The notes beneath the pieces are model-generated. The model was not told the DNA's origin. It made no database searches and saw only the letters and a program-made list of their open reading frames with translations. Source: Candidatus Fonsibacter ubiquis (GTDB taxonomy: Bacteria; Pseudomonadota; Alphaproteobacteria; Pelagibacterales; Pelagibacteraceae). From it: DNA of 64,000 bases. The translations under genes were made by a program, and so were the position numbers. Where the stretch lies: positions 859,501 to 923,500 of the forward strand of contig NZ_CP024034.1 in NCBI RefSeq assembly GCF_002688585.1, given 5' to 3'. Shown here piece after piece: positions 1 to 64,000 of the stretch (positions are counted from its first letter, which is position 1; the number at the start of each line of letters is the position of its first letter).

Positions 1-60
1 GTCTCCAGAACTAATAATTTCGAAATTTCCAGGTTTAAATTTTAATTTTGCTTCTTTCAT
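1..60 (-). CDS. DUF2093 family protein, N-terminal fragment
   Basis: An ATG (minus strand, 60-58) opens a frame that runs off the left edge; only 20 residues are visible, starting MKEAKLKFKPG and reading on to FEIISSGD. The short lead followed by a PG-F-x-I/V-x-x-SGD pattern matches the start of small DUF2093 proteins, which in alphaproteobacteria commonly sit directly downstream of xseA. Here it starts 11 bp after the xseA stop on the same strand, so co-transcription is likely. Function is unknown. The identification rests on a short stretch plus gene context. Confidence 0.6.
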   Translation of the reverse strand, partial: MKEAKLKFKPGNFEIISSGD

Positions 61-71
61 AAAAAATTTTT

Positions 72-1259
72 TCAACCAATTTTAGCTTTAATTTTTCCAT
101 CTGATAATTCAATAATAACATCATTATTTTTGAGAGTATGATTTTTTTTATAAATAATATTATTATTTAAATCTCTAATAATTGAAAAACCTCTTTTTAG
201 AATTTTTTTTGTATCTAAACTTTCTAATCTAGAAAAAATACTATTTAAATTTAATTGAAAATATTTAAATTTATCTTTTAGTAAATTGGTAAGTGATTTA
301 TCATAAATTTTAATTTTATCTTTCTTCTCTTTAATAAAATTTTTTAAATTATTAATATTTAATGATTTTATTAATTGGTAAACATTTTTATCTTTTTCTC
401 TTAAAAATAAATTAAAATTAGAAATTAACTGTTTATTAAATGCAAAAATTTTCTCAATTAAAACAGTTTTTTCTGGAACAGCTTTCTCTGCAGCCGCAGT
501 TGGAGTTGAGGCTCTATAATCTGCTACTAAATCTAGTAATGTAAAATCAGTCTCATGTCCGATCGCGGAAATAATTGGTATTTTACTTACAAATGCAGAT
601 TTAACTACATTTTCGTCATTAAACGATAATAAATCTTCAGCTCCACCGCCTCCTCTAGCTATTATAATCGTATCTACATTAATTCTTTTATTAAAAAATT
701 CTATTCCTTTAATTATTTCTCCTGCTGATTTATTTCCCTGAACAGAAATTGGATAAATTAATAAATGAGTTGGATATCTATCTTGCACTCTGTTGATAAT
801 ATCCATTATTACCGCGCCTGTTGGTGAAGTAATTATTCCAATTTTATTAGGAATAAATGAAATAGATTTTTTATTTTCTTCATTAAAATAGCCTTCAGCT
901 TGTAATTTTTTCTTTCTTTGTTCAACTAATTTTAACAAAGCTCCTTCGCCTTGAAGCTCGATCTGATCTACTTTGATCTGATAACTTGAAATACTACTTT
1001 TTGCATATGTTGTAATCTTTCCTTCAGCAACAACCTCCATACCTTCTTCTGGAAAAACTTGCAAAAGTGGCACTGCGCTTGACCAGCATATAGCATTTAA
1101 AATAAAATTTTCGTCCTTTAGTGAAAAATACAAATGACCTTTATTTTCTTTTATTTTGGAAACTTCGCCTCTAATTCTCACTCTTTCAAAATTTTCTTCT
1201 AAAATATTTTTTGTCAAAGATGTGATTTCTGAAACAGAAAATTCTGGTATGTTTTTCAT
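72..1259 (-). CDS. xseA: Exodeoxyribonuclease VII large subunit
   Basis: XseA is the catalytic large subunit of exonuclease VII, which degrades single-stranded DNA into oligonucleotides together with XseB. The 395-residue product has an N-terminal OB-fold nucleic-acid-binding region (about residues 10-100, with RIRGEVSK and GHLYFSLKD) followed by the catalytic domain with GIITSPTGAVIMDI, ARGGGGAEDLLSFND and SAIGHETDFTLLD, then a Lys-rich coiled C-terminus. I start it at the ATG at 1259; a TTG two codons upstream (1265) is possible but weaker. It is divergent from purD with only 27 bp between the starts, so the two promoters must be compact or overlap. xseB is not in the window. Confidence 0.95.
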   Translation of the reverse strand: MKNIPEFSVSEITSLTKNILEENFERVRIRGEVSKIKENKGHLYFSLKDENFILNAICWSSAVPLLQVFPEEGMEVVAEGKITTYAKSSISSYQIKVDQIELQGEGALLKLVEQRKKKLQAEGYFNEENKKSISFIPNKIGIITSPTGAVIMDIINRVQDRYPTHLLIYPISVQGNKSAGEIIKGIEFFNKRINVDTIIIARGGGGAEDLLSFNDENVVKSAFVSKIPIISAIGHETDFTLLDLVADYRASTPTAAAEKAVPEKTVLIEKIFAFNKQLISNFNLFLREKDKNVYQLIKSLNINNLKNFIKEKKDKIKIYDKSLTNLLKDKFKYFQLNLNSIFSRLESLDTKKILKRGFSIIRDLNNNIIYKKNHTLKNNDVIIELSDGKIKAKIG

Positions 1260-1286
1260 TATCAATTTATATACCTATATTATTAT

Positions 1287-2552
1287 ATGAACATAGCTGT
1301 TATAGGAAGCGGTGGCAGAGAACATTCTATTTGCTTTAAACTAAAACAATCAAAGCATATAAATAAAATTTTTTGTATTCCTGGAAATGCCGGCACAAAC
1401 AAAGTTGCAGAGAATATTAATATAGATATTCTTGATTTTAAAAATATTTCTAATTTCTTAAAAAATAATAATATAAAAGTAGTATTTGTTGGGCCTGAAA
1501 TACCTTTGGTTAATGGAATTAAAGACTACCTAGAAAAAAAAAGTTTTTTTGTATTTGGTCCATCTAAAGCAGCTTCAAGATTAGAAAAATCCAAATCTTT
1601 TACAAAAAAACTCTGCAAAAAATATAAAATACCTACGGCACAGTATAAATCTTTTAGTAGTATGAAAGGAGTAAGGGATTATATAAAAAATATGAATACC
1701 CCAATTGTGATTAAAGCCGATGGTTTAGCTTCTGGTAAAGGTGTTTATATTTGTAATAACAAAAATATAGCATTTAAAAAATGCAAAGAAATTAATGAAG
1801 GAAAATTTAAAAGCTCTAGAAAATTTGTAATTGAAGAGTTTTTATCTGGGGAAGAGGCAAGTTACTTTATACTGTCCGATGGAAAAAATTATAAATTTTT
1901 TGGAACTGCACAAGATCATAAAAGAATAGGCGAAGGTGATACTGGCCCTAATACGGGAGGAATGGGCGCCTACTCTCCTTCTAATATTATTACAAATAAA
2001 GTTGAAGAAAAAATAAAAAAAGAAATTATTGAACCGACTTTAAAAGGACTAAAAATATTAGGATGTCCCTTTGTCGGAATTCTTTATGCTGGCTTAATTA
2101 TAAAGGACAATCAACCAAAACTTATTGAATATAATATTAGACTTGGAGATCCAGAGTGCCAAGTCTTGATGATGAGATTAAAAACTGATCTATTAAAAAT
2201 TATAATTGCTTGTAAAAAAAAACAAATTAATAAATTAGCAATCAAATGGAGTAATAAAAAAGCGATAACAATTGTTGCTTCATCTAAAGGATACCCTAGT
2301 AAGCAAAGTAAAGTATCAGAAATAAAGAATACAAATAAAATCTTACTAAATAATAATCAATATTTATTTCACGCAAGCACATTTAATAAAAATAATAGGA
2401 TTTTTACATCAGGCGGTAGAGTTTTAAATGCTACTGCCGTAAATAAAAATTTAAGATCAGGCCGAAACACATGCATAGACATGTTAAAAAAAATTAATTG
2501 GAAAGATAAATACTTTAGAAAAGATATTGGCTGGAGAGTTATAAATAGTTAA
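1287..2552 (+). CDS. purD: Phosphoribosylamine--glycine ligase (GAR synthetase)
   Basis: PurD joins glycine to 5-phosphoribosylamine using ATP, the second step of de novo purine synthesis, in the cytosol. The 421-residue protein has the usual four-part ATP-grasp layout: N-terminal GSGGREHS, the ATP-grasp part with IKADGLASGKGVY and EEFLSGEEASYF, the conserved HKRIGEGDTGPNTGGMGAYSP segment, and YNIRLGDPECQ for metal and ATP binding. Length matches the family (about 420-430). Its end overlaps the convergent tadA stop by 4 bp. Nothing is unusual besides high Lys/Asn content from base composition. Confidence 0.96.
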   Translation: MNIAVIGSGGREHSICFKLKQSKHINKIFCIPGNAGTNKVAENINIDILDFKNISNFLKNNNIKVVFVGPEIPLVNGIKDYLEKKSFFVFGPSKAASRLEKSKSFTKKLCKKYKIPTAQYKSFSSMKGVRDYIKNMNTPIVIKADGLASGKGVYICNNKNIAFKKCKEINEGKFKSSRKFVIEEFLSGEEASYFILSDGKNYKFFGTAQDHKRIGEGDTGPNTGGMGAYSPSNIITNKVEEKIKKEIIEPTLKGLKILGCPFVGILYAGLIIKDNQPKLIEYNIRLGDPECQVLMMRLKTDLLKIIIACKKKQINKLAIKWSNKKAITIVASSKGYPSKQSKVSEIKNTNKILLNNNQYLFHASTFNKNNRIFTSGGRVLNATAVNKNLRSGRNTCIDMLKKINWKDKYFRKDIGWRVINS

Positions 2553-3007
2553 TTACGTTTTTTCTTAAAAAAATTTTTCATTAAGTTTAGAAAAACATTT
2601 TCTTTAAAGCCATAATAAAACTTAGGCTTATGATGTAAATTTTTAGAATAAATCAATTTTGGACCATTTATAAAACCTCCTGACTTTTTATCCTCTAGAC
2701 AAAAATAAACTCTCCTGATCCTAGAGATAGAAATTGCAGAGGTACACATGGGGCATGGCTCTAGGGAGCAATAAATATCAAACTTATCTAATCTTTCTAA
2801 ATTTGTTAATTTCAATGCTTTTAAAATAGCGTTAATCTCAGCATGAAAAATTGGATTTTTTTTAGTGTGATTAATACATGCCGATACAACTTTTTTAGTA
2901 ACAGGATCTACTATAATTGCACTAACAGGAAGTTCTCCCAAACTAAGGGCTTTTTTAGATAATTTTAAAAGTAAATCAGTATAAATGTTAATCTGATTAT
3001 TGATCAT
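2549..3007 (-). CDS. tadA: tRNA-specific adenosine-34 deaminase
   Basis: TadA converts A34 to inosine in the anticodon of tRNA-Arg(ACG), so that one tRNA reads three Arg codons. The zinc site is intact: His55-Ala-Glu57 (proton shuttle Glu57) and Pro-Cys85-Pro-Met-Cys88. The 152-residue length fits the family, and the C-terminal FKENV-type helix is present. The start codon lies inside the divergent pseudouridine synthase start: one CATG tetranucleotide (3005-3008) supplies this ATG and a possible ATG of the neighbour. No clear ribosome-binding site is visible. A guanine deaminase is a less likely alternative because context and motifs favour TadA. Confidence 0.9.
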   Translation of the reverse strand: MINNQINIYTDLLLKLSKKALSLGELPVSAIIVDPVTKKVVSACINHTKKNPIFHAEINAILKALKLTNLERLDKFDIYCSLEPCPMCTSAISISRIRRVYFCLEDKKSGGFINGPKLIYSKNLHHKPKFYYGFKENVFLNLMKNFFKKKRN

Positions 3008-3746
3008 GAATAATAATTACCAAAAAAAAATTAGAATAGCTAAATTTTTATCAAGTAAGGGATACGGCTCCAGGCGTGAAATAGAGAAATTAATTTTAAA
3101 AAATAAAATTATTGTAAATAAAGAAATTATTTCATCTCCTATTACTTTCGTTAATAATGACGATGAAATAGTTATAAATAATAAAAAAATTAATCTTCAA
3201 AAAAAACTAGATGTATGGAAATTTTACAAACCATTAAATTATATAACGTCGCGAAATAAACAAGACGATAGACCAATTATATATGATCTATTACCTTTTA
3301 ATCTAAAAAAAATTAAAACTGTTGGCAGGTTAGATATCAATTCTGAAGGACTTTTATTGTTAACAGATGATGGTGAAATAATAAGAAATCTTGAGTTGCC
3401 TAAAAATAAATTTATCAGAAAATATAAAATTAGAGTCTATGGATACATAAACGAAAATTCACTAGATAAAATCAGTAATGGCGCAAAAATTAATAATATT
3501 CGATACGCTCCTTTTGAGTATAAATTATTAAAAAAAGGAAACGCAAATTCTTGGTTAGAATTTCAAATGCATGAAGGAAAAAATAATGAAATTAGAAATT
3601 TATGTGCTGCTATACATCTTAAAGTTAATAGACTTATTAGGATAGAATATGGACCCTTTAAACTTAAAAACTTATTACCTGGAAAAGTAGAAAAAGCAGA
3701 AGAAAAAGAAATGAGATTGTATGAGGATTATATCGGGAAAATATAA
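3000..3746 (+). CDS. rluB: Pseudouridine synthase, RsuA/RluB/RluE/RluF family
   Basis: The protein isomerises uridine to pseudouridine in rRNA; in alphaproteobacteria this tadA/rsmD neighbour is usually annotated as RluB-like, acting on 23S rRNA. Residues about 10-65 form an S4 RNA-binding domain (AKFLSSKGYGSRREIEKLI). The catalytic motif GRLDINSEGLLLLTDDG places the nucleophilic Asp at residue 112, and an HEGKNNEIRNLCAAI segment closes the active site. The start may be ATG 3000 or ATG 3006; neither has a good ribosome-binding site. The last 26 bp overlap rsmD, implying translational coupling of two rRNA-modifying enzymes. The symbol is tentative because RluB, RluE and RsuA are hard to separate by eye. 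Confidence 0.8.
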   Translation: MIMNNNYQKKIRIAKFLSSKGYGSRREIEKLILKNKIIVNKEIISSPITFVNNDDEIVINNKKINLQKKLDVWKFYKPLNYITSRNKQDDRPIIYDLLPFNLKKIKTVGRLDINSEGLLLLTDDGEIIRNLELPKNKFIRKYKIRVYGYINENSLDKISNGAKINNIRYAPFEYKLLKKGNANSWLEFQMHEGKNNEIRNLCAAIHLKVNRLIRIEYGPFKLKNLLPGKVEKAEEKEMRLYEDYIGKI

Positions 3747-4287
3747 AGGAAAAAAAATACTTTTTCCAAAAAAATCAATTACTAGGCCTCTTAGAGACAG
3801 AGTTAAAGAAAATATATTTAATATATTGCAGCACTCGAATAAAATCCAATTTGAATTTAAAAATTCAATAGTCTTAGATCTTTTTTCAGGTTCTGGATCT
3901 TTTGGATTAGAATGTTTATCAAGAGATGTGAGTAAAGTAATTTTTTTTGAAAAAAACTTAGAAGCTTTTTCTATTCTAAAAAAAAATCTTAATACACTCA
4001 ATATACTAAGCGAGAATGCTATTGCTATTAATGATGATGTTTCTTTAATTCTTAATAATAAATTATTGGATCAAATTAAACCAAATTTAATATTTTTAGA
4101 TCCTCCTTTTGTAATAAAAAATATTAACAGCATAATAAACGACTTAAAAAAAATTATTAATAGGAAGAATATATTAGTTATTCATACAAATTCTGAAAAC
4201 AATATTTATAATAAAGAACTTAATTTTATTGAAGAGAGAGTTTATGGTGTTTCTAAAATCTATTTTGCAAAATTAAACTTAACTTAA
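3721..4287 (+). CDS. rsmD: 16S rRNA (guanine(966)-N2)-methyltransferase
   Basis: RsmD methylates G966 of 16S rRNA using S-adenosylmethionine during 30S assembly. The start MRIISGKYKGKK is typical of the family. SAM motif I is VLDLFSGSGSFGLECLSR (about 51-68), and the catalytic N6/N2-amino MTase motif DPPF is at residues 127-130. The 188-residue length is standard. The gene begins inside the end of the pseudouridine synthase and its stop overlaps the convergent pgi by 9 bp. Confidence 0.93.
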   Translation: MRIISGKYKGKKILFPKKSITRPLRDRVKENIFNILQHSNKIQFEFKNSIVLDLFSGSGSFGLECLSRDVSKVIFFEKNLEAFSILKKNLNTLNILSENAIAINDDVSLILNNKLLDQIKPNLIFLDPPFVIKNINSIINDLKKIINRKNILVIHTNSENNIYNKELNFIEERVYGVSKIYFAKLNLT

Positions 4288-5463
4288 TTTTAAATAAGTC
4301 TCTTTCTTAATTGCTTCTACGGCTGGTTGATTAAAGGGATTTAAATCTAAAGCTTTGCATAAAATTACTGTTTCCATCATTGAATAAACAAGTAAAGAAA
4401 TGAGGTTTTGAGTAGATTTTTTTGGATCAATCAAGATTACTCGAAAAGGTATGAAATTTTTTTTAAAGACACTAATTGTTGCATTAAATTGAGCATTTAT
4501 AATATTATTTAAAGAATTGCTCCTAAATTTTTGATTAAAATGATCTTTAATTGACCTATCAATTTTCTTGTTGGCTATTTTGAAAAAAGTGAAAAATTTA
4601 TTTCTATTTCCATCCAAAAAAAGCTGCATAATACTGTGATGATCTTTAGGACACTCTGATATAATTGGCGTAAGATCTTTACCATTTTTACCTATACTCT
4701 CTGCTAACAATTGCTGATGCCAATAACCATAATTTAATAAATTATTAGAATAGATTAGAGATACATAGGTATCTATTTTAGACTTTTTCATCAGAGATAA
4801 AATAGTCGCTGTATTTTTAATAAGATCTTTTTTTAAATTTCCTTTTAGGACAGAATTAATTCCAAGGATAATTTTTTTATAATCAATATTAAACATTAGT
4901 AAACCTGGATCTGATAAAACTGAGTATCGACCACTAAGGTTCGTATTGTGTTCAAAGAATAGAATACTATTTTTTTTTGCAAAATTAAAAAGTGCATTAT
5001 TTTTTTCTGAAATAATTATAAAATTCTTAGATAAATTTTTTTTTCTTTTCTTAAAATGACTTAAAATAATATTACAATTTGTTAAAGTCTCTAGAGTTTG
5101 TCCAGATTTAGATATAACAAAAATAGTAAACATACTTAGATCTTTTTTAATCAAATCATTAATTGCAATATTATTTAAATTATCTAAAAAATAATAATTT
5201 TTATCTAAACCAAAAAATGATGAAATCATTTTTGATCCAAGAACAGAACCCCCCATACCTATAACTAAAATTTTTTTATGTAATTTTTTTTTTAGTAAAT
5301 TTTTTTTTAAAAAAAGATTTTTCTGATACTGTTCACTTAATGTATCAAAAAAAAAATTTTCTCTACTATTAAGTAAATTTTTAAATATCTTAGAACACTT
5401 TCCAAAATTTTTTCTGTAAAGCGTTGAATTACTTTTTACAAAAGTAAAAGAATCAATTTTCAT
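4279..5463 (-). CDS. pgi: Glucose-6-phosphate isomerase
   Basis: Pgi interconverts glucose-6-phosphate and fructose-6-phosphate. The protein has two SIS-fold halves: VIGMGGSVLGSKMISSFFG (about 68-85) and SKSGQTLETLTN (about 118-129) for phosphate binding, and a C-terminal NPFNQPAVEAIKKETY segment that carries the conserved Gln and Lys. At 394 residues it is much shorter than the 550-residue E. coli enzyme, matching the compact form known from some bacteria. I choose ATG 5463 over TTG 5466. It follows the lipoprotein gene by 4 bp on the same strand. Confidence 0.9.
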   Translation of the reverse strand: MKIDSFTFVKSNSTLYRKNFGKCSKIFKNLLNSRENFFFDTLSEQYQKNLFLKKNLLKKKLHKKILVIGMGGSVLGSKMISSFFGLDKNYYFLDNLNNIAINDLIKKDLSMFTIFVISKSGQTLETLTNCNIILSHFKKRKKNLSKNFIIISEKNNALFNFAKKNSILFFEHNTNLSGRYSVLSDPGLLMFNIDYKKIILGINSVLKGNLKKDLIKNTATILSLMKKSKIDTYVSLIYSNNLLNYGYWHQQLLAESIGKNGKDLTPIISECPKDHHSIMQLFLDGNRNKFFTFFKIANKKIDRSIKDHFNQKFRSNSLNNIINAQFNATISVFKKNFIPFRVILIDPKKSTQNLISLLVYSMMETVILCKALDLNPFNQPAVEAIKKETYLKLS

Positions 5464-5467
5464 CAAA

Positions 5468-5779
5468 CTATTTTATTTTTTCAAGAATACTTTTTTCTAA
5501 TGAACCAGAATCTGTTCCTTTATTAATTCCACTATCTTGTTTATCTTTGCCTAAATTTTTATTAAAAATTTCTTTTAAATTATCTTTTTCATCTTTTTGA
5601 TTATTTTGGTTTACTGAATCCGGTGGAAGTAAATCAAAATTGGGTGGCATAGTTAAAGGGTTTCTTTTCTCTATCAAAAACTCATTAGGAACATCTTTTT
5701 TCATCCCTAATCCTTTTTGAACATTTTCACATGATGATAATAAAAATAATAAAACTAATAAACTTATAATTTTTTTCAT
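5468..5779 (-). CDS. DUF3035 (BamF-like) outer-membrane lipoprotein
   Basis: A 103-residue lipoprotein: positive N-terminus, hydrophobic core, then lipobox L-S-S-Cys17, followed by a short conserved region with FLIEKRNPLTMPPNFDLLPP and a hydrophilic Asn/Lys/Asp-rich tail. The NPLxxPPxFxLxPP pattern is the mark of DUF3035; a Caulobacter member (BamF) associates with the BAM outer-membrane assembly complex. It overlaps lspA by 4 bp, so the signal peptidase that would mature it is encoded immediately upstream in the same transcript. A role in outer-membrane protein assembly is inferred from the family. Confidence 0.75.
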   Translation of the reverse strand: MKKIISLLVLLFLLSSCENVQKGLGMKKDVPNEFLIEKRNPLTMPPNFDLLPPDSVNQNNQKDEKDNLKEIFNKNLGKDKQDSGINKGTDSGSLEKSILEKIK

Positions 5780-6255
5780 GTTTTTTTTATTTTAAAAAGA
5801 TCAATAATTATTAATCCAATAATTCCAATTGTGATAAAAATATCAGCAATATTAAAGGTAAACCAGTGAAAACTCTTATAATGAAGATCTATAAAATCTG
5901 GGACAGAATTATAATAAAATCTATCAAATAAATTGCCGAGCGAACCTCCTAAAATTATAGAAATAAAAATAGACTCTAAGTAATTCGATGTAGTTATCAT
6001 CCAATATATTAAAATTAAATTAATAGCAGCTATTATGATGGAGACAGTTGAATAAAAAATATTAGGTTCTATTTGTAAAAGTCCAAAACCAATTCCGCTG
6101 TTCCAAACTAAAGAAAGGTTTAAAAAAGAGTTAATATAAATTTCAGATAATGAATTATTTAAAAAACTTTTTAAAATTAAAATTTTTGAAACTCTGTCTA
6201 TTAAAAAAAAAATAATTATAATTACAAATAAATATATTTTTTTTTTATTTATCAT
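5776..6255 (-). CDS. lspA: Lipoprotein signal peptidase (signal peptidase II)
   Basis: LspA is an inner-membrane aspartyl protease that cuts the signal peptide of prolipoproteins before the lipidated Cys. The 159-residue protein has four hydrophobic segments. The catalytic aspartates are visible as Asp111 in GGSLGNLFDRF and Asp138 in FNIADIF, spaced like E. coli Asp114/Asp141. It lies 1 bp after the ileS stop, reproducing the widespread ileS-lspA pair, and overlaps a lipoprotein substrate candidate downstream. Confidence 0.95.
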   Translation of the reverse strand: MINKKKIYLFVIIIIFFLIDRVSKILILKSFLNNSLSEIYINSFLNLSLVWNSGIGFGLLQIEPNIFYSTVSIIIAAINLILIYWMITTSNYLESIFISIILGGSLGNLFDRFYYNSVPDFIDLHYKSFHWFTFNIADIFITIGIIGLIIIDLFKIKKT

Positions 6256-6256
6256 T

Positions 6257-9001
6257 TTAATTTTTTAAACCACAAACATCTCTGCTGCATGTTTTTTCCA
6301 AAATCTTCCAACAACGAGGACATTTTTGTCCTTTAGCTTTTACTATTTTCACAGCAACACCCTCAATATCTTTTAAGGAGAATAGATTGCTTTGATTAAT
6401 TAGAGGCTCTGCTTTTGCTTCTGAGCAGATAAAGATTTCACTAAGATCTTCTTCTTTTATAAGATTTAAATATTCTTCTTTTAAATAAACAATAACATTT
6501 GCTTCTAAGCTAGACCCAATAATTTTCGTACTTCTAATATCTTCGATAGCTGCATTAACAACTTGCTTTACTTTCTTAATGCCAATCCACTTATTTTTGA
6601 CTTCAGAGTTATTCCAAGTCGAAGGTATAATTGGAAAATCTTGTAAATGAATACTCTTGTAATTTTTATTTTGAATTACTTGATAGGCCTCTTCTGATGT
6701 AAAGGCTAAAATTGGTGAAAACCATTTTAATAAAAAATTAGTAAGAACATTTAATACTTCTAAGCATTTATTTCTTCTTAGACTATTTTCACTATCACAA
6801 TAAAGGATATCTTTTTTTATATCAAAATAAAAAGCAGAAAGATCTAAAGTGCAAAAATTTAAAAGTTCTACATATATTTTGTGAAAATTATATGAGTTAA
6901 TATAATCTCGAAATCTTAAATCAAGCTCATATACCTGTAATAAAATATATTTCTCCAAGGATGATAAATTTAAATAATCTATCTTTGTAAAATCATCATT
7001 TAATAATTTGTCATTTAAATTTCCTAATAAAAATCGAAGAGTATTTCTAATTCTTCTATAAGACTCAGCGTGTTGATTTAGAATTGCCTTATCAATCTTC
7101 AAATCTTCAGAATAATCAGAAGCCACAACCCACAATCTAAGTATATCTGCTCCAAAATTTTTAATTACTTCTTCTGGCATAACCACATTTCCTAGGGATT
7201 TTGACATTTTTTGTCCTTTACCATCTACAACAAATCCATGGCATAAAATGTTTTGAAATGGCGCAGTTCCTTTTGTTCCGCAAGACTCAAGCAAAGAAGA
7301 ATGAAACCAACCCCTATGCTGATCCGATCCTTCTAAATAAAGATTTGCTGGCCAAGTAAGCTCTGGTCGCTTATCTAAAACATAACTATGAGTAGAGCCG
7401 CTATCGAACCAAACTTCCACAATATCTCTAACTTGTTCGTAATCTTTAGCATTATAATCCTTACCTAAGAAATCCTGAGGTTTTCTTATAAACCAAGAGT
7501 CACTTCCTTCTTCTTCAAAAATTTTTGCAATACCCTCTAAAACTTTTTCATCGGCTAGAGGTTTTCCTGTTTTTTTTGATATAAATATTGGTAAAGGCAC
7601 GCCCCAAACTCTTTGACGAGAAACACACCAGTCAGGTCTCGTTTCTATCATTGATCTCAATCTATTTTGACCAACGGCTGGATAGAATTTCGTATTTCCA
7701 ATTGCTGTTAATGATTTTTGTCTTAATTTATTTGTTTCCATAGATATAAACCATTGAGGTGTAGCTCTATGAACCAGAGGCGCTTTGGATCTCCATGAAT
7801 GCGGATAACTATGCTTTAATTTGCCTTTACCTAATAAACTATTTGAATTCGTCAACTCATTAATAATTATATCGTCTGCTTTAAAAATGTGGGTACCAGC
7901 AAATTTAATAATATTTTTTGTATAATGACCTTTGTCATCTATTGTATCAAAAGCTTGTATATTGTTATTTAAACATAAATAATAATCATCTGGTCCATGG
8001 CTAGGTGCACAATGAACAATTCCTGTTCCCTGCTCCAAATTAACAAAATTACCATCAAGCATAGGAACATCAAAGGTATAACCAATTTCTTTAAAGGGAT
8101 GGTTGCAAATAATATTTTTTAGTTCCGATCCTGAAAAACTTTCAACAATTTCAAAATTTGTAATTTTACAATCTACTAAAACTTTATCTACTAATTTTTC
8201 TGCAATAATGATTTTTTCATTATTATTTATTTTAATAATAGAATAATTAATTTTATTATTGAAGGCTAAGGCTCTATTACATGGAATAGTCCATGGAGTT
8301 GTTGTCCAAATAACAACACTGGAGTTCATGAACTTTTCTGGACCAGACTTAATTAAAAATTTTGTATAAATAGTATTAGAAGTGTGGTCATAATATTCAA
8401 CCTCAGCATCAGCTAAGGCTGTAGTTTCAACAACCGACCATAGAACTGGTTTAAATCCTCTATATAACCCACCATTTATTATGAATTTACTTATCTCTCT
8501 AGCTATTTGAGCTTCTGACGACTTGCTCATAGTCGTATAATGGTTTTTCCAATCTCCATTTACTCCTAATCTATTAAATTCCTTTTTTTGAATTTCGATC
8601 CAACTTGCTGCAAATTGTCGGCATTCTTCTCTAAATTCGTTTACTGGAATAGTATCTTTATTTTTTCCTTTCTTTTTATATTCTTCCTCCACTTTCCATT
8701 CTATTGGCAACCCATGACAATCCCATCCTGGCACATATGGAGCATCTTTGCCCATCATTTGGTTAAACCTTACAACGATGTCTTTTAAAATTTTATTTAA
8801 TGCCGTACCTATATGAATATGCCCGTTTGCATAAGGAGGTCCATCGTGTAAAATAAATTTATCTCTACCTTTGCTTTTAGATCTTAATTCTTGATAAAGA
8901 TTAATCTCTTCCCAAAATTTAATTATTTCTGGCTCCTTTGCAGGCAAATTAGCTTTCATGGGAAAAGAAGTTGAGGGAAGATTTATTTTAATTTCTGACA
9001 T
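6257..9001 (-). CDS. ileS: Isoleucyl-tRNA synthetase
   Basis: IleRS charges tRNA-Ile and edits misactivated valine. The 914-residue class I enzyme has the signature region HGPPYANGHIHIGTALNK (about 53-70), the CP1 editing domain with WTTTPWTIPCNRAL, the second signature QKMSKSLGNV, and a C-terminal zinc-finger-like tail starting CPRCWKI and ending in CGLKN. The first signature reads HIGT rather than the common HIGH; the change is visible in the DNA (ACG codon). The gene overlaps the ribF stop by 1 bp at its start and leads into lspA, giving ribF-ileS-lspA order as in many proteobacteria. Confidence 0.97.
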   Translation of the reverse strand: MSEIKINLPSTSFPMKANLPAKEPEIIKFWEEINLYQELRSKSKGRDKFILHDGPPYANGHIHIGTALNKILKDIVVRFNQMMGKDAPYVPGWDCHGLPIEWKVEEEYKKKGKNKDTIPVNEFREECRQFAASWIEIQKKEFNRLGVNGDWKNHYTTMSKSSEAQIAREISKFIINGGLYRGFKPVLWSVVETTALADAEVEYYDHTSNTIYTKFLIKSGPEKFMNSSVVIWTTTPWTIPCNRALAFNNKINYSIIKINNNEKIIIAEKLVDKVLVDCKITNFEIVESFSGSELKNIICNHPFKEIGYTFDVPMLDGNFVNLEQGTGIVHCAPSHGPDDYYLCLNNNIQAFDTIDDKGHYTKNIIKFAGTHIFKADDIIINELTNSNSLLGKGKLKHSYPHSWRSKAPLVHRATPQWFISMETNKLRQKSLTAIGNTKFYPAVGQNRLRSMIETRPDWCVSRQRVWGVPLPIFISKKTGKPLADEKVLEGIAKIFEEEGSDSWFIRKPQDFLGKDYNAKDYEQVRDIVEVWFDSGSTHSYVLDKRPELTWPANLYLEGSDQHRGWFHSSLLESCGTKGTAPFQNILCHGFVVDGKGQKMSKSLGNVVMPEEVIKNFGADILRLWVVASDYSEDLKIDKAILNQHAESYRRIRNTLRFLLGNLNDKLLNDDFTKIDYLNLSSLEKYILLQVYELDLRFRDYINSYNFHKIYVELLNFCTLDLSAFYFDIKKDILYCDSENSLRRNKCLEVLNVLTNFLLKWFSPILAFTSEEAYQVIQNKNYKSIHLQDFPIIPSTWNNSEVKNKWIGIKKVKQVVNAAIEDIRSTKIIGSSLEANVIVYLKEEYLNLIKEEDLSEIFICSEAKAEPLINQSNLFSLKDIEGVAVKIVKAKGQKCPRCWKILEKTCSRDVCGLKN

Positions 9002-9921
9002 TATTTTTTGTTTAAACTAATTTTGGCAACTTTAATATCTTTCTTAATCTGTCTTGCTAGCATTGTACTATTTTTAAATTTTTTCTCTTTTCTAATAAAA
9101 TCAATGAACAATACTTTGATATTTTTGTTATAAAAATTATAGTTTTTTCCAAAAAAATTGACTTCTAAAACAGGACGAGATTTTCCAAATGTTGGCCTTA
9201 CACCAAAATTAGCAATACCTTTATAGGTCTTTTTATTAAAAATAATTTTGACAGAGTATACTCCAAATAAAGGCTTGATTTGATTTAAAATTTTAATATT
9301 TGCTGTAGGAAAACCTATTTTTCTTCCAAATTTTTTACCTTTTATAACTCTACCAGAAATTGACCATGGTCTCCCCATAATTTTATTAACTAAATTAACT
9401 TTACCAGTTTGAATTAGATTTCTAATTTTTGATGAAGAAATTTTATAATTATTAAATTTTTTAAAATTAATTACAAAAATTTTAATATTATTATTTTTTG
9501 CTAATTTTTTTAAAAAAGAGACATTACCTTTTCGTTTAAAACCAAATCTAAAATCTTTACCAATAAAAATACTATGTGCTTTTAATTTCTTAAAAAGAAT
9601 TTTGTTAACAAAATCTTCGTGACTTATTTTAGAAAAATTACGATTGAAAATTTGCTTAATGAAAAAATCTGCTCCAAATTTTTTTACAATATCTACTTTT
9701 TCTCTAATATTTAAAATTTTATTATCAGTCCCATTGAAAAAGTCTTTAGGCAAAGGGTCAAAAGTAAATACACCAAATTTTTTTCTGAGTTTTCGTGAAA
9801 AAATGTAGGCCTTATTCAAAAGTTCTTGATGACCTAAGTGAACTCCGTCAAAATTTCCTATTGCAATAACAGCGTTAAGAAATTTTTTGTTTATAAGATT
9901 AGTATTGTTATAAATTCTCAT
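9001..9921 (-). CDS. ribF: Bifunctional riboflavin kinase/FAD synthetase
   Basis: RibF phosphorylates riboflavin to FMN and adenylates FMN to FAD. The N-terminal nucleotidyltransferase domain carries GNFDGVHLGHQELL (HxGH at 28-31) and ends with SSSKIRNLIQTG; the C-terminal kinase domain has GRVIKGKKFGRKIGFPTANI, whose PTAN is the conserved Mg/ATP motif, and GVRPTFG. The 306-residue length is normal. It is the first of the ribF-ileS-lspA-lipoprotein run and is abutted upstream by a HAD phosphatase gene (no gap), which may supply a dephosphorylation step but has no proven link. Confidence 0.95.
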   Translation of the reverse strand: MRIYNNTNLINKKFLNAVIAIGNFDGVHLGHQELLNKAYIFSRKLRKKFGVFTFDPLPKDFFNGTDNKILNIREKVDIVKKFGADFFIKQIFNRNFSKISHEDFVNKILFKKLKAHSIFIGKDFRFGFKRKGNVSFLKKLAKNNNIKIFVINFKKFNNYKISSSKIRNLIQTGKVNLVNKIMGRPWSISGRVIKGKKFGRKIGFPTANIKILNQIKPLFGVYSVKIIFNKKTYKGIANFGVRPTFGKSRPVLEVNFFGKNYNFYNKNIKVLFIDFIRKEKKFKNSTMLARQIKKDIKVAKISLNKK

Positions 9922-10776
9922 TTACCAAATTAATTCATTTTGAAAATAATTAATCTTAAAATATTTATTTTTTTCAATTACAAAATTAGCTAAGCTAATA
10001 TTTTTTTTACTCCATTCAGGTTTATGAATGCCTCCTGCTATAAATAAATTTTTAACATTAAAATTATTTGCACCAGAAATATCAGTATTTAAATTATCTC
10101 CAATAATAAGAACTTTGCTTTTATGTATTTTTTTTTTGCTATTTTTTTTTAAAATTCTAAAAACATATTCATAGATATTTCTATAGGGCTTTCCAAAATA
10201 CTCCACATTACCACCCATTTTTTCATATAACTTTGCAATTGAGCCTGCGCAATATTCAGCTCGATCACCTCTATGAACAATTAAATCAGGATTTGCACAT
10301 ATTATTTTTAAATTTCTTTTTTTTATTTTCTTTAAAATTGAGAAATATTTATTCAGATTGTCGTTGTTATTATTTACTCCTGTACAAATAACAAAGTTTG
10401 CATTTTTTAATGATGTCTTTTTTAACGTAAGATTAAAAAATAAGCTGTTGTCTCTATCTGGTCCTAAATGATAAAAATTTTCATTCTTACTAAAATTTTT
10501 AAGATAATAACGCGTCAAATCTCCTGAAGTGATTAAAAAATGATAAAAATTCTTATTAAAATTTATTTGATTCAAAAATTTTTGGACACTTGAACTGGGT
10601 CTTGGAGCATTCGAAATTAAAATAATTTTCTTAGTTTTTTTTAAATTTTTTAATACTTTTAGGGCATCCGAGTAACATTCGATACCGTTATGAATTACCC
10701 CCCAAAGATCCACAAAAAAAATATCAAATTTTGTATAAATCTTACTTAGCCCGCTTAAAAAAACAGGATTATTCAT
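9922..10776 (-). CDS. HAD-superfamily class IIA phosphatase (TIGR01459 type)
   Basis: A 284-residue haloacid dehalogenase hydrolase with motif I FFVDLWGVIHNG (nucleophile Asp23), motif II LISNAPRPS, motif III-region GKPYRNIYEYV and motif IV IGDNLNTDISGANNF. In motif I the second Asp is Trp (DLW), which is normal for this NagD-like alphaproteobacterial subfamily and not a defect. The family usually neighbours ribF, as here. The substrate is unknown; small sugar or nucleotide phosphates are likely. Confidence 0.82.
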   Translation of the reverse strand: MNNPVFLSGLSKIYTKFDIFFVDLWGVIHNGIECYSDALKVLKNLKKTKKIILISNAPRPSSSVQKFLNQINFNKNFYHFLITSGDLTRYYLKNFSKNENFYHLGPDRDNSLFFNLTLKKTSLKNANFVICTGVNNNNDNLNKYFSILKKIKKRNLKIICANPDLIVHRGDRAEYCAGSIAKLYEKMGGNVEYFGKPYRNIYEYVFRILKKNSKKKIHKSKVLIIGDNLNTDISGANNFNVKNLFIAGGIHKPEWSKKNISLANFVIEKNKYFKINYFQNELIW

Positions 10777-10786
10777 AAGTTTAGAA

Positions 10787-12151
10787 TTATTGTGTAGAAC
10801 TTATTGTCTTCTTTAGTTTTTCTACGATTAAATCTATTTCCTGTTTTTGAATAATTAAAGGTGGAGATAAAGCAATAATATCTCCAGTTACTCTTACAAA
10901 TAATTTTTGATCTCTAAAAGCTTCACAAAGAACATTGTAAGCTCTTCGAGAAGGTTTGTCTGAAATAGACTCTAACTCGACTGCTCCTATTAATCCGAGA
11001 TTTCTTATATCAATTATGTGTTTAGTTCCTTTTAATGAATGCAAAGCATCTTCCCAGTATGTTGCAATTTCAGCAACTCTATTTAATAAATTATCTTTTT
11101 GATAAACAGCTAGAGAGGCAATTGCTGCTGCACACGCCAAAGGATGGGCTGAATATGTGTAGCCATGAAAAAAATCAATAATCTTTGGGTCTCCGTTCAT
11201 AAAAGTTTTATAAATTTTATCAGAAACAAAAGTTGCAGCCATCGGAACGGTTCCGCTCGTTAATCCTTTTGCTATAGCCATTAAATCAGGCTCAATATTA
11301 AAAAAATCTGCAGCGAATGGTTTTCCTAATCTTCCAAAACCAGTAATAACTTCATCAAATATTAAAAGTATTTCATTATCAGTACAAATTTTTCTTAATT
11401 TTTCTAAGTAACCAACTGGTGGTATAAGGACTCCTGTTGAACCGGCGACCGGTTCAACAATAACTGCTGCAATATTAGATGCGCCATGTTTTTCTATTTT
11501 TTGTAACAAATCATCTGCTAGATGCGCTCCCCACTTAGGTTGCCCTTTAGAATAGGAATTATGCTCAAGATTATGTGTATGCGGAAGATGATAGACATCC
11601 GGTAAAAATCTTTCAATTTGTTTTTTATTATTTACTATCCCACCAACTGATAACCCACCAAATCCTGTTCCATGATAACCTCTTTCACGTCCTATAAGAA
11701 TTTTTTTTGATGGTTTTCCAATTATTCTAAAGTAAGCTAAGGCGATCTTTAAAGCTGTCTCAACTGCTTCTGATCCAGAATTACTATAAAATACATGATT
11801 TAGATTTTCTGGGGAAATAGCTGTTAATTTATTACTTAATTCAAAGGCTTTATAATGGCCCATTTGGAAAGATGGAACAAAATCTAATTCAGCTGCTTGC
11901 TCTTGAATTGCTTTAACAATTTCATCTCTATTATGTCCTGCATTGCAACACCATAAACCTGCAACTGCATCTAAAATTTTATCTCCATTTGGAGTGTAAT
12001 AGTACATGCCTTTGGATTTGGATATTATCCTTGGATCTACCTTAAAATCCTGATTTGCAGTAAAGGGCATCCAAAAAGCCTCTAGGTCATTAGGCTTGTA
12101 ATTAGATTTATGTTTTGGGTCTTTATTAATGAAGTTTTTGTTTAAATCCAT
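10787..12151 (-). CDS. Omega-amino acid (beta-alanine)--pyruvate aminotransferase
   Basis: A class III PLP-dependent aminotransferase of 454 residues. The early WMPFTANQDF, GLWCCNAGHNRDEI, NSGSEAVETALK, GRERGYHGTGFGGLSVGG and HLPHTHN blocks closely follow Pseudomonas beta-alanine:pyruvate transaminase. Asp266 in FDEVITGFG binds the PLP ring and Lys295 in AIAKGLTSG forms the Schiff base. It likely moves the amino group of beta-alanine or related omega-amines to pyruvate; taurine or other amines are possible. It is 10 bp from the HAD gene on the same strand and divergent from groES, with a 202-bp spacer holding both promoters. Confidence 0.85.
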   Translation of the reverse strand: MDLNKNFINKDPKHKSNYKPNDLEAFWMPFTANQDFKVDPRIISKSKGMYYYTPNGDKILDAVAGLWCCNAGHNRDEIVKAIQEQAAELDFVPSFQMGHYKAFELSNKLTAISPENLNHVFYSNSGSEAVETALKIALAYFRIIGKPSKKILIGRERGYHGTGFGGLSVGGIVNNKKQIERFLPDVYHLPHTHNLEHNSYSKGQPKWGAHLADDLLQKIEKHGASNIAAVIVEPVAGSTGVLIPPVGYLEKLRKICTDNEILLIFDEVITGFGRLGKPFAADFFNIEPDLMAIAKGLTSGTVPMAATFVSDKIYKTFMNGDPKIIDFFHGYTYSAHPLACAAAIASLAVYQKDNLLNRVAEIATYWEDALHSLKGTKHIIDIRNLGLIGAVELESISDKPSRRAYNVLCEAFRDQKLFVRVTGDIIALSPPLIIQKQEIDLIVEKLKKTISSTQ

Positions 12152-12253
12152 AAGACCAGTACTTTATAAAGTATAATTTTATATCTTCTACCTAAATTAG
12201 ATTAAAAAAAACAAGTAAAATATAGTCTTTTAATCATTTTGCTGTACTATGAG

Positions 12254-12286
12254 CCCCTTGAAATTTTATAGCACAATCATCATATA
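12254..12286 (+). promoter_or_regulatory. Putative RpoH (sigma-32) heat-shock promoter of groESL
   Basis: The -35 block CCCCTTGAAA (12254-12263) matches the CTTGAA core of heat-shock promoters. A -10-like CATCATAT/CATATAG (12278-12287) follows after 14-18 nt depending on alignment, within the range used by sigma-32 and by alphaproteobacterial RpoH. The groES ATG is about 60 nt farther on, with a GGAG ribosome-binding site at 12340-12343. No CIRCE operator (TTAGCACTC-N9-GAGTGCTAA) is present, so control is inferred to be by RpoH alone. Sequence match only. Confidence 0.6.
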
Positions 12287-12353
12287 GCATCGGGTACATC
12301 AGTGTACGAAGTTAAATTTTGATTAACAACTAATTTTACGGAGAAATAAATTA

Positions 12354-12650
12354 ATGAACTTTAGACCTTTACACGACCGTGTTCTTGTTCAGCCTTTAGA
12401 TGGAGAAGAAAAAACGGCAGGCGGAATAATTATACCAGATACAGCAAAAGAAAAACCTTCTGAAGGAAAAGTGATAGCTGTTGGACCTGGAGCAAAAACT
12501 GAAGATGGAAAAATTTTACCTATGGAAGTTAAAGTTGGAGATCTTGTTCTATTTGGAAAATGGTCAGGAACTGAAGTAAAAATTGATGGCGTAGAATATA
12601 GCATCATGAAAGAGTCTGACATCATGGGCATTATGTCTAAGAAAAAATAA
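12354..12650 (+). CDS. groS: Co-chaperonin GroES (Cpn10)
   Basis: GroES caps the GroEL cylinder during ATP-driven protein folding. The 98-residue sequence starts [14 protein letters not shown], has the mobile-loop region [19 protein letters not shown] (about 17-35) and [22 protein letters not shown], and matches the family length. It has a clear GGAG ribosome-binding site 10 bp before the ATG, follows a heat-shock-type promoter, and precedes groEL by 26 bp. Confidence 0.98.
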
Positions 12651-12661
12651 ATAAAATATAA

Positions 12662-14347
<1,686 letters not shown>

Positions 14348-14383
14348 TTCCATTTTGTTAAATAAACTTTCTTAAAAGATTTG

Positions 14384-14418
14384 AAAAAACCCCGGACCGA
14401 AAATCCGGGGTTTTTTTT
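14384..14418. terminator. Strong hairpin terminator between groEL and hisG, probably bidirectional
   Basis: The arms CCCCGGA (14390-14396) and TCCGGGG (14404-14410) form a perfect 7-bp GC-rich stem with a 7-nt loop. Six As precede and eight Ts follow, so the stem can extend as A-T pairs and presents a U-run to transcripts from either strand. It lies between the convergent ends of groEL (14347) and hisG (14421). It is the clearest intrinsic terminator in the window. Confidence 0.92.
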
Positions 14419-14420
14419 GA

Positions 14421-15089
14421 TTATTTTAGAAGATTTAAAAATTTATTTTTTTTAATTTTTCTAGAAACAAAAATACAAGCAGAACTCTTTAGTATAATTC
14501 CATCATTTATAATCCTTAAATTATTAGCTTTTAAAGTTGAGCCTGTAGAAGTTATATCGGTGATCAATTCGGAAGAACCAGTGAATGGGTAGGACTCTGT
14601 TGCTCCTGAACTTGGAACAACTCTAAACTGACTTACACCCTTTGATAAAAAGAAAGACTCGGTCAAATTGGGATATTTTGTTGCAACTCGCATTCGACGT
14701 CCATATTTTTCTCTAAATTCAAAACTAACTTCTTCTAAATCGGCCATATTCTGAACGTCTAACCAATCTTTTGGTACGGCAACTACTAAATCTGCAAAAC
14801 CAAAATTAAGTTTTTTAAAAATTTTTACATTTTTAGAGTAAACATCGGGTAACTCTTTTAATATATCAAGTCCTGAAATACCAATGTCTAAAGTGCCATC
14901 ATTTACTCTTTCTATTATTTCTCTAGCGTGTAAAAAAATCCCGTCTAATTCATTATTATTTTTAATATTAAAAAAATAATTTCTTTCCCCAAAAGAATTT
15001 ATTACCTCTAAATTTTTACTTTTTAGAAAAGCTAAAGTTTCATCTTTTAACCTTCCTTTACTTGGCAAACCAATTTTTATTTTTGACAT
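14421..15089 (-). CDS. hisG: ATP phosphoribosyltransferase, short catalytic form
   Basis: HisG joins ATP and PRPP, the first and feedback-controlled step of histidine synthesis. At 222 residues this is the short form that lacks the C-terminal regulatory ACT-like domain and needs HisZ. It starts KIGLPSKGRLKD; the PRPP-binding loop region ITDITSTGSTLKANNL is near the end, preceded by SSGATESYPFTGSSE. It lies 4 bp downstream of hisZ, consistent with a HisG-HisZ hetero-octamer. It is the last gene of the tRNA-His-hisS-hisZ-hisG string and stops 2 bp past the shared terminator. Confidence 0.95.
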   Translation of the reverse strand: MSKIKIGLPSKGRLKDETLAFLKSKNLEVINSFGERNYFFNIKNNNELDGIFLHAREIIERVNDGTLDIGISGLDILKELPDVYSKNVKIFKKLNFGFADLVVAVPKDWLDVQNMADLEEVSFEFREKYGRRMRVATKYPNLTESFFLSKGVSQFRVVPSSGATESYPFTGSSELITDITSTGSTLKANNLRIINDGIILKSSACIFVSRKIKKNKFLNLLK

Positions 15090-15093
15090 ATCT

Positions 15094-16182
15094 TTATAAA
15101 TTAATTAATTCATTTAAATTAATTGCTCCGCCAATAGCTGGTATATCCTTCTTGTAACCAAGAGTTCTAAGCAAACCGTTATATTCTCCTCCTCTTGCTA
15201 ATTCGATAATTTTAGAATTTCTTTTTACATAAGCTAAAAAAACTACGCCTGTATAATAATCTGTGTTTCTTCCAAAATTAGTTTTAAAATTAATAGAGTA
15301 TTTCTTTCCTATATCTTTATCTATTGCGCTAATTTTCTTTAAATAATTCTTAATAGATAAGTTGCTTAATTTATTTTTTGAAAAAAAAGATGATATTATA
15401 CTTTCTGCTTTCTTAATTGAGGTGTTGATGTTTAAAAAATCTCTAATAATTTTAACATTTCTTTTACCTTTATAATCATCTCTGGGGTCTTTAATTTTTT
15501 TATTGAAACGTTTGATAATCTCAGAAACTGCTCTTCCTCCAATTAAACTACTCTGATCAAGTTTTTCTAAATCTTTAAGTCTTTTTGTATCTAATTTAAT
15601 TGCTTGCTGATCTAGATCGTAATTTGTCTCTAATCTTTTGAGCATATCTTCAAAATATTCTCTTCTAGAAAAATTTTTTACTAATCTTAATTTCCATCTA
15701 GCTGGAAGTTCTAAAGATTCTATTAAAATTTTAAATAAGCCAACGTCGCCTAAAATCACTTCTAAATTTTTAATTTTTTTTAGTGGTTCTAATATAGAGT
15801 TAATTAAAATATTTTCTGATTTATTGTTATTAGAATTTATGATTTCACATCCTATTTGATCAAAAACTTTTAGATCTCCATCTTTATCTAGTCTATAAGC
15901 ACTGCCATAGTAACAATACTTTTCTTCTTTATTTTTTTTTTCCTGAATATATTTTAATGCTGTTGATACTGTTAAATCAGGACGTAAACTTATTTCTTTT
16001 CCAAATAAATCTTTATAAGTTAATGTGAATTTTTTAAATTGTTCTCCTGATCGCTCAGTTAACAAACTAGTATCAATTAAAAGGTCTAAATCTGTAAAAT
16101 TAAATTTATTTTTTTTAAAATAATTTAATATTTTTTTAGAAAGTTCCTCCTTTAATTTTTTTTTTTCTAAACCCTGTTTCAT
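15094..16182 (-). CDS. hisZ: ATP phosphoribosyltransferase regulatory subunit
   Basis: HisZ is a HisRS-like protein without synthetase activity that activates short HisG and confers histidine feedback. The 362-residue product has the HisRS-fold segments LLTERSGEQFKKFTLTYKDLFGKEISLRPDLTVSTALKYI split across the N-terminal half, GDVGLFKILIESLELP, and the C-terminal YYTGVVFLAY and GGEYNGLL. It overlaps hisS by 1 bp. Its start region contains an 11-nt T/A run (16156-16166). Paralogy with adjacent hisS is evident but the two are well diverged. Confidence 0.88.
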   Translation of the reverse strand: MKQGLEKKKLKEELSKKILNYFKKNKFNFTDLDLLIDTSLLTERSGEQFKKFTLTYKDLFGKEISLRPDLTVSTALKYIQEKKNKEEKYCYYGSAYRLDKDGDLKVFDQIGCEIINSNNNKSENILINSILEPLKKIKNLEVILGDVGLFKILIESLELPARWKLRLVKNFSRREYFEDMLKRLETNYDLDQQAIKLDTKRLKDLEKLDQSSLIGGRAVSEIIKRFNKKIKDPRDDYKGKRNVKIIRDFLNINTSIKKAESIISSFFSKNKLSNLSIKNYLKKISAIDKDIGKKYSINFKTNFGRNTDYYTGVVFLAYVKRNSKIIELARGGEYNGLLRTLGYKKDIPAIGGAINLNELINL

Positions 16183-17618
16183 TATACAATCTCATTCAAA
16201 AGTTTATCTAAAGCTACTGTTTTTTGTGATCCAGAGTAATCTTTCCAATCATCTCTATCTTTAAGAGAGTCAGACATTTGCTTGCCAATTTCTAAGTTTT
16301 TAATTGTAACTAAATTCTTACTTACTTCATCATCACCACACAGAATGACATAATTACATCCTCGTTTGTCTGCATACTTTAATTGTGATTTTATATTTGC
16401 GCTTCCTGAATAAATTTCAGCACTAATATTTTTTGTTCTTAGTAAATTTAAAATATTCACATAATAATCCATGTATTTTTCATCAAAAACACATATTAAG
16501 ATTGGAGTTTTTTTTTCAACTTTAATTTTATTTTTTTGGAGAATTACATAAATTAACCGATCAAGACCAACTGAAATACCTGTGGAGGGACACTCTTGGT
16601 TGTTAAAACGTTTTACAAGATCATCATATCTACCACCGCCACCTATTGAACCAAATTCAATCTCTTCTCCTTTGTTATTTTTAATACCAAATGTAAGATT
16701 GGCCTCAAAAATTGGGCCTGTATAATACTCAAGTCCTCTAACAACAGTCGGATCGAAAATAAAATTATCAAATTTTAGTAATGAAAAATATTTTTTTATT
16801 AAAGTAAGTTCATTTACTCCATCTAGTATAGTTTGATTATTTGCAGCGATTTTTTGTATTCTTGCAAAATTATCATCAGAAAGATTTTTTATACTTAAAA
16901 AATCAATTATTTCTCTAATTTGAGTTTCATCTAACTCGGCCCCTTTAGTAAAATCCCCAGATTTATCTTTTCTACCCTTTCCTAAAAGATATTGAACACC
17001 CTCTAACCCAACTCTATCTAGCTTATCAATCGCTCTTAGTGCTATTGACTGTTTATCTTCATCTTTAATATTTAGCTTTTCTAGTAATCCTTTGGTTAAT
17101 TTGCGGTTAGAAATTTTAATTATAAATTCTTTTTTTGTTAAACCGCAACCAATTAAGATCTCAGAGATCAAACAACATAATTCTGCATCAGCAAATAAAT
17201 TATTTGTTCCTATATAGTCTGCATCAAATTGTATAAACTCTCTAAGTCTTCCAGGGCCCGGCTTTTCATTTCTCCAAACTGTTCCTAGTTGATACCTTTT
17301 AAAAGGTCTTGGAAGGTTATTAAAATTTTTAGCTGCATATCTAGCTAATGGAGCTGTTAAGTCATATCGTAAAGAGAGCCATTTTTTATCATCTTCGAAA
17401 GAAAAAACTCCCTCCGATGGTCTATCTTTATCAGGCAAAAATTTACCAATACTATCGGTAAATTCGAAACTAGGCGTTTCAAGATATTGAAAGCCGTATT
17501 TAACCATGACCTTTTTAATATTAAAAATTAAAAGATCTCTAGCTAATAACTCCTCTTCTTGCCTGTCTATAAAACCTGCTGGTAACTCACTGCTAGGTTT
17601 AAAAGTTTTTTTATTCAT
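16182..17618 (-). CDS. hisS: Histidyl-tRNA synthetase
   Basis: HisRS charges tRNA-His. I start it at the ATG at 17618, giving 478 residues; the open frame continues upstream but only through the tRNA-His gene. Motif 2 reads YQLGTVWRNEKPGPGRLREF followed by IQFDADYIG; the histidine A site is GLEYYTGPIFEA, and motif 3 is GGGRYDDLVKRF plus TGISVGLDRLIY. The RNEKPGPGR...QFDAD form differs from the E. coli RHERPQKGRYRQF type and fits the divergent HisRS known in alphaproteobacteria whose tRNA-His lacks G-1. Only 5 nt separate the encoded tRNA-His CCA end from this ATG, and no Shine-Dalgarno fits there. Confidence 0.95.
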   Translation of the reverse strand: MNKKTFKPSSELPAGFIDRQEEELLARDLLIFNIKKVMVKYGFQYLETPSFEFTDSIGKFLPDKDRPSEGVFSFEDDKKWLSLRYDLTAPLARYAAKNFNNLPRPFKRYQLGTVWRNEKPGPGRLREFIQFDADYIGTNNLFADAELCCLISEILIGCGLTKKEFIIKISNRKLTKGLLEKLNIKDEDKQSIALRAIDKLDRVGLEGVQYLLGKGRKDKSGDFTKGAELDETQIREIIDFLSIKNLSDDNFARIQKIAANNQTILDGVNELTLIKKYFSLLKFDNFIFDPTVVRGLEYYTGPIFEANLTFGIKNNKGEEIEFGSIGGGGRYDDLVKRFNNQECPSTGISVGLDRLIYVILQKNKIKVEKKTPILICVFDEKYMDYYVNILNLLRTKNISAEIYSGSANIKSQLKYADKRGCNYVILCGDDEVSKNLVTIKNLEIGKQMSDSLKDRDDWKDYSGSQKTVALDKLLNEIV

Positions 17619-17623
17619 TAATT

Positions 17624-17700
17624 TGGTACAGCTGGGTGGATTCGAACCACCGACATCTGGTTCCACAAACCAGCGCTCTAACCAACTGAGCTACAGCTGC
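17624..17700 (-). tRNA. tRNA-His (GTG anticodon)
   Basis: A 77-nt cloverleaf with encoded CCA. Acceptor arm GCAGCTG/CAGCTGT pairs with a terminal G-T; the anticodon loop is TTGTGGA on a 5-bp stem CTGGT/ACCAG; the T arm is GGTGG-TTCGAAT-CCACC. The discriminator is A73 and the base before position 1 is T, so it has neither the C73 nor the encoded G-1 of canonical tRNA-His. This is the alphaproteobacterial type. It lies directly upstream of hisS on the same strand. Confidence 0.97.
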
Positions 17701-17744
17701 ATGTTTTTTGTTTATAATATTATTTTGTTTTTAAATATATAATT

Positions 17745-17810
17745 CTAATAGCTAAGCGCATGCTCAGCATGAGGATGATGTCTGTGAGTAGATATATATT
17801 TTTTTATCAT
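17745..17810 (-). CDS. Candidate His-rich leader peptide upstream of tRNA-His-hisS-hisZ-hisG
   Basis: An ATG at 17810 opens a 21-codon frame ending in TAG. Its centre reads THRHHPHAEH, with five His codons (CAC and four CAT) in nine positions, far above what this AT-rich genome gives by chance. It lies 44 bp upstream of tRNA-His on the same strand and within the likely transcript of hisS-hisZ-hisG. The end of the frame overlaps two mutually exclusive hairpins (17751-17768 and 17759-17771). This resembles ribosome-stalling leader peptides of amino-acid operons. Against it: no Shine-Dalgarno and no U-run after the hairpins. The opposite strand gives a Met-rich mirror frame. Confidence 0.35.
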   Translation of the reverse strand: MIKKYISTHRHHPHAEHALSY

Positions 17811-17860
17811 TTCAATTAGGGGTTGATTATCAATCTGATAATGAAATTGCAAATAAAAAA

Positions 17861-17936
17861 TGGTGGTCTGAGCTGGAATTGAACCAGCGACACAAGCCTT
17901 TTCAGGGCTCTGCTCTACCAACTGAGCTACCAGACC
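17861..17936 (-). tRNA. tRNA-Phe (GAA anticodon)
   Basis: A 76-nt cloverleaf with encoded CCA. Acceptor GGTCTGG/TCAGACC, discriminator A; anticodon stem-loop GAGCC-CTGAAAA-GGCTT with anticodon GAA; T arm GCTGG-TTCAATT-CCAGC. A 7-bp inverted repeat ATTATCA/TGATAAT (17826-17842) lies about 19 nt past its 3' end but lacks a U-run. In many alphaproteobacteria tRNA-Phe sits near infA-maf-rng-yacG; here a GT17 gene lies between it and maf. Confidence 0.97.
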
Positions 17937-18018
17937 ACGGGACATTCTTTTTTCACAAAACAATTTATTAATCAATTAAAATTATTGAAAAAATTTTAAG
18001 TTAACTGTTAAAATAACC

Positions 18019-18834
18019 CTAAATAATAAATTCAGAAAATTTTTCTTTATTCTTTAGTATATATTCTGGAAAACTGCTATCTAGTTGCACTTTTTGAAAA
18101 AAAATATTTCTATTAAAAATATCTTTATTATTATTAATATTATTTTTGATTGTCTCTAAATCAGTAATTTGCTGTTTATTAAACTCTCCGTGAGCGAAAC
18201 TTTCTACTTTAAGCTTAATCTTTTCAGGACTCATCAAATATGAAAAATGCCAACCTCCATCTTTAATAAAATCTGGGTTAGTAAAGAATCTATGTACCTG
18301 CCAAAACTTAATTCTTTTTATAGTTTTATATCTTAATTCTTGTGGAGAGTTTAAAAATTTTTTTTTGATAATTCTAGAGCCGGGCCAATTGATTCCTGTC
18401 TGTAAATTTAACTTGTATTGATAAAATTTTTGATAAAAGATTGTACATTTATTTGCATTAAAATTTTTTAGTTTTTTTAAATTAGGTATTTCATCTACAT
18501 CTGAGACTATAATTAAATCATTTTCAGATGCCTCGTGAATACCTCTTGTAATTTGATTTCTTTGATAATTCTCTCTAACAAAATTTTCATGATATTTTAC
18601 TTTTTCTTTAATAAAAGAATTTACTTTGACTGGCATATCTTCAACTACTACATAATTAATCTTATTCTTAAATTTAGAAAAATTATTTATATCAAAATTT
18701 AATTTTTTCTCTCTACCAGCATGATCTTTTGTTGCTTCAACAATAACAAATTTATCAACAAAATCATTTAATATATTAAGTCTTAAATCCAAAATTAAAT
18801 CTTCATTAAAATATGTAAAGCAATCAAAAATCAT
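18019..18834 (-). CDS. Glycosyltransferase family 17 protein
   Basis: A 271-residue protein with the GT17 layout: start MIFDCFTYFNEDLILDLRL, then FVIVEATKDHAGREKKL, an Arg-rich YQRNQITRGI segment, and the acidic metal-binding motif LIIVSDVDEIPN. GT17 includes N-acetylglucosaminyltransferases acting on mannose; bacterial members are usually found in surface polysaccharide loci and their substrates are mostly unknown. It is 9 bp downstream of maf on the same strand and 82 bp upstream of tRNA-Phe. A paralog lies at 37229-38035, also beside a tRNA. It is probably accessory in this housekeeping neighbourhood. Confidence 0.8.
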   Translation of the reverse strand: MIFDCFTYFNEDLILDLRLNILNDFVDKFVIVEATKDHAGREKKLNFDINNFSKFKNKINYVVVEDMPVKVNSFIKEKVKYHENFVRENYQRNQITRGIHEASENDLIIVSDVDEIPNLKKLKNFNANKCTIFYQKFYQYKLNLQTGINWPGSRIIKKKFLNSPQELRYKTIKRIKFWQVHRFFTNPDFIKDGGWHFSYLMSPEKIKLKVESFAHGEFNKQQITDLETIKNNINNNKDIFNRNIFFQKVQLDSSFPEYILKNKEKFSEFII

Positions 18835-18843
18835 TTACAGAGT

Positions 18844-19425
18844 CTAAATAATTATATTTTCTGAATTAAGTAAATTATAAGTTTCAAATAAAGGCAAACC
18901 AACAACATTCGAATATGAACCGTTAATTCTTTTGATAAATTTTTCAGCATAACCTTGTATGGCATAACCCCCCGCTTTATCATTCCACTCATTAGTTGAT
19001 AAATATTCCTCAATCTCTTGAGGGTCTAATCTTTTAAAAGTAACTTTTGTTAAAACTTTTTTAATTTTGATTAAGTTTTTTTTTGCCAAACATACACACG
19101 TCAAAACGTTATGCTTTCTTCCTGAAAAGAAAGCTAAAAATTTTTTAGCCTCCTCTTTATCCTTTGGTTTTAAAAATATTTTATTACTACAAAAAACAAT
19201 AGTATCAGCTGACAAAATAAATTCTTCTGGATATTTTTCTAAAGCTTTAAGAGCTTTATTTTTTGCAATTCTAATGCAATATTTTTTAGGATTCTCTTTA
19301 CTAATTATATCTTCATTAATTTCTGAAGAGTAAGTTATTTTTGGGAAAATTTTTATATTCTTAAGAAGTTCTATTCTTCTTGGAGATGCAGAGGCTAAAA
19401 CAAAACTATGTTTTGTTTCATTCAT
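18844..19425 (-). CDS. maf: Maf-family nucleoside triphosphate pyrophosphatase
   Basis: Maf proteins hydrolyse dTTP, UTP or modified nucleotides to monophosphates and limit their incorporation. The 193-residue sequence begins with LASASPRRIELLKNI (SxSPRR motif), contains SADTIVF with the catalytic Asp, and WNDKAGGYAIQGYAEKFI near the C-terminus. It overlaps the infA stop by 1 bp, a common alphaproteobacterial order. The exact subfamily (YhdE- or YceF-like) is not resolved. Confidence 0.92.
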   Translation of the reverse strand: MNETKHSFVLASASPRRIELLKNIKIFPKITYSSEINEDIISKENPKKYCIRIAKNKALKALEKYPEEFILSADTIVFCSNKIFLKPKDKEEAKKFLAFFSGRKHNVLTCVCLAKKNLIKIKKVLTKVTFKRLDPQEIEEYLSTNEWNDKAGGYAIQGYAEKFIKRINGSYSNVVGLPLFETYNLLNSENIII

Positions 19426-19643
19426 TACTTAAATCTAAAAATAATCCTGCCTTTAGTTAAATCATATGGCGTAACTTCAACCATAACTTCATCTCCAGCT
19501 AAAACTCTGATCCTGTTTTTTCTCATTTTTCCGGCTGTATGAGCTAACACTTCGTGATTATTTTCTAATTTTACTCTAAACATAGCATTAGGTAACAACT
19601 CAGTTACCAAACCCTTGAATTCCAACATCTCTTCTTTTGCCAT
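19425..19643 (-). CDS. infA: Translation initiation factor IF-1
   Basis: IF-1 binds the 30S A site and assists IF-2 and IF-3 in initiation. It is a 72-residue OB-fold protein of exactly family length: [22 protein letters not shown] at its start, followed by [24 protein letters not shown] and a KGRIIFRFK end. It lies 2 bp after hisD and 1 bp into maf, in a tight minus-strand operon. Confidence 0.98.
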
Positions 19644-19645
19644 AT

Positions 19646-20932
19646 TTAACTAATTCTAATTCTAATTGATTGAGAGTGAGCAAATAAACCCTCATAATTT
19701 GCTAGCTGTATAGCTGATCTTCCTATTTTTTCAAGGCCTTGTTTACTCATTTTAATAACTGAGGTTTTTTTATAAAAATCATACACAGATAAACCTGAAG
19801 CAAATCTTGCTGATCCAGCCGTTGGTAAAACATGATTTGGTCCAGCTAAATAATCTCCTATGGCTTCAGGCGAATTTTCTCCTAAAAAAATTGATCCAGC
19901 GTTTTTAATTTGTTTCGCCAAGGTTGAATTATTCTTAGTTTTAATCTCAAGATGTTCAGGTGCTATCTCATTTACAACACTAATGACTTCTTTAAAATTT
20001 TTACAAACTATAATTGCACTATTATTATCGATTGCTTTTTTAGCTATTTGTTTTCTCGGTAAAACGTCTAAAAATTTATAAATCTTATTTTTAACTTCAA
20101 GGCCGAATTTCAAATTTGTTGTAACTAATATTGCTTGAGATAATTCATCATGTTCGGCTTGTGATAATAAATCTATAGCTGTTAATGTTGAGTTATTATC
20201 CTCATTTGCAACCACTGTAATTTCAGAAGGTCCAGCGACCATGTCTATGCCTACCTCACCAAAAACTTCTTTTTTAGCTGCGGTTACAAAAATATTACCA
20301 GGTCCTACAATTTTATCCACTTTGGAAACAGTATTTGTTCCATAAGTAAAGGCTCCAATTGCTTGAGCCCCACCTATTTTATAAATTTTTTTAATACCGC
20401 ATATTTTAGCAGCATAAACAACACCAGCGTTAATTTTATTATTAGGCGTTGGCATACATAAGGTTATATTTTTTACGCCTGCAACAATTGCTGGAATAGC
20501 ATTCATTATAACCGAGCTTGGGTAGCTAGCTGTTCCTCCTGGAATATATATTCCAACTCTATTTAATGGAGAAACTCTATAAGCTAATTCATTTTGGTAT
20601 TTATCAAAATATTTGTAACTTTTAATTGATTGTTTTACGTGAAAGTCCTTGACCCTTTCGAACGCAAGTTTAATAGAACTTTTTACTGATGGATCTAAAT
20701 TTCTTATAACTTTATTAATTTCTTTATCACTTAAAATTATATTTTTCTTTGACACTAAACTTTTATCAAATTTCTTTTGATAATATATAATGGCATCATC
20801 CCCCCTAGTTTTAACATCTTTAAGAATTTTTTTAACAATATTTACTTTATTAGAAAAGTTAGATTTTCTATTCCGAGAAACAAAATCTAAATCTTTTAAA
20901 AAACTTTTCTTGTTAAACTTTATAACTTTCAT
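19646..20932 (-). CDS. hisD: Histidinol dehydrogenase
   Basis: HisD oxidises L-histidinol to L-histidine with two NAD+, the last two steps of histidine synthesis. The 428-residue protein has [53 protein letters not shown] with zinc-binding His, and [19 protein letters not shown] start at ATG 20932 (MKVIKFNKK), 1 bp after the DUF2948 stop; a longer frame from 20980 would overlap the upstream gene. It stands apart from hisG-hisZ-hisS but in the same general region and strand. Confidence 0.96.
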
Positions 20933-20933
20933 A

Positions 20934-21380
20934 TTAAATCTTGTGCTTTGGTTTATAATTGGTCTCCCATGTTTTTCCAAAGTCCTCTAGAGAAGACTCT
21001 ACTTCTTCAGCTTTAACTAACAAAATACTATCTCCAGAAAAAATTAATCTTATATCAAAATAATTATTTTTAATCTCTGTTTTGATTGCAAGAAACTCAA
21101 GTATCTTAGTCTTTTTTTTTGGATTTATTCCTTTTGATTTAACCATCAAAACATTGTCAAAAACTAGAGCGCTACGTATTCTTTTATTTCCTCTAAAAAT
21201 ACCTTTTTCAGCGTCTTCCCACATAAAACGATTAAATACGCAAATGAGTTTTTTAGTTTTAGGTAAAAATTTTATATCATTTGCAACAATTACTGAATCT
21301 TGCAGATAAGCTGAAAAAACATTTAAATCATGCACATCTTCTGCCAACAATTTAAGCTTAGTAATATTTTCTTTAGTCAT
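20934..21380 (-). CDS. DUF2948 family protein
   Basis: A 148-residue cytosolic protein with LKLLAEDVHDLNVFSAYLQDS, FNRFMWEDAEKGI, RSALVFDNVLMVKSKGI and a terminal ILLVKAEEVESSLEDFG. These blocks match DUF2948, an alphaproteobacterial family of unknown function nearly always placed between murA and hisD. That is its position here, overlapping the murA stop by 8 bp and preceding hisD by 1 bp. No catalytic motif is evident. Confidence 0.85.
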   Translation of the reverse strand: MTKENITKLKLLAEDVHDLNVFSAYLQDSVIVANDIKFLPKTKKLICVFNRFMWEDAEKGIFRGNKRIRSALVFDNVLMVKSKGINPKKKTKILEFLAIKTEIKNNYFDIRLIFSGDSILLVKAEEVESSLEDFGKTWETNYKPKHKI

Positions 21381-22635
21381 TTACTCTTTTAATGTTAGCA
21401 CCACATAAATTAAGTTTTTTTTCTAGTTTACTGTAGCCTCTATCTAAATGGTAAATTCTATTAATTGTTGTGGTACCAGTTGCAGATAAAGCGGCCAAAA
21501 CTAAACTTACAGAAGCTCTTAAATCTGTTGCCATTACTTCTGCGCTATTTAAATTTTTAATCCCATTAATTACGGCCTTTTGTTTTTTTATTTTAATATC
21601 CGCTCCCATTCTCATTAATTCTGAAACATGAAGAAATCTATTTTCAAATATCTCTTCATTTATGACTGATGATCCTTTAATTTGAGTAGCTAGAGCCATA
21701 AACTGAGCCTGCATATCCGTTGGAAATCCAGGATAAGGTTTTGTGATAATTTTAAATGGTTTTAATTTACGTTTTCTAAAAATAACAAAAGAATCTTTAA
21801 AAATTTTTATATTTGCCCCTATTTTTTTTAAAACATTAAATATATTTTTTAAATGTTCATTATTAACTTTTTTAATTAATAACTTACCATTAGTTATCAG
21901 TGCTGCAACTGCATAGGTTGCTGCTTCTATTCTATCTGGAATAATTCTGTATCTTACTGGATATAAAAATTTTACTCCTTTTATAATAATTTTTCTTTGA
22001 GAATTATATTCAATATCTGCTCCACATTTATTTAAAAAATTAATTAAATCTATAATCTCTGGCTCTATTGCAGCATTACTGATTTTAGTTATTCCTTTAG
22101 CAAGAACAGCTGCAATAATAATGCTTTCTGTTGCACCAACCGAAATTGAAGGAAATTTTATATTAGAACCTGATAAACCTTTTGGAGCAATTGCATCAAT
22201 ATAACCATTTTTAACATTAATTTTTGCACCAAGTTTTTTTAAAGCTTCCAAATGCAAATTCACAGGTCTTGCTCCTATTGAGCATCCACCTGGTAAAGAA
22301 ACTCTAGCTTTACCAAATTTTGCTAATAATGGAGCTAAAACTAAAACACCAGCCCTCATAGTTCTCATAATCGAATATGGAGCAAAATATTTATTTTTAT
22401 TTTTATTTGATATTTTTAATATTTCTTTTTCTTCGTTAAATTCAACTTCTCTTCCTAAAACTTTTATTAAATTAATTAAAGTGAAGATATCCCTAACTTT
22501 AGGAACATTCTCAAAATGAACTAAGTCATCAAATAATAATGACGATATAATAATAGGAAGACTTGCGTTTTTAGAGCCTGAAATAACTACTTCACCAGAG
22601 AGTTTTTTTCCTCCCTTAATTAATAGTTTCTGCAT
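21373..22635 (-). CDS. murA: UDP-N-acetylglucosamine 1-carboxyvinyltransferase
   Basis: MurA transfers enolpyruvate from PEP to UDP-GlcNAc, the first committed step of peptidoglycan synthesis. The 420-residue protein has SGSKNASLPII near the start (Lys22/Asn23 of the UDP-sugar site), the catalytic Cys118 in LPGGCSIGARP (target residue of fosfomycin in this family), TDMQAQFMAL and the C-terminal HLDRGYSKLEKKL. Length is standard. It is 2 bp from dcd and overlaps DUF2948. Confidence 0.97.
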   Translation of the reverse strand: MQKLLIKGGKKLSGEVVISGSKNASLPIIISSLLFDDLVHFENVPKVRDIFTLINLIKVLGREVEFNEEKEILKISNKNKNKYFAPYSIMRTMRAGVLVLAPLLAKFGKARVSLPGGCSIGARPVNLHLEALKKLGAKINVKNGYIDAIAPKGLSGSNIKFPSISVGATESIIIAAVLAKGITKISNAAIEPEIIDLINFLNKCGADIEYNSQRKIIIKGVKFLYPVRYRIIPDRIEAATYAVAALITNGKLLIKKVNNEHLKNIFNVLKKIGANIKIFKDSFVIFRKRKLKPFKIITKPYPGFPTDMQAQFMALATQIKGSSVINEEIFENRFLHVSELMRMGADIKIKKQKAVINGIKNLNSAEVMATDLRASVSLVLAALSATGTTTINRIYHLDRGYSKLEKKLNLCGANIKRVND

Positions 22636-22637
22636 AT

Positions 22638-23192
22638 TTAGATTTTTGGAAGAGTAACACCTTTTTGCTTCATATATTTTCCTTTTTTATCAGCATATGA
22701 AGTTTCTGGTTCTTGATCACCTTTTAAAAAAATAAACTGGCAAGCTCCTTCGTTAGCATAAATTTTTGCAGGCAATGTTGTTGTATTTGAAAATTCAAGA
22801 GTTACATGCCCTTCCCACTCTGGTTCTAAAGGAGTAACATTGACAATTATTCCGCATCTCGCATAAGTACTTTTGCCAAGACAAATTACCAAAACATCTC
22901 TAGGGATCTTAAAATATTCAACTGTTCTAGCGAGCGCAAATGAATTGGGTGGTATTATGCAAACATCAGTTTTTCTTGTTACAAAACTATTTTTTGAGAA
23001 TTTTTTAGGATCAACTAATGCAGAGTCTATATTTGTAAATATCTTGAACTCATTAGAAACCCTTGCATCATATCCATAAGATGAAAGTCCATAGGAAATT
23101 TTATTTTTTCTTTGTTGATTTTTAACAAAAGGACTTATCATTTTTTTTTCTAAGGACATTTTTTTTATCCAATGATCAGATAAAACACTCAT
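22638..23192 (-). CDS. dcd: dCTP deaminase
   Basis: Dcd deaminates dCTP to dUTP as a source of dTTP. The 184-residue trimeric dUTPase-fold protein has [59 protein letters not shown]-type residues (catalytic Glu in the EPEWEG motif) and [13 protein letters not shown]. Its ATG overlaps the TGA of a 36-residue upstream gene in an ATGA junction, indicating translational coupling. Confidence 0.95.
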
Positions 23193-23299
23193 GATTTTCT
23201 TTCTTTAATTTTTTTTAAAAACTCTTTTCTTTTTTTTAAATTTTCTCGAAGGGCGTGTGAAAGACGTTCTTTCTTTAAATCTTTTTGATTATTAATCAT
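23189..23299 (-). CDS. Small basic conserved-looking protein upstream of dcd (36 aa)
   Basis: A 36-codon frame from ATG 23299 ends in a TGA sharing an ATGA junction with dcd. The product is highly basic and helical: it begins [20 protein letters not shown] and ends [16 protein letters not shown]. The RLxxALRxNLKKRK core resembles small arginine/lysine-rich proteins common in alphaproteobacteria, typically of unknown function. Coupling to dcd and the amphipathic pattern support a real gene. Nucleic-acid binding is plausible from charge, but no function can be assigned. Confidence 0.6.
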
Positions 23300-23315
23300 C
23301 AAAATCAAACGCGAA

Positions 23316-23507
23316 CTATTTATTTGGATTTGTTAGATCATCCAAAGTAATAGGCTTATTAATATCGTGCATTTCTTGTTCTGGTTCTTTTGTAGGTATG
23401 GTTGAGGCTCTTTTGGCTTTTCTTAAGGCAAGACGTTCTTTTCTCTTCGCTTCTTTAAGCATAGCTCTTTCTCCACGTTTAGACTTGTAATCATAATGAA
23501 TACCCAT
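23316..23507 (-). CDS. Small basic hypothetical protein (63 aa)
   Basis: A 63-residue protein with a very basic N-terminal half (YDYKSKRGERAMLKEAKRK followed by ERLALRKAKR) and an acidic tail ending LDDLTNPNK. The ribosome-binding site is unusually strong for this window: GGAGGAGG lies about 9 bp before the ATG, suggesting high expression. It sits between cspA-like (33 bp upstream) and the 36-residue gene (16 bp downstream) on the same strand. I recognise no family; the charge pattern would suit an RNA- or ribosome-associated protein. Confidence 0.72.
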   Translation of the reverse strand: MGIHYDYKSKRGERAMLKEAKRKERLALRKAKRASTIPTKEPEQEMHDINKPITLDDLTNPNK

Positions 23508-23540
23508 GGGTGAGCCTCCTCCATCAAAAAAATCTAGATT

Positions 23541-23750
23541 TTAAACTTTTTTTAAATTTACAGCAGATGGACCTTTTTTTCCATCCTCGATATCAAATGT
23601 AAGAACATCTCCTTCATCAAGATAATCAATTCCTGCATCTTTAACAGCCGACATATGAACGAATACGTCTTTTTGTTTGTCGTCTCTCTCAATAAAACCG
23701 TAGCCTTTGCTACCGTTGAACCACTTTACTTTACCTTTTATACTACTCAT
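23541..23750 (-). CDS. Cold-shock-domain protein (CspA family)
   Basis: A 69-residue single cold-shock domain that binds single-stranded RNA/DNA and melts mRNA structure. RNP1 is KGYGFIE (15-21) and RNP2 is VFVHMS (29-34), preceded by GKVKWFNGSKG. Length matches CspA proteins. A sigma-70-like promoter lies about 70-95 bp upstream, leaving a leader of roughly 60 nt that contains a 13-nt palindrome GTTCAA-T-TTGAAC (23782-23794). Which Csp paralog this is cannot be told. Confidence 0.95.
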   Translation of the reverse strand: MSSIKGKVKWFNGSKGYGFIERDDKQKDVFVHMSAVKDAGIDYLDEGDVLTFDIEDGKKGPSAVNLKKV

Positions 23751-23820
23751 CTTGCTTTATATTTACTTTCTTTATTATGTTGTTCAATTTGAACACTATT
23801 ATTCAAAGTGAGACTTGTGT

Positions 23821-23847
23821 TTAATAGGTATAATAGTCCGTTGTCAA
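23821..23847 (-). promoter_or_regulatory. Putative sigma-70 promoter of the cold-shock gene
   Basis: On the minus strand a perfect TTGACA (23847-23842) is followed after 15 bp by TATTAA (23826-23821). The spacing is shorter than the optimal 17. A start site near 23813 would give a leader of about 60 nt before the csp ATG. No other gene on this strand could use it, since the next upstream feature is the plus-strand tRNA-Thr. Confidence 0.45.
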
Positions 23848-23967
23848 GATTCCAAGATATAGCTTATTTTTCTGGCTAATTTCCTGACAATTTTAATGAA
23901 GTTATTTAACTAAAAAATTTTACATAAAAACAGGTATAAATTAGATATTTATTTACAATTTTATTAC

Positions 23968-24043
23968 GCCCACATAGCTTAGTTGGTAGAGCACTTCCAT
24001 GGTAAGGAAGAGGTAGCCAGTTCGATTCTGGCTGTGGGCGCCA
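23968..24043 (+). tRNA. tRNA-Thr (GGT anticodon)
   Basis: A 76-nt cloverleaf with encoded CCA. Acceptor GCCCACA/TGTGGGC, discriminator G; anticodon stem-loop CTTCC-ATGGTAA-GGAAG with anticodon GGT; T arm GCCAG-TTCGATT-CTGGC. A methyltransferase gene starts 27 bp downstream on the same strand, so the two may share a transcript. Confidence 0.97.
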
Positions 24044-24070
24044 ATTATAAGATATATAAATTATCAACGA

Positions 24071-24775
24071 ATGAATCTTATAAATCAAAAAATAAATAGA
24101 TTTTTGAGTAGTAAAAAAATTCTTAAAATAATATTTTATTATCATAAACTATTTGGAGAAGTAAATATCGGCAACATAGGATTTGACTTTTCAAATAAAC
24201 CTTCAAGATTAGAAATAGTTTTAGAAATAATTAAAAAGAAAAAATTTAGCACTTACTTAGAAATTGGTTGTTTTGATAATCAACTTTTTAATCATATTAA
24301 TATTAATAAAACTGGTGTTGACCCATTTAAAGGTGGAAATATAAAATTGAAAAGTGATGAATTTTTTAAAAATAATAAAAAAAAATATGATTGCATATTT
24401 ATAGATGGATTGCATACTTATGAACAAGTTAAAAAAGATATCGTTAACTCGATTAATTGTGTTAATGAAAATGGAATTATACTTATACACGACTGCCTAC
24501 CAAATAATGTGTATGAGCAAAATGTTCCTAGGAGCACTTATATTTGGAATGGAGACGTATGGAAAGCTATCGTTGAAATGAGAACAAAAGAAGACTTTCA
24601 GACTTATGTAATAAATGCTGACTATGGAATTGGAGTTATTTTAAAAAAAAAAAATCAAAATTTAATTAAAATAAATGAAACAAACTTTAAAAAATTAAAA
24701 TTTAAAGATTTTTTTTATAATTATAAAAACTGGATGAACATTATTGAATATGAAGAATTTATAAATTTATTTTAA
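24071..24775 (+). CDS. Class I SAM-dependent methyltransferase-like protein
   Basis: A 234-residue protein with a Rossmann SAM-binding start TYLEIGCFDNQLF (motif I, E/DxGCxxN), an acidic strand-2 end GVDPF, and the motif DCIFIDGLHTYEQVKKDI followed by NGIILIHDCLPNN. The IDG-x-H-x-YE pattern is typical of Methyltransf_24-type enzymes found in polysaccharide and secondary-metabolite loci. It begins 27 bp after tRNA-Thr and overlaps the convergent GT2 gene by 4 bp, so it belongs to the glycan gene set. A 12-nt A run lies at 24643-24654. The methyl acceptor is unknown. Confidence 0.72.
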   Translation: MNLINQKINRFLSSKKILKIIFYYHKLFGEVNIGNIGFDFSNKPSRLEIVLEIIKKKKFSTYLEIGCFDNQLFNHININKTGVDPFKGGNIKLKSDEFFKNNKKKYDCIFIDGLHTYEQVKKDIVNSINCVNENGIILIHDCLPNNVYEQNVPRSTYIWNGDVWKAIVEMRTKEDFQTYVINADYGIGVILKKKNQNLIKINETNFKKLKFKDFFYNYKNWMNIIEYEEFINLF

Positions 24776-25629
24776 TTTATTTTTTCGAATGGTCTAAAAT
24801 TTGAAGGTTTAGATAATACTGAATTTAAAATTCCTTTGAACTCAGCTAAAGCAAACTGAAATTTCAAACTATCTCTTAATAAAAATTTATAAATGATAAT
24901 TTTTTTGACACTTCTTAAAAAATTTGGAAATATTTTTCTTAAAGCAAAAAAAAAACCATAATGTTTTTTAAAAAAAAAAAATTTAGACCAACTGTAATGC
25001 CAATTTCTTGACAAAGTAACTTCCAACGAAAAAGATTTATTTACAGAACAAGTGCCTTCATGAGTAAACTTAATATTTTTAGATACTAACATTTTTTTTT
25101 TGTTATCAAAAATTCTTTTACAAAAGTCTAAATTTTCAAAGTACATAAAAAAATTTTCATCAAAATAACCTATATTTTCGATTTCTTTTTTATTAATAAT
25201 AAAACTATTATCAATCCACTCAACTTCTAATATATTTTTAAAACCATCTGTTTCGTCTAATTTTTTATAGAAATTTTTATGGATTGTTTCATCTAAATAA
25301 GTTGGTGCAAACAAGGCAAAGTTTTTGATTTTTTTTGCTTCGATATATAACTTATCGATACTATGATTAGTAATATTAATATCAGGTGAGTTAATCATCA
25401 CATAGTCGGTTTTTGAGTCTTTAATTCCTAAATTCATACCTGCGGCCCAGCCTAAATTTTCTTTTGGTATTATAATTTTTACATGCGAGTATTTTTCCTC
25501 AATTTCTTTTTTAAACTCAAAATTTCTAGCGTTATCAACAATTATGATAGGAAATTTTTTATCAATCTCTAAAATATGTCTTTTAATGTGATGCTCACTG
25601 TGGAAAGAAAGAAAAACTATTGTCAGCAT
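24772..25629 (-). CDS. Glycosyltransferase family 2 (rhamnosyltransferase-like)
   Basis: A 285-residue GT-A fold protein: start LTIVFLSFHSEHHIKRHI, then PIIVDNARNFEFKKEI, ENLGWAAGMNLGIKDSKTDY, a DxD-like NSPDINI, and FFMYFENLDFCKRIFDNKKK, the acceptor/ED motif of WbbL-like rhamnosyltransferases. The C-terminal part has aromatic-rich segments (SRNWHYSWSKFFFFKKHYGF) without clear transmembrane spans. It is a close paralog of the gene at 31484-32338 and shares its C-terminal RNWHW/HYGFF pattern. The promoter would lie in the 135-bp gap shared with aceE. Confidence 0.82.
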   Translation of the reverse strand: MLTIVFLSFHSEHHIKRHILEIDKKFPIIIVDNARNFEFKKEIEEKYSHVKIIIPKENLGWAAGMNLGIKDSKTDYVMINSPDINITNHSIDKLYIEAKKIKNFALFAPTYLDETIHKNFYKKLDETDGFKNILEVEWIDNSFIINKKEIENIGYFDENFFMYFENLDFCKRIFDNKKKMLVSKNIKFTHEGTCSVNKSFSLEVTLSRNWHYSWSKFFFFKKHYGFFFALRKIFPNFLRSVKKIIIYKFLLRDSLKFQFALAEFKGILNSVLSKPSNFRPFEKIN

Positions 25630-25690
25630 TTTAAATTAAAAATACCCTCTCATATATAGATGTCTATTTTATTAAGATAGTTAAAATATC

Positions 25691-25753
25691 AATTATTTAT
25701 ACTTCAATAAATAGTTGTGAGTTATTGTTTTATAAAATTAAAAACAGTATAAA
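25691..25753 (+). promoter_or_regulatory. Putative aceEF promoter with upstream inverted repeat
   Basis: TTGTTT (25725-25730), a 17-bp spacer and TATAAA (25748-25753) form a sigma-70-like promoter. A start near 25760 would leave only about 5 nt before the aceE ATG at 25765, and no Shine-Dalgarno is present. Just upstream, AATTATTTAT (25691-25700) and ATAAATAGTT (25707-25716) form a 10-bp inverted repeat with one G-T-type mismatch and a 6-bp spacer, a possible operator. It does not match the PdhR box. Confidence 0.35.
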
Positions 25754-25764
25754 TTTCATTGCAA

Positions 25765-28700
25765 ATGATTGAAATAAAAGTTCCTGACATTGGTGATTTT
25801 AAAAATGTTGAAATTATTGAAGTCTTAGTAAAAGAAGGTGATCAGATTAAAAAGAATGATCCTATTCTAACACTAGAAAGCGATAAATCTAGTGTAGAGG
25901 TACCATCTCCGTTTGATGGAAAAATTGCTAGTTTAAAAGTAAAAGTTGGGGATAAAGTTTCACAAGGATCATTAATTGCAACACTTAGTAATGGCGTATC
26001 CTCAAATATACCTCAAGAAAAATCTATATTACCAGAGACAGAAAAAATCATTCAAGAAGCTGAAAAAGCTTTAAAAAAAATAGATCCTGAAAAAAAAATT
26101 ATTAAAGAGGAACTAAGGCAAAATTTTAAGACAAAAGTTGAGTTCAAAAAATTTACTAATTATTCCAATGAACAAGATAATATCGGCGATGTAGATCCTC
26201 AGGAAACTATTGAATGGATTGACTCATTAAATGGTGTTGTTGAAAGAGACGGACCAAAAAGAGCTAATTATCTTTTAGGTAAATTAATTAACCAAGCTTA
26301 TATTTCCGGTTCAAATTTACCCTATAATCAAAAAACACCTTATATAAATACAATCCCCAGAGAAATGGAAGTAAAGTCTCCTGGAGATCAGGTTATAGAA
26401 AATAAAATTAGATCTCTAATTAGATGGAACGCTGCATGTATGGTTGTGCGCGCTAACAAAAAGCTTCCAGAACTTGGCGGACATATTGCAACCTTTGCCT
26501 CTGCAGCAACTTTGTATGATGTCGGGTTTAATCATTTTTGGAAAGCTCAAAATGAGAAAAACTTAGGAGACTTAATTTATTTTCAAGGTCACTGTTCTCC
26601 AGGAATTTATGCGAGATCTTTCCTCGAAGGGAGAATAACAACAAAACAATTAGAAAATTTTAGACAAGAAGTTGATGGTGGAGGATTATCTTCCTATCCT
26701 CACCCATGGTTAATGCCGAACTACTGGCAATTTCCAACTGTATCTATGGGTCTTGGCCCTATTATGTCAATTTATCAAGCTAGATTTATGAAATATTTGC
26801 AAAATAGATCTTTAATAGAAGATCAAAATAGAAAAGTCTGGGCTTTTTTAGGAGATGGAGAAATGGATGAGCCTGAGTCAACGGGAGCCATTAGTTTAGC
26901 TGCTAGAGAAAAATTAGATAACTTAATATTTGTAATAAATTGCAATCTTCAAAGACTAGATGGGCCTGTGAGAGGAAATGGAAAAATAATTCAAGAAATG
27001 GAAGGATTATTTAGGGGAGCCGGCTGGAATGTAATAAAAGTTATTTGGGGATCTTATTGGGATCCTCTTCTTGCAAAAGATAAAACAGGTCTTTTATTAA
27101 AAAGAATGGAAGAATGTGTTGATGGTGAATATCAAGCATTCAAAGCAAAAGGGGGAGCTTATGTTAGAAGCCATTTCTTTGGAAAATACCCTGAATTAAG
27201 AGAATTAGTTTCAAATATGACAGATGAGGATATTTGGAAACTTAACAGAGGAGGTCACGATCCTCATAAAGTATATGCGGCGTATCATGCAGCCCAAAAT
27301 CATAAAGGATCTCCAACAGTAATTATAGCTAAAACCATTAAAGGTTATGGAATGGGTAAAAGTGGCGAAAGTATAAACACGACACACCAACAAAAAAAAT
27401 TAGATGTCAATGATATGTACTATTTTAGGGATCGATTTAATATTCCAATTACAGATAAACAAGTTGAAAACTTGGAATTTTATAAACCTGATGAAAAATC
27501 AGAGGAAATTCAATACATTAAAGAAAGAAGAAAACAGCTTGGGGGTTTTATACCAACGAGAAGAACTAAAACAAAAGCTCTAAAAACTCCAGCAAATGAA
27601 TTTTTTGAATCTTCATATCTAGATTCTGGAGATAGAGAATTATCAACAACTATGGCGCTTGTAAGTATACTTACTAAAATTTTAAGAGACAAAGAGTATT
27701 CATCAAGATTAGTTCCTATAATTCCAGATGAAGCTAGAACTTTTGGAATGGAGGGATTTTTTCAAAAAATTGGAATTTATGCTCATGAAGGCCAAAAATA
27801 TGAGCCCGTGGACTCTGAACAATTAAGTTCATATCGTGAGGATAAGAGCGGGCAGGTATTAGAAGAAGGGATCACAGAAGCAGGCGCTATGTCTTCGTGG
27901 ATAGCCGCAGGAACATCTTACTCAAATCATAATATTGAAATGATTCCTATATATCTTTTTTATTCAATGTTTGGTTTTCAAAGAATTGGTGACTTTGCTT
28001 GGGCAGCAGGTGATGCCCAATGTAGAGGATTTTTAATTGGAGCTACGTCTGGAAGAACCACTCTAGCTGGTGAAGGATTACAACACCAAGATGGACACAG
28101 TTTAATTATGGCTTCTACTATTCCAAATTGTGTAAGTTATGATCCAACTTTTTCATATGAGTTAGCAGTTATATTTGAGGATGGATTAAAAAGAATGCAT
28201 GAGAAACAAGAAAATGTTTTTTATTACATAACAACTTTAAATGAAAATTATAAACATCCGGCTATGCCAAAGGGTGTGAAAAAAGAGGACATCTTAAAAG
28301 GTATGTATTTATTTAAAGAGATTAATAATAAAGGAAAAACTAAAGTTCAATTACTTGGATCTGGAGCAATATTAAACGAGGTAATAAGAGCAGCAGAAAT
28401 ATTAAGCTCTGATTTTGGAATTGACTCTGATATTTGGAGTGTAACTAGTTTTAATGAATTAAGAAAAGATGCAATAGAAATTGAAAGAAAAAATTTACTA
28501 AACCCAGATAAAAAACCAGAAAAAACTTATATAGAAAAATGTTTTGAAAAGAGAACGGGACCTTTTATAGCAGCAACAGACTATATTAGAACATTATCAG
28601 AGGGAATTAGAAACTACGTACCAGGAACTTATGTAACTTTGGGAACAGATGGATTTGGAAGAAGCGATACGAGAAAAAATTTAAGAAAATTTTTTGAGGT

Positions 28701-28833
28701 TAATAAAGAATTTATTGTTTATTCAACATTAAGCACTTTAGTAAAAGAACAAAAAATTGCATCAAAAGTAGCCACTGATGCGATGAAAAAATATAATATA
28801 GATCCTAAAAAACCTATCCCAACTAAACTATAG
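25765..28833 (+). CDS. aceE: Pyruvate dehydrogenase E1 (homodimeric type) with N-terminal lipoyl domain fusion
   Basis: AceE decarboxylates pyruvate with thiamine diphosphate and reductively acetylates lipoyl groups of E2. The 1022-residue protein starts with a complete lipoyl domain (1-77; LTLESDKSSVEVPSP with candidate lipoyl-Lys41), a charged linker (about 78-138), then an AceE body from about residue 140 (DVDPQETIEW), co-linear with the E. coli enzyme. Seen in it are INTIP, IRWNAACMVVRA, YFQGHCSPGIYARSFLEGR, the TPP motif GDGE (363-366) and YITTLNENY. Standard AceE is about 887 residues, so the extra ~135 are the fusion. ATG 25765 is preferred over TTG 25759. aceF follows after 6 bp; no lpd is adjacent. 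Confidence 0.95.
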   Translation: MIEIKVPDIGDFKNVEIIEVLVKEGDQIKKNDPILTLESDKSSVEVPSPFDGKIASLKVKVGDKVSQGSLIATLSNGVSSNIPQEKSILPETEKIIQEAEKALKKIDPEKKIIKEELRQNFKTKVEFKKFTNYSNEQDNIGDVDPQETIEWIDSLNGVVERDGPKRANYLLGKLINQAYISGSNLPYNQKTPYINTIPREMEVKSPGDQVIENKIRSLIRWNAACMVVRANKKLPELGGHIATFASAATLYDVGFNHFWKAQNEKNLGDLIYFQGHCSPGIYARSFLEGRITTKQLENFRQEVDGGGLSSYPHPWLMPNYWQFPTVSMGLGPIMSIYQARFMKYLQNRSLIEDQNRKVWAFLGDGEMDEPESTGAISLAAREKLDNLIFVINCNLQRLDGPVRGNGKIIQEMEGLFRGAGWNVIKVIWGSYWDPLLAKDKTGLLLKRMEECVDGEYQAFKAKGGAYVRSHFFGKYPELRELVSNMTDEDIWKLNRGGHDPHKVYAAYHAAQNHKGSPTVIIAKTIKGYGMGKSGESINTTHQQKKLDVNDMYYFRDRFNIPITDKQVENLEFYKPDEKSEEIQYIKERRKQLGGFIPTRRTKTKALKTPANEFFESSYLDSGDRELSTTMALVSILTKILRDKEYSSRLVPIIPDEARTFGMEGFFQKIGIYAHEGQKYEPVDSEQLSSYREDKSGQVLEEGITEAGAMSSWIAAGTSYSNHNIEMIPIYLFYSMFGFQRIGDFAWAAGDAQCRGFLIGATSGRTTLAGEGLQHQDGHSLIMASTIPNCVSYDPTFSYELAVIFEDGLKRMHEKQENVFYYITTLNENYKHPAMPKGVKKEDILKGMYLFKEINNKGKTKVQLLGSGAILNEVIRAAEILSSDFGIDSDIWSVTSFNELRKDAIEIERKNLLNPDKKPEKTYIEKCFEKRTGPFIAATDYIRTLSEGIRNYVPGTYVTLGTDGFGRSDTRKNLRKFFEVNKEFIVYSTLSTLVKEQKIASKVATDAMKKYNIDPKKPIPTKL

Positions 28834-28839
28834 TTCAAA

Positions 28840-30381
28840 ATGGCTAAAATTGTTGATTTAGTTGTTCCTAATATTGGTGATTTTAAAAATGTAGAAATTA
28901 TAGAAATTCTTATATCAGAAAACCAAAATATAAAAAAAAATGATGGAATAATTACTTTGGAAAGTGACAAATCAAGTGTTGAAGTTCCCTCTCAGTTTTC
29001 AGGTAAAATTAAAACGATCAAAGTTAAAATTGGAGATAAAATTTCTGAAGGAGATAAAATTGGAGAGATAGAAATAACTTCTGATGAGATGACTCATGAG
29101 CAGGAATCTGTCAGTAAAGAAATTAAAATACAAGAGGAAAATAAATCCTACAAAGACAATGATACCTCTTTTTTAAAAATTCCAAATCTTGGCTCTGGAA
29201 AAGACTTATTTGTTACTGAAATTCTTATTAAAAAAGATCAGCTTGTTAAAATTGATGACATTGTATTACTCATTGAAGATGAAGAAAACGCTTACGAAAT
29301 TCCATCACCAATATCAGGAATTGTAAAGAATATAACGCTTAAAGAAGGAGAAAAAATTAGAGTTGGTGACTCAATTGCAGAAATCGTAAATCAGAATTTA
29401 AAAACAGAAATAAAAAGTAAACCTATTATTGAAAATATTATTTCAAATAATAATCAATATCAAAACATAAAAAGCGCAAGTCCAAAAATTAGAAAATTTG
29501 CAAGAGAACTAGGTGTAGATATTCAGTTAGTTGAGGGAAGCGCAAGAAAAGGTAGAATTCTTGAGGAAGATATTAAAAAATTTATTAAAGGATCTTTAAG
29601 TAATAAAAATATTAAAGAAGAAGTAGTAAAAAAAATAGAAATAAAAGAAGAAAGACTTCCCTATGAGCACGGGGAATTTGGTGAAATTGATATACAAAAA
29701 ATACCAAGAATTAAAAGGCTTTCAGGACCACATTTAGTAAAGGCCTGGAATGAAATCCCACATGTTACCCAATTTGATGAAATTGATGTAACGGATATGG
29801 AGCACTTTAGAAAAAATTTAATTGATCTTAATACAAAAGAGAAAATTACTATTACTCCCCTTGCTTTTATTATGAAAGCACTAGTTAACGGGATGAAAAA
29901 ATATCCTAATTTTAATTGCTCACTTGAGCCATCTAGTGAGAATATTATTTATAAAAAATATTATCACATTGGAATTGCTGTTGACACTCCGCATGGTCTA
30001 ATGGTTCCAAAAATTAGAAACATTGATCAAAAAGATCTACTAACCTTAAGCAATGAACTTAGAAAAATTAGTAAATTAAGTAAGGAACTTAAAATCGATA
30101 AAAAAGAATTTTTTGGAGGATCAATGACGATATCAAGTCTTGGTGGAATTGGGGGGAGTTTTTTTACTCCGATTATAAACAGTCCAGAGGTTGCAATTAT
30201 AGGAATAGGAAAAACAGAAACAAAACAAATATTTATTGATGGAAAATTCATACCAAGAGCAATGATGCCAATATCACTATCTTACGATCATAGAATAATT
30301 GATGGCGCGGAAGCTGCTAGATTTTGTCAAGATCTGAAACATAGTCTTGGAAAAAACTTTGCTTTTAATTTATCATTTTAG
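28840..30381 (+). CDS. aceF: Pyruvate dehydrogenase E2, dihydrolipoamide acetyltransferase
   Basis: E2 transfers acetyl from its lipoyl arm to CoA and forms the complex core. The 513-residue protein has lipoyl domain 1 (about 3-78; LESDKSSVEVPS, Lys44), a second lipoyl-like domain (about 112-182), a peripheral-subunit-binding domain (about 212-250; SPKIRKFARELGVDI), and a catalytic domain with HVTQFDEIDVTDME and the active-site motif DHRIIDG (483-489, His484). In the second lipoyl domain the expected DKS reads EEN: Glu149 replaces the modified Lys, so it cannot be lipoylated. Domain 1 is almost the same as the lipoyl domain fused to AceE. The gene is in an operon with aceE. Confidence 0.95.
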   Translation: MAKIVDLVVPNIGDFKNVEIIEILISENQNIKKNDGIITLESDKSSVEVPSQFSGKIKTIKVKIGDKISEGDKIGEIEITSDEMTHEQESVSKEIKIQEENKSYKDNDTSFLKIPNLGSGKDLFVTEILIKKDQLVKIDDIVLLIEDEENAYEIPSPISGIVKNITLKEGEKIRVGDSIAEIVNQNLKTEIKSKPIIENIISNNNQYQNIKSASPKIRKFARELGVDIQLVEGSARKGRILEEDIKKFIKGSLSNKNIKEEVVKKIEIKEERLPYEHGEFGEIDIQKIPRIKRLSGPHLVKAWNEIPHVTQFDEIDVTDMEHFRKNLIDLNTKEKITITPLAFIMKALVNGMKKYPNFNCSLEPSSENIIYKKYYHIGIAVDTPHGLMVPKIRNIDQKDLLTLSNELRKISKLSKELKIDKKEFFGGSMTISSLGGIGGSFFTPIINSPEVAIIGIGKTETKQIFIDGKFIPRAMMPISLSYDHRIIDGAEAARFCQDLKHSLGKNFAFNLSF

Positions 30382-30383
30382 AA

Positions 30384-31487
30384 ATGATAAATGGCTATTG
30401 TTTAGAAAAATACTATCCTGTAAAAAAAATATTTGAAGATTATTTTTTAAAAGAAAGGGAAATAGGGGCTTCTTTTGCAATTTATAAAGAAGGCAAACCA
30501 TTAATAGATTTATATGGTGGTCTTAAAAATAAAAATAATAAGAGTTGGGAAGAAAATACTATTGTAAATATATTTTCAGCCACAAAAGGTATTTACGAAA
30601 TTATTGTTTCAATTCTAATTGATCAAAACATTTTAGATTTAGAAAAATCTGTTAGTTATTATTGGACTGCTTTTAAAGAAAGTAATAAAAGAGAAATTAA
30701 ACTAAAACATATTCTATCTCATCAATCAGGACTGTATAGATTTAAAAAAAAAATTACACAAAAAGATCTATTAGACTGGAATAAAATCATAACTATATTA
30801 GAAAATCAGGAGCCAGATCATCCATGTGGAGAAAAAACTTACTATCATGCAAAAACACACGGATTTTTAATTGGCGAAATTATAAAAAAAACAACAGGAA
30901 AAACCTTAGGAGAATTAATTTTTGAATTATTGTCTAAAAAACTAAAATTGGATTTTTTTATTGGAACTCCACAAAAAAAACTATCGAATATTGCCTTTCT
31001 CTACGAGGAAAAAACTGAAAAAAAATTATTATCTGAATTTAATGCATTTAATAATCCTGGGCACGAAATAAATTTTTATAATAAAGAAGATTGGCAGATG
31101 GCAGAAATTCCTTCAATGAATGGACATGGAAATGCTAGATCTATTGCTAAAATTTATGATATTTTTGTAAATGATCTAATATTAGAGAAAAATATTTTAT
31201 TATCAAAATCCTCAATTAAAAAATGTTTAACCGAAAGCATTAGTAGAATTGACGGAAGTTTAATGATGCCAATTAGATGGTCTAATGTGGGATTAATACT
31301 TCGTGGTGGGTGGTTATTTGGGAAGTATAAGGAGTCCTTTGGTCATAATGGTTGGGGCGGATCATTAGGGTTTGCTGATCCAAATTTAGGAATTGGTGTT
31401 GCTTACACTACAAATAAAATTAATCCCACTATGGGTTCTGATTTACGAATTATTAATTTACTTAAAGAATTTTATAAATTGCATTAA
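30384..31487 (+). CDS. Beta-lactamase-fold serine hydrolase (EstB/class C-like)
   Basis: A 367-residue serine hydrolase with the SxxK motif Ser65-Ala-Thr-Lys68 (FSATKGI), a Tyr motif in YYHAKTHGFLIGEI, and the third-box region SFGHNGWGGSLGFADP. These are the EstB-like esterase/beta-lactamase (PF00144) marks. There is no signal peptide, so it is probably a cytosolic esterase or amidase rather than an antibiotic-resistance enzyme. It starts 2 bp after the aceF stop and may be co-transcribed, but no metabolic link is evident. It overlaps the convergent GT2 gene by 4 bp. Confidence 0.82.
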   Translation: MINGYCLEKYYPVKKIFEDYFLKEREIGASFAIYKEGKPLIDLYGGLKNKNNKSWEENTIVNIFSATKGIYEIIVSILIDQNILDLEKSVSYYWTAFKESNKREIKLKHILSHQSGLYRFKKKITQKDLLDWNKIITILENQEPDHPCGEKTYYHAKTHGFLIGEIIKKTTGKTLGELIFELLSKKLKLDFFIGTPQKKLSNIAFLYEEKTEKKLLSEFNAFNNPGHEINFYNKEDWQMAEIPSMNGHGNARSIAKIYDIFVNDLILEKNILLSKSSIKKCLTESISRIDGSLMMPIRWSNVGLILRGGWLFGKYKESFGHNGWGGSLGFADPNLGIGVAYTTNKINPTMGSDLRIINLLKEFYKLH

Positions 31488-32338
31488 ATATTGTCTGGCC
31501 TAAGCCAAGAACGCTTCCTTAAAAAAGCATTAAATAAACCATTAAGTCTATAATAATGAATTAAAATTTTTTTTTTATTGAAAAATAATAACCCAATAAA
31601 TAATTTAAATAATGATGACAAGAATTTATTAAAAATGACTTTATATGCAATAAAAAATCCGAAATGTTTATAATTAAAATAAAACAAGGACCACATCCAA
31701 TGCCAATTTCTACACAGCTCAATATTTAAATTATTTTCTGTTGCCTGCTTAGCAAAATGTTGAACTTTTGATTTCTTGACAAGAAAAATTTTTCCACCAC
31801 TATTTTTTATTCTTTTACAAAGATCTATTTCTTCTAAGAAGAGAAAGAAATTCTCATCAAATATTTTTTCAAATATAACTTTTTTTAAATTTATTAACAT
31901 TGCAAAACCCTTGACATAATCTACTTCTATAATTTCGTCATGATAATTATTATTTTGCTCTGAAAAAAAACCGTAATTATCGAAAGTATTAGGTGCTAAA
32001 ACTGAAAAATTATCCTGTAGTATAAGCTGAGCATTATATAGCTCTTTTAAAGTATTTTCTTGTAAACGCACATCTGGATTTAATATGAAAACATATTTCG
32101 TATTTACTTTGGATATTCCTAGATTATTACCTTTTCCATAACCTAAATTTTCTTTAGCAATTACAACTTCAACATTTAAAAACTTATTTTCTAGATAATT
32201 TTTGAAATTGCTATTGTCTGAATTTTCAACAACAATAATCTTTATGCTAGAATTAATACTTTTAATACACTTTTCTATTACATGACCACTTTTAAAACAA
32301 ACTATAACAAAGGTTATATTTTTTTCAAAATTATTCAT
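31484..32338 (-). CDS. Glycosyltransferase family 2 (rhamnosyltransferase-like), paralog
   Basis: A 284-residue GT-A protein: FVIVCFKSGHVIEKCI, IIVVENSDNSNF, KENLGYGKGNNLGISKVNTKY, the DxD-like ILNPDVRL, and FFLFLEEIDLCKRIKNSGGK. The C-terminal half shares CRNWHWMWSLFYFNYKHFGF with its paralog at 24772-25629. Such enzymes add rhamnose or similar deoxysugars to O-antigen-like chains, which fits the rmlB-rmlA genes that begin 65 bp away on the other strand. The donor and acceptor are inferred only. Confidence 0.82.
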   Translation of the reverse strand: MNNFEKNITFVIVCFKSGHVIEKCIKSINSSIKIIVVENSDNSNFKNYLENKFLNVEVVIAKENLGYGKGNNLGISKVNTKYVFILNPDVRLQENTLKELYNAQLILQDNFSVLAPNTFDNYGFFSEQNNNYHDEIIEVDYVKGFAMLINLKKVIFEKIFDENFFLFLEEIDLCKRIKNSGGKIFLVKKSKVQHFAKQATENNLNIELCRNWHWMWSLFYFNYKHFGFFIAYKVIFNKFLSSLFKLFIGLLFFNKKKILIHYYRLNGLFNAFLRKRSWLRPDNI

Positions 32339-32403
32339 TAATTTAAGGTATAAAGTATTTTACAATAAATATATAAAATATTTATAAACGTTAAATTTAA
32401 AAA

Positions 32404-33411
32404 ATGAAAAAAGTTATTATAACTGGAGGATTAGGATTTATAGGCAGTAATCTTATTAATATTCTTAAAAATAAATATTTTATTATTAACATAGATAAAG
32501 TAACTTATGCTTCAAATTTTAATAATATTAATCCCTACATAAAAAACTATAGATTTTATAAAGCAGATATTAACGATAAAATTTTTATAAAAAATATTTT
32601 AAAAAAGTATAACCCATCTATAATTTTTAATCTTGCTGCCGAAACTCATGTTGATAGATCAATTGACGGACCTGAAAAGTTCATAAAAAGTAATATTCTC
32701 GGTGTTTTTAATCTTCTTGAGTCAATTAGAAATTACCAAAAAAAAATCAAATTAATACATATCTCAACTGATGAAGTATATGGAGATGTTAAAAAAAATT
32801 ATAAATCAAAAGAAGAGGATGCGTATAGACCTAGTTCACCTTATTCTGCCACCAAAGCAAGTGGTGATCTTTTGATAAAATCTTATATTCGGACGTATAA
32901 AATTCCAGCTATAATAACTAATTGTTGTAATAACTTTGGACCAAACCAATATCCAGAAAAACTTATACCAACAATAATTTATAATATATTAAATCAAAAA
33001 CCTATTCCTATTTATGGAAAAGGACAGAATATAAGAGAGTGGATTTATGTTGAAGATCATTGTGATGCTCTTATCAGAATTGCAGAAGATGGAATTATTG
33101 GAGAAAATTATAATATTGGTAGCGGAGTCCTATTAAATAATATTGATATTGCAAAAAAAATAATATTTGCCATTAAAAAAATAATCCATCACTCAAATAT
33201 TATAAGTAAAATAAAACTTGTTCGGGATAGACCGGGTCACGATCTACGATATTCTTTAAATTCCACTAAAATAAAAAATCAGTTAAAATGGGAGTGCAAA
33301 TCAAGTTTTAAAGAGAGAATTAACGAAACAATTGTGTGGTATATAAATAAATTTAAAACTAACCATTTTAAGAATGATGATTTCAAATACCGCACGGGAC
33401 TTAAAATATGA
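32404..33411 (+). CDS. rmlB: dTDP-glucose 4,6-dehydratase
   Basis: RmlB converts dTDP-glucose to dTDP-4-keto-6-deoxyglucose with bound NAD+. The 335-residue extended SDR has GGLGFIGSN (8-16), the catalytic Thr122-Asp123-Glu124 in HISTDEVYGD, Tyr147 and Lys151 in SPYSATKAS, and NNFGPNQYPEKLIP typical of the family. It overlaps rmlA (ATGA). No rmlC or rmlD is in the window, so the final sugar may not be rhamnose or those genes lie elsewhere. Confidence 0.94.
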   Translation: MKKVIITGGLGFIGSNLINILKNKYFIINIDKVTYASNFNNINPYIKNYRFYKADINDKIFIKNILKKYNPSIIFNLAAETHVDRSIDGPEKFIKSNILGVFNLLESIRNYQKKIKLIHISTDEVYGDVKKNYKSKEEDAYRPSSPYSATKASGDLLIKSYIRTYKIPAIITNCCNNFGPNQYPEKLIPTIIYNILNQKPIPIYGKGQNIREWIYVEDHCDALIRIAEDGIIGENYNIGSGVLLNNIDIAKKIIFAIKKIIHHSNIISKIKLVRDRPGHDLRYSLNSTKIKNQLKWECKSSFKERINETIVWYINKFKTNHFKNDDFKYRTGLKI

Positions 33412-34271
33412 TTAAAAAAGGAATAATATTAGCTGGCGGAAGCGGTTCAAGATTAAGTCCATTGACCAAGATAGTTAATAAGCAACTTCTACCTTTGTAT
33501 GATAAACCATTAATATTTTATCCACTATCAATTTTAATGCTTACTGAAATAAGAAATATATTAATTATTCATAATCCAAATGATGAAAGTAATTTCAGAA
33601 AAATATTAGGAGATGGATCAGGTTTTGGAATAAAAATTCAGTATAAAATACAGGATAAGCCAAACGGTTTACCAGAAGCTTTTATAGTAGGTGAAGAATT
33701 TATAAAAAAAGAAAGCGTAGCTTTAATACTTGGAGACAATTTTTTTTATGGACAGGGTTTTTCTAAAAGACTTAAAAATTTTGCAAAAAATAATTTTGGA
33801 TCAACAATTTTTACTTATTCTGTAAACAATCCAAAAGACTACGGTATTGTAGAAACTCATAGAAATAAAATATTAAATATCAAAGAAAAACCAAAAAAAA
33901 CATCATCTAAACAAGCAATAACTGGTCTATATTTTTTTGATAGCAATGTTGTAAATTTTTCAAAAAAATTAAAACCTTCAAAAAGAAATGAATTAGAAAT
34001 AGTTGATTTAATAAAAATCTATTTAAAAAATAAAAAACTTAAAGTAGAGGAAATTGGAAGAGGTAGCGCATGGATGGATACTGGCAGTATTGATGGACTT
34101 TTCGAAACATCGCAATTCATCTCGAGCATAGAAAAGAGGCAAGGTCAAAAAATTGCTTGCTTGGAAGAAATAGCTCTAAATAAGAAATGGATATCGAGAT
34201 CTTCAATTAAAAAACAAATTAATTTTTATGGGAATTGCGAATACTCAAGATATCTAAAAAAGTTAATTTAA
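33408..34271 (+). CDS. rmlA: Glucose-1-phosphate thymidylyltransferase
   Basis: RmlA makes dTDP-glucose from glucose-1-phosphate and dTTP. The 287-residue protein begins KGIILAGGSGSRLSPLTK (nucleotide-binding signature), then KQLLPLYDKPLIFYPLS, LILGDNFFYGQG (metal-binding Asp), GLYFFDSNVV and RGSAWMDTGSIDGL. Length fits. Translationally coupled to rmlB, it supplies its substrate. The convergent epimerase ends 24 bp away across an AT-only palindrome. Confidence 0.95.
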   Translation: MIKKGIILAGGSGSRLSPLTKIVNKQLLPLYDKPLIFYPLSILMLTEIRNILIIHNPNDESNFRKILGDGSGFGIKIQYKIQDKPNGLPEAFIVGEEFIKKESVALILGDNFFYGQGFSKRLKNFAKNNFGSTIFTYSVNNPKDYGIVETHRNKILNIKEKPKKTSSKQAITGLYFFDSNVVNFSKKLKPSKRNELEIVDLIKIYLKNKKLKVEEIGRGSAWMDTGSIDGLFETSQFISSIEKRQGQKIACLEEIALNKKWISRSSIKKQINFYGNCEYSRYLKKLI

Positions 34272-34295
34272 CATATTTTAACTTAAAAAATTTTT

Positions 34296-35345
34296 TTAAG
34301 AACTATAATCAATTATTTCCTCTAAGATTTTTTCTAGAGAATACTTAAATTTAAAGTTTTTATAGTCTGCTTTAAATTTTTTGATATCAGTAATGTACCA
34401 TTTATGATCACCAACTCTTGATTCTTTGTTTACAATATATTTGAAGTCAATATTAGAAATTTTCTGAACTTTTTCTATAGCTTCTAATATTGAACAACTA
34501 TTTTTTCTAGTGCCGCCAATATTATAAACTTCACCTTTTTTTGGGTTATTGAAAAAATGCCAAAAACAATTTACTAAATCATAACTATGAATATTGTCTC
34601 TAACTTGTTTGCCCTTAAAACCAAAAATGTTGTAAACAGATTTTGATAAATTAACTTTAACTAAATAATTCAAAAAACCATGAAGTTCTGCTCCCGATTG
34701 TTGCGGACCTGTAATACATCCGGCTCGAAAGACTCCCGTTTTTAAACCTATATTTTTACCATACTCCTGTACTAATAAATCACCAGAACATTTTGAAACG
34801 CCAAATAAACTATGTAACGAATTATCTATTGTCATACTTTCGTTAATTCCCTCATAAAATTTATGATTTTTTTCTAAATCCCATCTCAAATTTTTTTCTT
34901 TTAGGTTAATTTTATTTGGCGTATCTCCATATACTTTATTTGTAGAAACAAAAATAAAAACTGCATCGGGACAATATAGTTTTGTTAATTCTAACATATT
35001 CAAAGTTCCAACTGCATTAATGGAAAAGTCTACATGAGGCTGCTTAACTGCCCAATCATGTGAAGGTTGAGCAGCAGCATGAATTATTAATCTAATATTT
35101 TTTTTAAACTTAGAAAAAATGCTTGTTAATTTTGTATAATTTCTAATATCATAATTATAATGCTTATATTCTTTAAATTTTTTAATTAACTTAATCTTAT
35201 TTTTGTTAGTACTGGCTTTTTTTCCAAAAAAATAACTTCTAAAATTATTATCTATGCCAACAACATCTAATCCGTTATTTGATAAAAAACTAACAGCTTC
35301 TGAGCCCACCAAACCTGAAGAACCTGTTATTAATGCTACACCCAT
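34296..35345 (-). CDS. CDP-paratose 2-epimerase-like extended SDR
   Basis: A 349-residue NAD-binding sugar epimerase/dehydratase: ITGSSGLVGSEAV at the N-terminus, IHAAAQPSHDWAVKQPHVDF, VSTNKVYGDTP, HSLFGVSKCSGD and GKQVRDNIHSYDLV. The SHDWA and STNKVYGD blocks are those of the CDP-paratose/tyvelose 2-epimerase group. In the YxxxK site Phe181 replaces Tyr before Lys185; the HSLFGxSK form appears normal for this branch but should alter catalysis relative to classic SDRs. It heads toward DUF4422 and methyltransferase genes on the same strand. The nucleotide sugar is unproven. Confidence 0.75.
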   Translation of the reverse strand: MGVALITGSSGLVGSEAVSFLSNNGLDVVGIDNNFRSYFFGKKASTNKNKIKLIKKFKEYKHYNYDIRNYTKLTSIFSKFKKNIRLIIHAAAQPSHDWAVKQPHVDFSINAVGTLNMLELTKLYCPDAVFIFVSTNKVYGDTPNKINLKEKNLRWDLEKNHKFYEGINESMTIDNSLHSLFGVSKCSGDLLVQEYGKNIGLKTGVFRAGCITGPQQSGAELHGFLNYLVKVNLSKSVYNIFGFKGKQVRDNIHSYDLVNCFWHFFNNPKKGEVYNIGGTRKNSCSILEAIEKVQKISNIDFKYIVNKESRVGDHKWYITDIKKFKADYKNFKFKYSLEKILEEIIDYSS

Positions 35346-35367
35346 ATTAAATAATTCTTTTTTATTG

Positions 35368-36225
35368 TTACTTATTACGTGAAAAATTCTCTAAACTTAA
35401 ATCGTAGTAAATCCAAGGCCAAGTAATTGTTTTATAATATTTTCTAAACCAAAAAGGAATAAACCTCTCTGCTAAAAATGTATATATTCTCTTGAGACCA
35501 TATTCATTATTAATATCTTTATATTTAAAAATTTCTTCTTCACATCTAAATAACCATTGAAATAAGACTGGATACAAATGATCTAAAATTTTTTCTCGAA
35601 CAAAAAAACAGCTATTTGCTCCAACAAATGATGTTTCATTATCGCAATATTCGATAAAATCATTTCTATCATTATTATTTAACAATTTAGCGGCCTCAGC
35701 TAAGTTTCCATGCCCACAATGCATATCAAAATGTAATTTCAATGTTCGTTTATTTTTATTAAAAATAATACTCGGATCTTTAACTATTGATCTAAAACCT
35801 CTTTTAAAAAGTTTAGAAAATTTAACATTTGAAAGATCAATTGGATCGCATAATACAACATCAAAATTATCCCATTCTAAAGGTAACTTTTTAATTAAGA
35901 TATTATTCAGTTCTTCCGGAAAAATATTAAAATTAAGATTAGAGTTAATAATTCTCTCTCTAAATTCTAATTTAGTAAAAAAACGCCTATATTGTGAAAC
36001 ACCAATCCATTTATTAATGGATTTCGGATTTCTATTCTTCCAATACCAATAATGAAAGGTCATATCCCCATAATTAATATTTTTATTTGCAATATTAATG
36101 CCAGAGTTATCACTTAAATAATTTGAAGGATAAGAAAAGTTACCAACTCCAAAGGGTATGAGTTCTAATTTTTCTATTAAATCTAATTTTTTGTGAGTAA
36201 TACAGTAAATTTCTAAATTTGTCAT
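35368..36225 (-). CDS. DUF4422 family (capsular polysaccharide glycosyltransferase-like) protein
   Basis: A 285-residue protein starting LEIYCITHKKLDL, with a central YWKNRNPKSINKWIGVSQYRRFF and later VVLCDPIDLS, FVGANSCFFVREKILDHLYP and FLAERFIPFWF. The W-x-G-x-x-x-YRRFF motif and the ER(F)x-x-FW ending are marks of DUF4422, a GT-like family in capsule and exopolysaccharide loci. It lies between a sugar epimerase and a methyltransferase, all on the minus strand with gaps of 11-22 bp. Donor unknown. Confidence 0.78.
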   Translation of the reverse strand: MTNLEIYCITHKKLDLIEKLELIPFGVGNFSYPSNYLSDNSGINIANKNINYGDMTFHYWYWKNRNPKSINKWIGVSQYRRFFTKLEFRERIINSNLNFNIFPEELNNILIKKLPLEWDNFDVVLCDPIDLSNVKFSKLFKRGFRSIVKDPSIIFNKNKRTLKLHFDMHCGHGNLAEAAKLLNNNDRNDFIEYCDNETSFVGANSCFFVREKILDHLYPVLFQWLFRCEEEIFKYKDINNEYGLKRIYTFLAERFIPFWFRKYYKTITWPWIYYDLSLENFSRNK

Positions 36226-36236
36226 AAAAATTCAAG

Positions 36237-37070
36237 CTATTTTTTTTTAATAAAAGCAATTTCATTAAATCTTCCCTTTAATATACTTATTGAATCATAA
36301 TTATTTAATAAATATTTTTTATCTTCACTAGAAATAAATTTAGAATTAAAATCTTTATTATTTTTAATGGAAATCAAAATTTCTCGCAAACTTGGGGCTT
36401 CATTATTAATATTCATATCATGTCGAGTATCTGGAAAATCAAGCTCTTCAATTATAAAATATCCACCAGAATTAAGTCTATTAAATAATAAAAATAAAGA
36501 GATAATCTGATCTTTTAAATAATGACTAGCATCGTCAATTATCAAATCAAAATTTATTAATTTTTCTTTAAAAGTACTTATAGAAATCTCAGAACTGGCG
36601 TCTAATAAAAAATTTCTAATTCTATTAGATTCGTATAAAAACAGATCTGGATATAAATCAGTTGAAATAATTTTTGAATTTTTAAAATAAAAATAGAAAA
36701 CCGCAATAGCATTACCTTTGAAAGAACCAATCTCTAAGATACTTTTAATATTATCTTTAATATTAAAAAAAATATTTTCATAAAATGTTGAATAATTATG
36801 ACCTGCTATTTTTTTTGTAGAATTATTTTTTGAGAATTGATCAATAAAATAAGATCCTTTATCAGTATTGAAATTTTTACATAAATAATCAAAATCTCTA
36901 TTGAATAGTTCTTTGTGATTTTTCGAAAATGAATCCAAATTAATTTTTTTTGGATAATTTGTAATTACATATTTAAATAAAATAACAATTATTATATAAA
37001 ATTTTAGTATAAAATTAGCTTTTTTAAATCTATGCTCATAATAAATTTTATAAAAAGTTCTTAACTTCAT
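36237..37070 (-). CDS. MycE-like SAM-dependent O-methyltransferase
   Basis: A 277-residue protein with a hydrophobic N-terminal stretch (about 20-40), an NTDKGSYF-type segment, NYSTFYENIFF, SAM motif ILEIGSFKGNAI, ISTDLYPD, the motif LIIDDASHYLKDQI, and GGYFIIEELDF. The TDKG...Y-x-x-FY-x-x-IF plus IDD(A/G)xH pattern is shared with two other proteins here (38755 and 39507) and with sugar O-methyltransferases such as mycinamicin 6''-O-methyltransferase, in which the Asp-Asp binds metal. Inferred role: O-methylation of a glycan sugar. tRNA-Ser lies 52 bp upstream on the same strand. Confidence 0.72.
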   Translation of the reverse strand: MKLRTFYKIYYEHRFKKANFILKFYIIIVILFKYVITNYPKKINLDSFSKNHKELFNRDFDYLCKNFNTDKGSYFIDQFSKNNSTKKIAGHNYSTFYENIFFNIKDNIKSILEIGSFKGNAIAVFYFYFKNSKIISTDLYPDLFLYESNRIRNFLLDASSEISISTFKEKLINFDLIIDDASHYLKDQIISLFLLFNRLNSGGYFIIEELDFPDTRHDMNINNEAPSLREILISIKNNKDFNSKFISSEDKKYLLNNYDSISILKGRFNEIAFIKKK

Positions 37071-37094
37071 ATTAATTTAAAATCACTATCTAGT

Positions 37095-37184
37095 TGGCGG
37101 AGAGAAAGGGATTCGAACCCTTGATACCTTTAACAGTATACACGCTTTCCAAGCGGGCGCCTTCAACCACTCGGCCATCTCTCC
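37095..37184 (-). tRNA. tRNA-Ser (GGA anticodon)
   Basis: A 90-nt class II tRNA with encoded CCA and long variable arm. Acceptor GGAGAGA/TCTCTCC, discriminator G; anticodon loop TTGGAAA with anticodon GGA; T arm AAGGG-TTCGAAT-CCCTT. The anticodon stem CCCGC/GCGTG has a C28-U42 mismatch where E. coli has A-U. All other stems pair. It lies between a methyltransferase and a GT17 gene. Confidence 0.95.
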
Positions 37185-37228
37185 TCTTGCTTTTATTAAT
37201 CTTAAAATAATATTTTAAAAAAAACATA

Positions 37229-38035
37229 TTAATATGGTTCGATATATTTTTTAAACTTTTTTAAATTATTAATTATAAATTTCGGATAATCGTTATTAAT
37301 TTTAATCTTATTATACATATGATTTCTATTAAAAAGATCTTGATAAGTTTGAATCTTTTTTTTTATAACTTTAACTGATGAGAATTCATTCCCGGAAAAT
37401 TCAGTATGAGGAAATGCTTTAAGCTTACTAGATATAATAGCAGGCGTATATAAATTGTTAAAATGCCAACCAGCTTTGTTGAAAAGCTCGATATTTTTTT
37501 CGATATAAAATTTCCAAAATGGTTTTTTTAAATTATCTTTTCTTATTTTTTTTCTTAAAAAAGTAAAAGATGTTAAATCTTTTCTTTTGCAAATTTTAGT
37601 TCCCTCCCATGGCGAATTATATTTATTAAAAATATTAATTTTATATGAAAAAAATTTCATCATAAAAATTCCAAATTTTTTATTTAATGTTATATTTTTT
37701 AATACATTTGGATCAGGAATTTCATCAGAATCCGAATACATAATTAAATCATCAGGCAAAGCATCATATAGTCCATCAAAAATTCTTTCTCTTTGGTAAG
37801 ATTCGCTACTCCAGGGATCTCTAGTATTTGGAAAATTATCTTTAATTAAAATATATCTTACTTTATTTTTAAATTTTTGATTAATTAAATAAAAATTTTT
37901 TTTTTTTTTTTTTCCTGAATGATCATACTTAGACTCGCTTACAATAAAATAATCAACTACATCATTTAAAATTTCAAATCTTGCATTTGTTAAAAAATTT
38001 TCATTATAAAAAGTTATACAGTCGTATATTTTCAT
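37229..38035 (-). CDS. Glycosyltransferase family 17 protein with poly-A tract
   Basis: A 268-residue GT17 paralog of the 18019-18834 gene: MKIYDCITFYNENFLTNARFE at the start, FIVSESKYDHSG, ESYQRERIFDGLYDAL, and the metal motif LIMYSDSDEIPDPN. GWHFNNLY matches GGWHFSYL of the paralog. After DHSG comes a run of five Lys, encoded by an uninterrupted 18-A tract on the coding strand (37896-37913), so the reading frame is prone to slippage. It lies 44 bp upstream of tRNA-Ser on the same strand. Substrate unknown; surface glycan assembly is inferred. Confidence 0.8.
   Translation of the reverse strand: MKIYDCITFYNENFLTNARFEILNDVVDYFIVSESKYDHSGKKKKKNFYLINQKFKNKVRYILIKDNFPNTRDPWSSESYQRERIFDGLYDALPDDLIMYSDSDEIPDPNVLKNITLNKKFGIFMMKFFSYKINIFNKYNSPWEGTKICKRKDLTSFTFLRKKIRKDNLKKPFWKFYIEKNIELFNKAGWHFNNLYTPAIISSKLKAFPHTEFSGNEFSSVKVIKKKIQTYQDLFNRNHMYNKIKINNDYPKFIINNLKKFKKYIEPY
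37896..37913 (-). repeat. 18-nt homopolymeric A tract inside a GT17 gene
   Basis: Eighteen consecutive As on the coding strand (Ts on the plus strand) encode the end of a Gly codon, five Lys codons and the start of an Asn codon. The next longest runs I noticed in the window are 11-12 nt. The aligned paralog has REKKL in the same five positions, so the frame is intact here. Tracts of this size commonly slip during replication. Confidence 0.9.
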
Positions 38036-38108
38036 TAATATTTTTTAATTAAATTTTAATTATATCTATATAACTTATTATAAAATATGTGTAAAAATTA
38101 TATACAAG

Positions 38109-38747
38109 ATGTTTTCTCTTATTAAAAATTTTATTGAAAAAAAAATATGGATCTTCAAAAATAAAAGATCTTTAAAAAATTGGTATAAACGAAATTTTAC
38201 CAGCCCTTCGCCTACATTTATAAAACTTAAGATATTATTCAATTATAATATAAAAAACGCATTGTGGATTGAAACTGGAACATTTTATGGTGAAACAACA
38301 GCTTATCTATCTAAAATAGCTAAAAAAGTAATATCTATCGAAGCCGATCCAAGATTATATTCTTTAGCTAAAATAAAATTTAGTCGTTCTACTAATGTTG
38401 AAATAATAAATTCAACAAGCCAACTAATTTTAAATCAAATTCTTGCTACAGAAAATTCAAATCAAAATATATGTATATATTTAGATGCTCATCTTTGTTA
38501 TGATCACATTAATAATTCTCCAACATTCGGAGAAGAAGAAAATAGTACTTGTATATCCGAAGAATTAAAAATATTAAATTTATATATAAAAAAATTTAAT
38601 AATATTAAAATCTTTATAGATGATATCAGGTTATTTGGATCTAGTTTTCATAACTATCCCTCACTCAATTTGTTAGTTGATTTTTGCAAGTCTAATAATT
38701 TAAAGTGGACTATTGAACATGATATATTTATTGCGTCAAAAATTTGA
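38109..38747 (+). CDS. Putative SAM-dependent methyltransferase-like protein
   Basis: A 212-residue protein with a basic N-terminus, then LWIETGTFYGETTAYLSKIA (motif I-like E-T-G-T-x-x-GETT), VISIEADPRLYSLAK (strand-2 acidic end), ICIYLDAHLCYDH and ISEELKILN, IFIDDIRLFG. The ETGTxxGxTT and LDAH motifs occur in a class of methyltransferase-fold proteins from polysaccharide loci; SAM binding is likely but activity is uncertain. It is the only plus-strand gene between 34.3 and 49.9 kb and overlaps nothing. Confidence 0.6.
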   Translation: MFSLIKNFIEKKIWIFKNKRSLKNWYKRNFTSPSPTFIKLKILFNYNIKNALWIETGTFYGETTAYLSKIAKKVISIEADPRLYSLAKIKFSRSTNVEIINSTSQLILNQILATENSNQNICIYLDAHLCYDHINNSPTFGEEENSTCISEELKILNLYIKKFNNIKIFIDDIRLFGSSFHNYPSLNLLVDFCKSNNLKWTIEHDIFIASKI

Positions 38748-38754
38748 TGTAATT

Positions 38755-39453
38755 TTATTTATAAATAGTAATTAAACAATTATTCGAAATATTATATTCA
38801 TGGTAGATATCAATAATTGAAAAGTTATAATTTTTTTTATTAAGATAATTTAAAAATTTATTTTTATCTTTAAAAAAAACATCCTCAATTATATAAATCC
38901 CTTTACTATTTAGATATTTAAACGAATTTTCTAATAGACATATATTGGCACTGTACTCATGTAATCCATCATCAATTATGATATCAAATTTTTTTTCGTT
39001 TATATTTTTAAACAAATTGTTTATAGATTCTTGCTCTCTTTGATCAACAAAATAAGTTTTTATTCTCTCTTCATTCTTTAAAATATTCTTATCAATATCG
39101 GCCCCGTAAATCTTTCCATTTTTAAAATAATCTCTCCATGCGCGTAAAGAAGCTAAAGGGCTTCCATCCGCTCCCATGTTACTTGGAATTGTTAAATTAT
39201 TACTTCCTAAACCAACTTCCAATAATATAATTTCATCATTTTTTTTATGAAAAAAAATTTCTGAATAGTAATCACTAAAATTATGATCTTTATTAACACC
39301 TCCTTTATCACTACCATAATAATTCATTAGTTCAGTTAATTTTTTATTTGTAATATTTGAGGATACAAAATAATTCACTAGCTTTTGATTATTCTTTCCT
39401 AGAAAACGAATTTTATATTTTAATTTTCTAAAAAAATTTCTTATAAATCTCAT
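38755..39453 (-). CDS. MycE-like SAM-dependent O-methyltransferase
   Basis: A 232-residue protein with LMNYYGSDKGGVNKDHNFSD continuing to YYSEIFF, SAM motif LLEVGLGSNN, the segment GSPLASLRAWRDYFKNGKIYG, a strand-2 Asp in GADIDKN, IIIDDGLHEYSAN and GIYIIEDVF. The IDDGLH motif supplies the metal-binding acids in related sugar O-methyltransferases. It closely parallels the 39507 and 36237 products. It lies 53 bp downstream of the 39507 gene on the same strand, at the end of the transcript that includes lepA. Confidence 0.75.
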   Translation of the reverse strand: MRFIRNFFRKLKYKIRFLGKNNQKLVNYFVSSNITNKKLTELMNYYGSDKGGVNKDHNFSDYYSEIFFHKKNDEIILLEVGLGSNNLTIPSNMGADGSPLASLRAWRDYFKNGKIYGADIDKNILKNEERIKTYFVDQREQESINNLFKNINEKKFDIIIDDGLHEYSANICLLENSFKYLNSKGIYIIEDVFFKDKNKFLNYLNKKNYNFSIIDIYHEYNISNNCLITIYK

Positions 39454-39506
39454 TAATTTATTAATTTAAATTTTACAATTATATATTTTTCTAATAAAAA
39501 ATATTA

Positions 39507-40295
39507 TTATATTTTTAATAAATCTAAAAATTTGTAAATTACCGACCTGAAATAATAAATAAAATATTTAATAAATTTTATTTTTTTTCTTAAATTTAGA
39601 AAGGTTTTACCTTTTATTGGCTTAAAGTTATTTACTAAAATATTACTTGGTTCGCAATTTGTCATTTTTTTTACAACAATTAGATTATGATAAAAATGTA
39701 TTTCAGTAATATTTTCGCAGAAATAATCTTTATTAAAAAAAGGGTTTTCTATTTCTTGATAGTTTATCTTATCCACTAATGTTTTAAAAAAATTAATGTG
39801 ATTATTTTTGTTATTTAAATAAAAACCATCACCTCCATAATTTAACATATAAGAAGTTTGAGTATCCTCTATTATATAATATCCTCCATTTTTTAATTTT
39901 TTAAATAAAAATAAAAATGTTTTAATAACATCTTTATTTAAATGAGAACCATCATCAATAATAAAATCTAATTCACCTGTGACTTTAAATACGCTCTCAA
40001 GAAATTTATTATCAGATTGTGAACCAAGAAATGTTTTAATTCTTTTTGTTTCGCAAAATTTTTTTTCATAAATATCAATGCCATAAATTTTACCATTTGG
40101 AAAAAATTCTTCCCACATTTTTAATGAAGCTCCACCAGTTTTATAGTTATTTTCTCCTCCGATACCTATTTCAAGTAAATTAATATTACTTTCTTTAAAG
40201 GGTAAAAAATATAAATTATAAATATCCATATAATTATGTAAGGAATTTTTATCGGTACAATATTTTTTAGCTAAATTTTTTAGAGCGTTTTCCAT
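39507..40295 (-). CDS. MycE-like SAM-dependent O-methyltransferase
   Basis: A 262-residue protein: KYCTDKNSLHNYMDIYNLYF, LLEIGIGGENNYKTGGASLK, WEEFFPNGKIYGIDIYEK, FIIDDGSHLNKDVIKTF and GGYYIIEDTQTSYM. It shares the TDK...Y, motif I and IDDGSH blocks with mycinamicin-type sugar O-methyltransferases. The gene begins only 5 bp after the lepA stop, so it is very probably co-transcribed with the translation operon even though its role appears to be glycan modification. Confidence 0.76.
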   Translation of the reverse strand: MENALKNLAKKYCTDKNSLHNYMDIYNLYFLPFKESNINLLEIGIGGENNYKTGGASLKMWEEFFPNGKIYGIDIYEKKFCETKRIKTFLGSQSDNKFLESVFKVTGELDFIIDDGSHLNKDVIKTFLFLFKKLKNGGYYIIEDTQTSYMLNYGGDGFYLNNKNNHINFFKTLVDKINYQEIENPFFNKDYFCENITEIHFYHNLIVVKKMTNCEPSNILVNNFKPIKGKTFLNLRKKIKFIKYFIYYFRSVIYKFLDLLKI

Positions 40296-40300
40296 AATAA

Positions 40301-42109
40301 TTAACTTTTATTAATCTTTAATACCTCTATAAATGCTTCTTGTGGTATATCTACACTACCAAACTGTCTCATTCTGGCCTTTCCTTTTTTTTGTTTCTCT
40401 AAAAGTTTTTTCTTTCGATCTCTTGCGCCTCCGCCATGGATTCTACTAATAACATCTTTTCTATAACCTGAGATTGTTTCTCTTGCTATAACTTTTCCGC
40501 CAATTGCAGCTTGGATTGGTATCTGAAATTGGTGCCTTGGTATTAAGTCTTTTAATCTTTCGCACATTAATCTTCCTTGTCTTACAGCGAAATCTTTATG
40601 AATGATCATAGATAATGCATCAACCATCTCCTCATTTACTAATATGGATAATTTAATTAGATCACCTTCTCTATAGTCATTCAATTCATAATCAAAACTT
40701 GCATAACCGCTAGAAATAGATTTGATCTTATCGTAAAAATCAAAAACAACTTCATTTAATGGTAATTCATAAGATAGTACTGCACGATTTCCTGAATAAC
40801 TTAAACTTTTTTGCTTTCCTCTTTTTTCTTCACATAATTTTATAATTGAGCCCAGATGTTCATCTGGAAGAATTATTGTTGCATTTATCCAAGGTTCATT
40901 AATAGATTTAATAAAATTTGGTTCTGGCATATTAGCTGGGTTTTGAAGATCCATAACCGTGCCATCATGTTTGTAGATTTTATAAACAACACCCGGCGTT
41001 GTGGTAATTAAATTTAGATTATATTCACGATCTAATCTTTGAACAATAATTTCAAGATGAAGAAGTCCTAAAAAACCACATCTAAAACCCAGTCCTAAGG
41101 CGGCAGAATTTTCAGGCTCATAAACAAAACTAGAGTCGTTTAGTTTTAATTTTGCAAGACTGTCTCTTAATAGATTATATTCGGTGCTATCAACTGGAAA
41201 TAATCCGCAAAATACCACTGGTTTACTTGGCTTAAATCCTGGTAATGGCTCTTTTATAGGGTTTGAATAATCAGTTATCGTATCTCCAATTTTTGTATCC
41301 GAGAGATCCTTGATGCCTGTTACAATAAAACCAATTTCTCCAGATCCTAAATATTCCTTATTTTCTGCTTTAGGAGTAAACACACCAACTCTTTCAACAG
41401 GATGTCTTGTATTTGTAGACATCAAGAGGATTTCCATTCCTTTTTTGATTACACCATCTAGTACCCTAACCAAGATAACTACCCCTAAATAACTATCATA
41501 CCAACTATCAACTAATAATGCTTTTAAAGGTAAATCTTTATTTCCTTCTGGAGCAGGAAGCTTTTCAACGATCGCTTCTAATATTTCGTCTACCCCTTCT
41601 CCTGTTTTTCCAGAAGCTGTTAAAGCATCTGAAGTGTCAATTCCTATAACATCCTGAATTTGTTTTTTTACTCTATCAACATCTGATGCTGGTAAATCTA
41701 TTTTATTTAAAACTGTTATAATTTCATGATGATTATCCATGGCCTGATAAACATTCGCTAAGGTTTGAGCTTCAACACCTTGGGTACTATCAACAATAAG
41801 TAATGATCCTTCACATGAGGCAAGCGACCTATTTACCTCATAACTAAAATCCACATGCCCTGGTGTATCAATAATATTTAATATGTAATTTTTACCGTCT
41901 TTTTTTGATTTATAATTTAATCTAACTGTTTGAGCTTTTATAGTAATGCCTCTTTCTTTTTCTAAATCCATCGAGTCTAGAACTTGAGTTGTCATCTCAC
42001 GTTCGGTAAGACCGCCACATTTTTGAATTAACCTATCAGCAAAGGTAGATTTACCGTGATCTATATGAGCGATAATTGCAAAATTTCTTATATTTTCTTG
42101 TGCAGACAT
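40301..42109 (-). CDS. lepA: Elongation factor 4 (back-translocase)
   Basis: LepA is a ribosome-associated GTPase that back-translocates or remodels stalled ribosomes and aids initiation. The 602-residue protein has the G1 motif AHIDHGKST near residue 14, switch region [11 protein letters not shown]3 DTPGHVDF, G4 NKID, and the LepA-specific C-terminal domain with [17 protein letters not shown]-like residues ([20 protein letters not shown]). Length is standard. It directly follows pheT with no gap. Confidence 0.97.
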
Positions 42110-44503
42110 TTAAGATCTTAATGTTGCATCAAAAGACTTTTGCATGGTTTGAATTATTTTTTTACTTAATTCCTCAATCTCTTGATCATTCAACGTTTTA
42201 TCTTGAGATTGAATTAATAAATTTAAAGCTATTGACCTTTTATTCTTTTCAATATTCCCCCCTTGAAAAACATCAAATATTCTTATTTTTTTAATTAATT
42301 TTCTATCAACGTTAAGTAAAATGTTAATAATCTTTTCTGCTTCAAATTTTTTATCAATGATAAATGCAAAATCTCTTTCAATTTTCTGAAAATTAGAAAC
42401 TAAATATTTAATCTTCTTTGTTGTATTTTTCTTATCAATAACTGGAATATTATTTAAGAAAATTTGAAAACCAAAAATTAGTCCATTTTTAATATCAATA
42501 TCTTTAATTATTTTAGGGTTTATTTCTCCAAAATTAGCGAGCGGTAATTCTTTATTTGAATTTAAATAAAATTTTCCTGATCTTCCTGGATGATAACATG
42601 ATTCAGCTTCTTGAATGATAGATAATTCCTGCTCATCTATTCCTAGCTCAATTAATGTTTTATAAACACAGTCTTTAATTTCAAAAATATCAACATCTTT
42701 ATCTTTTTCTAACCAATTTTTTCTATAAATTTTTCCTATTTGAATTCCACCAATTACGGAGATTTGCTCTCCTGGTTTTGAACCAAAGAAAACAGGTCCG
42801 CATTCAAAGATTTTTTGATCTTCAAAGTTTCTATGAATATTATTTTTAATATGAATTAAAAGATTAGAAAAAATAGAAGACCGTAAAGTATCCAAGTCAT
42901 TTGAAATTGGGTTGGTAATTAATAAATTTTTATTATGAAGACCAAATAGAGTATCAATTTTTGAATTTGTAAAAGAATAGGTAATTGTCTCCATATAGCC
43001 TTTGTTAGCTATAGATCGTTGTGCAAATCGATGTAATTTTTGTTTTACTGTTAAAATATTTTTTGGACTATCTACTCCTGGCTTAATGAGTTGAATTTTA
43101 TCATATCCTAAGATTCTTATTAATTCCTCCACAACATCAACTTCCTCATTAATATCAGGACGCCAAGTAGGAACTTTTATTAAATATATATTTTTAATTT
43201 CTTTAAAATTAAATCCTAAATTATTCAAAATTTTTTTGATATTCGTTGATGAAATTTTATTTCCTATAATTTTTTCAAATTTCTCTGCACTAAATTTAAT
43301 CTGCCTATTTTTAAAATTACTTTCTCCAGTAGTAACAAAATTACTTATTTTGCCCCCACATAACTTTTGAATAATTTTTGCTGCAAGTTTTAATCCATAT
43401 TCCATAATATTTGGATCAACTCCTCGTTCAAATCTAAATTTAGCATCAGAATTAATTCCTAATTTTTTTGCAATTTTTGATATTTTTACAGGATTAAACA
43501 CAGCTGACTCTAAAAAAATATTTTTGGATTCTAAAGAAATTGAAGAATTGGCTCCACCAATTACACCTCCTAAGCCAAGAATTTCTTTCTCGTTAGTAAT
43601 TAGACACGCACCATCATCAAGCGGGTAATTATTTTTATCAAGTGCAAAAAATTTTTCTCCCTTTTTTGATGAGCGTACAATAACTTTTTTATCAATTTTA
43701 TCAGCATCGTACGCATGCAAAGGTCTATTTAGATCGAGCATAATATAATTTGTAATATCAACAACAGTTGAGATTGGATTCATTCCGACAGAAATTAATT
43801 TATCTTTTAACCATTTTGGACTTTCAGTATTTTTAATTCCTTCAATGTAGCAATGTGCAAATGAAGAACATCCGGAATTGGATTGAATAACAACTTTGAA
43901 TGGATTTTTAATATTAGTTTTTAATTTAATTTCTTCTAAATCAATTAATTTTCCAAGACCTGCCGCAGATAAGTCTCTTGCAATCCCTCTTATACCTAAA
44001 CAATCAGATCTATTTGGAGTTATAGATATATCGATAGCTGGCTCACTGTTATTTTTAAAATAACTATTTCCAACATTAAATTTTTTTGAATTTAACTCAG
44101 TAATACCCTCGCTTTCATTTGATAAACCTAATTCAGATTCTGAACAAAGCATTCCATAAGAATCGACTCCTCTAATATTTGTAACTTTAATCTTAAGTTG
44201 ATTTTTTGGAATAATAGCCCCCGGTCCAGCATAAACAGTTAATAAACCATCTCTCGCGTTTGACGCTCCGCAAACTACTTTTTGTATTTTTCCAGATCCA
44301 ATATCCACATCACATAATTTTAATTTATCAGCATTTGGATGCTTTTCTGCTTTAATAATTTTTGCTACTAAAAAAAAATTACTTTTATCTTCTGCTCCAA
44401 CACTCTCAACTTCAAGTCCTATATTGTTTAAAGTTGAAATAATTTTTTCAAGGTTCACATTTGTTTTTAAATGGTCTTTTAACCATGAAGAAGTTATTTT
44501 CAT
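42110..44503 (-). CDS. pheT: Phenylalanyl-tRNA synthetase beta subunit
   Basis: PheT is the large subunit of the (alpha-beta)2 enzyme; it binds tRNA-Phe and edits Tyr-tRNA-Phe. The 797-residue protein has an N-terminal EMAP/tRNA-binding domain (about 39-150; [20 protein letters not shown]), the B3/B4 editing domain, B5 with VPTWRPDI, and the C-terminal anticodon-binding FDX-ACB domain ([24 protein letters not shown]). Length is family-typical. It overlaps pheS by 4 bp. Confidence 0.97.
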
Positions 44504-45567
44504 CTGCTGTAACCTCTATAATTTGCAGGAATATCTAATGGATCAAATCCATAATGCTCAAGCCATCTAACATCTGTTTCAAAGAAAGATCTTAAATCAT
44601 TTATCCCATATTTTAGCATTGCCAAACGATCAATGCCGATACCAAAAGCATAACCTTGATAAACTGAAGTATTTACTTTGCAGTTTTTTAAAACATTTGG
44701 ATGAACCATCCCACAACCTAATATTTCAAGCCATTTATCACCCTCGCCAATTACAATTTTTCCATCTTTTAATTCATAACCAATATCAACCTCTGCTGAC
44801 GGTTCAGTAAAAGGAAAGTGACTAGGTCTAAATCTCATCTTAATTTTATCTACCTCAAAAAACTTTTTAATAAAATAATCAAGAACCCCTTTTAGATGTC
44901 CCATGTTTACATTTTTATCAATATGCAAACCCTCCACTTGATGAAACATAGGAGTATGGGTTTGATCACTATCGCATCTATAAGTTCTGCCTGGCGCAAT
45001 AATTTTAAATGGAGGTTTTCCAGACATCATTGTTCTTATTTGCACTGGCGAAGTATGAGTTCTTAATAAAATTTCTTTGTTTTGACCTAAGTAAAAGGTG
45101 TCATGCATGTCCCGTGCTGGATGATGTGGTGGCGTATTTAAGGCTGTAAAATTATTATATTCATTCTCAACGTCAGGTCCTTCTGCTACTAAAAATCCTA
45201 TTTCTCCAAAAATAGCTGTTACCTCATCAATAACTTGTGTAACTGGATGAATCTTTCCAAAAGTAATAGGTCTTCCTGGCAAGGTAACATCAATTCTATC
45301 TTCAGATAATTTTTTATTGATCTCTTCTTGTTCAAATAGACTTATTTTAGAATTAATAAGATTGTTAATATTGTCTTTTAATTTGTTTAGGTTTGAAGCA
45401 AAATTTTTTCTATCTTCTCCTTGAAGAGTTGTAATTTTTTTAAAAAGTTCTCCTATCTTTCCATTTTTACCAAAAGCTTCTGATTTTACTTGTTCAATTT
45501 TATGAAGATTATCGGATTGATCTATTTTAGATTTAAATTCTTTTTCTAAATGTAAAATTTCATCCAT
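44500..45567 (-). CDS. pheS: Phenylalanyl-tRNA synthetase alpha subunit
   Basis: PheS carries the catalytic site that activates phenylalanine. The 355-residue class II protein has an N-terminal coiled-coil arm, motif 2 region [30 protein letters not shown], and motif 3 [18 protein letters not shown]. The upstream gap to rplT (30 bp) contains three CTAG tetranucleotides forming short inverted repeats, without a convincing attenuator. It is in the order rpmI-rplT-pheS-pheT found widely in bacteria. Confidence 0.97.
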
Positions 45568-45597
45568 GGTATTCTAGTATTGATGGAACTAGTTTTT

Positions 45598-45954
45598 CTA
45601 GTTTAAGCTAGACTGTACCTTTTTTACGATGGATTTAAAAGCCTCTGGATTTTGATAAGCTAAATCTGCTAAAATTTTTCTATCAATAGAAATCTTAGTT
45701 TTATTAAGACCATTAATAAATTTAGAATAAGTTAAACCTTGTTCTCTAACGCCAGCATTAATTCTTTGTATCCAAAGTGACCTAAAATTTCTTTTTTTTT
45801 GTCTACGATCTCTATAAGAATATTGAAAAGATTTTTCTACTGATTGTTTAGCAGTTCTAATAGTATTTTTTTTTCTTCCGTAAAAACCTTTAGCAGCTTT
45901 GAAAACTTTTTTATGTTTTGCGTGACTGGTGACTCCTCGTTTAACTCGTGACAT
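45598..45954 (-). CDS. rplT: 50S ribosomal protein L20
   Basis: L20 is needed early in 50S assembly and represses its own operon in several bacteria. The 118-residue basic protein has [17 protein letters not shown], the [20 protein letters not shown] segment, [20 protein letters not shown] and [12 protein letters not shown], all typical. It lies 3 bp after rpmI, so the two are coupled. Confidence 0.98.
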
Positions 45955-45957
45955 AAA

Positions 45958-46164
45958 TTATCCTCTTAAACTGTTAGGCATGTATGATTTGACTATCTTT
46001 GCGTCAGGTTTAGACATAATTGCCATTCCTCTTTGCCTTCTGATCTGAGCATTGGATCTTTTGATCATGCCGTGTCTTTTGCCAGCTTGGGGCATTTTTA
46101 CTTTACCTGTTGCTGTAATTCTAAATCTTTTTTTAGCTGAGCTCTTAGTTTTAATCTTATACAT
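45958..46164 (-). CDS. rpmI: 50S ribosomal protein L35
   Basis: L35 is a small basic large-subunit protein. The 68-residue sequence opens [20 protein letters not shown] and continues [17 protein letters not shown], then a terminal [13 protein letters not shown], matching the family with a few extra residues. A weak AGG ribosome-binding site precedes the ATG. A promoter-like element lies in the 69-bp gap after infC. Confidence 0.97.
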
Positions 46165-46181
46165 AAAATAAATACCTGCGG

Positions 46182-46210
46182 GTTATACTAATATTAAAGG
46201 TGAAAAACAA
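46182..46210 (-). promoter_or_regulatory. Putative internal promoter for rpmI-rplT-pheST
   Basis: On the minus strand TTGTTT (46210-46205), an exact 17-bp spacer and TATAAC (46187-46182) resemble a sigma-70 promoter. It lies between infC and rpmI and would start transcripts about 10 nt before the rpmI ATG. The same TTGTTT-N17-TATAA pattern precedes aceE. Prediction only; in such an AT-rich genome false matches are common. Confidence 0.4.
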
Positions 46211-46233
46211 TAAGTATGAATATAAAGAAACTG

Positions 46234-46794
46234 CTATTTAAGCGGCTGAATAATGAAAGTCATTTGCTTGCCTTCCATTTTAGGAGCTTGCTCAACTTTA
46301 CCAGTAACCTTTAAATCATTTACAATTCTATCCGCAAGATCTTGAGCTAGCTTTAGATGCTGCATCTCTCTTCCTTTAAATTTTATTGTAAATTTGACTT
46401 TGTCCCCTTTAGTTAAAAATTTCTCGGTTGCCTTCATTTTAAAATTATAGTCATGAACATCTGTTCCTGGTCTCATTTTAATCTCTTTAAGTGTTACAAC
46501 TTTTTGTTTCTTTTTTGCTTGGCTAGCTTTTTTTTGTAACTCGTATTTGTATTTTCCAAAATCAGTTATCTTACAAACAGGGGGTTTTGCATTGGGAGCA
46601 ATTTCGATTAAATCTAAACCTTGCTCCTTTGCAGTCATTAATGCATCATTTAAGGAAACAATCCCAATATTTTGACCATCACTGCCAATTAACTGAACAT
46701 CCGTTGCTCTAATTCTATCGTTTACTTTTGGCCCACGATTTGAAGAGCTATTAGATCTAAAATTACTTCTATTGTTTTGAAAATTTTGATTAAT
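46234..46794 (-). CDS. infC: Translation initiation factor IF-3 (AUU start)
   Basis: IF-3 prevents premature 30S-50S joining and checks initiator codons. No ATG precedes the conserved N-terminal domain, but the frame continues upstream of the internal Met through RGPKVNDRIRATDVQLIGSDG. The best start is ATT at 46794-46792, placed 7 nt after an AGGAG ribosome-binding site (46806-46802). This gives 186 residues, the usual length, with a Ser/Asn-rich leader, the linker and the C-terminal domain (RPGTDVHDYNFKMKATEKFL). An AUU start is the classic device by which IF-3 limits its own synthesis in E. coli. The Shine-Dalgarno overlaps the thrS stop. Confidence 0.95.
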   Translation of the reverse strand: MNQNFQNNRSNFRSNSSSNRGPKVNDRIRATDVQLIGSDGQNIGIVSLNDALMTAKEQGLDLIEIAPNAKPPVCKITDFGKYKYELQKKASQAKKKQKVVTLKEIKMRPGTDVHDYNFKMKATEKFLTKGDKVKFTIKFKGREMQHLKLAQDLADRIVNDLKVTGKVEQAPKMEGKQMTFIIQPLK

Positions 46795-46804
46795 AACTAT
46801 ACTC

Positions 46805-48721
46805 CTAGATTTTTGGTGCTGAAGACTCTTTAACTAATAAATTCAAAGCCTCTCTTAAAGGTAACGTATCCTGTTTTTCTTGGCCAAGTCTTCGAAGGGT
46901 AATTGACTGACTTTCTTGTTCTTTTGATCCACAAATCATTAAAATTGGAATTTTGGACAATGAGTGTTCTCTAATTTTGTAATTAATTTTTTCATTCTTG
47001 AGATCGATAATATTCCTTATTTTATTTTTATCAAGTTCAGCTGAGACTTTCTTTGCATAATCATCAAATTCTTGTGAAATTGGAAGTATTGCAACTTGTT
47101 TTGGAGATAGCCACAACGGAAGTTTGCCTGCATAATGTTCAATTAAAATACCTATAAATCTTTCAAGTGAGCCAAATAATGCTCTGTGTAACATCACTGG
47201 ATTCTTTTTAACTCCGTCTTTGTCAATATACGTTGCACCTAATCTTCCTGGTAAATTTAAATCAACTTGTAAAGTTCCACATTGCCAATCTCGACCAATG
47301 GTATCCCTTAAAACAAATTCAATTTTAGGTCCATAAAATGCACCTTCACCTTTATTGATTAAATAGTCCAATTTTGAAGCTTTCACAGCCTCTAGTAATG
47401 CAGCCTCCGCTTTATCCCATAACTTATCGTCTCCAACTCTCTTTAGTGGACGATCTGAATATTTTAAAATTACATCCTCAAAACCAAAAGCCTTATAAAT
47501 ATCTAAGATCAACTTTGTAACTTTTAAAGACTCCTCGGTAATTTGATTTTCAGTGCAAAAAATATGAGCATCATCTTGTGTAAAAGATCTAACTCTCATT
47601 AATCCATGCAAAGATCCTGAACTCTCATAACGATGAACTTTACCAAATTCTGATAATTTTAATGGTAAATCTCTATAACTTTTTAATCCTTGATTAAAAA
47701 TTTGTACACAGCCAGGACAATTCATAGGCTTAATTGCAAAAACTCTCTCATCTGGAGTTTTGGTTGTATACATATGCTCTTGAAACTTTTCCCAATGACC
47801 AGATTTCTCCCATAATGTTTTGTCTAAAATATCAGGTGTATTTACCTCTCGATAACCAGCTTCTGTTTGTCGTTCGCGCATAAAATCAATAAGTGATTGA
47901 AATAACTGCCAACCTCCTTCATGCCAAAAAACAGCCCCGGGACTTTCTTCTTGAAAATGAAATAAGTTCATAACTTTTCCAAGTTTGCGGTGATCTCTTT
48001 TTTCAGCTTCTTCAATTCTGTGTAAATAATCATCTAATTCTTTTTTATTTCTCCAGCATGTTCCATATATTCTTTGAAGCATCTCATTATTAGAATCTCC
48101 GCGCCAATAAGCTCCTGCAAGTTTAGTAAGTTTAAATGCTTTTCCTATCTTTCCAGTAGAAGTTAAATGTGGTCCTCTACATAGATCGTGCCACTTACCA
48201 TGGAAATAAATTGAAATTTCCTCTTTAGTTGGAATACTTTTTATTATTTCAGCTTTATAAAGTTCACCTTTTTTTTTAAAATGCTCTATGGCTTTTTCTC
48301 TATCCCAAACCTCTCTTGTAGTAGGTTCGTCACGATCTATAATTTCTCGCATTTTTTCTTCAATTTTTAAAAGATCTTCGTCAGTAAAAGGTTTCTTTCT
48401 AGAAAAATCATAATAAAAACCATTTTCGATAACTGGACCAATAGTAACTTGCGTATCTTTAAATAATTCTTGAACTGCCATGGCGAGAACATGTGCGGTA
48501 TCATGTCTTATAACCTCTAATCCGTAATCATCCTCAAGTGTAATAATTTGTACTGTAGAATCTTTTTCAATTATGGTGCTTAAGTCTTTAAAACTGTCAT
48601 TTACTTTTATTACTAAAGCTTTTTTTGCAAGTGAGGGACTAATAGTTTTTGCTATATCATGGCCATTAACTTTTCCTGGAAATTTAAGTTTTTTTCCATC
48701 TAAGAGCGTGATGTTGAGCAT
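46805..48721 (-). CDS. thrS: Threonyl-tRNA synthetase
   Basis: ThrRS charges tRNA-Thr and edits Ser-tRNA-Thr. The 638-residue protein has an N-terminal TGS domain (about 1-60), the editing domain with RHDTAHVLAMAVQELF and CRGPHL, the catalytic core with MNCPGCVQIF (zinc Cys) and VRSFTQDDAHIFC, WQCGTLQVDLNLP, and a C-terminal anticodon-binding domain (VAILPISQEFDDYA). It is 10 bp after a GT4 gene and its stop overlaps the infC ribosome-binding site, so thrS-infC-rpmI-rplT form one transcript. Confidence 0.98.
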   Translation of the reverse strand: MLNITLLDGKKLKFPGKVNGHDIAKTISPSLAKKALVIKVNDSFKDLSTIIEKDSTVQIITLEDDYGLEVIRHDTAHVLAMAVQELFKDTQVTIGPVIENGFYYDFSRKKPFTDEDLLKIEEKMREIIDRDEPTTREVWDREKAIEHFKKKGELYKAEIIKSIPTKEEISIYFHGKWHDLCRGPHLTSTGKIGKAFKLTKLAGAYWRGDSNNEMLQRIYGTCWRNKKELDDYLHRIEEAEKRDHRKLGKVMNLFHFQEESPGAVFWHEGGWQLFQSLIDFMRERQTEAGYREVNTPDILDKTLWEKSGHWEKFQEHMYTTKTPDERVFAIKPMNCPGCVQIFNQGLKSYRDLPLKLSEFGKVHRYESSGSLHGLMRVRSFTQDDAHIFCTENQITEESLKVTKLILDIYKAFGFEDVILKYSDRPLKRVGDDKLWDKAEAALLEAVKASKLDYLINKGEGAFYGPKIEFVLRDTIGRDWQCGTLQVDLNLPGRLGATYIDKDGVKKNPVMLHRALFGSLERFIGILIEHYAGKLPLWLSPKQVAILPISQEFDDYAKKVSAELDKNKIRNIIDLKNEKINYKIREHSLSKIPILMICGSKEQESQSITLRRLGQEKQDTLPLREALNLLVKESSAPKI

Positions 48722-48731
48722 GTTCTTCTTA

Positions 48732-49871
48732 TTAAACTAAGGATTTATAAATTTCTAGTGTTTTAGAGCACATTTGCTCAACAGTATAATTATTAATAAC
48801 ATTGACCCTACCTTTTTCTCCTAATTTTTTTAAAAAATTTTTATCTTTTTTTGAAATCTCAATAATCATTTTTGCTAAATCTTTTTCGTCATCTGATTTA
48901 AATAAAAAGCCTGTTTGCCCATCAATAATTGTTTCATTAGAACCGCCTATATTACTTGCAAGTATTGGCTTTTCCATTGCTTGGGCTTCAACGGCTACTC
49001 TGCCAAATGCTTCAGGCTCAATAGAAGCTGACAACACTAAGTCACAGGCATTATAGGCTGAGGGCATAGAAACTTCATGCGAGATAATTTTTACATCATT
49101 ATCTAATTGGTGATGTCTTATAAAATTTAAAAGGTACTCTTTATATTCAGTTCGACCTTGATCATCACCGATTATAATTGCTTTAATATTATTTAACAAT
49201 TTCTCTTGTTTTAAAAACAAAAGGGTATTTAAGAAAAAAAATTGTCCTTTCCAAAAGGTTAATCTTCCTGGAAGTAATATTATAAAATCACTATTTAACA
49301 CATCCCAACGACTCCTTACGATATTTGACTGTTCAACTTTTGGATTTTTTGGACTGAAGAAATTAGTATCAATTCCCCTTGGTATAAAAGAAATTGTTTT
49401 TTTATAATTATAATTAATTTTTATGTGATCGAAAATAAATTTTGAGCCTGCAATAACAACATCTCCTCTTAACATTACTGAATTATAAAATTTTTTTAAA
49501 GAATTACTAAAATTATAAGTGCCGTGAAAAGTAGAGACTAAAGAAATTCTCAATATCTTACTTGCAAAATAACATGACCAAGCTGGCGCGCGACTTCTAA
49601 CATGAATGATATTAATTTTATAAAAAAGAATAATAAATAAAATTATAAATATATTAAAAAAAATTATAAAAAGGTTTTTACTTTGAACAGGAAATCTAAA
49701 AATTTTAACTTTTGATTGATCAATTTTTTTAATTTGTTCACCGCCAGAGCATAAAATTCCAGAAAAGTAAGATTGATTGGCTACAAATTTTGCAATATCC
49801 TTACAACCTGTTTCTGCACCACCTACATCTAATCTTGGAATAACTTGTAACAAGCGAATTTTTTTATCCAT
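48732..49871 (-). CDS. Glycosyltransferase family 4 protein
   Basis: A 379-residue GT-B enzyme. The N-terminal domain starts LLQVIPRLDVGGAETGC, a typical glycine-rich acceptor-side loop, followed by a hydrophobic segment (about 65-90) and HVRSRAPAWSCYFA. The C-terminal donor domain has LLPGRLTFWKGQFFFL, ACDLVLSASIEPEAFGRVAVEA with the EPEAFGxxxxE motif, and GSNETIIDGQTGFLF. Such enzymes transfer sugars from nucleotide donors in lipopolysaccharide synthesis. It precedes thrS by 10 bp and is divergent from an alpha/beta hydrolase gene. Confidence 0.88.
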   Translation of the reverse strand: MDKKIRLLQVIPRLDVGGAETGCKDIAKFVANQSYFSGILCSGGEQIKKIDQSKVKIFRFPVQSKNLFIIFFNIFIILFIILFYKINIIHVRSRAPAWSCYFASKILRISLVSTFHGTYNFSNSLKKFYNSVMLRGDVVIAGSKFIFDHIKINYNYKKTISFIPRGIDTNFFSPKNPKVEQSNIVRSRWDVLNSDFIILLPGRLTFWKGQFFFLNTLLFLKQEKLLNNIKAIIIGDDQGRTEYKEYLLNFIRHHQLDNDVKIISHEVSMPSAYNACDLVLSASIEPEAFGRVAVEAQAMEKPILASNIGGSNETIIDGQTGFLFKSDDEKDLAKMIIEISKKDKNFLKKLGEKGRVNVINNYTVEQMCSKTLEIYKSLV

Positions 49872-49897
49872 TGAATTTATATGCTATACTTTTAAAA

Positions 49898-50650
49898 ATG
49901 AATAATACAAAGCAAAATTTTTTTTTAACAAAAAATAATCAAAAAATTCATTACAAATTTATTAATAATAAAAGTTTAATCACAATTATTTTTCTCCACG
50001 GATTAATGTCTGATATTAAAAGTAAAAAAGCAAAATTTTTAAAAAAATTTTCTAATAAAAATAAAATTAATTTATTGTTATTTGAATATAGTGGACATGG
50101 TAAATCCTCGGGACAATTCACAGATTTTAGTATTAAGAATTGGATAGAAGACTCAAGGTCAATTATAAAAAATTTAGTTAAAAAAGGTAAAATAATCCTT
50201 ATTGGCTCAGGCATGGGTGCTTGGATTGGGATTATGCTAATTAAACATTTTCATAAAAGAATTAAAGGTTTTATCGGAATTGCTCCTGCCCCTGATTTTA
50301 CTGAAGAATTAATATGGAAAAAATTAAATAGTTTTGAAAAAGATAATATAAGAAGAAATAAAATTTATAAATTAAAAAGTAGTCACAATAATTTTTACCC
50401 TATAACTAAAAATTTTATATATAGTGGAAAAAAAAACTTAATTCTTAATAAAAAAATTAAGTGCAATTTTAAAATTGAATTATTACATGGAATTAGAGAT
50501 TCATCTGTTCCCTGGATTTATTCAATAAATTTAACAAAAACTCTAATAGCAAAAAAATTTAAATTAACAATTATTGATGATGGTGATCATTCCCTGTCTA
50601 GAGTTCAAGATTTAAAAAAACTAGATTTAGCGATTAAAAATATTATTTAA
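49898..50650 (+). CDS. Alpha/beta-hydrolase-fold protein with Gly at the nucleophile position
   Basis: A 250-residue alpha/beta hydrolase resembling ABHD10-type proteins. The oxyanion segment IIFLHGLMSDIKSKKA, FEYSGHGKSSGQF, and a nucleophile elbow LIGSGMGAWIGI are in order; Asp201 (HGIRDSSVPW) and His231 (DDGDHSLSR) complete the triad region. The elbow should read G-x-S-x-G but is Gly103-Ser-Gly105-Met-Gly107: the catalytic Ser is Gly (GGC). Either the enzyme is inactive or Ser104 substitutes. I start at ATG 49898; a TTG at 49871 is less likely. The end overlaps the convergent SDR gene by 24 bp. Confidence 0.78.
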   Translation: MNNTKQNFFLTKNNQKIHYKFINNKSLITIIFLHGLMSDIKSKKAKFLKKFSNKNKINLLLFEYSGHGKSSGQFTDFSIKNWIEDSRSIIKNLVKKGKIILIGSGMGAWIGIMLIKHFHKRIKGFIGIAPAPDFTEELIWKKLNSFEKDNIRRNKIYKLKSSHNNFYPITKNFIYSGKKNLILNKKIKCNFKIELLHGIRDSSVPWIYSINLTKTLIAKKFKLTIIDDGDHSLSRVQDLKKLDLAIKNII

Positions 50651-51523
50651 AATACTTTTAAAACCTTCTTTGTATGATGGAAATTGTAATTTTACTTTTA
50701 AATCTTTTTTAATTTTCAAGTTACTAACTTTTTTTGAGTCTTTATAAAAATTATTCAGGTCACTATTATTTGGTGATTTAAAATTTTCAGAAGGTGGAAT
50801 TTTAACTCCCATTAAATTACAAGCATATGATATTGTTTGATCATAAGAACATGGGAAATTGTCTGCTACATTATAAATTTCACCAGGTTTTGAGTAAATT
50901 AAAGACTTAGATAAAACTTGAGCTATATCAGCAACATGAATTCTTGAAAAAATATGATTACTTTTTTTAACATAACTAACTTGCTCCCTTGCTAATCGTA
51001 AAAATATGTTTCTTTCCGGGGAATAAATTCCTGATAATCTAAATATTCTTGTTGGAACAAGGTGGTAGCGATTTAATTTTAACCATTCATTTTCAGCTAC
51101 AATTCTATTTATTCCTGTGTCATTATTACTTAATAATTTGCTTCTTTCATCAACCCACTTACCATTATGATTTCCGTAAACACTTGTTGACGAAAGATAT
51201 GCCAGCCATTTGATTTTTTTATTTAATAAAATTTCATTATAAAAATTTTCGATAACAAAGTCTTTTCTATCTTTTGGAGGTATCGAAACTAATATATGAC
51301 TTGCATTTAAAATATATTTTAAAATTTTTTTATCAAAATTATTATTATCAAAACAAAAATTTTTATAATTAATATTTAAGAATTTATTATTAGAACTTTT
51401 AGATCTTGAAGTTGTGATTAATTTTATTTTATACTTATTTCTTAACAGCTCTTTTACAAAGTACTTAGCTACTAAGCCAAAACCAAAACAAACTAAAGTA
51501 ATTGATTTAGACAGCTTTTTCAT
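50627..51523 (-). CDS. NAD(P)-binding SDR family protein (YeeZ-like)
   Basis: A 298-residue Rossmann protein: ITLVCFGFGLVAKYFVKELL at the start (GxGxxA variant), HILVSIPPKDRKDFVIENF, LAYLSSTSVYGNHNGKWVDE, FRLSGIYSPERNIFLRLA, RIHVADIAQVL and IYNVADNFPCSYDQTI. These are the marks of the YeeZ/epimerase-like atypical SDR family, of unknown substrate. There is no YxxxK motif. It overlaps the gltB end by 17 bp on the same strand and so may be transcribed with gltDB. Confidence 0.78.
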   Translation of the reverse strand: MKKLSKSITLVCFGFGLVAKYFVKELLRNKYKIKLITTSRSKSSNNKFLNINYKNFCFDNNNFDKKILKYILNASHILVSIPPKDRKDFVIENFYNEILLNKKIKWLAYLSSTSVYGNHNGKWVDERSKLLSNNDTGINRIVAENEWLKLNRYHLVPTRIFRLSGIYSPERNIFLRLAREQVSYVKKSNHIFSRIHVADIAQVLSKSLIYSKPGEIYNVADNFPCSYDQTISYACNLMGVKIPPSENFKSPNNSDLNNFYKDSKKVSNLKIKKDLKVKLQFPSYKEGFKSILNNIFNR

Positions 51524-54500
51524 GAACTGCCTTATTCGATAATGGTTGTCTTAATTTATCTAACATTTCTTTAGGGCAAACTTGATAAAAGTTATTTTTT
51601 TCACTATTCCACTGTTGAATAATCTTTTTTGAGTGCAACGATTGAGTTTCTTTTTCATGTAATTTTATTAGATTTAAAAGAAAATCATTCCAATAGTCCG
51701 TCTCAACTCTTTGCCAAATGACTGATGATGGATTTACATAATTTTCAAAACTATTTTCTGGGTCATAAACAAATACCATTCCACCTGTCATGCCTGCTGC
51801 AAAATTATCCCCAACTTCTCCTAATATTACAACAGCGCCACCTGTCATATATTCACAGCCATTTGTTCCGCATCCTTCAATAACTGCAGTGGCCCCTGAA
51901 TTTCTAACTGCAAACCTTTCTCCTGCTTGTCCCGCTGCAAGCAACAATCCTGAAGTTGCTCCGTACAAAACTGTATTTCCAATAATTGTATTTTTTGAGG
52001 TTTGTAATTTACTGTTAGAGGCTGGTTTTATAATTATTTTTGCACCAGATAACCCTTTACCAACATAATCATTTGCATCACCTGTTATTTCTAGCTTAAT
52101 TCCTGAAACTGCAAATGCGCCTAGAGACTGTCCTGCTGAGCCTCTTAATTTAATTAAAATATGGTCTTCCGATAATTTTTTATTTTTAAACTGTGTTGTA
52201 ATAATCGAGCTTAATCTTGTTCCAACGGATCTATGAGTATTTTTTACTGCATAACTTAATTGAAATTTTTGTCCTTTTTCAATTAGAGAAAGTGAGTCTT
52301 TTATAATTTGCTTATCTAAACTATCAGGAACTTCTTTTCTTTCTCTTTTTAAACAATATCTTGGATTTTCTCCTGGATCTGCTTGAACTAAAAGAGGATT
52401 TAAATCTAAATCATCTAAGTTGGTAGATCCTCTACTAACTTGTTTTAATAAATCTGTTCTACCAACAATTTCATTTAAAGATTTAAAACCAAGACTTGCT
52501 AAAATTTCTCTTACTTCCTCAGCTATAAATGAAAATAAATTAACAACTTTTTCAGGTGTGCCTGTAAATTTTTTTCTAAGCTCTTCATCTTGAGTACAAA
52601 TTCCAACAGGACAAGTATTTGAATGACATTGTCTAACCATTATACAACCCATTGCTATTAAAGAAGTCGTTGCTATTCCAAAATCATCTGCACCCATCAT
52701 TGCAGCCATAACAACATCTCTGCCTGTTTTAATCCCTCCATCCGTTCTTAAAATAACCTCATGTCTTAAACCATTTAAAGTTAAAATTTGATTAGCTTCT
52801 GTTAGTCCAATTTCCCAAGGAAGCCCTGCATACTTTACACTTGTTAATGGAGAAGCCCCTGTTCCGCCTGAATGTCCGCTAATTAGAATTACATCTGCTT
52901 TTGCTTTTGCAACTCCTGCAGCAATAGTGCCTATTCCTGTTGAGGAAACTAATTTAACTCCAATTTTTGCTTTGGGATTTATTTGTTTTAAATCATAGAT
53001 TAGCTGCGATAAATCTTCGATTGAATAAATATCATGATGAGGTGGTGGAGATATTAATGTAACTCCTGGTGTTGAATGTCTTAAAGTTGCAATTTCAGCT
53101 GTAACTTTAAAACCAGGTAACTGGCCACCTTCTCCAGGTTTTGCCCCTTGAGATATTTTGATTTCTATTTCATCACAATTATTTAAATATTCTGCAGTTA
53201 CGCCAAATCTAGCCGATGCAATTTGTTTTACTCTTGAATTAGCATTATCACCATTATCTTTAGGTATTGCTCTTTTTGCATCCTCTCCTCCTTCTCCACT
53301 ACAAGATGCGCCACCAATTCTATTCATAGCAATTGCTAATGTTTCGTGTGCCTCTTTAGAAAGAGCTCCTAAAGACATGCTGCCGCTTCCAAATCTTTTT
53401 CTAATATTTGTAATAGACTCTACCTCTTCAATTAAAATTGGTTTTTTAATTAAATTAAAATCTAAAAGATCTCTAAGATTTAAAGGGTGCTGCTCATTAA
53501 TAATTTTTGAATATTTTTTATATAAATCATAGGAATCTGTTGCAACAGCAGTTTGTAACATATGCATGGTCATAGCCTGATTAGAGTGTTGTTCCCCACC
53601 TTTTCTAAATTTATAAAATCCACCGATTGGTAAACTAATAACATTACCTCTAAATGCCTTTTGATGTTGAGTTCTGATCATTTGTTCAATTCCAGAAACA
53701 CCAATTCCAGAAATTTTTGAATACATTCCAGGAAAATATTCAGCAACAAGAGCTCTGCTTAATCCAAGACCACTAAAATTTAAACCACCCCTATAAGAGC
53801 TAATAACGGAAATGCCTAATTTAGACATCACTTTTAACAATCCATCATTAACGGCTTTAATATAATTGTTAACGCATTCGGTAAAAGTTAATTTTCCAAA
53901 GATTTTTTTTTGATATCTCTGATAAATACAATCAAAGGCTAAATAGGGATTAACTGTAGTCGCACCAACACCGATAAGAACTGCAAAATAGTGAACATCT
54001 AAGCATTCTGCCGATTTAACATTTAATGAAACATATTTTCTAAGACCATGATTGACCAAATGACTTTGTACTGCACCTGTTGCAAGTATTATTGGTATCC
54101 CAATTCTTGTTTCTGAAATTTTTTCATCTGTAAGAATAATATGCTTAGCGCCCTCTCTAACTGCAATTTCGGACTCTTTCTGAATTCGTTTTAATTCTTC
54201 TTTTAAGGAAATTTCTGAATCTTCAGAATTAAATGTACAATCTATTTCTCTATATTCTTCATTTAAAACCTCAAATAACTTTTTAAATTGAGCATTGGAT
54301 AAAACTGGACTTTCTAAAAGGTAACTTTTTTTATTAAACAAATCTTCACCTAAAATGTTTTGTAAGTTTCCAATTCTTGTATTAAGAGACATCACTCTAT
54401 TTTCTCTTAGAGAGTCTATTGGTGGATTTGTGACTTGACTAAAATTTTGTCTAAAAAAGTGAGATAAAGGCCTATAAATATCAGATAAAACAGCTGCTGG

Positions 54501-56021
54501 AGTGTCATCCCCCATTGAACCAACAGCTTCTTTTTGATCCTCCACCATTGGATGTAAAATCATTTCTAAATCCTCAATGGAGATCCCAGCAGCATATTGT
54601 TTTTGTCTTAACTTATCTCCTTCAAAAGAGTTAAATTCTTGTAAATTATTAAACTTTTTACTGATCTCTATTAAATTTTGACTAAATTTTTTATATATAG
54701 GATTTCTAGATAAAAAATCTTTAATTTTTTTATCATTATAATAAGTTCCCTCATCAAGATTAACAGCAATCATTTGGCCAGGTCCAACTCTTCCTCTATA
54801 AATAACATTTTCCTCTTGCACTGGAACCATTCCAGTTTCTGAACCTGCAAATAAAATTTTATCTTTTGTAATAGTATATCTTAAAGGCCTTAAACCGTTT
54901 CTATCTGTCGCGGCTAAAATCCAATTACCGTCAGTTGCGGCAATTGCTGCTGGTCCATCCCAAGGCTCTATGACTGAGTTTAGGTAATTATACATGTCTC
55001 TATAAGCTTGAGGGATAATTTTGCTTCTTTTAGACCATGCCTCTGGCATCAACATCATTTTAACAAGAGGCAATAATCTTCCTGATCTTGTTAACAATTC
55101 AAAAACAGCATCAAGACAAGCTGTATCAGAACTTCCTGATTTTAAGATTGGTTTTAAATCGTCAATGTTATCGTATAATTCAGACTCTAATCCCTGCTCA
55201 TGTGTCTTCATCCAATTCACATTTCCTTTTAAAGTATTTATCTCACCATTATGTGCTAAAATTCTAAAGGGTTGAGCAAGCTCCCAACTTGGAAAAGTAT
55301 TTGTTGAATATCTTTGATGAAAAATTGAGAATCTAGAAATAAATCTTTTATCTAATAAATCTGGATAAAAATCTGATAAATGCTCAGCAAGAAACATTCC
55401 TTTATAAATAATTGATCTTGAACTAATTGATGAAATATAAAAATCTTTTAATTGAGATTGAGTAATTTTTCTTTCAATCTTTTTTCTTACAATATAAATA
55501 TTTTTTTCTAATTCCTCTGACTCTGTTTTTTTAATTGGAGAAAATAATATTTGCTCAATTTCTGGTCTAGTATCGTTTGCTTTTATTCCAAGAACTTTTG
55601 CTTTTACCGGAACATGTCTCCATCCAAAAATGTAAAAGTTATTAGATAACAATTCATGCTCTACAATAGTCCTACAAGCTTCTTGAGCTCCATAATCATT
55701 TCTCGGCAAAAAGATCATGCCAACACATAATTGATCATTTTTATGAGTATGATGTCCTGTAATTTTTATCTGCTCCTCAAAAAAAACTTTAGATAGTTCA
55801 ATATGAATTCCGGCTCCATCTCCTGTTTTTCCGTCCTTATCAACGGCACCTCTGTGCCAAACAGCTTTTAAAGCTTCAATTCCATTTTCAACCACTTCTC
55901 TTCTAGGCTTTCCATCAATCGAAGCTACGAACCCAACACCACAAGCATCATGTTCATCTGCTGCATTATAAACCCCAGCGTTTATTAGCTTTTTTAAATT
56001 TTTTTTTAAGATATCTCTCAA
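51507..56021 (-). CDS. gltB: Glutamate synthase large subunit
   Basis: GltB transfers the glutamine amide to 2-oxoglutarate, giving two glutamates. The 1504-residue protein has a 26-residue lead before Cys27 (DEHDACGVGFVASIDG), the glutaminase nucleophile exposed by cleavage; then the central domain, the FMN-binding synthase domain (GEGGEDAKR, VSSTGIGTIAAGVAKAKAD, GHSGGTGASPLTS), the 3Fe-4S Cys cluster CHSNTCPVGIC and the C-terminal beta-helix with repeated Gly (GAFAVSGIKLEITGDANDYVG). There is no in-frame ATG; the start appears to be TTG at 56021, directly after gltD with 1 bp between. It acts with GltD in ammonium assimilation. Confidence 0.96.
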   Translation of the reverse strand: MRDILKKNLKKLINAGVYNAADEHDACGVGFVASIDGKPRREVVENGIEALKAVWHRGAVDKDGKTGDGAGIHIELSKVFFEEQIKITGHHTHKNDQLCVGMIFLPRNDYGAQEACRTIVEHELLSNNFYIFGWRHVPVKAKVLGIKANDTRPEIEQILFSPIKKTESEELEKNIYIVRKKIERKITQSQLKDFYISSISSRSIIYKGMFLAEHLSDFYPDLLDKRFISRFSIFHQRYSTNTFPSWELAQPFRILAHNGEINTLKGNVNWMKTHEQGLESELYDNIDDLKPILKSGSSDTACLDAVFELLTRSGRLLPLVKMMLMPEAWSKRSKIIPQAYRDMYNYLNSVIEPWDGPAAIAATDGNWILAATDRNGLRPLRYTITKDKILFAGSETGMVPVQEENVIYRGRVGPGQMIAVNLDEGTYYNDKKIKDFLSRNPIYKKFSQNLIEISKKFNNLQEFNSFEGDKLRQKQYAAGISIEDLEMILHPMVEDQKEAVGSMGDDTPAAVLSDIYRPLSHFFRQNFSQVTNPPIDSLRENRVMSLNTRIGNLQNILGEDLFNKKSYLLESPVLSNAQFKKLFEVLNEEYREIDCTFNSEDSEISLKEELKRIQKESEIAVREGAKHIILTDEKISETRIGIPIILATGAVQSHLVNHGLRKYVSLNVKSAECLDVHYFAVLIGVGATTVNPYLAFDCIYQRYQKKIFGKLTFTECVNNYIKAVNDGLLKVMSKLGISVISSYRGGLNFSGLGLSRALVAEYFPGMYSKISGIGVSGIEQMIRTQHQKAFRGNVISLPIGGFYKFRKGGEQHSNQAMTMHMLQTAVATDSYDLYKKYSKIINEQHPLNLRDLLDFNLIKKPILIEEVESITNIRKRFGSGSMSLGALSKEAHETLAIAMNRIGGASCSGEGGEDAKRAIPKDNGDNANSRVKQIASARFGVTAEYLNNCDEIEIKISQGAKPGEGGQLPGFKVTAEIATLRHSTPGVTLISPPPHHDIYSIEDLSQLIYDLKQINPKAKIGVKLVSSTGIGTIAAGVAKAKADVILISGHSGGTGASPLTSVKYAGLPWEIGLTEANQILTLNGLRHEVILRTDGGIKTGRDVVMAAMMGADDFGIATTSLIAMGCIMVRQCHSNTCPVGICTQDEELRKKFTGTPEKVVNLFSFIAEEVREILASLGFKSLNEIVGRTDLLKQVSRGSTNLDDLDLNPLLVQADPGENPRYCLKRERKEVPDSLDKQIIKDSLSLIEKGQKFQLSYAVKNTHRSVGTRLSSIITTQFKNKKLSEDHILIKLRGSAGQSLGAFAVSGIKLEITGDANDYVGKGLSGAKIIIKPASNSKLQTSKNTIIGNTVLYGATSGLLLAAGQAGERFAVRNSGATAVIEGCGTNGCEYMTGGAVVILGEVGDNFAAGMTGGMVFVYDPENSFENYVNPSSVIWQRVETDYWNDFLLNLIKLHEKETQSLHSKKIIQQWNSEKNNFYQVCPKEMLDKLRQPLSNKAVHEKAV

Positions 56022-56022
56022 T

Positions 56023-57474
56023 TTATGCCACCATTCTTTTTTTTACTGATTTAAGAGCTTTATTTTTCAAAAAAACATCAATTGCTTCCGCAGCATCTCT
56101 TCCATCCTTAATAGCCCATACAACTAGCGACGCGCCTCTTACAATATCTCCTGCTGCAAAAACTCCCTCAATATTTGTTTGCATTGTTTTAAGATCAATT
56201 TTAATTGTTCCCCACTTTGATACATCAAGTTTAGGTTCTGAAAACATAACTGGAATATCTTCTGGATCAAATCCCAATGCTTTAATTACCATATCAGCTT
56301 TAATTTTAACCTCGGATCCGGAAATGATTTCTGGTTTTTGTCTTCCAGTTGCATCTGTTTCTCCTAATTTCATTTTAGTTACTATAACTTCACTCACGTT
56401 ACCGTTTTTTCCAATAAATTCTTTAGGATTTGTTAACCATTGAAAATCAACGCCTTCTTCTTCGGCATTATTAACCTCTCTTGCTGATCCTGGCATATTT
56501 TTTTTATCTCTTCTATATAAGCACTTAACTGATTTTGCATTCTGCCTTATTGAAGTTCTAACACAATCCATTGCTGTATCACCGCCGCCTATTACAACTA
56601 CGTCTTTTCCTTCAGCATTTAAATATCCCTCATCAAATAATTTTACTTTGTCTCCTAATCCTTTTTTATTTGATGCTGTTAAAAACTCCATTGCTGGATA
56701 AATATTTTTTAAGTCTGATCCTGGAATTTCTACTTCTCTTGCCTTGTATACGCCGGTTGCAATGAGTATTGCATCGTGTTTTTTTTTCAAATCAGATAAA
56801 GTTGCATTTTTTCCGACAACAAAATTTAAGTGAAATTTTATTCCACCTTCAATTAAAAGCTTGGTTCTTCTTTCAACAATATTTTTTTCTAATTTAAAAT
56901 TAGGAATTCCATAAATTAGCAAACCACCAGGCCTGTCATACTTATCATAAACTGTAACTTCATATCCAATTTTTCTAAGTTGTTCTGCAGCTGCAAGACC
57001 TGCGGGCCCCGCTCCAATTATTCCAATACTGTATCCTAAACTTTTTTTAACTTTAATTGGTTTTACCCAACCATTCTCAAATGCGGTATCCGTTATAAAT
57101 TTTTCAATTGATCCAATGGTCACTGTCCCGTGTCCTGCTCTCTCAATTACGCAATTGCCCTCACAAAGTCTATCTTGGGGACATATTCTTCCACAAACCT
57201 CTGGCATATTATTTGTTGCTGAAGAAACTTCATAAGCTTCTTCCAATCTTCCTTCAGCAGTTAGTTTCAGCCAGTCAGGAATGTTATTTGATAATGGACA
57301 ATGAATTTGACAATACGGAACCCCACACTGCGAGCATCTGCTTGATTGTTCTTCAGCTTTTGGAGCAATATAGTTTTTATATATTTCGGAGAAATTTTTT
57401 ACTCTCTCATCCACGCTGGATTTTTCAGGTGTTTGCCCCTTAGTTGTCACAAACTTTAACATTTTTTCTGACAT
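56023..57474 (-). CDS. gltD: Glutamate synthase small subunit
   Basis: GltD passes electrons from NADPH through FAD and iron-sulfur clusters to GltB. The 483-residue protein has two N-terminal Cys clusters (SRCSQCGVPYCQIHCPLSNN and CGRICPQDRLCEGNC), the FAD motif IIGAGPAGLAAAEQL, the NADPH motif VVIGGGDTAMDCVRTSIR, and a C-terminal AAGDIVRGASLVVWAIKDGR. It is the first gene of gltD-gltB; the 220-bp region upstream, shared with uppP, holds a striking inverted-repeat set. Confidence 0.97.
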   Translation of the reverse strand: MSEKMLKFVTTKGQTPEKSSVDERVKNFSEIYKNYIAPKAEEQSSRCSQCGVPYCQIHCPLSNNIPDWLKLTAEGRLEEAYEVSSATNNMPEVCGRICPQDRLCEGNCVIERAGHGTVTIGSIEKFITDTAFENGWVKPIKVKKSLGYSIGIIGAGPAGLAAAEQLRKIGYEVTVYDKYDRPGGLLIYGIPNFKLEKNIVERRTKLLIEGGIKFHLNFVVGKNATLSDLKKKHDAILIATGVYKAREVEIPGSDLKNIYPAMEFLTASNKKGLGDKVKLFDEGYLNAEGKDVVVIGGGDTAMDCVRTSIRQNAKSVKCLYRRDKKNMPGSAREVNNAEEEGVDFQWLTNPKEFIGKNGNVSEVIVTKMKLGETDATGRQKPEIISGSEVKIKADMVIKALGFDPEDIPVMFSEPKLDVSKWGTIKIDLKTMQTNIEGVFAAGDIVRGASLVVWAIKDGRDAAEAIDVFLKNKALKSVKKRMVA

Positions 57475-57552
57475 TATTTTAAAGTACCTGTATTTTTTCG
57501 TTTTTTATGAATATTTTCACAAAAACATAAATTTTAAAAGATTAATTAGGTC

Positions 57553-57617
57553 AGTATTTATGATCAAATTCTTTAGAAATACTAATTAATCAATTAAAAC
57601 TAAGATAATTAGTATTT
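57553..57617. repeat. Three-arm inverted repeat set upstream of gltD/uppP
   Basis: A perfect 11-bp inverted repeat AAATACTAATT (57577-57587) and AATTAGTATTT (57607-57617) is separated by 19 bp; a further AGTATTT (57553-57559) repeats the distal half-site in the orientation complementary to the middle arm. Midpoints are about 20-30 bp apart, two to three helical turns. It lies about 80-140 bp upstream of the gltD and uppP starts in a divergent region. A transcription-factor operator is the simplest reading; no known box matches. Confidence 0.6.
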
Positions 57618-57694
57618 TTCAATTTAAAATTGTAAACAGTTTATAACTAATTATCTAATTTATAATAACATTCTCCTAGACTAAAGCTTTCCTA

Positions 57695-58459
57695 ATGGAC
57701 GAATTACTAAAAATAATAATTCTAGGCATTGTCCAAGGTATTACTGAATTTTTACCCATTTCTTCCAATGCACATTTAATAATAATGGAGCAATTATTAA
57801 ATTTCCAAAATAACAATGAAATACTAAATCTTGTTTTTCATTTAGGATCTTTATTTGCAATTATTTCATATTTTTTTTCAGAACTTTTAGGATTATTAAA
57901 AAAACCTAAAATAATTTTAAATCTCATTATTGCCACTCTACCAGTGGTTATTATTGGATATTTTATATTTAAATTTCGACTTATAGACTATGGAAATTTT
58001 CCCATTAAAATAATTGCGATAACCACAATTATTTTTGGAATTATTTTATTTTTTAGCGACAAAATAAAAATTACAAAAAAACTATACACAGACCTTAACG
58101 CAAAGAATTCTTTTATAATTGGATTATTTCAGGTGATAGCTTTAATTCCTGGAGTGAGCAGATCTGGAATTACATTAACGGCTGGACGTTTTCTTGGGTA
58201 TTCAAGACTCGATGCCGCAAAATTTTCCTTTTTTTTATCAATACCCACTACAGCTGGAGCTTGTTTTCTTGGGATCTTAGATTTGATAAAAATGGATAGT
58301 ACAGATTTTAACTATATTGCCATTGTTGCATTTATAGTTTCATTTATCTCATCTTATCTAACAATAAAATATTTTTTATCTTTTATATCAAGATTTAATT
58401 TAAATCTTTTTGTTTATTACAGAATAATACTCGGGGTAATAATATTATTATTTATTTAA
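57695..58459 (+). CDS. uppP: Undecaprenyl-diphosphatase (BacA/UppP)
   Basis: UppP dephosphorylates undecaprenyl pyrophosphate so the lipid carrier can be reused for peptidoglycan and glycan export. The 254-residue integral membrane protein has about seven to eight hydrophobic segments. The catalytic motifs are GITEFLPISSNAHLII (Glu in (E/Q)-rich loop) and LIPGVSRSGITLTAGRFLG (Arg). It overlaps the convergent NDUFA9-like gene by 4 bp. It supports the surface-glycan genes found elsewhere in the window. Confidence 0.94.
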   Translation: MDELLKIIILGIVQGITEFLPISSNAHLIIMEQLLNFQNNNEILNLVFHLGSLFAIISYFFSELLGLLKKPKIILNLIIATLPVVIIGYFIFKFRLIDYGNFPIKIIAITTIIFGIILFFSDKIKITKKLYTDLNAKNSFIIGLFQVIALIPGVSRSGITLTAGRFLGYSRLDAAKFSFFLSIPTTAGACFLGILDLIKMDSTDFNYIAIVAFIVSFISSYLTIKYFLSFISRFNLNLFVYYRIILGVIILLFI

Positions 58460-59376
58460 CGATTTGTTTGGCTAAAAATATAATTAGGTAAAATAATCTC
58501 AACGCTTCTTGTATATATGCCAAGTTCTGAAAAACCTGGGTAGTGATTAGAGCAAATATTATCTGATCTTAATATTTCAAGCTGATCTTCTGTAAGTAAA
58601 GGATTAGGAAATAATTGCATTATTTTTGCTTGTACTCTTGAAATAAAATCTGGAAGTCCAACTATTAATCTTTTTTTATTTAGAGAAACCAGCAAGGTCT
58701 CAATTAATTCTTTAAACGTATAAACCTTAGGCCCTCCCAATTCATAAACCTGACCAGGATTGATATCTTCTATAATTTTAATAATTGCGTCAGTAACATC
58801 TCCTACATAGCAAGGTTGAAATTTTGTTTTGGCACCAGCAAGCGGAATGATAGGCAAAAGATTTATTAATTTATTAAATAAATTAAAAAAATTATCGTTA
58901 GTTCCAAATACAATGCTGGGCCGTAAAATAACGGAATTTTTAAAATTACTAGTAATAACCTGTTCACCTTGAAACTTTGATTTAATATATAAAGAATTAG
59001 AATTTTCTTTTGCACCCAGTGCTGAAATATGAATAAATTTTTTAGTCACATCTTTATTTAAGATACTAGTTAGAAATTTTGGAAAAAGATGATGTGCATG
59101 ATCGAATTTTTGATTTTTTTTTTCGTATAAAACTCCTATGCAATTAATTACAATTTCTGAGCTATCGATAAACTCATTAAGATTTGAAAAATTATAAGGA
59201 TTAAATTTTAAAACATCAATTTGACCAGGTTCTCCCATTGGTTTTAGATAACCATGAAGATAAGGATTTCGGGTTGGGACGATTATTTTAAAACCTTTTT
59301 TTGCAAGCTTAGCTATTAGATTTCGACCTATAAACCCTGTTCCGCCGAAGACTGTTATTGTCTTTTTTTCTGCCAT
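58456..59376 (-). CDS. Complex I NDUFA9 subunit family (atypical SDR) protein
   Basis: A 306-residue Rossmann protein: TITVFGGTGFIGRNLIAKLA, IIVPTRNPYLHGYLKPMG, SEIVINCIGVLYEK, KFIHISALGAKENSNS, LYIKSKFQGEQVI, SVILRPSIVFGTNDNFFN and QPCYVGDVTDAI. It matches the alphaproteobacterial relatives of mitochondrial NDUFA9, which bind NADPH; the bacterial role is unsettled. A YxxSK-type site (YIKSK) is present. It is divergent from rnd with a 47-bp gap. Confidence 0.85.
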   Translation of the reverse strand: MAEKKTITVFGGTGFIGRNLIAKLAKKGFKIIVPTRNPYLHGYLKPMGEPGQIDVLKFNPYNFSNLNEFIDSSEIVINCIGVLYEKKNQKFDHAHHLFPKFLTSILNKDVTKKFIHISALGAKENSNSLYIKSKFQGEQVITSNFKNSVILRPSIVFGTNDNFFNLFNKLINLLPIIPLAGAKTKFQPCYVGDVTDAIIKIIEDINPGQVYELGGPKVYTFKELIETLLVSLNKKRLIVGLPDFISRVQAKIMQLFPNPLLTEDQLEILRSDNICSNHYPGFSELGIYTRSVEIILPNYIFSQTNR

Positions 59377-59423
59377 TGTTTAATCATAATAATTAACGAT
59401 AATACCTTTTATTTAACAATAGT

Positions 59424-60035
59424 ATGAAAGTCAAAATCCATAAAAACGACATACCTAACAATTTAAATCTAGGAAAAATTATCGCAATCGATACCGAAAC
59501 TATGGGTCTTGATTATAAAAGAGATCCTCTTTGTCTTGTTCAAATATCCTCGGGTAATAAAGAAGTACATTTGATTCAAATTAATAGAAAAACATTTAAA
59601 GCTGATAATCTAAAAAAAATTTTGGAAAATAATGATATTGTAAAAATTTTTCAATTTGCAAGATTTGATCTTGCAGTTTTAAATTATTATTTAAAAGCAG
59701 ATATTAATAATATTTACTGCACAAAGATTGCCTCAAAAATTGGAAGAACTTATACTGATAAACACGGTCTTAAAGATTTATGTAAAGAACTCCTAGATAT
59801 TGAATTATCAAAACAAATGCAAAGTTCCGACTGGGGTGCCGAAAATTTAACTGAACAGCAAATAAATTATGCTGCGTCCGATGTTTTATATCTACATAAA
59901 ATTAAAGATGAACTTGATAAAATTTTAATTAGAGAAAATCGAATGGAATTAGCTAATCACTGTTTTAAATTTTTAAAACATCGAGTAACCTTAGATCTTG
60001 CTGGTTGGAATAATCAAGATATTTTTGCGCATTAA
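59424..60035 (+). CDS. rnd: Ribonuclease D-like 3'-5' exonuclease
   Basis: A single DEDDy exonuclease domain of 203 residues: Asp23-x-Glu25 in IAIDTETMGLD, Asp in QFARFDLAVLNYYL, and YAASDVLYLHKIKDEL with the Tyr and last Asp. KHGLKDLCKELL is also typical. It lacks the HRDC domains of E. coli RNase D, as is usual for the short alphaproteobacterial form. It likely trims tRNA or other RNA 3' ends. It abuts kdsD with no gap, as in many alphaproteobacteria. Confidence 0.9.
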   Translation: MKVKIHKNDIPNNLNLGKIIAIDTETMGLDYKRDPLCLVQISSGNKEVHLIQINRKTFKADNLKKILENNDIVKIFQFARFDLAVLNYYLKADINNIYCTKIASKIGRTYTDKHGLKDLCKELLDIELSKQMQSSDWGAENLTEQQINYAASDVLYLHKIKDELDKILIRENRMELANHCFKFLKHRVTLDLAGWNNQDIFAH

Positions 60036-60995
60036 ATGATCCATAATCAAAAAATAAAATTTGCAAAAGAAGTAATTTTTCAAGAGATTAATGCATTAAA
60101 AAAATTATCTAAGTCTTATAATAGTAATTTTATTAAAGCTATTGACCTGATTCAAAAATGCAAAGGTAAAGTTATATGCGTTGGCATGGGAAAATCAGGG
60201 CATATTATTAGAAAAATTTCTGCAACCTTAAGTTCTGTGGGAGTACCATCTATTTACCTACATCCGTCTGAAGCGGCCCATGGAGATCTTGGTGCGTGCA
60301 ATCCAAAACAAGATTGTTTTTTGATTATGTCTTATTCTGGAAATACCGATGAATTGAAAAGTATTTTAAACTATGCACATAAATTTAAAATGCCTATTAT
60401 TGGCGTAGCATCAAAAGAAAATTCAACTTTGATTAATGCGAGTACAATTAAAATTGTTCTTCCAAAAGTAAAAGAAGCTGGGCTCGATATTGTACCAACA
60501 AGTTCTACTTCAATGTTGCTTGCTTGGGGGGATAGCGTTGCAATCACACTTATGAAATTAAATAAATTCAGCAAAGAAAAATTTGCTGTTTATCACCCTT
60601 CTGGAGCATTAGGAAAACAACTTACACGTGTTAAAGATATTATGATTAAAAAAAGAGATGTACCTTTCATCAATGAAAATATGTCCGTAAAAAACGCTGT
60701 GATTCAAATTACGAAAAAAACTTATGGCTGCGTACTTGTTATAAATAAATCCAAAAAAGTTACAGGAATCATAACAGACGGAGATATTAGACGCTCTATA
60801 CATAAAAAGAATTTTTTAGAAAAGACCGCAAAAGAAGTTATGACTAAAAACCCAAAAATGATTTCAGAAAATACTCTAGCGGGACTGGCTCTTGATATAA
60901 TGAATAAGAAAAAAATTACCTCTCTTATTATCAAGGGTAAAAATAATAATTACGGATTAATTCATATACATTCTCTAATTAGTTTTGGAGTTTAA
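60036..60995 (+). CDS. kdsD: Arabinose-5-phosphate isomerase (KpsF/GutQ family)
   Basis: KdsD converts ribulose-5-phosphate to arabinose-5-phosphate, the precursor of the lipopolysaccharide sugar Kdo. The 319-residue protein has a SIS domain (about 35-175; VICVGMGKSGHIIRKISATLSS, HPSEAAHGDLGA, SYSGNTDELKSIL, PTSSTSMLLAWGD) and two CBS domains (about 205-319; IMIKKRDVPFI, GIITDGDIRR, VMTKNPKMI). It overlaps lptC by 1 bp, linking Kdo synthesis with lipopolysaccharide transport. Confidence 0.94.
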   Translation: MIHNQKIKFAKEVIFQEINALKKLSKSYNSNFIKAIDLIQKCKGKVICVGMGKSGHIIRKISATLSSVGVPSIYLHPSEAAHGDLGACNPKQDCFLIMSYSGNTDELKSILNYAHKFKMPIIGVASKENSTLINASTIKIVLPKVKEAGLDIVPTSSTSMLLAWGDSVAITLMKLNKFSKEKFAVYHPSGALGKQLTRVKDIMIKKRDVPFINENMSVKNAVIQITKKTYGCVLVINKSKKVTGIITDGDIRRSIHKKNFLEKTAKEVMTKNPKMISENTLAGLALDIMNKKKITSLIIKGKNNNYGLIHIHSLISFGV

Positions 60996-61615
60996 TGAAA
61001 CTCAACGAGATCAGAAAAAAACAGCTTAAAATTATAAGCGTTGGTCTTATAATAATTTTTATTGTCTATTTTGTTTATCCAACTCTCAATACTAATAGAT
61101 TAAAACTCACATCAAAAAATATCAAACCTACTGAAGGAGCTGAAAGTAATGTATTTGAAAATATTAGTTACATCGGAGTGGATGCAAGTGGAAAACAATA
61201 TAATGTTAGAGCAAAACTTGCCAGTATTGATAAAGATAATCAAGATCTTATAAGTCTAAAAGAAGTAGACAGCGATTTTTTATTGAAAGACGGTAGCATT
61301 ATAAAAATTTTAAGCAAAACAGGTTTGTTTAATAAAACAACAAATGATATTTTATATGAGCAAAATGTAAAAATTACTCAAAGAGATGGAGTGGTTACTG
61401 CAAATAGAGCTGAGTATCTTGTAAAATCAAATAATATATTTGTAAGTGGTAATGTAATTGCAGATTTTGTTGAGAATGACCCAAAAACTAAAAAGCGGCG
61501 TACTAGTCAAATTAAAGCAGATAAGGTAATAATTGATACCTTTAAAAAAACCGTTGAAGTTGTAATGGAAGAAAAAGGAAAACAAGTTACAGGTACATTA
61601 AGTAATGAAAGATAA
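60995..61615 (+). CDS. lptC: LPS export protein LptC
   Basis: LptC is a bitopic inner-membrane protein that hands lipopolysaccharide from LptB2FG to LptA. The 206-residue protein has one N-terminal membrane segment (about 13-30, IISVGLIIIFIVYFVYP) and a periplasmic beta-jellyroll with FENISYIGVDASGKQYNV, LKDGSIIKILSKTGLFN, and TANRAEYLVKSNNIFVSGNV. The latter part resembles LptA/OstA repeats. The expected lptA gene does not follow; lptB starts inside the last codons. Confidence 0.85.
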   Translation: MKLNEIRKKQLKIISVGLIIIFIVYFVYPTLNTNRLKLTSKNIKPTEGAESNVFENISYIGVDASGKQYNVRAKLASIDKDNQDLISLKEVDSDFLLKDGSIIKILSKTGLFNKTTNDILYEQNVKITQRDGVVTANRAEYLVKSNNIFVSGNVIADFVENDPKTKKRRTSQIKADKVIIDTFKKTVEVVMEEKGKQVTGTLSNER

Positions 61616-62648
61616 AGATCAAAAATTTACTGTTATATCTAACAAAAAAATAGTCAAAAGGTTTGCAGCAGTAATTGACTCTAACAATTCAAATCCAACC
61701 GAACAAATTAAAGAGTCAAAAAAAGAGATAATTGAAGAAAATCCTCTTATTCTCTCTAAAGATAAAATAGTAAATGAAAAAAATATAATTTTAGAAAAAG
61801 GCGAAACAATTAAAAAATCCGAGCCGGAAGAAATTAAAGAACCTACAGTTGTTAAAAAAATTAATAAAAAATTAAATAATAATATTTTTAAACTTATCTC
61901 TGATGACTATTATTATAATAGAGAGCCATCAACGCTTGAAATTAGTCATTTAACTAAAATAATAAAAAAAAGAGTTATTCTTAAGGATGTCAGTGTTACA
62001 GTAAATCCTCAAGAAATTGTTGCTTTACTTGGTCCAAATGGAGCAGGTAAGACGACGATGTTCTCTGTGGTACTTGGAATTTTAAATCCAACCCAAGGCA
62101 AAGTTATTTTTAATAATAAAGTAATTAATGAACTTCCAATCCATATGCGAGCAAAAGAAGGTATCAGCTACCTTCCGCAAGCAAGATCTATATTTAGAGG
62201 GTTAACGGTTGAAGAAAATATTAGAGCAGTTGCAGAAGTTGCAATTAAAGATGAGGAAAAACAAGATGAGTTAGTAGAACACTTGCTTAATGAATTTAAA
62301 ATTGCACATCTTAGAACAGCCTCGGCACTAAGTTTATCTGGTGGAGAAGCAAGAAGGGTTGAGATTGCAAGATGTCTAACAACTTCACCAAAAGTGTTAT
62401 TATTAGATGAGCCATTTGCAGCTTTAGATCCTATTGCAATTATCGAACTTAAGGAGATGCTTAGACATTTAAAAGATAAAGGGATTAGTATTTTTATTAC
62501 CGACCATAACGTTAAAGAAACTCTAGACATTGTTGATAGGGCTTACATCATCAATAATGGAGAATTAATTGCTGAAGGATCCCCACAAGAAATTGTTGAA
62601 AATAAAAAAGCTAGACAACTTTATTTAGGTTCTCAATTTAGAATTTAA
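61605..62648 (+). CDS. lptB: LPS export ATPase LptB with long N-terminal extension
   Basis: LptB hydrolyses ATP to drive lipopolysaccharide extraction. The ABC domain (about 110-347) has Walker A GPNGAGKTT (143-151), Q-loop LPQARSIF, signature LSGGEARR, Walker B VLLLDEPFAALDP and the H-switch ITDHNVKETL, with the LptB-style AYIINNGELIAEGSPQEIV end. Ahead of it are about 108 extra residues, mostly Lys/Glu/Asn-rich and likely disordered, in place of the usual immediate start (family length about 240). The ATG overlaps lptC by 11 bp; a start nearer the ABC domain has no better signal. Confidence 0.93.
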   Translation: MKDKDQKFTVISNKKIVKRFAAVIDSNNSNPTEQIKESKKEIIEENPLILSKDKIVNEKNIILEKGETIKKSEPEEIKEPTVVKKINKKLNNNIFKLISDDYYYNREPSTLEISHLTKIIKKRVILKDVSVTVNPQEIVALLGPNGAGKTTMFSVVLGILNPTQGKVIFNNKVINELPIHMRAKEGISYLPQARSIFRGLTVEENIRAVAEVAIKDEEKQDELVEHLLNEFKIAHLRTASALSLSGGEARRVEIARCLTTSPKVLLLDEPFAALDPIAIIELKEMLRHLKDKGISIFITDHNVKETLDIVDRAYIINNGELIAEGSPQEIVENKKARQLYLGSQFRI

Positions 62649-62677
62649 TTATCTACTGACCAATATACAAACTTAAG

Positions 62678-62785
62678 ATGAAAAGAAATCCGATAGCTAA
62701 GGCTTTACGAACACCAAAATTTAAAAAAAAAGTTATTAAAGATAAAAAAAAATATAATAGAAAAAAAGTTAAAAAATACTTTTGA
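62678..62785 (+). CDS. Possible ArfA-like ribosome-rescue mini-protein (35 aa)
   Basis: A 35-codon frame starting MKRNPIAKALRTPKFKKKVI and ending KDKKKYNRKKVKKYF. The NxIAxALRTPxFxxxVxKxKKxYxRK pattern resembles the core of ArfA (there [29 protein letters not shown]), which recruits RF2 to ribosomes stalled on nonstop mRNA. It is strongly basic, as expected for an mRNA-channel binder. It lies 29 bp after lptB and just before the convergent nuclease gene. No ssrA is seen in the window. Assigned by eye from a short pattern. Confidence 0.5.
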   Translation: MKRNPIAKALRTPKFKKKVIKDKKKYNRKKVKKYF

Positions 62786-62791
62786 TAAAAT

Positions 62792-63262
62792 TTATTTATT
62801 TTTTGAAGCTTTTCTATAATCAGAGGGCATTTGAAAACTCATTGCCCAAATACCAAGCCTATTTTCCTTAGCAAATTTTTCATCCTCAACAAAATCTTTC
62901 GAATACTGGCTATATGCAACTGCATAACCTTCCCTAACCATAAATCTTGATAAGCTTTCATTGCCAATAAAACATTCTGCAACAAACCTTTGATAGCGGT
63001 CTTTATCATTTGTAATACATGAGGGAATTTTATCGCCAATTTTATTTTTAAGAAAATTTTTTGCAAGAATACCACATTCAATTTTTTTATTATCTTTTTC
63101 ACAAATTTGTTTTATTTCAGGAGCATCAATACCAAAAAGGCGATATTTGATGGTTCCTATATGAATAGTATCACCATCAATTACTTTAACTTTTTTTGTA
63201 TCCGCAGATACAGTTGCTGATAAGAAAAATATTAATCCAAAAAAAATAATAATTTTTTTCAT
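62792..63262 (-). CDS. Secreted thermonuclease-family (SNase-like) protein
   Basis: A 156-residue protein with a Sec signal peptide (about 1-20, cleavage likely after TVSA-DT) and a staphylococcal-nuclease-like OB domain: KKVKVIDGDTIHIG, YRLFGIDAPEIKQ, DRYQRFVAECFIGNESL, and REGYAVAY. Asp, Arg and Glu positions of the active site are present (DGDT, RLFGIDAPE, DR..R..AE). Extra Cys residues could form disulfides in the periplasm. Likely role: degrading extracellular or periplasmic nucleic acids for nutrients. Confidence 0.88.
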   Translation of the reverse strand: MKKIIIFFGLIFFLSATVSADTKKVKVIDGDTIHIGTIKYRLFGIDAPEIKQICEKDNKKIECGILAKNFLKNKIGDKIPSCITNDKDRYQRFVAECFIGNESLSRFMVREGYAVAYSQYSKDFVEDEKFAKENRLGIWAMSFQMPSDYRKASKNK

Positions 63263-63272
63263 AAAAAATTAT

Positions 63273-64000
63273 TTAAAAAATTGCTATTTTTTTTCTTTGA
63301 ATTTTTTGAATTTTATCAAGAACTTCAATGTTCAGTTGGTCTAACTGACTACTCTTAAGATCTCTTAAATTTTGCACAGCCTTTAAAAAACGCTCTGACT
63401 CAGATTTGCTAATAAAGTCTTTAGTTAAAGATCTAAATTTTTCTATATAATTCTTTCTTTCAAAGGGTCGTTTGCCCCAAGGATTTGCATCAGCAATTCC
63501 TAACTCATCCTCAATCTTAATTCCATCTTTCATCTTGATAATTACTCTGCCTCCAAAACATTTTTTCTTTGGATCTTTATCATGATATTTTTTTGTCCAC
63601 TTTTTATCTTCAAATGTTTTAATTTTTTTCCAAAGTGCTACTGTGCTTTCTTTTTTTGCCCTTTGCGGTTTATATGAATCTTCGTGATGCCAATTTCCAT
63701 CTTCAAGGGCTACTGCAAAAATATACATAATAGAATGATCTAAGGTTTCTCTACTAGCGTTTGGATCCATTTTTTGTGGGTCGTTTGCACCTGTGCCGAT
63801 TACATAATGAGTGTGATGAGAAGTGTGAATTTCAATGCTTTCTATTTTAGAAAAATCTTTAATTTTTTTCCTCATATCGCGAGCCAAATCTATTAAAGCT
63901 TGCGCTTGATATTCTGCTGAATGTTCTTTTGTATAGGTCTCAAGAATTGCTTTTTTAGGCTCACCTTTTTCTGGTAATGGAACATAATATTCAGCATTGG
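63273..64000 (-). CDS. prpD: 2-methylcitrate dehydratase (MmgE/PrpD family), partial
   Basis: The C-terminal about 242 residues of PrpD; the N-terminus lies beyond the right edge. The visible frame enters with [20 protein letters not shown] and includes [66 protein letters not shown] and [18 protein letters not shown]. These match bacterial 2-methylcitrate dehydratases of the methylcitrate cycle for propionyl-CoA use. No prpB or prpC is in view. It stops 10 bp before the nuclease gene on the same strand. Confidence 0.9.

Follow-up and report, generated by a model that had tools for sequence, protein, structure and literature searches.

In enterobacteria, the his operon is preceded by hisL, a short frame with multiple histidine codons that is followed by hairpins and operates through ribosome stalling (PMC9413887). 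The locus described here, from a SAR11 bacterium, resembles hisL (Rfam RF00514) in having a frame of histidine codons followed by a hairpin, with stalling as the proposed sensor, and differs from it in that the leader targets tRNA-His and hisS first, is predicted to be near-leaderless and has no terminator/antiterminator pair. Control of a tRNA synthetase by a leader peptide is exemplified by the E. coli pheST attenuator, in which pheM reportedly responds to phenylalanine through an intrinsic terminator, with no tRNA gene in the unit; the SAR11 unit likewise has a leader peptide before a synthetase gene, but adds a tRNA gene and has no intrinsic terminator. Going by their description, the predicted histidine leader peptides of bacilli also place histidine codons before hisS-family genes (hisS*/hisZ), but they were found via premature terminators and the section on hisS describes no tRNA gene (Naville and Gautheret 2010, PMC2965389), whereas the SAR11 leader precedes tRNA-His. 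Within the Alphaproteobacteria, the Rhodobacterales cysS leader uORFC-8-2 shares with our locus a synthetase gene, an upstream frame of cognate codons and a hairpin; unlike the SAR11 leader it concerns cysteine and its hairpin ends in a U-run terminator, and no tRNA gene is mentioned in the passages concerned (PMC8632094). The S. meliloti trpL leader peptide RNA starts at its ATG, i.e. it is leaderless, yet it differs from the SAR11 leader in having a transcription terminator and in controlling trpE(G) (PMC7298713).

In the open-licence PMC literature, we found neither a description of the SAR11 histidine leader nor a leader peptide with the cognate tRNA gene as its first target. The intergenic regions of P. 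ubique were listed after removal of those containing tRNA genes, according to Meyer 2009 (PMC2704228), and this may explain why the leader escaped notice.

Results and Discussion

A histidine-rich frame in front of tRNA-His, hisS, hisZ and hisG

Few cells in the sea are as numerous as those of SAR11 bacteria, which have lost most of their regulation. The window under study, i.e. the whole 64 kb stretch of DNA analysed, belongs to a freshwater SAR11 with a genome of 1.16 Mb in one contig; the named organism with the most similar HisS is Candidatus Fonsibacter, at 91% identity. The relevant features of the window are collected in Table 1. The ORF translation of the window yields the frame MIKKYISTHRHHPHAEHALSY, with 21 codons, five of them for histidine, and a TAG stop that is separated by 44 nt from tRNA-His. 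Reading the window letters again thus reproduces the frame of the original prediction, and the window annotation confirms the same-strand order of tRNA-His, hisS, hisZ and hisG that it had given; a tRNA-Phe gene (17936-17861, minus strand) stands upstream of the leader on the same strand. The only ORF of 8-45 residues in the window with at least five histidines per 10 residues is the one that contains MIKKYISTHRHHPHAEHALSY, the mean expectation from 20 dinucleotide shuffles of the window being 0.0. A short ORF of cognate codons directly upstream of genes for the same amino acid is what characterises the attenuator class, and this is the arrangement found here. No leader peptide was seen before pheS, ilvB or trpE of the same genome.

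Table 1. Position of the leader, its associated elements and the downstream genes within the window
Feature	Coordinates	Strand	Remarks
-35-like hexamer TTGCAA, leader promoter	17847..17852	-	box pair in 62/64 leaders
-10-like element, GATAAT (17831-17826) or TAATCA (17829-17824)	17824..17831	-	ends 13-15 nt before ATG
Histidine leader peptide ORF MIKKYISTHRHHPHAEHALSY	17745..17810	-	kept in 71/71 + 90/90 family loci
Possible long-range helix P1 (17801-17789 with 17747-17733)	17733..17801	-	encloses His codons and P3; tentative
Hairpin P3, GCTGAGC-ATGC-GCTTAGC	17751..17768	-	directly after fourth (last conserved) His codon
A+T-rich spacer without structure, P3 to tRNA-His	17701..17750	-	conserved TAnnAT(AAA) at 17719-17714
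tRNA-His (GTG)	17624..17700	-	first gene 3' of leader
hisS	16182..17618	-	ATG 5 nt after tRNA-His CCA
hisZ, ATP phosphoribosyltransferase regulatory subunit	15094..16182	-	best NCBIfam matches, all under curated cut-offs
hisG, last gene of unit	14421..15089	-	present in 21/21 relatives with long enough contig
Hairpin with T-runs on both sides	14390..14410		read from sequence; likely bidirectional terminator shared with groEL

The gene order is stable among relatives, hisZ lying 3' of hisS in 26/26 named relatives and hisG following in 21, while the other five contigs end first. Of the 64 distinct leaders, 63 have a gap of 4-6 nt between tRNA-His and the start codon of hisS, and the remaining one (L022, see below) has 11 nt; among the 87 loci retrieved automatically in a further sample, in which the nearest ATG was taken, nine have gaps of 12-13 nt, and three loci assigned by eye have longer ones. 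A gap of 4-6 nt leaves almost no room for a separate hisS promoter or ribosome site, and excision of tRNA-His probably makes the 5' end of the hisS mRNA in one event.

Conservation of the histidine codons

We have collected the region 5' of tRNA-His from relatives, obtaining 76 loci with tRNA-His, of which 71 are from Pelagibacteraceae. All of these 71 have a short ATG frame with at least two histidine codons and a stop 42-56 nt 5' of the tRNA, while the five loci without such a frame all come from a second family of the order. Removal of duplicates from the 71 loci leaves 64 distinct leaders, in which histidine is encoded 137 times by CAT and 100 times by CAC. Their peptides, which include MKNIVLNHTHHHTHAKHGLGN, MIKNLKIINILNAKHHFAHARLLLS, MLTRINIAISHTHSHRVHARLLLS and MNKFVIINRQTHRHHFHAGCKLAI, vary in sequence and length with the histidine codons kept, CAT and CAC replacing each other. 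A histidine leader was likewise found in 90/90 additional family genomes (sixty of the family and thirty of one genus picked for a weak HisS match), 87 by the automatic filter and three, L331, L337 and L339, which failed it, by eye. A histidine-rich leader peptide before tRNA-His-hisS-hisZ-hisG, as originally proposed, is thereby borne out across the family. What had been named as speaking against it was that relatives with an unchanged distance between tRNA-Phe and tRNA-His should have lost the histidine codons; the leaders L001-L017, which have the same spacing as the window (152-163 nt), retain them.

Considering the 145 distinct leaders altogether, the number of histidine codons is one in a single leader, two in eleven and three to six in the others, so that 144/145 have at least two. 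The 12 leaders with just one or two count against the sensor model. Across genera the N-terminal residues, the length and even the sequence of the following stem change, and the histidine codons stay.

A divergent leader, MLKKALFHIIPHHGF, with three histidine codons and the same tRNA spacing, was observed in L022, on an odd contig (G005:C19) of a Fonsibacter-group MAG. Its HisS is ~60% identical to that of the Fonsibacter group, and some bases 3' of its hairpin there is a stretch of eight T; it represents another lineage, perhaps from contamination, whose layout comes closer to that of a terminator. It was excluded from the P3 and P1 counts with shuffled and mismatched partners given below; L019, whose contig ends before tRNA-His, was left out as well.

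A predicted promoter next to the leader start

Upstream of the leader ATG, 62/64 distinct leaders (all except L011 and L023) have a TTG[ACG][AT] box and a TAnnnn/NATAAT box, 15-18 nt apart and at a near-fixed distance from the ATG; for L046, an inner ATG 18 nt 3' of the first one was taken for both promoter and structure counts. The position of the TTG box peaks 34-37 nt 5' of the ATG and is 42 nt in the window's group, and the -10-like hexamer ends 6-8 nt 5' of the ATG in other genera and 13 nt in the window's group. A consensus promoter scan of the window returns a site that overlaps TTGCAA, at a frequency which, taken alone, corresponds to chance. In those 62 leaders the promoter-like boxes set the position of the ATG independently of the reading frame. 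We infer from this arrangement a candidate sigma-70-like promoter that would make the leader frame near-leaderless, the predicted RNA start being at or beside the ATG in most genera and about 6-8 nt before it in the window. The lack of a Shine-Dalgarno sequence, already recognised as a weak point of the original prediction and evident in the window sequence, would follow from such a near-leaderless start. A T-run (17855-17860) lies directly 3' of the tRNA-Phe CCA, and transcription of the preceding unit possibly ends there, ahead of the promoter of the leader.

One conserved hairpin at the last histidine codon

The hairpin P3 comprises 7 pairs in the window (17768-17762 with 17757-17751) and is part of the minimum-energy fold; its pattern is found in 144/145 distinct leaders, so this one of the two hairpins originally put forward holds well. 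Its 5' arm starts at or inside the last conserved histidine codon. The stem occurs in several versions (GCTRRGC/GCTTRGC, GCTGGC/GCTAGC, ATAGCC/GGCTAT, ATGGCT/GGCCAT and others; GCAAGC/GCTTGC in L331, by eye), and since it is wholly different in some lineages and yet pairs, it is the pairing that is kept and not the sequence.

The leaders of one large group can form an additional hairpin, P2, whose three-base loop is a histidine codon. Across 19 distinct segments, P2 and P3 together have standard pairs in 96.8% of the cells and two pairs altered on both sides, and their covariation score was reached by 0/500 shuffles of these 19 distinct sequences. As related sequences can beat such shuffles, more weight is given to slid controls, which pair in 18-40% of cells as compared to 97% in the true register.

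The long-range helix P1 is part of the minimum-energy fold of the window, and its duplex is better than with shuffled partners (p<=0.05) in 26/63 leaders, 10/13 in the window's group. Mismatched partners pair as well as the leader's own in 4-22% of cases, and a clear advantage of the own partner is not seen in all groups. With such partial support we have discarded P1 as a universal helix.

The spacer between P3 and tRNA-His

The absence of a U-run terminator, which the original prediction had also noted, is substantiated: the region 17600-18000 has 0 terminator-like sites, and no GC-rich hairpin followed by a U-tract was found before the first gene. The normal-looking intrinsic terminator after hisG makes clear that such signals exist elsewhere in this genome. 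The mean folding z-scores of the spacer range from +0.4 to +1.1 by group. In each of the five leader groups the spacer thus has less structure than its shuffles, and we have for this reason rejected a terminator or antiterminator located 3' of P3 and ahead of the tRNA; folding against shuffles detected no competing or antiterminator hairpin 3' of P3 in any of the five groups.

At the gathering score, the window has no match to RF00514 and no T-box riboswitch before the synthetase. Neither RF00514 nor T-box matches were obtained in 17701-17860 with the threshold set at E<=10, or in seven related loci with E<=5, and no Rfam family matches the leader in the searches of the window and related loci.

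Within the spacer a TAnnAT element is conserved in the leader groups, about 22 to 19 nt 5' of tRNA-His. It may act as another promoter from which transcripts would skip the leader, a point that counts against the sensor model. Its interpretation as a general -10 box of tRNA genes was abandoned, as the flanks of other tRNA genes in the window's genome show no clear pattern.

Proposed mechanism and its alternatives

That the conserved leader is a histidine sensor appears to us nearly secure. Taken together with its target, a ribosome-mediated histidine sensor for tRNA-His-hisS-hisZ-hisG is a probable reading, while the specific model in which P3 is masked during transcription stands evenly poised in our judgement. 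In this model, a promoter just 5' would give a near-leaderless transcript that opens with the short histidine-rich frame, in line with the comparison among leaders, and the leading ribosome would translate the histidine codons during RNA synthesis. With charged tRNA-His in ample supply, the ribosome would pass and be released at the stop codon, which lies within P3 or immediately 3' of it, and P3 would fold; with charged tRNA-His scarce, it would stall on the histidine codons and mask the 5' arm of P3, because the last conserved histidine codon abuts that arm, and P3 would be blocked. Formation of P3 would mean less, and its blocking more, transcription into tRNA-His-hisS-hisZ-hisG, and a single leader would in this way jointly raise the tRNA, the synthetase and the first enzyme of the pathway. 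Given that P3 has no U-tract, its action would have to be non-canonical: it could make the polymerase pause, terminate transcription with the help of a factor, or affect the processing or decay of the RNA; as far as the sequence goes, a plain intrinsic terminator at the leader is excluded.

Rather than termination, the state of the leader ribosome could govern cleavage or decay of the precursor, namely the 5' processing of pre-tRNA-His and the release of a near-leaderless hisS mRNA. Such a post-transcriptional scheme agrees with the missing terminator and with an A+U-rich, unstructured spacer before the tRNA, as well as with the short distance between CCA and hisS in 63/64 leaders, by which tRNA excision would form the hisS 5' end; nevertheless, the sister family retains leader and hairpin without an intervening tRNA, and we see the scheme as unlikely, if quite conceivable. 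Another possibility is that two promoters are at work, TAnnAT driving most of the expression of tRNA-His-hisSZG and the leader governing only an extra transcript induced by starvation. We regard this as rather improbable, since the near-fixed position of TAnnAT ahead of tRNA-His among the leader groups, which favours it, is offset by the lack of a -35-like partner recognisable by eye and by the inconsistent occurrence of the box at other tRNA genes of the window's genome.

Much less tenable is a classical his-type attenuator, in which the two overlapping hairpins exclude each other, as envisaged in the original prediction, and one of them acts as terminator. Both hairpins can indeed be written in the window letters, but the second one (CATGC-TGA-GCATG) is not conserved, its form CATGC-NNN-GCATG being present in just 9/145 leaders as against 144/145 for P3, so that only one partner of the presumed switch persists; with no U-tract, no intrinsic terminator around the leader and a stretch from P3 to the tRNA less structured than shuffles, we consider classical transcription attenuation very improbable. 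Finally, a chance histidine-rich frame, its conservation owed to the tRNA 5' flank or the hairpin alone, can practically be dismissed, for although copies within the window's genus are closely similar, shuffles predict none, the histidine codons outlast changes in N-terminus, length and stem across genera, and the sister family has a histidine leader of its own.

Origin of the leader and its occurrence in other lineages

In several genomes of the second family, tRNA-His stands beside tRNA-Phe, apart from hisS. There hisS has its own, very short leader at a distance of 88-136 nt upstream, for example MFKFKHHHYHI or MLIIKHHHSHI, and a hairpin of 9-11 bp comes next; leader and hairpin occur in 8/8 genomes with a hisS match, of 10 tested. 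The simplest history suggested by these arrangements is that the hisS leader predates the tRNA link and that tRNA-His was inserted later between leader and hisS; the reverse order may also apply. In these sister-family loci (L205-L212) the leaders have 11 residues ending in HI, about 90-135 nt 5' of hisS, and the hairpin is followed by a conserved ACCCC stretch, which is unusual for such A+T-rich DNA.

Among the Pelagibacteraceae, HisS is divergent in 35 of the genomes examined, several of which have a visibly different tRNA-His, and the leader and P3 are still present. In these (L215-L219 and L310-L339, from one SAR11 genus) the tRNA/synthetase pair looks to have been replaced under a resident leader; some of their tRNA-His genes were missed by ARAGORN. 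Joint change of HisRS and tRNA-His in alphaproteobacteria is known in general terms from an earlier study (PMC3937112).

Returning to the masking model, its broadest form is that translation of the histidine codons in a leaderless leader of Pelagibacteraceae determines how much there is of the tRNA that reads those codons, along with the synthetase and the first enzyme, via a terminator-free switch of one hairpin masked by the stalled ribosome, and that this loop stayed while tRNA-His and HisS changed. We advance this tentatively, judging it just short of an even balance. If true, it would be a rare case of tRNA supply set by the translation of the tRNA's own codons, and an attenuator-like device without recognisable terminator, with a histidine sensor kept across the SAR11 family and a tRNA gene and synthetase as one unit.

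Outside the order, we have analysed 70 regions upstream of hisS, drawn from 138 genomes with a match, 68 of which are valid (L054 and L064 are mis-registered at contig ends). None has a tRNA before hisS and histidine-rich ORFs occur at chance level (sense 4, antisense 9), and a broader class extending beyond the order was hence rejected. Viral contigs gave three distant hisS matches alone, which were left out of the comparison. Among 54 named loci outside Pelagibacteraceae, five, all Caulobacterales-type, have a leader of the form MTR/MTT...HHHGH (MTRATHHGHTHH) before hisS with no tRNA, and this leader looks unrelated to that of Pelagibacteraceae. In these loci (L167, L186, L192, L194 and L199) it lies about 80-280 nt 5' of hisS; the hairpins there are apparently alternative to each other, and a U-tract is missing. 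A match to the Rfam sRNA family CC3513 falls at the leader site of L192, on the opposite strand.

Follow-up and report, generated by a model that had tools for sequence, protein, structure and literature searches.

Swinging arms of the pyruvate dehydrogenase (PDH) complex sit, by the textbook rule, on the E2 core. The locus described here raises the question of what a lipoyl domain (LD) does at the N terminus of a homodimeric E1 (AceE). It lies in a stretch of 64,000 nucleotides, the window, from Candidatus Fonsibacter ubiquis LSUCC0530, a freshwater SAR11 isolate (PMC6018831). The closest named relatives of the host genome (1,160,202 bp, single contig) are Fonsibacter MAGs at 95–96%. On sequence comparison, and at a probability of roughly 0.8, the SAR11 PDH E1 carries a functional N-terminal lipoyl arm, which would supplement the arm of E2 in Fonsibacter and be the sole one in many relatives.

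The aceE fusion gene (25765–28833; all features of aceE and aceF given here lie on the plus strand) was delineated by ORF analysis and profile searches. The reading frame runs uninterrupted from the ATG at 25765 to the stop codon at 28831–28833, with an in-frame TTG upstream at 25759, and encodes 1022 residues in the order LD, linker, homodimeric AceE. The AceF-type LD comprises residues 1–76 (25765–25992), as judged by PF00364, the fold model, and the LD tree. The Pfam profile PF00364 (Biotin_lipoyl) matches residues 3–74 with 76.1 bits against a gathering cut-off of 22.1 (E 1.9e-21), and the predicted lipoyl-lysine, Lys41 (25885–25887), occupies the DK turn of ESDKSS within TLESDKSSVEVP, as seen in the sequence and in the alignment of SAR11 E1-LDs. 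In the AlphaFold model, which is of moderate quality with a mean pLDDT of 70.4, this domain adopts a β-strand fold at a pLDDT of about 63–86. The catalytic body (residues 141–1022; 26185–28830) was assigned by TIGR00759, a match to 1l8a, and Foldseek: the NCBIfam profile TIGR00759 covers residues 141–1020 with 1464.7 bits against a curated cut-off of 859.9, which places the protein among homodimeric AceE, and E. coli AceE structures are the best Foldseek matches to the modelled body, with 1l8a also matched. The ThDP and active-site residues—the GDG motif, His240, His276, His541, Glu701, and His774—are invariant in alignment A1, and the five last-named align with E. coli His106, His142, His407, Glu571, and His640. 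The profile search detected no 2-oxoacid dehydrogenase catalytic domain (PF00198) in the fusion protein, which is thus not an E1–E2 fusion of the OdhA type. The earlier note had described, from the letters alone, a complete N-terminal LD with Lys41 in ESDKSS, followed by a charged linker and full-length AceE; both descriptions are borne out, the linker measuring 64 residues. It was silent on the degenerate second LD of the adjoining E2 and on the distribution across the family.

The charged, flexible linker (residues 77–140; 25993–26184) is fast-evolving, as indicated by low pLDDT and low identity, and is modelled at low confidence throughout except for one short helix at residues 91–103. A conserved short helix, ILPETEKIIQEAEK (26026–26067), is identified by helix prediction and linker alignments; its motif ILPETEKIIxxAE is kept in the otherwise variable E1 linkers of many SAR11 clades and is absent in others. 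It is possibly an extra docking helix. Beyond the linker, the AceE N-terminal region (residues 141–183; 26185–26313) matches the AceE peptide in PDB 9h1n, where the other chain is the peripheral subunit-binding domain (PSBD) of E2. Within it, D142, D144, E147, T148, E150, and W151 are invariant in alignment A1, and its dN/dS amounts to 0.01–0.08. NMR work has assigned PSBD binding to the AceE N terminus (PMC6270654). Together, the segment match and the presence of a PSBD on E2 mark residues 141–183 as the predicted PSBD-binding segment of an AceE.

The window's aceF (28840–30381; 513 residues), found by ORF analysis and profile searches, lies 6 nucleotides downstream of aceE and encodes the E2 of the same complex. 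It features a first LD (residues 7–77; 28858–29070; PF00364 and alignment) with Lys44 in ESDKSS; a degenerate second LD (about residues 112–186; 29173–29397), recognised by alignment, in which the lipoyl-lysine is replaced by Glu149 (codon 29284–29286; LIEDEENAYEIP); a PSBD (residues 213–245; 29476–29574) detected by PF02817 and matches to PDB 4qoy and 9h1n; and the acetyltransferase catalytic domain (residues 286–503; 29695–30348; PF00198, 249.8 bits). The long-AceF profile TIGR01348 scores 437.7 bits, below its cut-off of 552.1. The Fonsibacter E2 bears one lipoylatable and one lysine-less LD, and the lipoyl-lysine is missing from all aligned second E2-LDs, where Glu or Asn stands instead. 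The surroundings (24071–36225) hold aceEF and a gene for a serine hydrolase of the β-lactamase fold (30384–31487) among glycosyltransferase-like and nucleotide-sugar genes, and are possibly the SAR11 hypervariable region.

With an aceF carrying similar LDs directly downstream, and with an E1-LD that is 64% identical to the first E2-LD, an LD fragment of aceF could have been wrongly joined upstream of aceE by assembly or annotation. The earlier note had itself named an assembly join as a point to check. Dozens of genomes obtained independently, MAGs and single-cell genomes included, show the same junction, so the fusion is no assembly artefact; the E1-LD has, moreover, diverged from the first E2-LD, continues in frame into AceE, and is under purifying selection. 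We give the artefact practically no credence.

In a first search of relatives within the Pelagibacteraceae, the E1-LD was present in frame in 27 of 27 aceE loci with an intact N terminus, and in a named set (L036–L063) it occurs on aceE throughout, except in two loci cut by contig ends. Of 128 genomes sampled from the family, each with a completeness of 80% or more, 116 gave AceE matches, and almost all matches listed for the main aceE begin at query residues 1–7. Apparent losses in G884, G007, L035, L039, and L040 are contig-end truncations, and that in G902 is a frame break, with the LD ORF overlapping the aceE ORF in another frame; no real loss of the E1-LD is thus shown. Some subclade IIIa-like lineages carry two LDs on E1; several aceE copies have been reported for subclade IIIa, with nothing on lipoyl (PMC10030771). 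Members of the sister family (f2; G037–G060), even those more than 90% complete, are without AceE or a convincing PdhB. Outside SAR11, the comparison covered Gamma- and Betaproteobacteria, non-SAR11 Alphaproteobacteria, and a Pseudomonadota sample. The E1-LD is absent from 52 gamma- and betaproteobacterial aceE loci and from six non-SAR11 alphaproteobacterial AceE. AceE occurs in 161 of the 399 genomes of the Pseudomonadota sample; among the matches listed, only two—both from SAR11—extend into the LD, and no upstream LD was found in 10 other Pseudomonadota AceE genes with long open frames. The LD–AceE architecture is universal in the sampled Pelagibacteraceae and unusual outside SAR11. A lipoyl arm on AceE, which had been called unusual from the window, is therefore so with respect to the other Pseudomonadota sampled, where none was found, but not within SAR11, where every intact aceE examined bears one. 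The openly searchable full-text literature on the PDH of SAR11, Pelagibacter, and Fonsibacter yielded no description of an LD on AceE or of E1 as the sole arm carrier.

The lysine at the lipoyl site is conserved in every SAR11 E1-LD aligned, and its ESDKSS context is kept without exception. Substitutions at synonymous sites approach saturation, and constraint is therefore more safely read from pN and identity: among Fonsibacter-type genomes, the E1-LD retains 87–91% amino acid identity (pN 0.05–0.08), the linker 47–78% (pN 0.13–0.34), and the lysine-less second E2-LD 50–69% (pN 0.17–0.32), while the first E2-LD is intermediate at 70–94%. Within the clade whose E2 lacks LDs, the E1-LD is 95–100% identical among members. 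The E1-LD might instead be a non-catalytic structural or docking module, given that lysine-less LD-like domains exist—the second E2-LD of Fonsibacter being one—and that the E1 linker holds a conserved helix. The invariant lysine and its motif speak against such a module, as do genomes with an LD-less E2 and no other PDH-type LD, and we consider it very improbable.

As to its origin, the E1-LD scores 90.6 bits against the long AceF profile and 21.7 bits against the PdhB profile. The latter value, confined to the LD region, falls far below the cut-off of 454 for NF008854, the LD-bearing E1-β family. Descent from the LD of an alphaproteobacterial PdhB (E1-β), rather than copying from AceF, would be a natural thought for a domain in SAR11, which is itself alphaproteobacterial, because alphaproteobacterial E1-β carries its LD N-terminally as well. 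Besides the profile scores, the approximately unbiased (AU) test opposes it: grouping of the E1-LD with alphaproteobacterial PdhB LDs is rejected (p 0.016), whereas a single clade of SAR11 E1- and E2-LDs is not (p 0.42). We consider this ancestry very improbable, and by sequence the E1-LD is assigned to the AceF type, not to the alphaproteobacterial PdhB type. The LD trees are built on 76 columns and are poorly resolved in their finer order; in them, the E1-LD of one clade groups with the E2-LDs of its sister clade (support 90/93), perhaps because of gene conversion.

Across the Pelagibacteraceae, E2 bears two, one, or no LDs. Most sampled SAR11 retain one, and in 25 of 77 aceEF loci E2 consists of PSBD and catalytic domain only. 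The E2 of L049 (8066–8962; 298 residues), for example, begins two bases past the stop codon of aceE and opens straight with the PSBD; it features HRIING in place of the usual acetyltransferase motif HxxxDG. In whole-genome scans, genomes with an LD-less E2 hold PF00364 domains on AceE, SucB, and AccB only, plus partial matches at contig edges; one of them, G013, is 95% complete at 0% contamination. With only these domains at hand, E1 would carry the sole PDH arm there, unless the LD of SucB acts in trans for PDH as well, which is possible in principle. When E2-LD presence is mapped on a gammaproteobacteria-rooted tree of the AceE body, whose branches have SH-aLRT support only, six changes appear, at least five of which are forced by well-supported branches; parsimony does not distinguish loss from regain of the E2-LD step by step. 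No intact sequence of this tree is without the E1-LD. Some SAR11 carry, in addition, a second AceE paralog of about 890 residues, TIGR03186-like, without LD or adjacent E2 (L160, 5922–8597, minus strand; also in L161, L236, L237, and L238). All 11 paralog-bearing genomes examined keep an E2-LD, and none of 21 genomes with an LD-less E2 showed the paralog; the genomes are related, and the pattern is suggestive of an armless E1 needing an armed E2.

A lipoylated E1-LD could also be mainly auxiliary, with catalysis left to the E2-LDs wherever these exist, and with an E1 arm that only raises the local lipoyl concentration or buffers acetyl groups and electrons. The LDs of E. coli are redundant, which counts for such a role, as do the lipoylatable first E2-LD of Fonsibacter and the single E2-LD of most sampled SAR11. 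An auxiliary domain is harder to reconcile with the absence of E2-LDs from 25 of 77 loci while E1-LDs were never lost, and with the better conservation of the E1-LD between Fonsibacter and L041 (87% identity, compared with 70% for the first E2-LD). We regard it as doubtful, though as the most plausible of the alternatives. That E1 has its own acetyl-shuttling arm, as the earlier note proposed, is well supported at the level of sequence by the conserved lysine, strong purifying selection, and genomes in which that domain is the only PDH LD. Its further proposal, that the arm compensates for reduced lipoylation of E2, holds in spirit, since the second E2-LD of Fonsibacter lacks its lysine and the E2 of many relatives lacks LDs; the better description is a relocation of the arm from E2 to E1, either completed or still under way.

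The host genome encodes five PF00364 domains: one on AceE, two on AceF, and one each on SucB and AccB. A PdhAB-type E1 is absent from it, SucA being the sole other E1 found, and the NF008854 cut-off is exceeded in none of 16 genomes of the order. The host genome has one E3, encoded near sucAB and without an LD. Of the lipoylation machinery, lipA is present; neither LipB nor LplA was located: the PF03099 search returned a BirA-like protein only, and a motif scan of two stretches gave no LipB.

For a functional E1 arm, the following working can be proposed. Lys41 of AceE would be lipoylated, and the E1-LD, on its tether of ~64 residues and the mobile AceE N terminus, would be reductively acetylated at its own or a neighbouring E1 active site. 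The acetyl group would then pass from the E1-LD to the E2 core, and the domain would be re-oxidised by the single shared E3, docked on other E2 PSBDs. E1 may be held on the core by its conserved N-terminal segment docked on an E2 PSBD, so that the arm stays inside the complex. A PSBD binds either E1 or E3 (PMC8421416); the E1 arm would therefore need an E3 on a neighbouring E2 chain. In Fonsibacter, the E1 arm would act beside one lipoylatable E2-LD, the second being a lysine-less remnant. It is probable, at slightly lower confidence than the main reading, that in several marine SAR11 lineages E1 acetylates its own arm and delivers to an armless E2 core, with Fonsibacter, whose E2 has a live arm and a dead one, as an intermediate.

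SAR11 thus offers a natural series: E2 has two arms, a live arm and a dead one, or no arm at all, and E1 keeps its arm in every case. Such a series allows a test of whether active-site coupling requires an arm on the core or just anywhere within the complex. Because SAR11 ranks with the most abundant heterotrophs of seas and lakes, PDH with an LD–AceE may be a very common form, so far unremarked. Analyses of lipoylation or proteomes that assume lipoyl-E2 would miss the E1 arm.

LDs on E3 or on heterotetrameric E1 are already known, and in openly searchable full text we found none described on a homodimeric AceE. The redistribution of LD and catalysis among subunits is shared with OdhA; that protein has acquired the catalytic domain of E2 and is not known to bear an LD, whereas SAR11 AceE gains an LD and no E2 domain. 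In actinobacterial OdhA, the E2 catalytic domain joined to E1o is LD-less (PMC10415282). The PDH of Mycoplasma hyopneumoniae carries its LD on E3 (PdhD), as shown experimentally (PMC7873978), and likewise has its arm off E2 on a peripheral enzyme; this arm is on E3, whereas the SAR11 arm is on an E1 of the AceE type. LDs off E2 are further known from E3 in Alcaligenes and Neisseria and from an E1 subunit in Zymomonas (PMC7873978). The E3 enzymes with an extra LD—in Neisseria, Alcaligenes, and the gammaproteobacteria found here—resemble the SAR11 case in placing an AceF-type LD on a peripheral enzyme; in the gammaproteobacterial loci, however, the E2-LDs are retained, and the Fonsibacter E3 bears no LD. 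PdhB of Zymomonas mobilis (NF008854) shares the N-terminal LD on an E1 subunit but belongs to an α2β2 E1 and another LD lineage, and the SAR11 genomes examined are without PdhB. The closest likeness in body is to E. coli AceE (TIGR00759; 1l8a/4qoy), with the full catalytic body, the PSBD-binding N terminus, and the order aceEF in common. E. coli AceE and all others inspected open directly with the PSBD-binding segment, whereas SAR11 AceE features an LD and a linker ahead of it.

Follow-up and report, generated by a model that had tools for sequence, protein, structure and literature searches.

Introduction

In the textbook pyruvate dehydrogenase (PDH) complex the swinging arm sits on E2, the core of the complex. 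At the aceE-aceF locus of Fonsibacter, a freshwater member of SAR11, E1 (AceE) carries a lipoyl domain, and of the two lipoyl domains of E2 (AceF) the second, LD2, is without the lysine to which lipoate is attached. The locus thus raises two questions: what a lipoyl domain that cannot carry lipoate is kept for, and on which subunits the lipoyl arms of SAR11 sit. The presence of aceEF in SAR11 is known (PMC10030771). SAR11, among the most abundant groups of bacteria, offers a natural series: complexes with arms on both E1 and E2, complexes that have a dead copy in addition, and complexes in which E1 apparently has the only arm. With this series it can be tested directly whether substrate channelling requires an arm tethered to the core and what number of arms is needed, and the dead LD2 poses the separate question of the value of a lipoyl domain beyond lipoate carriage.

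The aceE-aceF locus

The window, i.e. the whole stretch of DNA that was analysed, comprises 64,000 nucleotides of a genome that consists of a single contig of 1,160,202 bp. It contains the following features, with aceF adjoining aceE.

25765..28833, + strand: aceE, pyruvate dehydrogenase E1 of the homodimeric type, lipoyl domain at the N-terminus (1022 aa, counted from the ATG at 25765)
25771..25986, + strand: AceE lipoyl domain (residues 3-74; PF00364, E=1.9e-21; LESDKSSVEVP, lysine intact)
28840..30381, + strand: aceF, dihydrolipoamide acetyltransferase E2, ordered LD1-LD2-PSBD-catalytic domain (ORF of 513 aa)
28852..29079, + strand: AceF LD1 (about residues 5-80; Lys44 intact; PF00364 and alignment)
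29173..29397, + strand: AceF LD2, degenerate, without lipoyl-lysine (about residues 112-186; PF00364, AF2 and Foldseek)
29284..29286, + strand: Glu149 codon GAA at the lipoyl-lysine position (alignment and codon reading)
29476..29574, + strand: peripheral subunit-binding domain, PSBD (residues 213-245; PF02817 profile, E=1.1e-10)
29695..30348, + strand: acetyltransferase catalytic domain (PF00198, E=3.1e-74; DHRIIDG intact, motif at residue 483)

AceE matches the homodimeric PDH E1 model TIGR00759 over residues 141-1020 with 1464.7 bits (cut-off 859.9) and keeps the residues H106, H142, D230, N260, E401, H407, E522, D549, E571 and H640 of E. coli AceE. An in-frame TTG is located at 25759, two codons 5' of the ATG. 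AceF shows the features of a PDH E2, with PSBD (PF02817), acetyltransferase domain (PF00198), the DHRxxDG motif in the form DHRIIDG and at least one lipoylatable lipoyl domain, LD1 with Lys44. Its score with the long-form model TIGR01348 of NCBIfam stays below the cut-off (437.7 versus 552.1 bits); the protein is shorter (513 aa versus 587 in the model) and LD2 is degenerate. Records from single-cell and metagenome-assembled genomes (MAGs) are 84-85% identical to it. LipB and Lpd are present.

Loss of the lipoyl-lysine

The earlier note had placed a second lipoyl domain without lipoyl-lysine at 29158-29380; the domain is there, but its extent was slightly off, the limits lying at about 29173-29397. 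The remainder of that description was borne out: IEDEENAYEIP of LD2 aligns with LESDKSSVEVP of LD1, with E149 opposite K44, the codons GAA GAA AAC stand as described (29275-29295 reads GAA(E146) GAT(D147) GAA(E148) GAA(E149) AAC(N150) GCT(A151) TAC(Y152)), and with glutamate at the attachment position LD2 is not lipoylatable in the normal way. The modified lysine at the hairpin, the mark of a functional carrier, is absent from all ten LD2s recovered, which belong to two genera and have Glu in seven cases and Asn in three. Glu is found in all LD2s recovered from the genus Fonsibacter (G000, G001, G003, G007, G009 and G010) and in G033 of genus g12, Asn in the other three of g12 (G065, G079 and G085). 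The loss is thus fixed in these relatives, and a lysine-bearing LD2, by which the earlier note would have recognized a local mutation or an error, is not among the ten. In the same alignment the lysine is kept in 62/62 other SAR11 AceE and AceF lipoyl domains and in 27/27 outgroup domains, taken from outgroup AceF and E3-size ORFs.

In the lipoyl-domain tree LD2 is monophyletic (SH-aLRT 98), has a long branch and is nested with the SAR11 lipoyl domains; its occurrence is confined to Fonsibacter and g12, two genera of one clade. It is absent from G012, which belongs to the genus Fonsibacter itself, from G072 and G023, and from the genera g7 and g9, and is therefore not essential. Since the LD2s form one clade that groups with SAR11 domains, a single origin and a single loss of the lysine are simplest; the simplest history would place the loss before the split of Fonsibacter and g12, followed by deletion of LD2 in G012, in G072 plus G023, and in g7 plus g9. 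A descent of LD2 from a multi-domain gammaproteobacterial AceF was rejected because the tree groups it with SAR11 domains, an argument weakened by the length of the LD2 branch.

Fold, surface and selection

PF00364 matches LD2 alone with E=1.7e-9 and 37.8 bits (cut-off 22.1), which makes it a true lipoyl-family domain. The conserved fold assumed in the earlier note is upheld by structure prediction: in the AF2 model of full-length AceF, LD2 has pLDDT values of 76-82 and the strand order of LD1 (the catalytic domain of this model, poor and mostly below pLDDT 50, was left out of use), and Foldseek matches the LD2 model to solved biotinyl/lipoyl domains, among them 1qjo of E. coli (TM 0.76) and 1iyu of Azotobacter (TM 0.79, both target-normalised). 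LD2 thus combines the PF00364 match with the barrel-sandwich fold of lipoyl/biotinyl domains. The AlphaFold model of isolated LD2 is mediocre (pLDDT 64.5).

In LD1 numbering, P10, L18, I23, I49, P50, S51, P52, G55, I60 and I74 are invariant among the LD2s, as are the IPSP..G stretch and the acidic residues E41 and D42 of the hairpin; the turn is wholly acidic, with EDEEN, EDDES or EDDNS. In the beta1-beta2 loop the residues G13-D14-F15, which hardly vary among working SAR11 lipoyl domains, are scrambled in LD2. This loop is known to contribute to the recognition of lipoyl domains by E1 (PMC6270654), and with lysine and GDF both gone LD2 seems to have lost its substrate-recognition surface as well as its attachment site.

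The comparison of dN/dS between the two domains, proposed earlier, separates them. Omega from pairwise codon models is 0.146 in LD2, against 0.039 in LD1 and 0.038 in the catalytic domain; the first linker (29 codons) has 0.182. For LD2, omega=1 is rejected at p=1e-7 in a pooled test of two closer pairs, which were used because pairs involving the window genome are mostly dS-saturated. These rates indicate that purifying selection on LD2 is relaxed but real; as the linker next to LD2 has a similar omega, selection may act mainly on length and composition and not on a specific interface.

Possible roles of LD2

As the rather likely explanation we favour that LD2 arose by duplication of a lipoyl domain, lost its lysine and is kept as a folded, non-catalytic module that serves as a spacer, contacts the E2 core weakly, or both. 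The lysine would most simply have gone a single time, before Fonsibacter and g12 separated; LD2 would since have been held between the working LD1 and the PSBD, while LD1 and the AceE lipoyl domain would ferry acetyl groups between the active sites of E1, E2 and E3. Within the swinging arm LD2 would most likely serve as a rigid spacer, bind the E2 core weakly by electrostatics, or both; in SAR11 at large, a lipoyl arm has come to lie on E1 and E2 has repeatedly lost its own. The retained acidic hairpin would be compatible with docking as in E. coli, where acidic residues of lipoyl domains dock electrostatically on the E2 core (PMC8421416). Whereas the missing lysine, the single LD2 clade, its fold, the purifying selection on it, its dispensability, the lipoyl domain of E1 and the relatives with an E2 devoid of lipoyl domains can be read from the sequences, the spacer or docking role of LD2 and acetyl transfer by the AceE arm are inferred.

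Alternatively, LD2 may be a decaying relic with no present role, which persists only as its deletion from AceF has not yet occurred in these lineages. This reading stands because LD2 has an omega similar to the linker's and because several close relatives (G012, G023, G072, g7 and g9) are without the domain, and the long LD2 branches and a dN about 3-5 times faster than in LD1 also speak for it; we regard it as unlikely, since omega is clearly below 1 (p=1e-7), the structural residues are invariant, and open frame and fold are kept in 10 genomes of two genera.

It is quite unlikely that LD2 is an active docking domain for E3, E1 or the E2 core, with the acidic hairpin replacing the contact made by the lipoyl-lysine. 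This alternative overlaps with the spacer and weak-contact explanation and differs from it in making a specific interface the main role of LD2. The invariant E41/D42, the acidic turn in all its three forms (EDEEN, EDDES and EDDNS) and the binding of the acidic face of lipoyl domains by the E. coli E2 core (PMC8421416) fit it, but the LD2s of the two genera are so divergent (LD2 is 27% identical to L044) that apart from the hairpin they show no conserved surface for binding, the net charge is about that of LD1 (-4 versus -5), and relatives do without the domain. That a single genome was mutated locally or misread in sequencing, suggested only by the first sighting in one genome, is practically ruled out, as none of the ten LD2 sequences has the lysine; these come from different genomes of two genera, single-cell genomes and MAGs among them.

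Lipoyl arms in the SAR11 family

The lipoyl domain that the earlier note had recognized on AceE is present in the window genome, with a PF00364 match and intact lysine, and in all SAR11-family genomes with a readable AceE N-terminus, as a single copy except in g9 and some members of g12, where there are two. Both tandem copies have the lysine in L061 and L062 (g9) and in L060 and L081 (g12). The motif ESDK[SA] is intact in 46/46 E1 lipoyl domains, which are candidate targets of lipoylation in the cell, and LipB is present. In L172 (G200) and L153 (G337) the lipoyl domain and the core of AceE lie in different frames, split near poly-A runs; these breaks may stem from sequencing errors or slippage, or the lipoyl part may truly be a separate, free protein. 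Some SAR11 genomes possess a second, more distant AceE paralog of about 890-900 aa without lipoyl domain (G020:C1:12940-13575, G033:C15:7411-8016 and others).

The domain is not a general feature of AceE: in other Pseudomonadota the matches begin only at the core, and the proteins fetched, long ORFs included, have no lipoyl domain. A lipoyl-bearing AceE was also not found in the sister family of the order. SAR11 AceE and AceF lipoyl domains cluster together and apart from nearly all outgroup domains (support 97; PdhB lipoyl domains were left out of this tree), which suggests that lipoyl domains were copied between the neighbouring genes aceE and aceF in SAR11.

In 33 checked SAR11-family genomes of several genera AceF is without any lipoyl domain, e.g. 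L155 (G311), L066 (G014) and L073 (G013). These proteins start a few residues ahead of the PSBD (e.g. MSDQSIKTSASPKVRKFARELG), all keep DHRxxDG, and are encoded directly downstream of a lipoyl-bearing AceE. Their ATG lies 0-6 nt past the AceE stop wherever both are readable, so that a lipoyl domain hidden upstream in another frame was rejected for these loci. Parsimony on the combined AceE and AceF tree gives five changes for the trait, at least four of them forced by well-supported branches.

In most of these genomes that were searched, PF00364 matches only AceE, a SucB-size ORF and an ORF (about 140 aa) resembling AccB; G017 is without one of the three, and G074, for which no AceF match was found, was left out. 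A stand-alone lipoyl protein or a lipoyl-bearing E3 was rejected for them on this basis and on that of Lpd, which in SAR11 (466-479 aa) has no lipoyl domain. Of seven genomes checked, six have LipB; the seventh is 78% complete. Because the PF00364 matches are so limited and Lpd is without lipoyl domain, the only lipoyl arm of PDH in these genomes would be that of AceE; the genes show this, whereas the working of such a complex is inferred. We therefore hold it for probable, with good confidence, that in many SAR11 the only swinging arm of PDH would be on AceE, with an E2 reduced to PSBD and catalytic domain, and that LD2 of Fonsibacter would be a by-product of the same loosened placement of lipoyl domains.

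The earlier note had read LD2 and the AceE lipoyl domain as signs that lipoyl arms were redistributed from E2 to E1. At the family level this is supported by the AceF proteins without lipoyl domain in other SAR11 genera, but it is not supported for LD2 or for the window genome, in which E2 is not stripped, as LD1 keeps its lysine. The AceE lipoyl domain, found throughout the SAR11 family, is older than LD2, which occurs in two genera only, so that the decay of LD2 did not accompany the move to E1. Judged from the genes, the evidence for a redistribution is the full loss of lipoyl domains from AceF elsewhere in SAR11, and not LD2.

Comparison with known systems

The SAR11 lipoyl architecture, including an E2 without lipoyl domain, was not found reported in the open literature, to which the search was confined. 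An E1-borne lipoyl domain and an E2 served by the arms of another subunit are each known; it is their combination in SAR11 that was not found described.

In alphaproteobacterial PDH, as described in Zymomonas and Sinorhizobium, the E1-beta subunit PdhB has an N-terminal lipoyl domain (NCBIfam NF008854/PRK11892). About half of 41 sampled alphaproteobacterial genomes match this model from end to end, the lipoyl part included. As in SAR11 the lipoyl domain is on an E1 subunit, but E1 is of the alpha/beta type instead of AceE, and E2 has retained its own lipoyl domain in those of the fetched loci in which it is readable. E. coli shares with SAR11 the homodimeric AceE (58% identical over the core) and with the window AceF the order of tandem lipoyl domains, PSBD and catalytic domain, but its AceE is without lipoyl domain and its AceF has three, each with the lysine.

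Neisseria P64k (PDB 1gjx), an E3 with a lipoyl domain, likewise bears the arm on a peripheral subunit, whereas SAR11 Lpd does not; lipoyl-bearing E3-size ORFs are located behind aceEF in several outgroups. In Corynebacterium OdhA an E2 catalytic domain is served by lipoyl domains of another subunit (PMC7568260), as proposed here for SAR11, but OdhA is an E1o-E2 catalytic fusion of ODH, and its arm comes from AceF and not from E1. The adaptors of HlyD/RND efflux systems resemble LD2 in the structural use of a lipoyl fold without modified lysine, and HlyD profiles match LD2 weakly; LD2 differs from them in being nested with the PDH lipoyl domains of SAR11 and in its tandem position in AceF.
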